NCBI GenBank assembly: GCA_027039975.1 | Contig: JALWFE010000070.1 | Coordinates: 1 to 35,604, forward strand | Origin: Flavobacteriales bacterium | GTDB lineage: Bacteria; Bacteroidota; Bacteroidia; Flavobacteriales; Flavobacteriaceae | Reading direction: 5' to 3' | DNA: 35,604 nt | Part shown: piece after piece, positions 1-35,604 of the stretch | Position numbering within the stretch: position 1 is the stretch's first letter | Layout of the letters: each line of letters begins with the position of its first letter | Notes under the pieces: generated by a model | Told to the model about the DNA's origin: nothing | What the model saw: only the letters and a program-made list of their open reading frames with translations | Database searches by the model: none | Position numbers and translations under genes: made by a program

Positions 1-14
1 ATAAAATTAATACA

Positions 15-641
15 ATGAATCAATTTAATAGGGATTTTGTTAATTCAACCAAGTTAAGTTTTAATGAAAAAATGATATTAATATCTGAATTGGAGAGGAC
101 AAAAGAATTAGTAAAAAAATCTATTCTAATTTCAAAAGCATTTGGTAATAATCATCAAAAAAGTTTTGATGATTCAGATCAAAATTTATTCGATATGATT
201 GAATCGTTATATAATAATGGAACAATTGGAAATGAATCATATCAAATACTATTTTCACTTGCAAATGATTTAAAAGATAATTACGAAGGTACATTATCAG
301 ATAGTCAACTTAAAACTAATGTCATTAACTTAATTGATGTATTTAATAATGTTGGTTACTCTGAAGGTAGTGAAGGCGAAATGGTAGGTACAATTCTTGC
401 CATATCTATTTCGTCTATTGAATGGTGGGAACAAAACCCGGATGCCACCGGGGATAATAAAATAGCTCCTTGGTTGGCAGCTGATCTGGTAGGCGGTGCT
501 ATAAGTGGAGTTGTTGCTGCAAGTGGACAAGCTGTGATTAATGGAGATGTAGATTGGGCGACCGTAGGTTGGTCTGCATTAGGAGGGGCAATATCAGCTT
601 CAACAGGTGCAGTTGGTAGGATTCTTAGTTGGTTACAATAA
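15..641 (+). CDS. Hypothetical protein with glycine-rich, bacteriocin-like C-terminus
   Basis: The product is 208 aa and I do not recognise a named family. Residues 1-120 are polar, Asn/Asp/Ser-rich and probably helical, with no signal peptide. From about residue 122 the protein becomes hydrophobic and rich in Gly and Ala, with a WW pair at 137-138 and two related segments that both contain GGAIS (160-164 and 190-194). Small-residue helices of this kind occur in class II bacteriocins and other membrane-inserting peptides, so a membrane-active role is possible but is inference. The frame is open to the window edge, so the true start could lie upstream; ATG at 15 is the first one visible. A 59-aa membrane protein follows 4 bases after the stop and a terminator closes the pair. 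The coding sequence is very AT-rich compared with the core genes downstream, which suggests an accessory gene. Confidence 0.7.
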   Translation: MNQFNRDFVNSTKLSFNEKMILISELERTKELVKKSILISKAFGNNHQKSFDDSDQNLFDMIESLYNNGTIGNESYQILFSLANDLKDNYEGTLSDSQLKTNVINLIDVFNNVGYSEGSEGEMVGTILAISISSIEWWEQNPDATGDNKIAPWLAADLVGGAISGVVAASGQAVINGDVDWATVGWSALGGAISASTGAVGRILSWLQ

Positions 642-645
642 AATA

Positions 646-825
646 ATGTTGAATATGAATAAAGTACCACTAAAATCATTGATTATTATAATTTTTATTA
701 TTGCATTGATTTGGGGTGTTTTTATTATGGGAAAAATTTCTTTGTTTGATGCTATAATTATTACCATTAGTTCAATGATTGGAGGATTTGTTGGCTATGT
801 ATTTGTTAAACAAAAAGAAAAATGA
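646..825 (+). CDS. Small two-helix membrane protein, possible partner of the upstream gene
   Basis: The product is 59 aa if it starts at ATG 646, or 56 aa from ATG 655. It has a short basic N-terminus, a strongly hydrophobic helix (about residues 11-29), a short linker, a second hydrophobic stretch with a GGFVG motif (about 33-53), and a charged KQKEK tail. That pattern predicts two transmembrane helices. It starts 4 bases after the stop of the glycine-rich protein gene and shares its terminator, so the two are probably co-transcribed. Size, topology and position resemble bacteriocin immunity proteins or holin-like proteins, but no family motif supports either, so the function stays open. Confidence 0.6.
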   Translation: MLNMNKVPLKSLIIIIFIIALIWGVFIMGKISLFDAIIITISSMIGGFVGYVFVKQKEK

Positions 826-854
826 TATCCGCAATTTAATATAAATTTTACCTT

Positions 855-885
855 AAGGCTGTCTCAAAAGGACAGCTTTTTTTGT
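855..885 (+). terminator. Intrinsic terminator after the small membrane protein gene
   Basis: GCTGTC (858-863) pairs with GACAGC (871-876) around a 7-base loop, with extra weak pairs at the base, followed by a run of seven T. It would end the two-gene unit at 15-825. Confidence 0.8.
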
Positions 886-960
886 TTTTGCATAATAAAA
901 CAGCAGAATTTTTTTGCAGACTTTCCGACCGCGATAGTAACAACCTTACTAATCCCCGCT

Positions 961-987
961 CCGTCGTGGGTCTCCCGACCCCGACGG
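961..987. repeat. GC-rich palindromic hairpin element
   Basis: CCGTCG (961-966) and GGGTC (968-972) pair with GACCC (977-981) and CGACGG (982-987). This gives 11 base pairs with one bulged T at 967 and a TCCC loop. It is strikingly GC-rich in an AT-rich intergenic region and has no T-run, so it does not look like a terminator. It may be a dispersed palindromic (REP-like) element, but only one copy is in the window. Confidence 0.5.
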
Positions 988-1017
988 AATATGCTTAGTG
1001 GTTCAAAACAATTTCGT

Positions 1018-1025
1018 TATATTTG
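1018..1025 (+). promoter_or_regulatory. Bacteroidota -7 box for the hydrolase remnant
   Basis: TATATTTG matches the TAnnTTTG consensus of Bacteroidota housekeeping promoters and lies 18 bases before ATG 1044. No clear -33 TTG is seen at the usual distance. Because it overlaps the possible TTG start at 1023, it favours ATG 1044 as the start. Confidence 0.5.
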
Positions 1026-1043
1026 TTACTCAAATTGTCTTTT

Positions 1044-1340
1044 ATGAAATCCAAAGTCTTTTATTTTGTTTTATTGATAGTTGTTCTATTGATTATTTTG
1101 TACCAAATACCTGCCAAAAAAGCTGATTTTTTCAAACTTTACAAAAAGAACGACCGTCCGGCGCAGTTGTTAAAGCGGTTTTATCAAAAACTGGTGAAAA
1201 CTATCAATGTTAACGGGGTGGATTGGCAATATTACGCCGGTGGTACCGGTGATAAAACCATATTGTTTTGTCACGGTATGAGCGGGGTGTATGATTTATG
1301 GTGGCGGCATGTGAAGAATTTGAAAAAGATAGCATTGTAA
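1044..1340 (+). pseudogene. Truncated alpha/beta-hydrolase, N-terminal remnant
   Basis: The reading frame encodes 98 aa: a basic start, one transmembrane helix (about residues 5-22), a short linker and the beginning of an alpha/beta-hydrolase fold. The motif LFCHGMSG, just after GDKTI, matches the oxyanion-hole strand-turn found about a third of the way into such enzymes. The frame ends 18 codons later, so the nucleophile elbow and the catalytic acid and His are absent; family members usually run to about 250-300 aa. The next ATG, of a different membrane protein, follows two bases after the stop. This looks like a deletion that removed the rest of the hydrolase. A -7 box survives upstream, so it may still be transcribed. 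A short functional product cannot be excluded but is unlikely to be an enzyme. Confidence 0.65.
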
Positions 1341-1342
1341 GT

Positions 1343-1711
1343 ATGACTTTGGCACAATATTTAGAAAAGGTCCGGTATGTTTATTTGTTATCTACATTTT
1401 TGATTGACATCCCTTATGCCGTTATTTACGGTTTTGTTTATGCGGTTTTAATCAATTTTTTACTTCGTAAATCTTCTGTCAAGATATCTTTTTTGATGTT
1501 TTTACCTTTGTTAATAAGCATTTTTGATGTTTTGGAGAATATTTTTACCGTTAATTTTTTGTTATCTTACCCGGAAATACCTGTCAGATTTGTGCCACTT
1601 GCTTCGATTTCCAACCGGTTAAAATGGCTTTTTGCCGTATTAACTTTATTGACTGTTTCGGTTCTTATAATAAATATAATGTATAAAAGCCGTAAAAAAC
1701 CGGAATTTTGA
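1343..1711 (+). CDS. Multi-pass membrane protein, possibly N-terminally truncated
   Basis: ATG 1343 gives 122 aa with three hydrophobic segments: about residues 13-38, 43-65 (containing FDVLENIF) and 88-110, followed by a basic tail. I cannot name the family. The DVLENI stretch inside a helix and a later KW before the last helix recall hypothetical bacterial membrane proteins of roughly 180-200 aa that carry one more N-terminal helix. If that recollection is right, this copy has lost its N-terminus. The same frame stays open upstream to 1298, across the end of the hydrolase remnant, which fits a deletion junction near 1330-1340. A short authentic protein starting at 1343 is the alternative. 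Confidence 0.5.
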   Translation: MTLAQYLEKVRYVYLLSTFLIDIPYAVIYGFVYAVLINFLLRKSSVKISFLMFLPLLISIFDVLENIFTVNFLLSYPEIPVRFVPLASISNRLKWLFAVLTLLTVSVLIINIMYKSRKKPEF

Positions 1712-1722
1712 TAATTTTTTAA

Positions 1723-1754
1723 TTTGTCGTAAGCCAATAAATACTTTATTTTTG
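1723..1754 (+). promoter_or_regulatory. Upstream promoter of the tRNA-tuf operon
   Basis: A -33 element TTTG (1723-1726) and a -7 element TATTTTTG (1747-1754) are separated by 20 bases, a good match to the Bacteroidota TTTG/TAnnTTTG promoter. Transcription would start near 1760, about 95 bases before the first tRNA. Confidence 0.6.
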
Positions 1755-1803
1755 CATTTGCAAAAAACGGATAAAAAAATAATAAAAAAATACCGGATTT
1801 TTC

Positions 1804-1834
1804 TTTGCAGATAAAAATAAAGTTTATAAATTTG
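1804..1834 (+). promoter_or_regulatory. Proximal promoter of the tRNA-tuf operon
   Basis: TTTG (1804-1807) and TAAATTTG (1827-1834) are separated by 19 bases, an excellent Bacteroidota promoter match. Transcription would start near 1841, just before tRNA-Thr. Together with the upstream promoter it forms a tandem pair, as expected for a heavily transcribed stable RNA/translation operon. Confidence 0.75.
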
Positions 1835-1856
1835 CAATCCGTTATAAGAGCGTAAT

Positions 1857-1930
1857 GCCGATGTAGCTCAGCTGGCTAGAGCAGCTGATTTGTAATCAGC
1901 AGGTCGTGGGTTCGAGTCCCTCCATCGGCT
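1857..1930 (+). tRNA. tRNA-Thr (TGT)
   Basis: This is a 74-base cloverleaf. The acceptor stem GCCGATG pairs with CATCGGC, the anticodon stem GCTGA/TCAGC encloses loop TTTGTAA with anticodon TGT, and the T arm carries TTCGAGT. The discriminator is T and no CCA is encoded. It is the first gene after the tandem promoters. Confidence 0.95.
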
Positions 1931-1954
1931 CTTATTGAAATAATAACGATTTTT

Positions 1955-2035
<81 letters not shown>

Positions 2036-2105
2036 CAAAGTGGGAGTGGCTCTCCCGGGAAAGTCCGGATGGCCGGTATTATCCGGATGCTAAACAAAGC
2101 CTTTT
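2036..2105 (+). other. tRNA-Tyr/tRNA-Gly spacer with two small hairpins
   Basis: GGGAG (2042-2046) can pair with CTCCC (2052-2056), and CCGGAT (2065-2070) with ATCCGG (2081-2086). This 70-base spacer is the longest in the tRNA cluster. It does not fold as a tRNA and holds no gene. It may serve as a processing spacer. Confidence 0.4.
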
Positions 2106-2181
2106 GCGGGAGTAGCTCAGTTGGTAGAGCATCAGCCTTCCAAGCTGAATGTCGCGGGTTCGAATCCCGTCTCCCGCTCCA
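2106..2181 (+). tRNA. tRNA-Gly (TCC)
   Basis: The acceptor stem GCGGGAG pairs with CTCCCGC. Anticodon stem TCAGC/GCTGA encloses CTTCCAA with anticodon TCC, and the T arm has TTCGAAT. The discriminator T at 2178 is followed by a genomic CCA (2179-2181), unlike the other four tRNAs here, which lack CCA. Confidence 0.95.
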
Positions 2182-2187
2182 CGGAAG

Positions 2188-2259
2188 GCCGATGTAGCTC
2201 AGGGGTAGAGCGCTTCCTTGGTAAGGAAGAGGTCACGGGTTCAAATCCCGTCATTGGCT
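2188..2259 (+). tRNA. tRNA-Thr (GGT)
   Basis: This is a 72-base cloverleaf. GCCGATG pairs with CATTGGC (one G-U pair), anticodon stem CTTCC/GGAAG encloses TTGGTAA with anticodon GGT, and the T loop is TTCAAAT. It lies 52 bases before tuf, so tuf mRNA is probably released by processing at this tRNA's 3' end. Confidence 0.95.
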
Positions 2260-2310
2260 CTAAGGTGAGCTTAATTAAAGTTAAAAAAATAAAGATTAAA
2301 AATTAGTACT

Positions 2311-3498
2311 ATGGCTAAAGAAAAATTCGAAAGAACCAAACCGCACGTTAATATAGGTACCATCGGTCACGTTGACCATGGTAAAACTACATTGACCGCT
2401 GCAATTACAAAAGTGTTGGCAGAAAAAGGTCTTGCCGAGCAAAAAGACTTTGATGCTATTGATAATGCTCCCGAAGAAAAAGAAAGAGGGATTACGATTA
2501 ATACGGCACACGTTGAGTATGAAACCGACAAAAGACACTATGCTCACGTTGACTGTCCGGGTCATGCTGACTACGTTAAAAACATGGTAACCGGTGCCGC
2601 TCAAATGGACGGTGCTATCTTGGTAGTTGCCGCTACCGACGGCCCTATGCCGCAAACACGTGAACATATCCTTTTGGCCCGTCAAGTCGGTGTGCCTAGA
2701 ATTGTTGTGTTTATGAACAAAGTGGATATGGTTGACGACGAAGAATTGTTGGAATTGGTTGAAATGGAAATCCGCGATTTGTTGAGTTTCTATGAATACG
2801 ACGGTGATAATACTCCCGTTATTCGTGGTTCTGCACTCGGTGCATTGAACGGTGAAGAAAAGTGGGTAAAAACCGTTGAAGAGTTGATGGATGCCGTAGA
2901 CGAATGGATTCCCGAACCGCAACGTGATACCGACAAACCGTTCTTGATGCCTATCGAAGATGTATTCTCAATTACCGGTCGTGGAACCGTGGCTACGGGA
3001 CGTATCGAAACCGGTGTTATCAAAACGGGTGATCCTGTTGAAATTTTAGGTATCAGTAACGAAAAATTAACTTCCGTTGTAACCGGAGTTGAAATGTTCC
3101 GTAAAATTTTGGATCGTGGTGAAGCCGGCGATAACGTAGGTTTGTTATTGCGTGGTATCGACAAAAACCAAATCCGTCGTGGTATGGTAATTGCCGAACC
3201 GGGTTCTATCACACCGCATAAAAAATTCAAAGCGGAAGTTTATATCTTGAAAAAAGAAGAAGGTGGTCGTCATACACCGTTCCACAACAATTACCGTCCG
3301 CAGTTCTATTTGAGAACAACTGACGTAACCGGTGAAATTCACTTACCGGAAGGCGTGGAAATGGTATTGCCGGGCGACAACTTGACTATCGAAGTTGAAT
3401 TGATTTATCCGGTTGCCTTAAACAAAGGTTTGCGTTTTGCTATCCGTGAAGGTGGTAGAACGGTAGGTGCCGGTCAAGTAACCGAAATTTTAGATTAA
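2311..3498 (+). CDS. tuf: Elongation factor Tu
   Basis: EF-Tu is the GTPase that delivers aminoacyl-tRNA to the ribosomal A site. At 395 aa it has the usual length. The G domain shows the P-loop GHVDHGKT (19-26), the switch II motif DCPGH (81-85) and the base-recognition motif NKVD (136-139). RGITI (59-63) in switch I is also present. Domains 2 and 3 follow, ending in the typical VGAGQVTEI. The start [14 protein letters not shown] matches the family. It is expressed with the four upstream tRNAs. It is the only tuf copy in the window. Confidence 0.98.
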
Positions 3499-3530
3499 AT
3501 TCCGGTTTAAAAATAGAATTTTTTTAGGGA

Positions 3531-3560
3531 AATTTGAAGCCCGCAAACGGGCTTCAAATT
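3531..3560 (+). terminator. Perfect hairpin after tuf, partial terminator or processing site
   Basis: The 13-base arm AATTTGAAGCCCG (3531-3543) pairs perfectly with CGGGCTTCAAATT (3548-3560) around a CAAA loop. No T-run follows on either strand, so it is not a textbook intrinsic terminator. It may stabilise the tuf mRNA 3' end, be cut by an RNase III-type enzyme, or partly reduce transcription into tRNA-Trp and secE. Confidence 0.5.
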
Positions 3561-3594
3561 CTCTATAAAAAGGGATAAGTTATCTTGTCAACAA

Positions 3595-3667
3595 ACGGGT
3601 GTAGCTCAGTTGGTAGAGCACCGGTCTCCAAAACCGGGTGTCGGGAGTTCGAGTCTCTCCTCCCGTG
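3595..3667 (+). tRNA. tRNA-Trp (CCA)
   Basis: This is a 73-base tRNA with anticodon stem CCGGT/ACCGG around CTCCAAA, anticodon CCA, and T stem GGGAG/CTCTC with one G-U pair. The acceptor stem ACGGGTG/CTCCCGT has a T-T mismatch at pair 6-67. The discriminator is G and no CCA is encoded. Its position between tuf and secE is common in bacteria. Confidence 0.93.
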
Positions 3668-3699
3668 CAATTTCTTTAATATTTCAAAAAATTACAGCA

Positions 3700-3900
3700 A
3701 TGCTTAAAGGTTTAAAAGAATATGTAAAAGGCGCTTATAATGAATTGATAAATCATGTCGTTTGGCCAAAATGGGATGAAGTTTATAAAATGACCATTGT
3801 AGTTTCCGTATTTTCGGCTATATTCTCTCTATTTATCGGATTTGTCGATTACATATTCAGATACGTATTGCAAGCTTATTATAAGCTTATTAAAAGCTAG
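3700..3900 (+). CDS. secE: Preprotein translocase subunit SecE
   Basis: SecE is the essential small subunit that clamps SecY in the inner membrane. The product is 66 aa with a single transmembrane helix (about 31-56), the short single-helix form found outside Proteobacteria. The amphipathic helix ends in the conserved VVWPKWDE segment (20-27). The frame is open back through tRNA-Trp, so only ATG 3700 (MLKGLKEYV) is a sensible start. It lies directly before nusG, the near-universal order. Confidence 0.93.
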   Translation: MLKGLKEYVKGAYNELINHVVWPKWDEVYKMTIVVSVFSAIFSLFIGFVDYIFRYVLQAYYKLIKS

Positions 3901-3906
3901 TTTACG

Positions 3907-4455
3907 ATGAGTAATGATGTTAAAAAATGGTATGTCGTTAAGGTAATTAGCGGTAAAGAAGCCAAAATTAAAAAACTCATTGAAAATGAAATCCAACGTA
4001 ATAAATTGCAGGATTACGTTGGAGATATTTTAGTGCCTACCGAAAAGGTTGTACAAATAAGAAACGGTAAACGGATTAACAAAGACAAAACCCTTTTTCC
4101 AGGTTATATTTATATAGAAGCCAATTTATCGGGAGAACTGCCGCATGTGGTTAAATCCATACCGGGTGTTATAGGATTTTTAAGTGGTGTAAAAGGCGGT
4201 GACCCTATGCCGTTGAGCAAAAAAGAAGTTAATAGAATTCTCGGTAAAATCGATGAATTGGCCATGAAGGAAGAAAATGTAATGATACCATATAAAATCG
4301 GGGATTCCGTTACGGTGACCAACGGACCGTTTAGAGGTTTTGAGGGAACGATAGAAAAAGTCAATAAAGATAGAAAAAAAGTAACCGTTATGGTAAAATT
4401 TTTCGGTAGAAAAACACCGTTGGAATTAGGTTATTTTGAAGTAAGTAAAATATAA
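3907..4455 (+). CDS. nusG: Transcription termination/antitermination factor NusG
   Basis: NusG binds the RNA polymerase clamp, supports processive elongation, and links polymerase to Rho or to ribosomal protein S10. At 182 aa it has the standard two-domain form. The NGN domain (about 5-115) includes WYVVKVISGKE and LFPGYIYIE (63-71). The C-terminal KOW domain (about 130-182) includes TNGPFRGFEGTI. It starts 6 bases after secE and precedes an attenuator-like hairpin before rplK. Confidence 0.97.
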   Translation: MSNDVKKWYVVKVISGKEAKIKKLIENEIQRNKLQDYVGDILVPTEKVVQIRNGKRINKDKTLFPGYIYIEANLSGELPHVVKSIPGVIGFLSGVKGGDPMPLSKKEVNRILGKIDELAMKEENVMIPYKIGDSVTVTNGPFRGFEGTIEKVNKDRKKVTVMVKFFGRKTPLELGYFEVSKI

Positions 4456-4470
4456 ACTGTTACGCATTTT

Positions 4471-4508
4471 AAAACTATTAATGCTTCCAAAAAAATAATA
4501 GTTTTTTT
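4471..4508 (+). terminator. Attenuator-like hairpin between nusG and rplK
   Basis: AAAACTATTA (4471-4480) and TAATAGTTTT (4496-4505) form a perfect 10-bp inverted repeat with a 15-base loop. The T-run is 4502-4508. It has the layout of a weak intrinsic terminator inside the operon, 19 bases before the rplK start, so it may tune expression of the downstream ribosomal genes. Confidence 0.5.
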
Positions 4509-4526
4509 CGTAAAAACATATCGAAA

Positions 4527-4967
4527 ATGGCAAAAGAAGTAAGTAAAGTAATTAAGTTACAAATTCGGGGAGGTCAAGCGAATCCTTCGCCACCGGTTGG
4601 ACCCGCATTAGGTGCCGCAGGGGTAAATATTATGGAGTTTTGCAAGCAATTTAATGCCCGTACGCAAGACAAAATGGGGAAAGTATTACCAGTGGCAATT
4701 AATGTTTACAAAGACAAGTCATTTGACTTTGTCGTTAAAACGCCACCCGCGGCCGTCCAGTTAATGGAAGCGGCTAAAATCAAAAAAGGATCCGGCGAGC
4801 CGAACCGAAAAAAAGTAGGCAGTGTCACTTGGGAACAAGTCAGACAAATTGCCGAAGACAAGATGCCCGATTTAAATGCTTTTAGTGTTGAATCGGCGAT
4901 GAAAATGGTTGCCGGAACCGCAAGATCAATGGGTATAACCATTGAAGGTGATAGTCCTTTTAATTAA
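4527..4967 (+). CDS. rplK: 50S ribosomal protein L11
   Basis: L11 binds the GTPase-associated region of 23S rRNA with L10-L7/L12 and is needed for RelA activation in studied bacteria. The product is 146 aa, normal for the family. The N-terminal domain has the proline-rich PPVGPALG segment, and the C-terminal rRNA-binding domain (about 70-146) ends with the typical GTARSMGI. It is followed 13 bases later by rplA. L1 commonly represses its own L11-L1 mRNA; I saw no clear L1 site here. Confidence 0.97.
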
Positions 4968-4980
4968 AATGATTTTAGAA

Positions 4981-5670
4981 ATGGCAAGATTAAGTAAAAA
5001 AAGAAGAGAAGCATTATCAAAATTGGATAAAAACAAAGTTTATACTTTGGATGAAGCTACAAAATTAGTTAAAGAAATTTCTTATGCTAATTTTGATGAA
5101 TCCATTGATATTGCAGTAAGATTAGGGGTGGACCCACGTAAAGCCAATCAAATGGTTCGCGGTGTGGTAACGTTGCCGCACGGAACCGGAAAAGATAAAA
5201 AAGTTTTGGCTTTGGTCACACCCGATAAAGAAGAAGAAGCAAAAGCAGCAGGCGCCGATTATGTCGGATTGGATGAATATCTTGACAAAATCAAAGGTGG
5301 TTGGACCGATGTAGATGTTATCATCACGATGCCTGCCGTAATGAGAAAGTTAGGACCATTAGGACGAATTTTAGGACCGCGCGGCTTAATGCCCAATCCT
5401 AAAACCGGAACGGTTACTATGGAAGTCGGTAAAGCTGTTAAAGAAGTAAAAGCCGGTAAAATCGATTTTAAAGTGGATAAAACGGGTATCGTTCATGCCG
5501 CTATCGGAAAACGTTCGTTTACGGCGGATAAATTGAAAGAAAATGCCGTTGAATTGATTACCACTTTAAATAAATTGAAACCGTCGGCGGCAAAAGGTAC
5601 TTATATGAAAAGTATCAGTTTGTCTTCCACAATGAGCCCCGGTATTAAAGTGGATCCTAAAAGCGTCTAA
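4981..5670 (+). CDS. rplA: 50S ribosomal protein L1
   Basis: L1 forms the mobile stalk at the ribosomal E site and is usually the translational repressor of its operon. From ATG 4981 (MARLSKKRR) it is 229 aa, the normal length. An upstream in-frame ATG at 4969 and a frame open to 4942, inside rplK, would give non-homologous extensions, so 4981 is chosen. The conserved [16 protein letters not shown] segment is present in the middle domain. Confidence 0.96.
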
Positions 5671-5692
5671 TTAAGACCCAAAAAATTGTACA

Positions 5693-6217
5693 ATGAGAAC
5701 AAGAGAACAAAAAGCTCAATTAATAAAAGAATTAACTCAAAAATTATCCGATTACGAAGTAATTTATATCGTTGATATTTTAGGTTTGAATGCCAAAGTA
5801 ACTACCGATTTGCGTAGGGCTTGTCATAACAGTGATGTCAAATTGCAAGTGGTAAAAAATACCATGTTGCAGCAAGCTATGGACGCTTCCGATAAGGAAT
5901 TTGGTGAGTTGCGTGAAGTATTAAAAGGCAATTCGGCTTTAATGTTGTCTGACGTTGGTAATAAGCCTGCAAGAATTATTAAAAACTTTAGAAAAAAATC
6001 CGAAAAACCCGTTTTAAAAGGTGCCTGGATTGAAGAATCTATTTATGTAGGTGACGACCAGTTGGAGGCATTAGTCAGTATCAAGTCCAAAGAAGAATTG
6101 CTTGGTGATTTGATCGGATTATTACAATCACCGGTTAAAAATGTTATTTCCGCTCTTAAATCGGGTGGTGGTAAAATAGCCGGTATTTTGAAAACTTTAT
6201 CAGAGAAATCTGAATAA
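5693..6217 (+). CDS. rplJ: 50S ribosomal protein L10
   Basis: L10 anchors the L7/L12 dimers to the ribosomal stalk base. The product is 174 aa. The N-terminal rRNA-binding domain shows VKNTMLQQAM. The C-terminal helix that carries L7/L12 covers about 140-174. It lies 22 bases after rplA and 55 before rplL. No long leader precedes it, so an L10 leader RNA like the Escherichia coli one is not visible. Confidence 0.95.
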   Translation: MRTREQKAQLIKELTQKLSDYEVIYIVDILGLNAKVTTDLRRACHNSDVKLQVVKNTMLQQAMDASDKEFGELREVLKGNSALMLSDVGNKPARIIKNFRKKSEKPVLKGAWIEESIYVGDDQLEALVSIKSKEELLGDLIGLLQSPVKNVISALKSGGGKIAGILKTLSEKSE

Positions 6218-6272
6218 AATCAATTAATAAGAAATTTTAAAAATTAATATTAAACTATAAAAACGATAGAAA

Positions 6273-6650
6273 ATGGCAGATTTAAAAGCATTAGCAGAAC
6301 AATTGGTTAACTTAACGGTAAAAGAAGTTAACGAATTAGCCGATATTATGAAAGAAGAATACGGCATTGAACCGGCAGCCGCAGCTGTTGCTGTCGCAGG
6401 TCCCGCAGGTGGCGGAGCCGAAGGAGGAGAAGAAGAAAAAACAGAATTTGACGTTATTCTCAAATCTCCGGGAGGTTCCAAATTGGCAGTTGTTAAATTG
6501 GTTAAAGAATTGACCGGTTTAGGACTTAAAGAAGCCAAAGCCGTTGTTGACAGTGCACCTGCTCCGGTAAAAGAAGGTGTTTCCAAAGACGAAGCCGAAG
6601 GTATCAAAAAATCTTTGGAAGAAGCCGGTGCAGAAGTAGAGCTCAAGTAG
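6273..6650 (+). CDS. rplL: 50S ribosomal protein L7/L12
   Basis: L7/L12 is the multicopy stalk protein that recruits translation GTPases. The product is 125 aa. The N-terminal dimerisation/L10-binding domain covers about 1-35. An Ala/Gly/Glu-rich hinge covers about 36-55. The C-terminal factor-binding domain contains [20 protein letters not shown] and the final GAEVELK. A very strong hairpin lies 21 bases after the stop, before rpoB. Confidence 0.97.
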
Positions 6651-6671
6651 TTCTAACATAGAATGATTTTT

Positions 6672-6712
6672 GGTTTAGGTCTTCCCGGTACGTGCCGGGA
6701 CAGACCTAAACC
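6672..6712 (+). promoter_or_regulatory. Long rplL-rpoB intergenic hairpin (attenuator or RNase site)
   Basis: GGTTTAGGTCT (6672-6682) pairs with AGACCTAAACC (6702-6712), and the stem continues with TCCCGG (6683-6688) against CCGGGA (6695-6700). The result is 17 base pairs with a single bulged C at 6701 and a TACGTG loop. The 3' flank is only ATTTTG, a weak T-tract. In E. coli the same gene junction carries an attenuator and an RNase III site, so a similar role is plausible here. Confidence 0.6.
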
Positions 6713-6788
6713 ATTTTGCATATAATTATATGTTTTAACTTTATGTGCTGATTTTCAGCCGTATTTTTTAAATTTTTTTGATAACCTT

Positions 6789-6796
6789 TAATTTTG
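6789..6796 (+). promoter_or_regulatory. Possible -7 box before rpoB
   Basis: TAATTTTG fits TAnnTTTG and lies just 11 bases before the rpoB ATG, but no -33 TTG is at the right distance. An internal rpoB promoter with almost no leader is possible, though chance occurrence in AT-rich DNA is also likely. Confidence 0.3.
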
Positions 6797-6806
6797 TCTT
6801 ACCAAT

Positions 6807-9800
6807 ATGGCAAATAAAAACAAAGAACTACCCAAAACGGATGCCACTAACAGAATTAATTTTTCATCTGTTAAACATATCCCGGAATATCCCGATTTGT
6901 TGGCTATCCAATTAAAATCTTTTCAAGATTTTTTCCAGTTGGAAACCAAACCCGAAAACCGTAACAATGAGGGTTTATACAAAACATTTCAAGACAATTT
7001 TCCGGTTACCGATACACGTAATCAGTTTGAATTGTCATTCCTCGATTATTTTGTCGACCCGCCGCGTTATTCAATACGTGAATGTATTGAACGCGGTTTG
7101 ACTTACAGTGTTCCTCTCAAAGCCCGTTTAAAATTGGAATGTAATGACCCCGAACACGAAGAGTTTGAAACCGTGGTACAAGATGTTTATCTCGGTACCA
7201 TACCGTATATGACGCCACGAGGAACTTTTATTATCAACGGTGCCGAACGAGTTATCGTTTCCCAATTACACCGTTCACCCGGGGTGTTCTTTGGCCAATC
7301 GATGCATACCAACGGTACCAAATTATATTCGGCCAGAATCATCCCTTTTAAAGGTTCCTGGATTGAATTTGCTACCGATATCAACAATGTAATGTATGCT
7401 TACATCGATAGAAAAAAGAAATTACCGATAACAACTTTATTAAGGGCTATCGGTTATGAAAGGGATAAAGATATTTTGGAAATTTTTGATTTGGCTGATG
7501 AAGTGAAGGTCAGTAAAACCGGATTGAGAAAAGTTGTCGGTAGAAAGTTGGCCGCCCGTTTGCTTAAAACCTGGCACGAAGATTTTGTTGACGAAGAAAC
7601 GGGAGAAGTAGTAACAATCGAGCGTAACGAAATTATTTTGGACCGTGATACGGTTATTGAAAAAGAACATATTCAAGATATTTTGGATTCCGGTGCAAAA
7701 ACTATTTTGCTTCATAAAGAAGATATTTCCAAGTCTGATTATGCTATCATTTATCATACCTTACAAAAAGATTCTACCAATTCGGAAATTGAAGCGGTTG
7801 AATATATTTATAGATTATTGCGTAATGCCGACCCGCCGGATGCAGAAACGGCCCGGGGTATTATTGATAAATTATTCTTCTCAGACCAACGTTACAGTTT
7901 GGGTGAGGTAGGGCGTTACAGAATCAACAAAAAATTAGGCTTGGATATTCCTCATGATGTGCAAGTTTTAACACGTGAGGATATTATTACCATTACCAAA
8001 CAATTGATAGAGTTAATTAACTCTAAAACGGAAGTGGATGATATAGACCACTTATCAAACCGCCGTGTTAAGACGGTTGGTGAACAGTTATCGCAGCAAT
8101 TCGGTGTCGGTTTAGCCCGTATGGTTCGTACGATTAGAGAACGGATGAACGTGCGGGACAATGAAGTGTTTACACCTATTGATTTAATCAATGCCAAAAC
8201 ATTGTCGTCCGTTATCAAATCGTTTTTCGGTACCAATCAGTTGTCACAATTTATGGATCAAACCAATCCCTTGTCCGAAATCACACACAAACGCCGTTTG
8301 TCTGCTCTCGGACCGGGCGGTTTGACACGTGAACGGGCAGGATTTGAGGTGCGTGATGTTCATTATACGCATTACGGACGTATGTGTCCTATCGAAACAC
8401 CGGAAGGTCCGAATATCGGTTTGATTTCATCGTTGGCTGTTTTTGCCAAAATTAATGATATGGGCTTTATCGAAACACCTTATCGTGAAGTTCATAACGG
8501 TAAAGTAGCTTATGACAAACCGATAAAATATTTAACAGCCGAAGAAGAAGAAGGTAAGAAAATAGCACAAGCCGAAACACCGACGGATGAGGAAGGCAAT
8601 ATTATTCCCGAACATTTGGTAGCTCGTGAAGAAGGTGATTTCCCGGTTGTTGACAGAGAAGAAATCGATTATATGGACGTGGCTCCTAATCAAATCGCTT
8701 CCATTTCGGCTTCATTAATTCCGTTTTTGGAACACAATGACGCCAACCGTGCATTGATGGGGTCCAATATGATGCGGCAAGCCGTACCTTTATTAACACC
8801 TGAAGCACCTATCGTTGGAACAGGAATGGAAAGAAAGTTGGTAAAAGATTCCCGTATATTGATAAACGCGGAAGGTGACGGAGTGGTCACTTATGTAGAT
8901 GCTAAAAAAATCGTTATCAAATATGATAGAACCGAGGAAGAACGCTTGGTGAGTTTTGATGAAGATGAGAAGGTCTATAATTTGATTAAATTTAGAAAAA
9001 CCAACCAAAATACAACTATCAATTTAACGCCGATAGTCAAAAAAGGTGATCGTGTCACCAACGGACAGGTATTGACCGAAGGTTATGCTACCGATGACGG
9101 CGAGTTGGCACTTGGACGGAATTTACGGGTGGCATTTATGCCTTGGAACGGTTACAATTTTGAGGACGCTATCGTTATATCGGAAGATGTTGTCAGAAAA
9201 GATTATTTTACATCGTTGCATATAGTCGAACATTCATTGGAAGTGCGTGATACGAAATTAGGACAAGAAGAATTGACCAATGACATACCTAATGTCAGTG
9301 AAGAAGCGACCAAGGATTTGGATGAAAACGGTATGATACGCATAGGTGCCGAAGTAAAACCCGGTGATATTTTAATAGGTAAAGTGACCCCGAAAGGAGA
9401 ATCGGACCCGACACCGGAAGAAAAACTTTTAAGGGCTATTTTCGGTGATAAAGCGGGTGATGTCAAAGATGCTTCTTTAAAAGCATCACCTTCGCTGCAA
9501 GGTGTGGTTATCGATAAAAAATTATTTACCCGTTCTATAAAAGACCGTCGCAAAACGGCTCAGGACAAAGTAAAAATAGAAGAACTCGAAAAGGATTTTG
9601 AAGCCAAATACGAAGCTTTGCGTCAAAAATTGATAGAAAAACTATTTGTATTGGTTAACGGAAAAACAGCGCAAGGCGTAAAAAATGATTTGGGCAAAGA
9701 TATTTTCCCGAAAGGTAAGAAATTTACTCTGAAAATGTTAAATAGTGTTCAGGATTTTGAACATTTAACACAAGGTACCTGGACAACGGATAAACACCTT

Positions 9801-10676
9801 AACGAATTGATATCCGAATTGATTAACAATTATAAAATCCGGGTCAATCAATTGAAAGGTAACTTGCGACGGGAGAAATTTGCTATCAGTGTCGGTGACG
9901 AATTGCCACCCGGTATTTTGAAATTGGCAAAAGTTTTCATTGTTCAAAAACGTAAATTGAAAGTCGGTGATAAAATGGCGGGGCGACATGGTAACAAAGG
10001 TATTGTTGCCAAAATAGTGCGTCGTGAAGATATGCCGTTTATGGAAGACGGCACGCCGGTTGATATCGTTTTGAATCCGCTCGGTGTACCGTCCCGTATG
10101 AATATCGGTCAGATTTACGAAACGGTATTAGGTTGGATAGGATTAAAAACCGGCAAAAAATTTGCTACACCGATTTTTGACGGTGCTTCGGAAGATGATA
10201 TTATCAAATTGACCGAAGAAGCCGGATTGCCTGAGTTTGGAGAAACTTATTTGTATGACGGCGGTACGGGTGAGCGTTTTGACCAACCGGCAACCGTTGG
10301 TGTTATCTACATGTTGAAACTCGGACACATGATTGACGATAAGATGCATGCTCGTTCTATCGGTCCGTATTCATTGATTACACAACAACCTTTAGGTGGT
10401 AAAGCATTATTCGGAGGTCAACGTCTCGGAGAAATGGAAGTTTGGGCACTGGAAGCTTACGGTGCTTCACATACTTTGCAAGAGATGTTAACCATCAAAT
10501 CCGATGATGTTATGGGACGTACCAGAGCTTATGAAGCTATCGTAAAAGGTGAAACCATGCCCGAATCAGGTATTCCGGAATCATTTAATGTATTGATGCA
10601 CGAGCTTAGAGGTTTGGGACTGGATATCAGATTGGAGGATAAAGAAGGCAATGATGTTTTGGAAAAGAAAAATTAA
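6807..10676 (+). CDS. rpoB: DNA-directed RNA polymerase subunit beta
   Basis: The beta subunit forms one pincer of RNA polymerase and part of the catalytic centre. The product is 1289 aa. The rifampicin-region signature LSQFMDQ begins near residue 479 and continues to SALGPGGL, keeping the Asp, His and Ser that correspond to the usual resistance sites, so the sequence looks rifampicin-sensitive. The conserved [12 protein letters not shown] and [13 protein letters not shown] follow. Near the C-terminus are [12 protein letters not shown] and [19 protein letters not shown] basic/acidic insert around 910-1000 lies in a position where Bacteroidota beta subunits vary. It is followed 33 bases later by rpoC. 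Confidence 0.98.
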
Positions 10677-10709
10677 AAACCCGAATAAATTTTAATACAA
10701 GCAGTTATT

Positions 10710-13700
10710 ATGGCTAAAAAAAAGAAAAAATATACAACCATTAAATTTGATAGAATTTCGATTGCGTTATCTTCACCGGAGCGTATCAAAAAAGCTTCCC
10801 GTGGTGAAGTTTTAAAGCCTGAAACTATCAATTATAGAACGCATAAACCCGAAAGAGACGGTTTGTTTTGCGAACGGATTTTCGGACCTGTCAAAGATTA
10901 TGAATGTGCTTGTGGAAAATATAAAAGAATCAGATATAAAGGGATTGTTTGTGATAGGTGTGGTGTTGAAGTAACCGAGAAAAAAGTCAGAAGGGAGCGC
11001 GTTGGTCATATCGAATTGGTCGTGCCGGTAGTACATATATGGTATTTCCGTTCGTTGCCGAATAAAATCGGTTATTTGCTCGGATTACCGACTAAGAAAT
11101 TGGAGATGATTGTATATTATGAGCGCTATGTGGTGATTAATCCCGGTCCGGCAGTCGATGCTGAAGGTAATCCGCTTCAAAAAATGCAATTTTTGACCGA
11201 AGAGGAATATCAGGAAGTATTGGAAAGATTGCCGGCTGATAACGAATATTTGGAAAACAACGACCCTAATAAATTCGTTGCCAAAATGGGTGGCGAAGCC
11301 ATAAGGGATTTATTAGCTTCAATAGATTTGGATGCCTTGTCTTACGAACTGCGTCACAAAGCCAGCCATGAGACATCGAAGCAACGAAAAACGGAAGCGC
11401 TTAAACGCTTACAAGTTGTAGAAGCTTTTCGAAAAGCCAACCAAAGACGTCCTAACAAACCGGAATGGATGGTGATGAATATCATACCTGTTATTCCTCC
11501 CGAATTGCGGCCATTAGTGCCTTTGGACGGCGGCCGTTTTGCCACATCGGATTTGAATGATTTATACCGCCGGGTAATTATCCGTAACAACCGTTTAAAA
11601 CGTTTGATGGATATCAAAGCACCGGAAGTTATTCTGCGTAACGAAAAACGGATGTTGCAAGAAGCTGTCGATTCATTGTTTGACAATACCCGTAAATCAT
11701 CGGCAGTTAAGACCGAGTCAAATCGTCCGTTGAAATCTTTATCCGATTCGTTGAAAGGAAAACAAGGTCGTTTCCGCCAAAACTTGCTGGGTAAACGGGT
11801 CGATTATTCCGCCCGTTCGGTGATTGTTGTCGGTCCCGATTTGAAATTGTATGAAGCAGGTATCCCGAAAGATATGGCGGCTGAACTATATAAACCTTTC
11901 ATTATCAGAAAATTGTTAGAAAGAGGTGTTGTAAAAACCGTTAAATCTGCCAAAAAAATCATTGACCGTAAAGAGCCGATTGTTTGGGATATTTTGGAAA
12001 ATGTTCTGAAAGGACATCCGATATTACTCAACCGTGCACCGACTTTGCACCGCTTGGGTATTCAAGCATTCCAACCTAAATTGATTGAAGGTAAAGCCAT
12101 TCGTTTGCATCCTTTGGTTTGTACGGCCTTTAATGCGGATTTTGACGGTGACCAAATGGCGGTTCATTTACCTTTGGGACCGCAAGCTATATTGGAATCT
12201 CAACTGTTAATGTTGGCTTCTCAAAACATTTTGAATCCGGCTAACGGTTCACCGATTACGGTACCCTCACAAGATATGGTTTTGGGATTGTATTATATTA
12301 CCAAACAACGAAAAGGTGCCCGTGGTGAAGGTATGACTTTTTATTCACCTGAAGAAGTAAAAATAGCTTTGAACGAAGGAAAAATAGATATTCATGCAGG
12401 TATCAAAGTACAAATTACCGATTATGATGAGGAAGGAAAAGCTTTTGAACATATTATCGAAACGACCGTTGGACGTGTGTTATTCAATGAAGTAAAACCT
12501 GATGGCGTGCCGTTTATCAATAAAGTTTTGACCAAAGGTTCGTTAAGAGGTATTATTTCTACTATTTTAAAACGAACTGATATTCCTACCACAGGGGCGT
12601 TTTTAGATGCCATTAAGCAAATGGGATATCATTATGCTTTCAAAGGCGGATTGTCTTTCGGTTTGAGCAACATTATGGTACCGGAAGAGAAGAAAAGCAT
12701 AATTGCCAAAGCACAGGAAGAAGTGGATGAAATCAAATATCAGTATGCTACCGGTCATATTTCGCAAAAAGAACGTTACAACAAAACGGTTGACGTTTGG
12801 ACAAGTGCCAACGCAGAATTGACACAAATTTTAATGGATAGAATAAGCAATGATGCAGAAGGATTTAACTCGGTTTATATGATGTTGGATTCAGGAGCAA
12901 GGGGTTCCAGAGATCAGATTCGTCAATTAATAGGTATGCGTGGATTAATGGCAAAACCTAAAAAATCGACAGCCGGAGGCGGAGAAGTTATAGAAAATCC
13001 GATTATATCGAATTTTAAAGAAGGTTTGTCCATTCAAGAATATTTTATTTCTACACACGGTGCCCGTAAAGGTTTGGCCGATACGGCATTAAAAACGGCA
13101 GATGCAGGTTATTTGACCAGACGTCTGGTCGATGTATCGCAGGATGTTGTGGTAAGAGAAGAAGATTGTGGTACTTTGAGAGGAATTGAAGTAACCGCAT
13201 TGAAGAAAAATAATGAAATTGTAGAGACTCTGGGTGAACGTATTTTGGGACGTGTCGCTTTGGATGATATTTATGATCCGGAAACCAATGAATTAATATT
13301 GGCAGCCGGTGAAGAAATAACGGAAAAAATAGTCGAAAGAATAGAACAAACAACTATTGAATCGGTTGAGGTGCGTTCACCTTTAACTTGTGAAGCCAAA
13401 CATGGAATTTGTGTAAAATGTTACGGACGTAATTTGGCTACCGGTGAGATGGTTGAGAAAGGGGAAGCTGTCGGTGTTATCGCCGCACAATCTATTGGAG
13501 AACCCGGTACACAGTTGACATTGAGAACTTTCCACCAAGGTGGGGTTGCCGGTAATGTTTCAGAGGTCTCCAATATTTTAGCCCGTTATGAAGGTATAGT
13601 TAAAATAGATGAATTGAAAACCGTAAGAGATGAAGAAGATAATGTTGATATCGTTATATCCAGAACATCCGAATTAAAAATCATCGGGGAAAAATCAGAA

Positions 13701-14990
13701 AAAGTATTAAGCACACATCAATTGCCTTACGGGTCAAAATTGTATAAAAAACCGGGAGATAAAGTTTTGAAGGGAGAAATTATTGCCGAATGGGATCCTT
13801 GGAACTCGGTTATTGTATCAGAATTTAGCGGAAAGGTAGTCTATGAAAATATTATTCAAGGTGTTACTTATCAACTTGAAATAGACGAACAAACCAACCG
13901 TGAGGAGAAAGTTATCACCGAAAGTAAGAACAAAAAATTGATACCGACACTTAAAATTGTTGATAACAAAGGAGAAGTCTTACGTTCTTACAACTTGCCG
14001 TTTGGTGCTCGTATCAATGTTGAAGATGGCAAGAAAATAAAGAAAGGAACCATTCTGGTAAAAATTCCTCGAAAATCGATAAAAGCCGGTGATATTACGG
14101 GTGGTTTGCCGCGTGTTACGGAATTGTTTGAAGCCCGTAATCCGTCCAATCCGGCAGTTGTATCGGAAATAGACGGTGTTGTTTCGTTCGGAAAAATTAA
14201 ACGGGGTAACAGGGAAATCATTGTAACGGCTAAAACAGGTGATGTTAAAAAATATTTGATTAAATTATCCAATCAAATATTGGTACAAGAAAATGATTTT
14301 ATCCGTGCCGGCACTCCGTTATCTGATGGTGCTATCACACCGAATGATATCTTGAAGATTAAAGGACCTTCGGCGGTTCAACAATACTTGGTGAACGAAG
14401 TTCAGGAAGTTTACCGTTTGCAAGGTGTAAAAATTAATGACAAGCATTTTGAAGTGGTTGTCAGACAGATGATGCAGAAAGTAATGATTGAAGATTCGGG
14501 TGATACCACTTTCTTGCCGGGTGAATTGGTTCATAAATTTGATTTTATTGAAGAAAATGACCGTATTTTATCGATGAAAGTGGTAGAAGATCCGGGAGAT
14601 TCCGAAAACTTTAAAGCCGGTCAATTGGTCAGTCCGAGACAGTTACGTGAAGAAAATTCCGTTTTGAGACGGCAAGATAAAAAATTGGTCGTTACGCGTG
14701 ATGTTATTCCTGCAAAAGCATCGCCGGTATTGCAAGGTATTACCAAAGCATCCTTACAGACCAAATCCTTTATTTCAGCCGCTTCTTTCCAAGAAACCAC
14801 CAAAGTATTGAACGAAGCTGCCATCAGAGCCAAAGTCGATTATTTGGAAGGTTTGAAAGAAAACGTAATTGTTGGACGTAAGATTCCGGCAGGAACCGGA
14901 TTGAAAGAGTATGAAAATCTTGCTGTATCTCAAAAAGAAGATTACGAAAATATGATCATTGATAAAATACAAGACAATATGTTAGACTAA
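10710..14990 (+). CDS. rpoC: DNA-directed RNA polymerase subunit beta'
   Basis: The beta' subunit carries the catalytic magnesium site. The product is 1426 aa. The N-terminal zinc ribbon has CACG and CDRCG. The active-site loop NADFDGDQ starts at residue 475 with Asp 477, 479 and 481. The trigger-loop region and the bridge helix motif GARGSRDQI follow. A second cysteine cluster ([19 protein letters not shown]) precedes [18 protein letters not shown]. The C-terminal third contains beta-sandwich-rich repeats around the jaw. It is co-directional with rpoB and a DUF3467 gene 12 bases downstream. Confidence 0.98.
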
Positions 14991-15002
14991 AAAATATTAA
15001 TT

Positions 15003-15314
15003 ATGAGCGATCAAAAACAACAACAAAAAATAAATATAGAATTGCCTGAAGAGGTAGCCGATGGTATTTATGCCAATTTGGCTGTTATCAATCATTCGGC
15101 ATCCGAGTTTATTATTGATTTTATCAAAATTATGCCGGGTGTTCCGAAAGCCAAAGTAAAATCACGTATTATTTTAACGCCACAACACGCCAAGCGTTTG
15201 GTTATGGCTTTAAATGATAACGTGAAGCGTTTTGAAAATGCGCATGGTACCATCAAAGATTATGGTAAAGCCGGTATTCCGCCTATTAATTTCGGACGGG
15301 GTAGCGAGGCATAA
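15003..15314 (+). CDS. DUF3467 family protein
   Basis: This small soluble protein of 103 aa matches, by recognition, the DUF3467 family common in Bacteroidota. Features seen are an acidic-hydrophobic opening strand (INIELPEEVADGIYANLAVI), the segment SASEFIIDFIKIMPG, a basic KAKVKSRIILTPQHAKRL, and a helix ending in FENAHGTIKDYG. No enzyme motif, signal peptide or membrane helix is present. It starts 12 bases after rpoC and is followed by a strong terminator, so it is the last gene of the RNA polymerase operon. The setting suggests a role linked to transcription or ribosome supply, but this is inference from position only. Confidence 0.85.
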   Translation: MSDQKQQQKINIELPEEVADGIYANLAVINHSASEFIIDFIKIMPGVPKAKVKSRIILTPQHAKRLVMALNDNVKRFENAHGTIKDYGKAGIPPINFGRGSEA

Positions 15315-15340
15315 ATTTATATTAAAGTTTTTTAAAAAAA

Positions 15341-15371
15341 AACCGCTTGATTTTTTCGAGCGGTTTTTTTT
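15341..15371 (+). terminator. Terminator of the rpoBC operon
   Basis: AACCGCTTGA (15341-15350) pairs with TCGAGCGGTT (15356-15365), with one wobble pair and a five-T loop, then a run of T to 15371. It ends the operon after the DUF3467 gene. Confidence 0.9.
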
Positions 15372-15468
15372 ATTACACGCTTAGTAATCCTTTTGTGAAA
15401 CCGGTTAGTGTTTTGAATGGCAGTGTTATGAATAATTGAATAATTTTTTATAATTCTAACTTTTGCCG

Positions 15469-15476
15469 TAAATTTG
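15469..15476 (+). promoter_or_regulatory. Likely -7 box for pheT
   Basis: TAAATTTG matches TAnnTTTG and lies 20 bases before the pheT ATG, after the upstream terminator. No convincing -33 TTG is at the expected spacing. Confidence 0.5.
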
Positions 15477-15496
15477 TTTTTCTAAATTTTAAATAG

Positions 15497-17932
15497 ATGA
15501 AGATATCATATAATTGGTTAAAACAGTTTATAGACATAGACTGGCCGGCGGAAAAAACCGGTGAATTGTTGACGGATTTAGGCTTGGAAGTGGAAGGCAT
15601 AGAAACTTTCGAATCTGTTAAAGGCGGACTAAAAGGTGTGGTCACCGGGAAGGTTTTGGAAGTTTATAAACATCCTAATGCCGATAAATTATCTATTACC
15701 AAAGTGGATTTGGGAACAGGCGAACCGGTTCAGATTGTCTGTGGCGCTCCTAATGTGGCGGCAGGTCAAATTGTTCCGGTAGCAACAATCGGAACGGTTT
15801 TGTATGATAAAAATAATAACGAATTTAAAATAAAAAAAAGTAAAATCAGAGGAGAAGTCAGTTACGGTATGATATGCGCCGAAGACGAATTGGGATTGGG
15901 GGATAACCACGATGGTATTATGGTGCTTGATGAATCGACCGAAGTAGGAAAAAATTTGAGTGACATAATGAATATTGAAACCGATGAAGTTTTTGAAATA
16001 GGTTTAACTCCTAATCGTGCCGATGCTATGAGTCATTTGGGTGTTGCAAGGGATTTGAAAGCTGGTTTTATGCATCTCAACGAACCGGTTAATTTTAATA
16101 CACCTTCGGTTTCGAAATTTAATATTGACAGTAAAATACGGCCTGTCCAAATAGAGATTATTGACAAAGATAAATGTCCGCGGTATGCCGGTATTACTAT
16201 TAAGAATGTCAAAATCGGTCCTTCGCCGGAATGGATACAAAACCGTTTAAAAGCCATAGGTTTGTCACCGATTAATAATGTGGTGGATATTACCAATTAT
16301 GTGATGCACGAACTGGGACAACCTTTACACGCTTTTGATGCGGAAAAAATTCACGGACAAAAAATTATTGTTAAAACTGCTGAACCCGGTGATACTTTGG
16401 TAACCTTGGACGGTGTTGAACGCCAATTACATCCCGAAGATTTGATTATCTATAATGAAAAAACGCCAATGGTCATAGCTGGTGTTTTCGGGGGGATAGA
16501 TTCAGGTATTACAGAAGAAACGACTAATATATTTTTGGAAAGTGCTTATTTTGACCCTGTTACAGTTCGTAAAGCGGCTAAAAGACACGGTTTGAATACC
16601 GATTCATCTTTCCGCTTTGAACGGGGTGTGGACCCGGATATGACGGTTTATGCTTTAAAAAGGGCTGTAACATTGATAAAAGAATATGCCAATACCGAAA
16701 TCGTAACGGATTTGATAGATGTTTATCCTAACAAAATAGAACCGTATAATATTTCATTATCTTATGATTATTTGAACACTTTGACAGGTAATGTCATCGA
16801 TAAAAATATCATAAAAAATATTTTAGCTTCGCTGGAAATCAAAATTACTTCCGAAACCGATCACGGATTAAATTTGGTAGTACCGCCATACCGTGTCGAT
16901 GTAACACGTCCGGCCGATATTGTTGAAGAAATATTGCGGGTTTACGGATATAATAATGTTGATTTTTCGACCAAGATAAATGCCAGTGTTGAAACTTCTG
17001 AGAGATTGGCTTCATACAAAGTAGAGGATGTTATTGCCGAATTGTTGCGGGCACACGGTTTTACCGAAATTATGTCCAATTCGTTGACAACGCCTAAATA
17101 CTTGGATTTGTCATCGCAAATTGACAAAAATACTACCGTCGAAATACTCAATCCGTTGAGTATTGATTTGAGCGTGTTGCGTCAATCGATGTTGTTTAGT
17201 GCTTTGGAATCGGTTGCTTATAATATGAATAGAAAGCAATCCGATTTGAAATTTTTCGAATTTGGGAAAATTTATAACCGCTATAGCAAAGGAAAATATG
17301 TTGAAGAAAAGCGTTTATCTTTGGTGATGACCGGCAAACTTGTTCCGGAGAATTGGTTGGAACCGCCCGCGCAAACCGGATTTTATCATTTAAAAGGGCA
17401 AATTGAAGCCGTTTTGAAGCGTTTTGGTATTGATGATTACAAGATAAAACCCGGTGATAACAAAGATTTGAATGAAAGCATTGTTTTCGAAATTGCCAAA
17501 AAGCCGGTTATAAGTATGGGAAAAGTTAAACCGGCTATCAGGAAATATTTTGATATCAACAAGGATGTTTATTATGCCGATTTTGTTTGGGATAATCTTA
17601 TGGAAGCTATCAAGAAAAACAGTCGTGTTGTATATCGTGACATACCGAGATTCCCTTCCGTAAGGCGTGATTTGGCTTTGGAAATAGATAAAAATATCAG
17701 TTATAAAGATTTATATGATGTTGCTTTTGATGTGGAAAGAAAATTACTGCAAGGCGTTAATTTATTTGATGTATATGAAGGTGATAAGATAGCCGAAGGA
17801 AAAAAATCTTATGCTTTGAGTTTTATATTACAAGACAAACAGAGGACGTTGAATGACAAGCAGATAGAAAAGACGATGAATAAGATTTTTAAAAGTTTTG
17901 AACAAAAATTCGGTGCCAAACTACGGCAATAG
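15497..17932 (+). CDS. pheT: Phenylalanyl-tRNA synthetase beta subunit
   Basis: PheT is the large subunit of the alpha2-beta2 enzyme that charges tRNA-Phe; it edits misacylated tRNA and binds the anticodon. The product is 811 aa, normal for bacteria. It starts with KISYNWLKQFID, then a tRNA-binding OB domain (about 40-150, with HPNADKLSITKVDLG), the B3/B4 editing domain with the NNVVDITNYV stretch, the B5 domain, the catalytic-like core, and a C-terminal anticodon-binding domain from about residue 715 (DIPRFPSVRRDLALEI). The catalytic alpha subunit, pheS, is not adjacent, which is usual in Bacteroidota. The gene is a single unit that converges on accC. Confidence 0.97.
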   Translation: MKISYNWLKQFIDIDWPAEKTGELLTDLGLEVEGIETFESVKGGLKGVVTGKVLEVYKHPNADKLSITKVDLGTGEPVQIVCGAPNVAAGQIVPVATIGTVLYDKNNNEFKIKKSKIRGEVSYGMICAEDELGLGDNHDGIMVLDESTEVGKNLSDIMNIETDEVFEIGLTPNRADAMSHLGVARDLKAGFMHLNEPVNFNTPSVSKFNIDSKIRPVQIEIIDKDKCPRYAGITIKNVKIGPSPEWIQNRLKAIGLSPINNVVDITNYVMHELGQPLHAFDAEKIHGQKIIVKTAEPGDTLVTLDGVERQLHPEDLIIYNEKTPMVIAGVFGGIDSGITEETTNIFLESAYFDPVTVRKAAKRHGLNTDSSFRFERGVDPDMTVYALKRAVTLIKEYANTEIVTDLIDVYPNKIEPYNISLSYDYLNTLTGNVIDKNIIKNILASLEIKITSETDHGLNLVVPPYRVDVTRPADIVEEILRVYGYNNVDFSTKINASVETSERLASYKVEDVIAELLRAHGFTEIMSNSLTTPKYLDLSSQIDKNTTVEILNPLSIDLSVLRQSMLFSALESVAYNMNRKQSDLKFFEFGKIYNRYSKGKYVEEKRLSLVMTGKLVPENWLEPPAQTGFYHLKGQIEAVLKRFGIDDYKIKPGDNKDLNESIVFEIAKKPVISMGKVKPAIRKYFDINKDVYYADFVWDNLMEAIKKNSRVVYRDIPRFPSVRRDLALEIDKNISYKDLYDVAFDVERKLLQGVNLFDVYEGDKIAEGKKSYALSFILQDKQRTLNDKQIEKTMNKIFKSFEQKFGAKLRQ

Positions 17933-17971
17933 GTTTTGAAAATCCAGAGTAGCCGGGTTTTAACTTTATAT

Positions 17972-18029
17972 CAGACCTACTGGATTTTTTTGGTTAGACC
18001 TACCAGGTTTTGTAAACCCAGTAGGTCTG
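17972..18029. repeat. Three-copy AGACCTAC repeat forming alternative hairpins between convergent genes
   Basis: CAGACCTACTGG (17972-17983) has a perfect inverted copy CCAGTAGGTCTG (18018-18029). A third, direct copy AGACCTACCAGG (17996-18007) lies between them and can also pair with the inverted arm, with two mismatches, to give a tighter hairpin. A seven-T run (17984-17990) falls inside. The region probably terminates pheT and accC and looks like a palindromic repeat element. Confidence 0.6.
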
Positions 18030-18036
18030 TATTTAA

Positions 18037-19410
18037 TTACTTGACGTTTCTTTCGTATTCTTTGAGATATTTTTCGTTCAATTTAAAGTTTTCCATAAAT
18101 TTGGTAGTATAATTGCCGGCTATAAAATCCGGGTCATCCATCATTTGTCTATGGAAAGGTATTGTTGTTTTAACGCCTTCAATTACAAATTCATCCAAAG
18201 CCCGTTTCATTTTTTCAATGGCTTCTTCACGGGTTTGAGCGGTAGTTATCAATTTGGCAATCATTGAATCGTAGTAAGGCGGGATTACATAGCCTTGATA
18301 GGCATGGGTATCGAGCCGGACACCGTGTCCGCCCGGAGCGTGAAATGTTTTGATAACACCCGGTGAAGGACGGAAATCATTGTAAGGGTCTTCGGCATTG
18401 ATACGGCATTCGATAGAGTGCAATTTGGGATAATAATTAATACCTAAGATAGGCACACCGGCGGCAACTTTTATTTGTTCCCTGATTAAATCGTAATCGA
18501 TAACTTGTTCTGTGATAGGATGTTCCACCTGAATACGGGTATTCATTTCCATAAAATAGAAATTACGGTTTTTATCTACAAGAAATTCAACCGTTCCAAC
18601 GCCTTCATAATTAATACTTTCAGCGGCTTTTACAGCGGCTTTACCCATTTTTTCACGCAATTCTTCGGTCATAAAGGGTGAAGGGGTTTCTTCAATCAAT
18701 TTTTGATGACGGCGTTGTATGGAACAATCCCTTTCGGAGAGATGCACCGCTTTGCCGTATTGGTCACCGATAATTTGAATTTCGATATGGCGTGGTTCTT
18801 CTATCAGTTTTTCCATATACATACCGTCATTGCCAAAAGCGGCTTTTGATTCTTGACGGGCATCTTCCCAAGCTTTTTTTAGGTCTTCTTTTTTCCATAC
18901 GGCACGCATACCTTTTCCACCACCTCCGGCAGTAGCTTTGAGCATAACCGGATAGCCGATTTTATCTGCAAGTTTTTCAGCTTCTTCATAAGATTCTAAT
19001 AAACCGTCAGAACCGGGTACCGTTGGCACGCCTGCTTCCAACATAGTTTTTTTAGCAGTTGCTTTATCACCCATACGGTTAATCATTTCGGGTGTCGGTC
19101 CTATGAATTTTAAATTATGTACTTCGCAAAGTTTGGCAAATTTGGCATTTTCAGCCAAAAATCCATATCCGGGGTGGATAGCATCTGCATTGGTGATTTC
19201 AGCAGCAGCTATAATATTGGGAATATTCAGGTAAGATTCACTGCTTGCCGGTGGTCCTATTTTTACGGCTTCGTCGGCAAAACGAACATGCAAACTGTCT
19301 TCGTCGGCAGTTGAGTAAACTGCAACGGTTTTGATACCCATTTCTTTACAAGTTCGAATAATACGTAAAGCTATTTCGCCGCGATTGGCAATTAATATTT
19401 TATTAAACAT
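18037..19410 (-). CDS. accC: Acetyl-CoA carboxylase, biotin carboxylase subunit
   Basis: AccC carboxylates the biotin on AccB using ATP and bicarbonate, the first half of malonyl-CoA synthesis. The product is 457 aa, slightly longer than the typical 447-450 because of its C-terminal tail. The N-terminal fold opens with [13 protein letters not shown]. The ATP-grasp glycine loop is GGGGKGMR (162-169). The catalytic [10 protein letters not shown] stretch places Glu 288, Asn 290 and Arg 292 at the positions known from E. coli. It starts 19 bases after accB and is clearly co-transcribed with it. The carboxyltransferase genes are not in the window. Confidence 0.96.
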
Positions 19411-19429
19411 ACAAAATACATTTAAGTTA

Positions 19430-19936
19430 TTACATTGGCTCTACCAAAAACAACGGTTGGTCAAATTCCACAGGGGTGGCATCTTCAATCAGTACTTTGA
19501 CGATTTTTCCGGAAATTTCCGATTCGATTTCGTTGAATAGTTTCATTGCTTCAATAATACAAACCACATCCCCTTCTTTAATAATATCGCCGACTTCCAC
19601 GTAAGGCGGTTTGTCGGGAGCCGGCCTGCGATAGAAAGTGCCGATAATAGGAGCCTTAATAGTAACGTATTTTGATTCGTCGGTTTCGTTTTGAGGTGTT
19701 TCGTTAGCCGGTGCAGTGGGAGTTGCCGGAGGTGTAATTGCCGGTGCAGCTGCAACCGGAGCGGGAGGAATAGCGCCTGGAACTGCCGCAGCTACCGGTG
19801 CCACGACTTGTGTAGCAGGAACACTGTCGGATTTGTTTTTTATGGTCAGTTTAAAATCTTTTTCTTCGATTTTTACTTCACTGATACCTGATTTGGAAAC
19901 CAGTTTTATGAGGTTTTGTACTTCTTTAATGTCCAT
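19430..19936 (-). CDS. accB: Acetyl-CoA carboxylase, biotin carboxyl carrier protein
   Basis: AccB carries the biotin that shuttles CO2 between AccC and the carboxyltransferase. The product is 168 aa. Residues 1-36 form the N-terminal helical segment, 40-84 are a flexible Ala/Pro/Val-rich linker, and 88-168 are the biotinyl domain. EAMKLFNE places the biotinylated Lys at 132. The P-A-P-DKPPY thumb insert (about 105-112), typical of bacterial BCCP, is present. Upstream, CAAAATA (19979-19985 on the plus strand) reads TATTTTG on the coding strand, a one-base-short version of the -7 consensus, so a separate promoter is possible. Confidence 0.95.
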
Positions 19937-20084
19937 ATTCCTAAATTTTAGTTAATTTTTTCGTTTGCTTTGGACCGGCAAAATAGAAAAAAAAACACAA
20001 AAAAGAACTGTTTTTTGTTTAAAAATGTTAAAAACGTTATTTTTTTGCAAAAAAATGGCGTTTTTTTAAGTTTTTTTGTGATTT

Positions 20085-20279
20085 TTATGCTTCTTCTTGC
20101 TCAGGGTCTATTACAACTTTTCCTTTGTAATATAATTTTCCTTCGTGCCAGTGAGCCCTGTGATACAAGTGCGCTTCACCGGTAGTGGAATCAATAGCTA
20201 TTTGAGGCATTTTTATCTTATAATGTGTTCTTCTTTTACGGCCTCTTTGTTTGGATGATCTTCTCTTGGGATGTGCCAT
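20085..20279 (-). CDS. rpmF: 50S ribosomal protein L32, zinc-independent form
   Basis: The product is 64 aa. The start [21 protein letters not shown] is the L32 signature. The second half, where many bacterial L32 proteins carry a four-cysteine zinc ribbon, has no cysteine and reads [14 protein letters not shown] instead, so this is the C-minus form. It follows the DUF177 gene by 5 bases, as in the conserved yceD-rpmF pair. The 148 bases between this gene and accB are rich in homopolymeric A and T with no gene. Confidence 0.95.
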
Positions 20280-20284
20280 TTTTA

Positions 20285-20842
20285 TTATTTTTTATCAGTT
20301 AATATTTTTTTTAATACCGCCCAACGCGGGTCAATTTCTTTTTCGTCACCGGTTTTTGGGACCGGTTGTATGATATTGTCATCGTAGTTGATAATGTATT
20401 TGGCATTTCCGGCGATTTTTTTACCCGAAGCAATGTCGGGATGAATACGTTTGACCGGAATACTCAAAACAACCGATTCGTAAATTTGTTGTGCAATATT
20501 GAAAAAGTGTGAATGGTATGGAATGTAAATCAAATCTTCGCGGTCGTCGTTGTATCTTTCACCGAATTTAACAATAAAATCCAAATCACCTTCAATTTTT
20601 TGGTCAAACATTTCACCGCTGATATCACAAGGCACGTTAACAGTACCCGAATTGTGAATATTAAATTCCAGAAACCGGTCACTCTTGTTTAATTCAATCA
20701 CTATGTCAATATCACAACTTTCAAAATCGTCATTGTCAAAATGCTCAAAAAATTCACGGTCGATGTGGAATTTGTACCGGTGTTTACCGTTTTTAAGACC
20801 GGTGAATTTTATATCATACGATTTCAAAGTCTTCATCTTCAT
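20285..20842 (-). CDS. yceD: YceD/DUF177 family protein
   Basis: DUF177 proteins are found beside rpmF across bacteria and are linked to 23S rRNA or ribosome assembly, with mechanism unsettled. From ATG 20842 the product is 185 aa. The core pattern [24 protein letters not shown] then [10 protein letters not shown] resembles the family, with one Cys where others have C-x-x-C. A longer frame starts at 20866, but the -7 box at 20856-20863 overlaps it, so transcription would begin after that codon; 20842 or 20836 is therefore the better start. The tail ([12 protein letters not shown]) is typical of the family in Bacteroidota. Confidence 0.85.
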
Positions 20843-20855
20843 ATTTTTCGGATTG

Positions 20856-20863
20856 CAAAAATA
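20856..20863 (-). promoter_or_regulatory. -7 box for yceD-rpmF
   Basis: On the minus strand this reads TATTTTTG, a match to TAnnTTTG, 13 bases before the ATG at 20842. No -33 TTG is evident. Its overlap with the first codons of the longer frame helps choose the start of yceD. Confidence 0.5.
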
Positions 20864-21029
20864 CATTTTTTTTTGTGAATATGAAATTTTAACCGAAAGT
20901 TTTTATTGTCTTGGTGAAAGTTAGATATATATATCAGAAAATTTTCCGGTGTTTCATAAACATTTGAATTTTTAATGTTACAGGCGGTTTAAAAATGGAA
21001 ATAAATACGGTTTGGTAAACAAAAAATCG

Positions 21030-21037
21030 TATATTTG
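21030..21037 (+). promoter_or_regulatory. -7 box for gyrB
   Basis: TATATTTG matches the consensus exactly and lies 34 bases before the gyrB ATG. A TTTG at 21011-21014 could be the -33 element, but the 15-base spacer is shorter than usual. Confidence 0.6.
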
Positions 21038-21047
21038 TAATTAATAA

Positions 21048-23021
<1,974 letters not shown>

Positions 23022-23024
23022 ATT

Positions 23025-23381
23025 ATGTCAAAAAAGAAAAAAACTTTGAATGATTTGAGTCAATTGGGATCGTTTGTGTATTCTACGGACCCGGAATATC
23101 AGTCGGAAGAAAAACAGGCGGACGAAAGTTTACCACCGGGAGAACAACTGTTAGAAGCCCATTTTTCCAAAAAAGGACGTGCCGGAAAGATTGTAACCGT
23201 TATCAAAGGTTTTGAAGGCAGTCAAGACGCGTTAAAACAACTCGGAAAAGAGTTAAAAAACAAACTGGGTGTAGGTGGCAGTGTTAAGGACGGGGAGATT
23301 ATCATTCAAGGTAATAACCGAGACAAAATTGTTCAAATTTTGAAGGATAAAGGTTATAAAGTAAAAAAAATCGGGGGTTAA
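23025..23381 (+). CDS. SUI1/eIF1-like translation factor
   Basis: This 118-aa protein has a charged, probably flexible N-terminus (1-55) and a C-terminal SUI1 domain (about 56-118). The domain contains the pattern GKIVTVIKGFEG, then LGKELKNKLGVGGSVKDGEIIIQGN and GYKVKKIGG, as in bacterial YciH and eukaryotic eIF1. In eukaryotes eIF1 enforces start-codon selection; the bacterial homologues bind the small subunit but their role is poorly known. It starts 3 bases after gyrB and shares its terminator, so the two are one transcript. Confidence 0.9.
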   Translation: MSKKKKTLNDLSQLGSFVYSTDPEYQSEEKQADESLPPGEQLLEAHFSKKGRAGKIVTVIKGFEGSQDALKQLGKELKNKLGVGGSVKDGEIIIQGNNRDKIVQILKDKGYKVKKIGG

Positions 23382-23433
23382 TAATAAACCGGGTTTCGAA
23401 AGCCAGTCATTTTTTTGAACCTTGAGGAAATTT

Positions 23434-23468
23434 AATGTTCTAAAACCACATTCGTTTTAGAACATTTT
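23434..23468. terminator. Bidirectional terminator between SUI1 and cytochrome b561 genes
   Basis: AATGTTCTAAAAC (23434-23446) pairs perfectly with GTTTTAGAACATT (23454-23466) around a 7-base loop, followed by T-rich sequence. The stem includes the stop and last codons of the minus-strand gene, so the coding end doubles as a terminator. Confidence 0.75.
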
Positions 23469-23955
23469 CTTTTGTTTTTATCGCATAAAAAAGAAGATAG
23501 GAAACATGAATAAAAATTAAAATTGAAAAAATAATGAGTGAAAATTTGTGAATTATCAATAAGGTTTCATAAAATCCGGTTTCTTCCGTTATTAAATCGG
23601 GGCTGTTTGATAAAGAATTTATTTGGTAAAATATGGTAAGTCCCACTATCGGGATAAAAAGTAAAAAAACATAGATAAGGTAATAAACAATTTTGGCTAT
23701 TTTTTTGTGAGCCGGATTGAAATAATTAATATTAGGTGGTCGTCTGTCGGGGCAAATTCTTTTGATAATTATTCTGACAAGTGTTAATAGTAGAATACTT
23801 GTACCAATTAAAATTTGAGGATAGAAAGATTCAATGTCTTGACTGTTTAATTTTAATTCATTTTCTTCCGGTTTATTAAAAATGGCAATAATAAGCAATA
23901 AAAAAGTCACCCAATGCAAAATAATTATTGACTTAGGATGTTTGTAAACAGTCAT
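23440..23955 (-). CDS. Cytochrome b561-like membrane protein
   Basis: The product is 171 aa with four predicted transmembrane helices (about 9-27, 46-64, 87-109, 130-158). HPKSIIILHW near the start, an Arg-rich loop RRPP (71-74), AHKKIAK before helix 3 and two His in helix 4 (136 and 150) match the cytochrome b561/CybB family. Those proteins carry heme b and move electrons to or from quinone at the inner membrane. The His normally found early in helix 2 appears as Gln 47, so one heme site may be changed. It is transcribed alone from the minus strand. The family call is good; substrate is unknown. Confidence 0.75.
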   Translation of the reverse strand: MTVYKHPKSIIILHWVTFLLLIIAIFNKPEENELKLNSQDIESFYPQILIGTSILLLTLVRIIIKRICPDRRPPNINYFNPAHKKIAKIVYYLIYVFLLFIPIVGLTIFYQINSLSNSPDLITEETGFYETLLIIHKFSLIIFSILIFIHVSYLLFYAIKTKENVLKRMWF

Positions 23956-23957
23956 TT

Positions 23958-23981
23958 TTATTATTAAATTTATTATTAAAT
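23958..23981. repeat. Perfect 12-bp tandem duplication in the b561 leader
   Basis: The unit TTATTATTAAAT occurs twice without a mismatch (23958-23969 and 23970-23981), directly upstream of the minus-strand start codon. It would lie in the 5' untranslated region and could vary in copy number by slippage. Confidence 0.7.
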
Positions 23982-24006
23982 TTATTTGTTAATGTTAAAT
24001 TTGAGG

Positions 24007-24014
24007 CAAAGCTA
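24007..24014 (-). promoter_or_regulatory. Possible -7 box for the cytochrome b561 gene
   Basis: On the minus strand this reads TAGCTTTG, matching TAnnTTTG, 51 bases before the start codon. No clear -33 element is seen. Confidence 0.4.
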
Positions 24015-24026
24015 TAAAATATTTTT

Positions 24027-24569
24027 TTATTTTTTTGACAGGTAATCCGTTTTTTTAACAAATTCCCACAACACGATACCTGTGCTGACGGAGATATTTA
24101 AAGAATGTTTGGTACCGAATTGAGGTATTTCAATACAATAATCCGATTGATTAACCACTTCTTGTTGGACGCCTTTTACTTCATTGCCAAATATTAGCGC
24201 ATAATTTTGTTGAGGGCGGACATCAAATTTATGCAACGGAATGGCATTTTCTACTTGTTCGATACTGACAATGCAGATATTTTGATTTTTTAAGGATTTT
24301 ACAGCTTCGAGAGTATCGGCAAAATAATGCCATTCTACCGATTCGGTTGCTCCCAAAGCAGTTTTGTGAATGTCTTTATGAGGTGGTTGTGCGGTAATAC
24401 CGCAAAGATAAATTGCTTTGACTAAAAAAGCATCAGCTGTTCTAAAAACCGAACCGATATTATTTAAACTTCTGATATTGTCCAAAACCACGATAACCGG
24501 TATTTTTTTTGTTTTTTTAAAACTGTCAATGTCGAGCCGGTTCAATTCGCTGTTTTTTAATTTTCGCAT
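24027..24569 (-). CDS. TrmH-family (SPOUT) RNA 2'-O-methyltransferase
   Basis: This 180-aa enzyme has the full SpoU-type fold. Motif 1 is NNIGSVFRTADAF (36-48), with the catalytic Arg at 43. Motif 2 is IFGNEVKGV (126-134), and motif 3 is IPQFGTKHSLNISVSTG (148-164), which forms the SAM-binding knot. It transfers a methyl group from SAM to a ribose 2'-OH in tRNA or rRNA; the substrate cannot be read from the sequence. It lacks the extra N-terminal substrate-binding domain of RlmB-type enzymes and so resembles the minimal form. It is a single gene on the minus strand. Confidence 0.9.
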   Translation of the reverse strand: MRKLKNSELNRLDIDSFKKTKKIPVIVVLDNIRSLNNIGSVFRTADAFLVKAIYLCGITAQPPHKDIHKTALGATESVEWHYFADTLEAVKSLKNQNICIVSIEQVENAIPLHKFDVRPQQNYALIFGNEVKGVQQEVVNQSDYCIEIPQFGTKHSLNISVSTGIVLWEFVKKTDYLSKK

Positions 24570-24587
24570 TTTTATATATTTTTATTG

Positions 24588-24595
24588 CAAAACTA
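24588..24595 (-). promoter_or_regulatory. -7 box for the TrmH-family gene
   Basis: On the minus strand this reads TAGTTTTG, matching TAnnTTTG, 18 bases before the ATG. The -33 element is not clear. Confidence 0.5.
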
Positions 24596-24776
24596 AGGAT
24601 TATGGGAATAAAATAGAAAGATAGAATGTCAATATGCAGGTCAAGGTTAATAAATAGGGTTAATAAATTATGAATATTGATGGTACAAAATTATTATTTG
24701 TAGAAAAAGAATATTGTAAACAGGTAAGCTATCCAATAAAACCACATTTGATACGTTAATGTATTTAGTTTATTGT

Positions 24777-24784
24777 TATATTTG
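24777..24784 (+). promoter_or_regulatory. -7 box for the porG-uppS-bamA-skp operon
   Basis: TATATTTG matches the consensus exactly and lies 18 bases before ATG 24803. It overlaps the TTG start (24773) of the longest frame, which rules that start out. A TTTG at 24747-24750 is too far (26 bases) to be a standard -33. Confidence 0.6.
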
Positions 24785-24802
24785 CAAATTCTAATTAACA
24801 AC

Positions 24803-25519
24803 ATGACAAAGTTTAAATTTTTTATCATTTTATTTATCTTGAATGTGGCATTTCTCAATGCTCAGCAATATGAAATCGGGCTTGTAGCCGGTGGTGGAAA
24901 TTATGTTGGTGATATAGGAAGAGAGTATTATTTTTATCCTAACAAAATTGGTGGTGGTATTGTTTTTAAGCGAACTATAAATCAGTGGTTTTCAATACGT
25001 TTTAATTTAAATTATTTTCAAATCGATACAAAAGATTCAGAGGCTGAAAGTAAGGGGAGGCAATTGAGAAATTTTTCTTCTTCCGGTCAAATTATTCATT
25101 TTTCAAGCGGGATTGAATATAATTTTATTGTGCGCAATCCTTTTTTAAGATTGCAATCCCTTCATAAGTTGACACCTTATTTTTATTTAGGTGTTGGTAT
25201 TGGAAATTACAACGGGAATTTTTTTCATAATACCGGAAACAATACCGGTTTGGAGTATGACGGTACCCAGTTGAATATCCCAATGGTATTGGGTCTTAAA
25301 TACAAGGTTTCAGAGCATTTTATTATTGCTATGGAAACAGGAGCTTACTATTATTTTACTGATAATCTAGATGGAACTTATGCTTATTTTCGCAATGAAG
25401 ACCAAAAAGACGGTGTAGAGCCGACAACCAATCTTAATTCGAACGACTGGTATACTTTTACTTCAATAAGTTTTATTTATACATTTGGTGATTTAACTTG
25501 TTATTTCAATATGTTTTAA
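24803..25519 (+). CDS. porG: PorG-like outer membrane protein (DUF6089) of type IX secretion
   Basis: The product is 238 aa. A signal peptide covers about 1-19 (cut before QQYEIG). The mature protein has alternating aromatic beta-strands of a small barrel: EIGLVAGGGNYVGDIG, FSIRFNLNYFQID, YFYLGVGIGNYNG and FIIAMETGAYYYFTDNLDG. It ends in the aromatic tail GDLTCYFNMF. This strand pattern and the position just before uppS-bamA-skp match the DUF6089/PorG family. In Porphyromonas gingivalis PorG is an outer membrane component of the type IX secretion machine that ties to the PorK/PorN ring. Function here is inferred from family and neighbourhood. Confidence 0.8.
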   Translation: MTKFKFFIILFILNVAFLNAQQYEIGLVAGGGNYVGDIGREYYFYPNKIGGGIVFKRTINQWFSIRFNLNYFQIDTKDSEAESKGRQLRNFSSSGQIIHFSSGIEYNFIVRNPFLRLQSLHKLTPYFYLGVGIGNYNGNFFHNTGNNTGLEYDGTQLNIPMVLGLKYKVSEHFIIAMETGAYYYFTDNLDGTYAYFRNEDQKDGVEPTTNLNSNDWYTFTSISFIYTFGDLTCYFNMF

Positions 25520-25535
25520 TTTAATTCGTTTAGTT

Positions 25536-26288
25536 ATGTCCTCAGAATATATAGTTTTAAATCCTGAGATTTTACCTCGGCATATAGCCATTATAATGGA
25601 CGGTAACGGACGTTGGTCCAAAAAGAGAGGTAAAAACAGGGTTTTCGGGCATAAAGAAGGCGTTAAAACGGTGAGAAGAATTGTTGAAAGTTCAGTGGAA
25701 TTACAAATTAAATATTTGAGTTTATATACATTTTCAACGGAAAATTGGAACCGTCCCAAAGAAGAAGTTGATGCATTGATGAATTTGCTGGTTGAAACTT
25801 TGAATGACCAAATAGACGATTTGTTAAAACAAAATATACGGCTTATAGCCATAGGAAATTTAAAACGGTTGCCGGAAAACACATATAAAATGATACAAGA
25901 GGTAATGAATAAAACGGCATCCAATAATGGATTGACATTGTCGATAGCCTTGAATTACGGTGGTCGAGACGAGATTATTCAAATGGCAAAAGAAATTTCA
26001 AAAAAAGTTAAAAATAATATAATTTTTCCTGAAAATATTGATGAAAATAAAATAAATTTGCATCTTTACAGCCATGATTTACCCGATGTGGATTTTATGA
26101 TAAGAACGGGAGGTGAAAAAAGGATTAGCAATTTTTTATTGTGGAAAATTGCTTATGCCGAATTATATTTTACCGATATACTTTGGCCTGATTTTAGTAA
26201 ACAAAATTTTTATGAAGCACTGGCTGATTATCAAAAAAGAGAAAGAAGATTTGGAAAAACAAGTGAACAAATTAAAAATGAATCATAA
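25536..26288 (+). CDS. uppS: Undecaprenyl diphosphate synthase (isoprenyl transferase)
   Basis: UppS condenses isopentenyl units onto farnesyl diphosphate with cis geometry to make the C55 lipid carrier for peptidoglycan and surface polysaccharides. The product is 250 aa, a standard length. HIAIIMDGNGRW holds the catalytic Asp at 22, with the substrate-binding YTFSTENWNRP and the C-terminal MIRTGGEKRISNFLLW and ELYFTDILWPDF. Its last 11 bases overlap bamA. Its place between porG and bamA is conserved in Bacteroidota. Confidence 0.97.
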   Translation: MSSEYIVLNPEILPRHIAIIMDGNGRWSKKRGKNRVFGHKEGVKTVRRIVESSVELQIKYLSLYTFSTENWNRPKEEVDALMNLLVETLNDQIDDLLKQNIRLIAIGNLKRLPENTYKMIQEVMNKTASNNGLTLSIALNYGGRDEIIQMAKEISKKVKNNIIFPENIDENKINLHLYSHDLPDVDFMIRTGGEKRISNFLLWKIAYAELYFTDILWPDFSKQNFYEALADYQKRERRFGKTSEQIKNES

Positions 26289-28830
26289 AATAATTTGGTC
26301 GTTTTTGGTCTTTTTGTTGATAACGGAATTTTACGGACAAAAGGTCAATAATAGCGATTACAAAATTTATCAAATAGAAGATATAAAAATTAACGGTCTT
26401 AAGCAATTTAATCCGCAAACGGTTAAAGCTTTTATCGGTTTTGATAAAGGGGATATTATTGAAGTACCCGGAGACCAAACAGCTGAAATTATCAATAAGT
26501 TGTGGGACTTGACTTATTTTTCGGATGTTAATCTTTATATAATTCCTACGACCGGCAACAAGGTCATTTTGGAAATCGACTTGCAGGAATTGCCAAAAAT
26601 TTCCGAAGTTAAAATAGACGGATTATCTAGATCCAAACGAAAAGAATTGATCAAAGAACTCGGGCTTAAAAAAAATGCCATTTTGAGTGAAAACCTCAAA
26701 GCCAGAACCGTAGAAACAATCAAAAATGATTTGATACGCAAAGGTTTTTTAAAAGCCAAAGTAGATTTGAAGGCCGTAAAGGATACGGCGGATTATGTCT
26801 GGTTATTGGTAAATGTTGATAAGGGCAAACGTGTTAAAATAAAACATATAAACATCATCGGGAATAAGGATATACCTGCTCGGAAATTAAAAAGGAAACT
26901 GAAACACACCAAAGAAAAACGCTTTTACCGTTTTTGGAAACGTTCCAAATACATTTTTGATGATTTTAAAGAAGATTTGGTCAACCTTGAAAAATATTAC
27001 AAAGAGAAAGGTTACCGTGACGCCCGTGTTATCTCTGATTCGGTTTATTTTGACCAGCAAAACAATTTAAATATTGATATAAAGTTGGAAGAAGGTCACA
27101 AATATTATTTCGGAGATATCGATGTAATTGGTAACAGCCGGTATTCCACCAAGTTTATCAAAGAAATATTAGGAATTAAAAAAGGTGACGTTTATAATGG
27201 TACTCTTATAGCCAAACGTGTTAATGATCCGACAAAACCGGATGCCGAAAGCGTTACAAATCTGTATCAAAATAACGGCTATTTGTTTTCCCGTATAAAT
27301 TTGGTTGAAAAAGGCGTTCGTAACGATACGATTGATTATGAGTTGCGGATTTATGAAGGCAAACCGGCAAAATTTAATAATATCACGGTCAGCGGCAATA
27401 TGAAAACCAATGATAAAGTGATATATCGAGAATTGCGAACTTTACCCGGAGCGACTTATAGTAAACAGAATGTTATTAGAACTATCAGGGAATTGGCTCA
27501 AATGAAAATTTTTGATGCTGAAAAAATTTCACCGGATTTGAAAAATATCGACCCCAATGCCGGGACGGTTGATGTCGATTGGCAAGTTGTTGAAGCCGGG
27601 AGTAGTCAAATTCAATTACAAGGCGGTTTTGACGGTCATTATTTTATAGGTACATTGGGCTTGGGCTTAAACAATTTTTCGATACGTAACATATTTAATG
27701 GAAAAGCATACAAACCTTTACCTATGGGAGACGGTCAAAATTTGTCTTTAAATTTGCAAATGTCACGCCGATACGAAACTTACAGTTTGTCTTTTGTGGA
27801 ACCTTGGTTTGGCGGTAAAAAACCACAAGCTTTTTCCGTTTCGGCTTATTATTCAACATATTATGGTATTGATTACAATAATTTAACTTACAATTACTGG
27901 GATGTTGATCGTAATAAAAAATTTATTATAACCGGTTTATCAATCGGTTTGTCCAAAAAATTGAAATGGCCGGATGATTTTTTCTATTTGAGTCAATCCA
28001 TCAGTCTCAATCATTATAAAATAAAAAATTACGGATCAATAGGTGCTTTCGGATTTAATGATGGTAATTCTAATAATTTTTCATACAATTTCTTATTCGG
28101 ACGAAATTCCAGTGGTCCCAATCCTATTTTTCCGACGGTTGGTTCGGAATTCGGATTAAGTTTGAAATTGACACCACCGTATTCTTTGTTTAGTGATATC
28201 GATTATGCAACGATCAATCAAAATCCGGATTTTCAAGATGAAAATGGTAATCCTGATTATGAAAAAATCAATAGAACCAAATATAAATTTATAGAATACT
28301 ATAAAATTAAATTAAGCGGAACGTGGTATTCATCGTTGTATAAAAAATTGATTTTACGTTCCAAAGCTGAGTTTGGTGTTTTGGGAGCTTATAACATGGA
28401 TTTAGGTATTCCGCCATTTGAAAGGTTTTATGTAGGAGGCACGATGCCGGTAGCCGGCAATCTCGATTCGCGTGAAATTATTCCTTTGCGGGGATATGTT
28501 GATCAATCGTTAAACAGGGGATTTGGCAATCTTGGTGGTACGGTTTTCAATAAGTTTTCTTTTGAATTGCGATATCCCGTAACTTTAAAGCCGCAAGCTT
28601 CCATATATGTATTGACATTTTTGGAAGGCGCCAATACCTATAACAATATAAAATTTTTTAATCCGTTTTCGTTAAAAAAGTCTGCCGGAGTCGGTATCCG
28701 TATTTTTATGAGTGCTTTCGGGTTGCTGGGTATAGATTTCGGATATGGATTTGATAAAGTGCCAAATGCTTACGGTGTGCCGAAAGTTTCGGGTTGGCAA
28801 ACACACTTTATAATGAACCAGAGGTTGTAA
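26278..28830 (+). CDS. bamA: Outer membrane protein assembly factor BamA
   Basis: BamA folds and inserts beta-barrel proteins into the outer membrane. From ATG 26278 it is 850 aa; the frame opens earlier inside uppS, but that part is not BamA-like, and 26278 gives a signal peptide (about 1-20). Five POTRA domains are seen at about 31-104, 107-183, 185-273, 276-361 and 364-440, followed by a 16-strand-type barrel. The lid-loop motif of the Omp85 family appears as LRGY at 737-740. The start overlaps the uppS end by 11 bases, suggesting translational coupling. The two downstream OmpH genes encode chaperones that deliver its substrates. Confidence 0.94.
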   Translation: MNHKIIWSFLVFLLITEFYGQKVNNSDYKIYQIEDIKINGLKQFNPQTVKAFIGFDKGDIIEVPGDQTAEIINKLWDLTYFSDVNLYIIPTTGNKVILEIDLQELPKISEVKIDGLSRSKRKELIKELGLKKNAILSENLKARTVETIKNDLIRKGFLKAKVDLKAVKDTADYVWLLVNVDKGKRVKIKHINIIGNKDIPARKLKRKLKHTKEKRFYRFWKRSKYIFDDFKEDLVNLEKYYKEKGYRDARVISDSVYFDQQNNLNIDIKLEEGHKYYFGDIDVIGNSRYSTKFIKEILGIKKGDVYNGTLIAKRVNDPTKPDAESVTNLYQNNGYLFSRINLVEKGVRNDTIDYELRIYEGKPAKFNNITVSGNMKTNDKVIYRELRTLPGATYSKQNVIRTIRELAQMKIFDAEKISPDLKNIDPNAGTVDVDWQVVEAGSSQIQLQGGFDGHYFIGTLGLGLNNFSIRNIFNGKAYKPLPMGDGQNLSLNLQMSRRYETYSLSFVEPWFGGKKPQAFSVSAYYSTYYGIDYNNLTYNYWDVDRNKKFIITGLSIGLSKKLKWPDDFFYLSQSISLNHYKIKNYGSIGAFGFNDGNSNNFSYNFLFGRNSSGPNPIFPTVGSEFGLSLKLTPPYSLFSDIDYATINQNPDFQDENGNPDYEKINRTKYKFIEYYKIKLSGTWYSSLYKKLILRSKAEFGVLGAYNMDLGIPPFERFYVGGTMPVAGNLDSREIIPLRGYVDQSLNRGFGNLGGTVFNKFSFELRYPVTLKPQASIYVLTFLEGANTYNNIKFFNPFSLKKSAGVGIRIFMSAFGLLGIDFGYGFDKVPNAYGVPKVSGWQTHFIMNQRL

Positions 28831-28874
28831 AAATTTCGACTTTGGCACAATTATTTCTTAATATAAATTGAATT

Positions 28875-29912
28875 ATGAAAAAATTAATCTTATTATCATT
28901 TTTGTTTTTGGAGATTTTTGTATCCTCCGGACAAAGAAAAATCAGAATCGCATCGATTGATATGGATTATATTTTGGAAAAATTACCGGAATATCAATCG
29001 GCGTTAAAAGAACTGGATGCCCGAGCCAAACGTTGGAAAGAAGAAATAGAGCGAAGGGAAAAAGAAATAAAAGATTTAAAAGCGGCATTGGAACAAGAAA
29101 AAGTTTTGTTGACCAAAGAATTATTACAGGAAAAAGAAGAACAAATTGCTTTTAAAGAAAAAGAATTGTTAAAATATCAATTGGAAAAATTCGGTCCGGA
29201 AGGTGATTATATTTTGCAAAAAGAACATTTAATTACACCGGTACAAGACAGAGTATTTAATGCCGTAGCTAAGTTGTTAAAAACCACCAAATATGATATT
29301 GTTTTTGACAAGGCAAATGATAATCTGGGATTAGTTTATGTTTCACCTAAATTGGATATTTCCGATAAGATTTTAAAACTGATAACAAAAGAAAAAAGTA
29401 AGGAACAAAGGGAAAAGAAAAATAAAGAACGCAAGGAAAAACAAAAAGAACTTAAAAATGAAGCGGCCAAACGGCGTGCCGAATTGGCAGCCAAACGAAA
29501 AGCTGAACGGGAAGCCAAGCGTAAAGCGGCACTTGAAGCTCGAAAAAAACAGCGTGAAGCTAAACAAAAAGCTTTGAAAAAAGGAAAACAAGAAGATAAA
29601 AATACGAAGAAAGCAAATGACAAGCAGGATGATAGTAAAAATAAAGATAAAAAAGACGAACCGGAAAAAAATAAAAAAGATAAAAAAGAAGAATATGGCG
29701 ATCAGTTGACGCCTGAACAACTTAAAGCTTTTGAGGCTCAAAAAAATAAAGCAATGACGCCACAAGAAAAAGCCGCACAACGCAAAGCCGAACGTGAGGC
29801 AAGACGTCAAAAAATATTGGAGGAAAGACGCAAACGCAAGGAAGAAAAAAAGAAAAAATCGAAAAATACGGATAATAAAAAAGTTGATAATAAAGAAGGA
29901 AATAAAAATTAA
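28875..29912 (+). CDS. OmpH/Skp-like periplasmic chaperone with long charged tail
   Basis: The product is 345 aa, twice the length of a normal Skp. A signal peptide (1-19) and an OmpH domain (about 22-170) are clear: IRIASIDMDYILEKLPEY, a long coiled coil (45-100), and KYDIVFDKAND near the end of the domain. Residues 171-345 are a low-complexity tail made almost only of Lys, Glu, Arg, Ala, Gln and Asp, with repeats of the RKAEREA(K/R)RK type at about 207-217 and 303-312. The tail is predicted to be helical/disordered and strongly basic. Skp holds unfolded outer membrane proteins in the periplasm; what the tail adds is unknown. It lies 44 bases after bamA. Confidence 0.88.
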   Translation: MKKLILLSFLFLEIFVSSGQRKIRIASIDMDYILEKLPEYQSALKELDARAKRWKEEIERREKEIKDLKAALEQEKVLLTKELLQEKEEQIAFKEKELLKYQLEKFGPEGDYILQKEHLITPVQDRVFNAVAKLLKTTKYDIVFDKANDNLGLVYVSPKLDISDKILKLITKEKSKEQREKKNKERKEKQKELKNEAAKRRAELAAKRKAEREAKRKAALEARKKQREAKQKALKKGKQEDKNTKKANDKQDDSKNKDKKDEPEKNKKDKKEEYGDQLTPEQLKAFEAQKNKAMTPQEKAAQRKAEREARRQKILEERRKRKEEKKKKSKNTDNKKVDNKEGNKN

Positions 29913-29932
29913 TCATTAAAAATTGAATAAAT

Positions 29933-30439
29933 ATGAGACACTTAAAACTAGTATTAGCGGCATTAATGCTTTGGTTAGGCATATCCAATGTAAATGCCCA
30001 ACAAAAAATTGCCCATATCGACGTGCAAAAAATTTTGTCGGAAATGCCGGAATTTAAAGCCGGTCAAGCAGAAATGAAGAAACTGTATGCAACTTATCAA
30101 AAAGAGTTGCAAGAGATGCAAGATGCTTATCAAGCCAAGCTTAAAAAATATCAAGATGAAGCCAAAACCGTTTCCGAACAAGAAAATCAAAAAAGGGTGC
30201 AAGAATTGATGGAAATGGAAAAAAACATTGCCAAAGCACAACAAGATATTCAAGAAGAAGCCCAAAAGAAAGAAGCTGATTTGATGAAACCTATTCAAGA
30301 AAAACTTTTGAAAGCTATCAAAGATGTAGCAAAAGAAAAAGGTTACGATTATGTTTTTGACAGTTCCGGTCCTACCAATTTGATTGTGGCCAACGGACCT
30401 GATTTGTACAATGATGTCAAAGCCAAATTAGGTTTCTAA
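29933..30439 (+). CDS. skp: OmpH/Skp periplasmic chaperone
   Basis: The product is 168 aa. It has a signal peptide ending in NVNAQ (about 1-22) and one OmpH domain. KIAHIDVQKILSEMPEF opens the domain, a long coiled coil rich in Gln, Lys and Glu (about 50-115) forms the tentacle, and GYDYVFDSSGP closes it near the C-terminus. It is a normal-length Skp trimer subunit that would carry barrel proteins across the periplasm to BamA. It lies 20 bases after the tailed paralogue and is the last gene before a strong terminator. Confidence 0.93.
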   Translation: MRHLKLVLAALMLWLGISNVNAQQKIAHIDVQKILSEMPEFKAGQAEMKKLYATYQKELQEMQDAYQAKLKKYQDEAKTVSEQENQKRVQELMEMEKNIAKAQQDIQEEAQKKEADLMKPIQEKLLKAIKDVAKEKGYDYVFDSSGPTNLIVANGPDLYNDVKAKLGF

Positions 30440-30456
30440 TTTTGAAGAGATAAAAA

Positions 30457-30484
30457 AAATCCCGGCTTTTACCGGGATTTTTTT
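30457..30484 (+). terminator. Terminator of the porG-skp operon
   Basis: AAATCCCGG (30457-30465) pairs with CCGGGATTT (30472-30480) around a 6-base loop, followed by T to 30484. It is a strong intrinsic terminator. Confidence 0.92.
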
Positions 30485-30588
30485 GTATCTACTTTATATT
30501 TGTAACCTATGTAACAAAAATTTTATAATAGAAAATGATTTTTGTTATATTATTGAAAAAATTATAAAAAAATACGCTTGAATATTCG

Positions 30589-30596
30589 TAACTTTG
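30589..30596 (+). promoter_or_regulatory. -7 box for citrate synthase gene
   Basis: TAACTTTG matches TAnnTTTG and lies 25 bases before the gltA ATG. No -33 TTG is at the usual distance. Confidence 0.5.
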
Positions 30597-30621
30597 AAGG
30601 AATTTTAAAAGTATTAGTAAT

Positions 30622-31932
30622 ATGAAGTGTTTAAAACAAAAATTATATAATAAAATAGAAGCACATCGCCCGAGAACCAAAAGATTGGCAAAAGAATACG
30701 GTGATGTAGTTGTTGATCAAGTCAGAGCCGGTCAAATAATCGGCGGGATGCGGGGTATTAAAAGTTTGATATCCGATATTTCTTATTTGGACCCTTATGA
30801 AGGTATCCGTTACAGAGGCTATACATTGCCCGAAGTATTTGAAAAATTACCGAAACCCGAAGGTGCCGAGATGCCTTATGTAGAAGGTTTGTATTATTTG
30901 TTGTTGACAGGTGACATTCCGACGCAAGATCAAGTCGAAGCTTTGATAATGGATATGAACAATCGCCGTATTATTCCCAAATATGTTTGGGATGTGGTCG
31001 ATTCTTTCCCGAGCGAAAGTCATCCGATGGCCATATTATCGGCGGCGGTGATGAGTTTGGAACGTGAATCATTATTCAATGTTAAATACCGTCAAGGTAT
31101 CAGTAAAATGGATTACTGGGATCCGACTTATGAAGATGCTACCAATTTATTGGCTAAAATTCCATTGATTGGCGCTTATATTTACAACAAACTTTACAAT
31201 CCCGAAGGTGGGCATCGTTATCCGGATCCTACTTTGGATTTAGGTGCAAATTTTGCCTATATGATGGGTAAAGACAAACCTTATGACGATGTATCGCGAA
31301 TGTATTTCATTATCCACGCTGATCACGAAGCTGGTAATGTCAGTGCGCATACCGGTCATTTGATAGCCAGTTCGTTGTCTGATGTTTATTATGCCATCTC
31401 CGGTATGATAAACGGATTGGCAGGTCCGTTGCACGGCTTGGCCAATCAGGAAGTTTTACGTTGGCTTCATAAGTTGTATGATAAATACGGTGATCAAGTT
31501 CCCGATAAAAAAGAATTGGAAAAATATGTTTGGGATACCTTAAACAGCGGTCAGGTCATTCCGGGTTTCGGACATGCCGTATTACGCAAAACCGATCCGA
31601 GATATACGGTTCAGAGGGAATTTTGTTTGACACATATGCCCGATGATCCGTTGTTCAAATATGTATCTGCTTTGTATGAAGTGGTTCCACCGATACTAAT
31701 GGAGCATGGAAAAGCTAAAAATCCTTGGCCAAATGTTGATGCTCAATCCGGTGTGGTGCAATGGCATTACGGTGTCAGGGAATATGATTTTTATACCGTA
31801 TTATTTTCCATAGGACGTTCTATAGGTGTGTTGTCCAATATTATTTGGGACAGGGCATTGGGATATCCTATTGAAAGACCTAAATCCATTACAACGGATA
31901 TGTTGGAAGAGATGGTTGGTATTAAGAAATGA
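30622..31932 (+). CDS. gltA: Citrate synthase, eukaryote-like type
   Basis: The enzyme joins oxaloacetate and acetyl-CoA to make citrate, the entry step of the TCA cycle. The product is 436 aa. The catalytic triad is clear: His 271 in GPLHGLANQ, His 318 in GFGHAVLRKTDPR and Asp 373 in NPWPNVDAQSG. The blocks GGMRGIKSLI, SYLDPYEGIRYRGYTLPE and DHEAGNVSAHTGHL are those of mitochondrial citrate synthase and its Geobacter-type bacterial relatives. They differ from the NADH-regulated enzyme typical of Gram-negative bacteria. That type is usually a dimer not inhibited by NADH. It is monocistronic between two terminators. Confidence 0.96.
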   Translation: MKCLKQKLYNKIEAHRPRTKRLAKEYGDVVVDQVRAGQIIGGMRGIKSLISDISYLDPYEGIRYRGYTLPEVFEKLPKPEGAEMPYVEGLYYLLLTGDIPTQDQVEALIMDMNNRRIIPKYVWDVVDSFPSESHPMAILSAAVMSLERESLFNVKYRQGISKMDYWDPTYEDATNLLAKIPLIGAYIYNKLYNPEGGHRYPDPTLDLGANFAYMMGKDKPYDDVSRMYFIIHADHEAGNVSAHTGHLIASSLSDVYYAISGMINGLAGPLHGLANQEVLRWLHKLYDKYGDQVPDKKELEKYVWDTLNSGQVIPGFGHAVLRKTDPRYTVQREFCLTHMPDDPLFKYVSALYEVVPPILMEHGKAKNPWPNVDAQSGVVQWHYGVREYDFYTVLFSIGRSIGVLSNIIWDRALGYPIERPKSITTDMLEEMVGIKK

Positions 31933-31958
31933 TAGTTGATTATTTACCGATATAAAAA

Positions 31959-31999
31959 AAACTACCGGCGGGGCCCTCAGGGCGCCCGCCGGTAGTTTT
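31959..31999. terminator. Strong bidirectional terminator after gltA
   Basis: A 14-bp perfect stem (31959-31972 with 31985-31998) is extended by GCCC/GGGC around a TCA loop, with one bulged G at 31984. It is flanked by A on the left and T on the right, so it can stop transcripts from both gltA and the convergent minus-strand gene. Confidence 0.88.
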
Positions 32000-32012
32000 A
32001 CGTAATTTAAGA

Positions 32013-33611
32013 TTATTTGAAATTAATTCTGTAATACTTGATATTATCATGGTCTTTGGCCGGAATTACAGCCGTATTGGGTCCTATCATAGTGCATTCT
32101 ATCGGTATGAAATTGAATTTTGATTTTTCAGGTTTCGGAATGAGTTGTTTTTCTATGCTTCCGTCGTTATCCGATATTTTTATGGTATTTAAGTTTTTCA
32201 ATTCACTACCTTTTTTGTAGAAAGGTACATTACCGGAAGGTTTTTCTAAAGTTGAGTCTGTAAACAGCAAATATTCTTTTCCGTTTTGGTAAGTGCTGAA
32301 AAATGAGTGTAAAGCCAATCGCGGTTTAACAAATTGTTTTTTATGAATTTTTCTGACTCTTAAAATATCACCATTTGCCGCTACTTTGACATTAAATAAA
32401 TCTCCGACAATTTCCCGTATGGTAGTTTCCCGGTTTCTTCCTTTCATCATCAACGGAATGTATAAGTCTTCGGCATTAACAATCATATCGCCGTTTGGTA
32501 ACAATATTGATTGCCGTATGACTATTGTATGATTTTTGGTTTTTTTGTAGTGTTTTTTGGTACCCACGGCAACCAATTTTTTCTTAAAATTTTTATAAGA
32601 TTGATTTAATTCAACCATTTCTTTGGACAGATTGAGACGGAAAAATCCATCTATATCGTTGATTTCCAAGAAATTATTTCTATAAAAACCGTAAACGATT
32701 ACATTTTCATTATCTAATTTAAGTTGTATTTTGTCTATAACTTTTTTTGGTTTGATTTGAAAATGTTTTACTGAATATCGGTCAATACGGTAAACGGTAA
32801 AATGACGAGTAATATCATTATTTAATATACGTTTTTCTTTTAAAGGGTTACTTCTGAAAATTTGGGTAGCAAGAAAAACTTCACCATTTTGGTTGTCAAC
32901 TTGCAAGTCGTTAATATACAGTAGTTTAGAAGGAGTTTTATCGACAATTTCTTGGCTGTAAAGTTCTTTGAAATTACGGTTAAAAACATGGATGTGATAT
33001 TTAGTTGGTTTCTTTTGTTGGTCACGATAAACAATGGCAAAATAATTATTGTTCTTTGAAAACCGGATAAAAATTTTCGGATTAAAAAAGTTTACATCGC
33101 TGTAATATTGCAATTTTTGATAATATAACGAACCGGGATTGACAAAGAGGTTTACTTCGTTTTTAGGATAAAGAAAATTTAAATGAAAGAATTCTTTTGT
33201 GTTTGTTTCTCCGGTATCTATATTTTGGTCGATTACTTTAAAACTATAAAATTTGTCCCGGAGATTTTGTTCCAGATTAATTAAATATAAATGATTGTTA
33301 TTGACAAAAGCCCCTTTGATACTTCCTTTGATGTTTCCTTTATTGAGTTTAAAGGTTTTTGAACGGCGGATTTGCATATTTTTATCAAAAAATGTCGTAT
33401 AAGATTCGGAAATTACCGGATCGATCAAAAATCCGCTTCGTTTGGAACTGACGGTGATAAAACCACCCTTATTATCGGGTAAAATATAATCATTTTGTAC
33501 CCGTGCCGTGCTTAATTTGTAAACATCGCTTTCTTTAAGGTTGACATTAACGCCTTGCGAAAATGTCAGTGCCGTTATCAATAACGACAATAATAATACT
33601 GAACGTTTCAT
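32013..33611 (-). CDS. Secreted protein of unknown function, beta-rich
   Basis: The product is 532 aa. A signal peptide (about 1-18, ending TFSQ) directs export. I do not recognise the family. The mature part is rich in alternating hydrophobic strands with turns such as PDNKGGFITVS, NNNHLYLINL and NGEVFLATQ at irregular intervals, as in a beta-propeller, but no blade signature is certain. Lys- and aromatic-rich stretches are common and cysteine is nearly absent. It has no lipobox Cys, no sorting domain for type IX secretion and no outer membrane anchor that I can see. The upstream gene on the same strand ends 63 bases before it. Confidence 0.7.
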   Translation of the reverse strand: MKRSVLLLSLLITALTFSQGVNVNLKESDVYKLSTARVQNDYILPDNKGGFITVSSKRSGFLIDPVISESYTTFFDKNMQIRRSKTFKLNKGNIKGSIKGAFVNNNHLYLINLEQNLRDKFYSFKVIDQNIDTGETNTKEFFHLNFLYPKNEVNLFVNPGSLYYQKLQYYSDVNFFNPKIFIRFSKNNNYFAIVYRDQQKKPTKYHIHVFNRNFKELYSQEIVDKTPSKLLYINDLQVDNQNGEVFLATQIFRSNPLKEKRILNNDITRHFTVYRIDRYSVKHFQIKPKKVIDKIQLKLDNENVIVYGFYRNNFLEINDIDGFFRLNLSKEMVELNQSYKNFKKKLVAVGTKKHYKKTKNHTIVIRQSILLPNGDMIVNAEDLYIPLMMKGRNRETTIREIVGDLFNVKVAANGDILRVRKIHKKQFVKPRLALHSFFSTYQNGKEYLLFTDSTLEKPSGNVPFYKKGSELKNLNTIKISDNDGSIEKQLIPKPEKSKFNFIPIECTMIGPNTAVIPAKDHDNIKYYRINFK

Positions 33612-33674
33612 AATTTACCAGTTTGTTTGTGTTAGGTTTTGTGTTTGTGTTATTGTTTTGTTTGAGTTTTTTAT

Positions 33675-34490
33675 TTATGTTTTCTTTTGTTTTAAAGTTT
33701 GACCGAGATTAAAAACATTTTCTATGGGTTGAAAATCGTTTGTTGTTTTTTTTATGAATCTGATATCGTAATCAGAACGATTGAGTAAGATACGCATCGT
33801 ATTTTCCACTTGCTGATACAATGGCTTTATCAGCCATTGTATTTCTTCTGGACCTTGTTTGATTTCATCATAAATAGCTTTACGTTTTTCTTCCATTTTA
33901 CGGTTGAGTAATTCTTGATATTTTTCCGATTTTTTCCAGTAATTACCCAAATTTAACGGACGTTTTTTGTATTCCATCATTTCTGCAATCTTCCATTCGT
34001 GGTTGATTTCGGAAAATGATAAAAATTTAGGTTGCAATCCTGCTATATAAATCAATTTGTTCTGGTGGTCTGTTTTTATCATTAAATCTTTAAGGTTTAT
34101 ACCGTATTTGGCAACCAGTTGGATTTGTAAGGCACCGATGAAATGTAAATCTTTATCGTTATCCGAAAATTTTTCGTTCCAAGTCCGTGTAAAATTGGTA
34201 TCAATTTCGATTAAACCTATTTCCAGAATGTCTTTCATTCCGGCAACATTGAGTTTACGGTTTCTCAATTCTTCAATTTCTTTTCTTTGATTGAGAACTT
34301 CCTGTTTGAGTTGTTTAAGCTCGTTGGAATTAACCGGTTGCAATTTTATATACAGATACATTAAAACAGCTCCGGCAATCAAACTAATTCCGAATTGATT
34401 TAACCTTGACAATAACGCTGTCAACCCTATTAATAATACTAAAATGAAAATGAGCTCTTTCTTAAATTTTTTCCAAAAAAATTTCAACAT
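33675..34490 (-). CDS. Membrane-anchored protein, distantly DUF4230-like
   Basis: From ATG 34490 the product is 271 aa. A longer frame uses a TTG at 34517, but an AAGGAAATA sequence just before 34490 acts as a Shine-Dalgarno signal and supports the ATG. Two hydrophobic segments (about 12-28 and 33-47) form a hairpin anchor, followed by a coiled coil (about 52-78) and a soluble domain. The soluble part has a beta-sheet (ALQIQLVAKYGINLKDL), a PKFLSFSEINHEWK strand pair and a long helix with KMEEKRKAIYDEIKQG. This order resembles DUF4230 proteins, but the match is only by pattern. Function is unknown. Confidence 0.65.
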   Translation of the reverse strand: MLKFFWKKFKKELIFILVLLIGLTALLSRLNQFGISLIAGAVLMYLYIKLQPVNSNELKQLKQEVLNQRKEIEELRNRKLNVAGMKDILEIGLIEIDTNFTRTWNEKFSDNDKDLHFIGALQIQLVAKYGINLKDLMIKTDHQNKLIYIAGLQPKFLSFSEINHEWKIAEMMEYKKRPLNLGNYWKKSEKYQELLNRKMEEKRKAIYDEIKQGPEEIQWLIKPLYQQVENTMRILLNRSDYDIRFIKKTTNDFQPIENVFNLGQTLKQKKT

Positions 34491-34660
34491 TATTTCCTTT
34501 TGTTTTACGTTATGCAATTTAAAGTGTTATTTTTTGACAATATGCAACAAAAAGCATTTTTTTTTGAAAATACACTATAATTTCGATGATTTTATCGATT
34601 TAAGCTTAATATTAATAATAATATAATTTTTTGAAAAACAAATTGGAATATATTAAGATT

Positions 34661-35479
34661 TTAAATATTATTATTGAATTTATTTTTTAATTCTTCTAAT
34701 TTTTCCAGTTCTTTTTGCAATTTTATCCGTTCGTAAACGTTTTGAATGACTTTTTTTGTGTAAAGCGGGAAGTCGGCACGCATAATCCAACCGTAATAGC
34801 CGTGATCTTTTTGCAAAACATCCGAGACTTTTTGTCCTTTGTATTTTCCGAAATTGATGATTTCTTCATTTTTGTCATTATATATAATACGTCCTTGAAA
34901 ATCGGCGGCTTTAAAATATGAACTGAATCTGCTTAATGCTTCCATATCTTTGGGTAAGTTATCATATTTTTTTATTTGGGCTTTAAAGATTTCATAAGTG
35001 GCTTTGGTATCCGCTTCGGCCGAATGCGCATCTGTTAATTCGTCATCACAATAAAAACGGTAGGCGGCACTCAAATTTCTCGGTTCCATTTTATGAAATA
35101 TATTCTGGATATCAATTAAATTATTTGTTTTCAAATCAAAATCGATACCGGCTCGCAACAATTCTTCTGCCAGCAAAGGCACATCAAAACGGTTGGAATT
35201 GAAACCGGCTAAATCGGCATCATGTATAAGCCGGTAAACCTCGGGGGCTATTTCTTTAAAAGTAGGTGCGTTGGCAACATCTTCATCATAAATACCATGA
35301 ACTTTTGAAGCTTCTGCCGGTATGTGCATTTCGGGATTAACCCGCCAAGTTTTACTGATTTCCGTTCCGTCAGGTTCAACCCGCAAAATGGCGATTTCTA
35401 CGATGCGATCTTTGGCGGTATTGATACCGGTTGTTTCCAAATCAAAAAAACAAATAGGTTTGGTTAGTTGTAAAGTCAT
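34661..35479 (-). CDS. DEDDh 3'-5' exonuclease with C-terminal DUF3820-like domain
   Basis: The product is 272 aa. The exonuclease domain (about 8-170) carries Asp 13 and Glu 15 in FDLETTG, Asp 99 in NRFDVPLL, and His 152 and Asp 157 in AHSAEADTKA: the complete DEDDh set of the DnaQ/RNase T superfamily. It would remove nucleotides from the 3' end of DNA or RNA with two metal ions. Residues about 206-240 (INFGKYKGQKVSDVL and YYGWIMRADF) match the small DUF3820-type module often joined to such nucleases. A charged C-terminal helix follows. It could be a stand-alone proofreading or repair nuclease; the exact substrate cannot be told. Confidence 0.9.
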   Translation of the reverse strand: MTLQLTKPICFFDLETTGINTAKDRIVEIAILRVEPDGTEISKTWRVNPEMHIPAEASKVHGIYDEDVANAPTFKEIAPEVYRLIHDADLAGFNSNRFDVPLLAEELLRAGIDFDLKTNNLIDIQNIFHKMEPRNLSAAYRFYCDDELTDAHSAEADTKATYEIFKAQIKKYDNLPKDMEALSRFSSYFKAADFQGRIIYNDKNEEIINFGKYKGQKVSDVLQKDHGYYGWIMRADFPLYTKKVIQNVYERIKLQKELEKLEELKNKFNNNI

Positions 35480-35511
35480 AATTTTCTAATTTTATTATTA
35501 AAAATTTAATA

Positions 35512-35519
35512 CAAATGTA
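35512..35519 (-). promoter_or_regulatory. -7 box for the exonuclease gene
   Basis: On the minus strand this reads TACATTTG, matching TAnnTTTG, 32 bases before the start codon. No -33 TTG is seen at the usual distance. Confidence 0.5.
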
Positions 35520-35604
35520 TGGATTATTGAGAAACTGAGAAAATTAGGGATATTTAATAAATCAAGGTTAATAATAATATTTTTTGAGAAACGTGCATCA
35601 GAAA

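Follow-up and report, generated by a model that had tools for sequence, protein, structure and literature searches.

A conserved hairpin between rplL and rpoB of Flavobacteriales is a candidate attenuator of the RNA polymerase genes

The gap between rplL and rpoB in a Flavobacteriales genome carries a long hairpin, here called H1, which is best read as a candidate attenuator without an Rfam match and with a sequence unrelated to that of the E. coli attenuator. Together with its tail, H1 probably acts as a weak intrinsic terminator inside the rpl-rpoBC transcription unit, as judged from sequence comparison. Unequal output of stalk proteins and RNA polymerase from one transcription unit has been worked out mainly in E. 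coli. For Bacteroidia, H1 provides a candidate element for such control at the junction where E. coli has its attenuator; it lies at a near-fixed distance from the rplL stop codon and probably acts as a leaky stop signal, setting the amount of polymerase relative to ribosomes. It also offers a small target for mutation and for tuning how much RNA polymerase is made in Bacteroidota, a phylum that departs from most bacteria in its promoters and translation starts (accessible text of PMC9723704).

Genomic context and structure of the hairpin

The window, that is the whole stretch of 35,604 nucleotides that was analysed, is contig C70 of an incomplete assembly (2.16 Mb in 140 contigs). The closest named relative of its RpoB is that of a Flavobacteriales MAG (94%), followed at 76-81% by those of genera such as Flavobacterium, Lutibacter, Capnocytophaga, and Maribacter, which we take to be Flavobacteriaceae. 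The gene order is rplJ-rplL-rpoB and onwards, all on the forward strand. According to translation, rplL (ribosomal protein L7/L12) covers positions 6273-6650, with a TAG stop codon at 6648-6650; used as a query, it retrieves the rplL genes adjoining rpoB in relatives. The downstream rpoB gene (RNA polymerase beta, 6807-10676, by translation) is followed by a 1426-residue ORF (10710-14990) and by a small DUF3467-like ORF (15003-15314), both on the forward strand, which we take, mainly from their place, to be rpoC and the DUF3467 gene. Behind the rpoBC unit lies a canonical terminator, T8 (15335-15371, forward strand, d = +38.5 on the score introduced below), which served as a yardstick.

H1 spans positions 6671-6713 of the forward strand, starts 20 nt past the rplL stop codon and comprises 19 bp with one bulge, as read from sequence and fold. 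Its lower stem (12 bp), which is conserved in sequence, pairs TGGTTTAGGTCT (6671-6682) with AGACCTAAACCA (6702-6713). The upper stem (7 bp) pairs TCCCGGT (6683-6689) with GCCGGGA (6694-6700), the innermost pair being U-G, the loop is ACGT, and C6701 is bulged; upper stem and loop (6683-6700) form the variable part. An earlier note on this DNA had described a long rplL-rpoB hairpin of 17 bp with one bulge, which sequence and fold bear out, the count of 17 being obtained when the outermost T-A pair and the U-G pair are left off. The folding energy of positions 6640-6740 is -38.3 kcal/mol, far beyond that of 200 shuffled sequences (-17.0 +/- 2.8 kcal/mol; z = -7.5), none of which folds as well: H1 is a real hairpin. 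Positions 6672-6712 reach -29.7 kcal/mol, a stability proper to the hairpin of an intrinsic terminator, and a strong hairpin within the rplL-rpoB gap is likewise what an attenuator of the E. coli type possesses.

Conservation and covariation

The element is present in 12 of the 13 genomes of the genus, our own included; in the thirteenth (G010), the contig begins within rpoB. The genus sequences were retrieved via rpoB and not via the hairpin, and their alignment is free of anchoring bias. When the 12 intergenic regions are compared, variation affects 1 of the 24 lower-arm positions and 1 of the 12 in the tail (6714-6725), as against 14 of 19 at 6683-6701 and 20 of 21 at 6726-6746. Of the third codon positions, 75 of 100 vary in rplL, and 30 of 37 do so in rpoB. 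Lower arms and tail that stay nearly fixed amid variable flanks and third codon positions indicate that selection on the letters holds the lower stem of H1 in the genus.

At the level of the order, the regions before rpoB provided 167 loci in which rplL was found, from Flavobacteriales plus a few Bacteroidales and Saprospirales-type contigs; these are loci and not species, as named contigs and genomes overlap (L042 is L017, and L085 is L031). A lower stem of the GGUUUAG kind, with at most two mismatches, occurs in 144 of the 167 loci (141 distinct sequences), 124 of the 141 having an exact GGTTTAG; by these alignments, the order as a whole has conserved both the tail and the stem base GGUUUAG/CUAAACC. 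Covariation in related genomes, proposed earlier as a check, is found: in alignment A1 (56 sequences, hand-picked for diversity from the 141), 98.9% of the cells in the 10-bp lower stem are paired and 7 of the 10 pairs have changed on both sides, values reached by none of 500 shuffles. Seven of the 10 pairs covary again in A2 (51 sequences, also hand-picked, with 19 loci of other families added). Three lower-stem pairs never vary in A1 or A2, the invariance of the GG/CC pairs being partly by construction since the anchoring allowed at most two mismatches to GGTTTAG and favoured GG/CC.

Uniqueness and spread

The full H1 occurs once in its own incomplete assembly. Searched against 99 relatives, the covariance model R1 returns 70 matches at E up to 1e-6, all of them at most 400 nt upstream of rpoB and on the rpoB strand; at least 25 of the 70 come from loci inside the model and match by construction, which leaves the absence of strong matches elsewhere unaffected. 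Placement relative to rpoB covered 84 matches, down to E = 7.2e-4, with seven opposite-strand matches at the same sites left out. Five weak matches (E 1.7e-5 to 7e-4) are not placed at rpoB, the gene itself being unfound in G053 and G015, and 12 of the 99 relatives return no R1 match at E up to 1.

In the class, R1 matches at E up to 1e-3 in 35 of 295 genomes. All 30 class loci examined lie between rplL and rpoB; among the remaining five matches, three adjoin rpoB and two (G143 and G125, E about 3e-4) are on another contig than rpoB. An independent class set comprised 80 rpoB-upstream regions, taken from 95 class genomes with rpoB. G000, G182, G075, G150, G191, G136, G190, G149, and G210 were left out of it, their loci being already part of the analysis, and six of these (G150, G191, G136, G190, G210, and G149) match R1 or R2; G167, G196, G211, G153, G174, and G215 were left out as well. 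The class-wide model R2 matches 14 of the 80 regions at E up to 0.01, and the letters are therefore not class-wide, though a hairpin is. A phylum search with R2 reports matches in 38 of 296 genomes, including four of other classes. Neither rplL nor rpoB adjoins the best of the other-class matches (G539, L267), G656, G539, and G515 have rplL beside rpoB and a hairpin of other letters after rplL, and rplL was not found in G543, another R2 match of another class. Of note, the post-rplL hairpin of G539 (L380), AAGGGTTAGCGG...CCGCCTAACCCTT, is reminiscent of GGUUUAG/CUAAACC. Weak R2 matches occur elsewhere, e.g. in G218, G655, G182, and G107 (E 1.2e-5 to 8.5e-4). Some lineages are devoid of any matching hairpin at rplL-rpoB, and several small-genome lineages with normal gaps either lack H1 or carry other hairpins, e.g. 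family f6 (L207, L208, L210, and L211).

Beyond its letters, a structure behind rplL is frequent. The 80 nt after the rplL stop codon fold with z < -2 in 153 of 164 regions of the Flavobacteriales set, in 73 of 78 of the Bacteroidia sample (78 of the 80 class regions had rplL), and in 15 of 16 from other phyla, as against 3 of 162, 0 of 78, and 0 of 15 for the control, an 80-nt stretch that ends where rplL is estimated to start. Folding is strong after but not before rplL in all sets, and the hairpin behind rplL therefore looks like a widespread bacterial feature, the GGUUUAG letters looking like its lineage-specific form.

The distance between the rplL stop codon and the GG of H1 has a median of 22 nt and is 19-25 nt in 132 of 141 loci, with a CV of 0.13 versus 0.84 for the distance between H1 and rpoB. 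According to the accessible text of PMC4824070, the trailing ribosome in E. coli represses a terminator that comes shortly after a stop codon: at 17-18 bp the efficiency was about 0.8 or 0.12, varying with the sequence, and it was maximal beyond about 27-30. By analogy, the spacing of H1 falls in the adjustable zone of the E. coli stop-to-terminator distances, which may be relevant here. A palindrome acting at the DNA level was considered and rejected, as the variable arm spacing (hairpin lengths of 34-43 nt, 5th-95th percentile) argues against it.

Terminator-like anatomy

The d score, computed for whichever hairpin scores best within the 110 nt that follow rplL, is of the d'Aubenton-Carafa type and calibrated on E. 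coli. By this score, H1 of the window, with four U and then G, reaches d = +14, and 8 of the 10 genus rows listed have d > 0. The orthologues have a median d of -18, with 20 of 141 above 0 and 121 of 141 below the usual terminator threshold. The operon-end controls, taken from 20 genomes downstream of the DUF3467 gene (a 21st region was dropped for want of a DUF3467 match), have a median d of +27, with 17 of 20 above 0. The longest T-run is 4 in 106 of the 141 orthologues versus at least 6 in 14 of the 20 controls, and the H1 stem is roughly twice as long as the control stems; orthologue stems measure 12-21 bp. By its sequence, H1 looks like a terminator with a shortened U-tract, and a U-tract shorter than the canonical one suits partial termination.

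The tail and other elements of the intergenic region

The conserved tail TTTTGCATATAA (6714-6725, forward strand) is a U-tract of four followed by G-Y, as seen in the genus alignment and in the order-level consensus, (A/C)TTTTGCGTATATAA or, in RNA letters, (A/C)UUUUGYGUAUAUAA. It provides the 5' arm of H2, a candidate second hairpin GCATAT-AATT-ATATGT (6718-6733, forward strand) reported by the MFE fold of the whole intergenic region; an alternative partner for GCATATAA in the tail is TTATGTGC at 6741-6748. In many genomes, the tail GYGUAUA pairs with a downstream UAUACRC, and the tail pairs better with its own downstream sequence than with those of other genomes in 77 of 119 cases (p = 4e-7).

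A small inverted repeat further downstream, GCTGA-TTT-TCAGC (GCTGATTTTCAGC; 6747-6759, forward strand), is terminator-like and seen in the genus, where 5 of its 13 positions vary, once with both arms changed (GACTGATTTTCAGTC in G006). A second conserved stretch (6777-6806) directly precedes the rpoB ATG; 8 of its 30 positions vary in the genus, the consensus of 82 sequences is about TTTAATCAAAATTYYGTCCATWG-ATG, and it displays no clear promoter. Just before rpoB, positions 6789-6796 (forward strand) hold a possible -7 promoter box, TAATTTTG (TAnnTTTG), at the genus level only. In the promoter-box set (82 distinct sequences, no in-frame ATG being found in 57 of 144 and 5 being duplicates), the TAnnTTTG box is found before rpoB in 10 of the 82, as compared with 2.5 expected from shuffling; all 10 belong to the genus and have it at -18, and outside the genus none of the 82 sequences has it before rpoB. 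Across the window, 60 such boxes are counted versus 51 expected. A family-wide rpoB promoter is rejected on these counts.

Family f5 and small genomes

In the five genomes of family f5, which belong to one genus, about 0.7, 1.3, 5, 6, and 14 kb separate rplL from rpoB. A canonical terminator follows rplL in all five (d 28-56), and each of the five rpoB genes is preceded by a TAnnTTTG box, at 309-326 nt, and by a leader hairpin CTCTTTC...GAA(A)GGG, at 246-264 nt. The tails of these hairpins, e.g. ATTTCGTGTATATAG and CTTTGTTGTATATAG, resemble (A/C)TTTYGTGTATATAG. That a similar-tailed hairpin stays before rpoB and not behind rplL argues for a role in rpoB expression; tail and place would make it kin to H1, and its stem letters differ. 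Downstream of this leader hairpin, a 50-nt block (AAAATATTTTGCATTACGCTGTGAAAAGATATACCAGTGTTGCAGTTAGA) is identical in the five genomes (L175, L176, L178, L203, and L204), possibly a further leader element. In four genomes of 0.5-0.6 Mb (G097, G106, G114, and G142), the gap is 4-18 nt and holds no such hairpin.

Attenuation and its alternatives

If H1 attenuates, the RNA polymerase leaving rplL would form a hairpin of 16-19 bp followed by four U. A fraction of the polymerases would stop there, yielding an excess of transcripts ending after rplL, and the remaining ones would continue into rpoBC. Located some 22 nt past the rplL stop codon, H1 would be within reach of the ribosome finishing rplL, so that read-through may also depend on rplL translation. 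The conservation of the hairpin, the folding behind rplL, the U-tract anatomy, the fixed spacing, family f5, and the four small genomes speak for an attenuator, as do the lack of TAnnTTTG before rpoB outside the genus and the E. coli attenuator at the same place. Against it stand the length of the stem compared with the controls, the 121 of 141 orthologues below the d threshold, the differing stem letters of f5, and the lineages with normal gaps but without H1 or with other hairpins. The stem base is, moreover, nearly invariant, though a plain terminator needs no particular stem letters; plain termination leaves these constrained letters unexplained, and the conserved wording of stem base and tail is the remaining oddity.

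It is conceivable, though we hold it rather doubtful, that H1 is a sequence-specific protein site that makes attenuation regulated, e.g. by feedback on the level of RNA polymerase or stalk protein; a ribosomal protein, a polymerase subunit, NusA/NusG, or a Bacteroidota-specific factor might then, equally tentatively, be the binder. The lower arms and tail fit such a site, with 2 of 36 positions varying in the 12 genus genomes versus 75 of 100 third codon positions of rplL, as do the conserved tail itself, the three pairs invariant in 56 and 51 sequences (partly by construction), and the rplJ gene of the window, which is devoid of a long leader (22-nt gap to rplA). However, no known binding motif was recognised in H1, and the stem letters drift in other orders while the hairpin persists. 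The L10(L12)4 target contains a kink-turn and an unpaired UAA (accessible text of PMC4538822), whereas H1 is a straight stem with one bulge. An L10 leader or L10(L12)4 site was rejected for H1, a straight stem after rplL without an L10 leader match. Regulated binding and attenuation are compatible and can both be true, so the confidences given to them overlap.

Still more speculatively, the attenuator of Bacteroidia could itself be sequence-specific, a factor or the Bacteroidota RNA polymerase reading GGUUUAG/CUAAACC plus UUUUGYG and the ribosome about 22 nt upstream setting rpoBC read-through. If so, polymerase synthesis would be tied to translation of the ribosomal stalk protein.

RNA processing and stability are an unlikely explanation, in which an endonuclease would cut at or after H1, H1 would shield the rplJL mRNA against 3' exonucleases, H2 would cap that of rpoBC, and mRNA levels would become unequal without termination. 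The tandem hairpins with a U-rich joint are in its favour, as is the long stem, whose length is uniform (median 16 bp, with the middle half at 15-16). An RNase III site needs a duplex of about 20 bp or more, and the stems are short for it: among the 141, 3 have 20 bp or more and 5 have at most 13, and that of the window has 19 bp with a bulge. Moreover, the U-run after the stem is kept, and in f5 the hairpin precedes rpoB and a canonical terminator follows rplL, a poor fit to a protector of rplL mRNA. RNase III does act in the rplL-rpoB region of E. coli (accessible text of PMC2777011), which counts for processing; with these stem lengths its role at H1 is disfavoured.

Membership of H1 in a dispersed, REP-like family of palindromic repeats is highly improbable and was rejected: AGACCTA is enriched in the window (7 matches versus 1.4 expected) and a dispersed family AGACCTACYRGRTTT exists (with at most one mismatch allowed, 41 strand-places in the genome versus 1 for the reversed control), but this family reads AGACCTAC(C/T)(A/G)G and not AGACCTAAACC, and H1 has no second copy in its own genome, sits at one and the same locus in 12 of the 13 genomes of the genus and has 70 of 70 strong matches in relatives at rpoB. 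Occurrence at many unrelated intergenic sites, which the earlier note held would speak against its reading, is thus not what is seen. The recurrence of AGACCTA in the pheT-accC repeat, also noticed earlier, does hold, and its link to H1 is incidental, that repeat belonging to the separate AGACCTACYRGRTTT family. The pheT-accC repeat (17972-18029) contains three AGACCTAC(C/T)(A/G)G(A/G)TTT units. Elsewhere in the same genome, AGACCTA in inverted orientation forms the ends of two short A-rich elements, TAGGTCT...GAACATAATAA...AGACCTA (L010 and L011; C106:22459-22487 and C126:3442-3476), each of which overlaps a copy of the dispersed unit AGACCTATCAGGTTT.

Comparison with known systems

Attenuation, our preferred reading, has its closest counterpart in E. 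coli, where the rplL-rpoB attenuator decouples ribosomal proteins from polymerase subunits (accessible text of PMC4670729). It lies at the same junction as H1 and consists of a strong hairpin whose end lies 65 nt past the rplL stop codon. Both have a short U-tract and then GCG, the tails being CC-TTTTTGCG in E. coli, CC-ATTTTGCA in the window, and CC-ATTTTGCG in much of the order. In contrast, the E. coli stem is unrelated in sequence, its 319-nt gap holds several hairpins, and its attenuator has d = +28 by the same score, versus 14 in the window. The E. coli rplL terminator is also strong in a reporter (accessible text of PMC10971746), and, with its d score, this means that leakiness need not be general. 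The class-wide R2 matches neither the E. coli junction nor 17 loci of other phyla. Conversely, Rfam RF00630 (P26) matches the E. coli junction with 74.5 bits (L383:631-692, K-12, right after rplL) and is absent from the window at gathering and from positions 6560-6860 up to E = 10. RF00630, named "Pseudomonas sRNA P26", matches the E. coli stretch holding the attenuator, and P26 may not be a free sRNA. Of the analogy drawn in the earlier note, the attenuator half is supported by place and anatomy, as a conserved, covarying hairpin of unrelated sequence (by R2 and RF00630). The other half referred to the RNase III site of the E. coli rplL-rpoB region (PMC2777011) and is not supported, given stems of 12-21 bp (median 16) of which 3 of 141 reach 20 bp.

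No Rfam family matches the window at gathering, or positions 6560-6860 up to E = 10, where the highest score, 24.7 bits, falls short of the cut-off of 197. No rplL-rpoB motif of Bacteroidota is named in the accessible text of Eckert and Weinberg 2020 (PMC7247131) or of Weinberg 2010 (PMC2864571), and a literature search, mostly of freely accessible main texts, returned no report of the H1 element. Lacto-rpoB (RF01709) is, like H1, a conserved RNA, named for rpoB (PMC2864571); it differs in being assigned to Lactobacillales in the accessible table of that paper, and its identity with H1 is rejected as its model does not match in the window. The B. subtilis rplJL attenuator, bound by L10(L12)4, is likewise a terminator-based control, of rplJL, but it lies before rplJ and has a kink-turn, an antiterminator, and an anti-antiterminator (accessible text of PMC4538822), whereas H1 is straight and lies after rplL. 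The same logic is encountered in Methanococcus maripaludis, whose internal terminators between ribosomal-protein and RNA-polymerase genes lower polymerase subunits relative to ribosomal proteins by partial termination, albeit in archaeal operons, with other genes and an archaeal termination factor (accessible text of PMC10450193).
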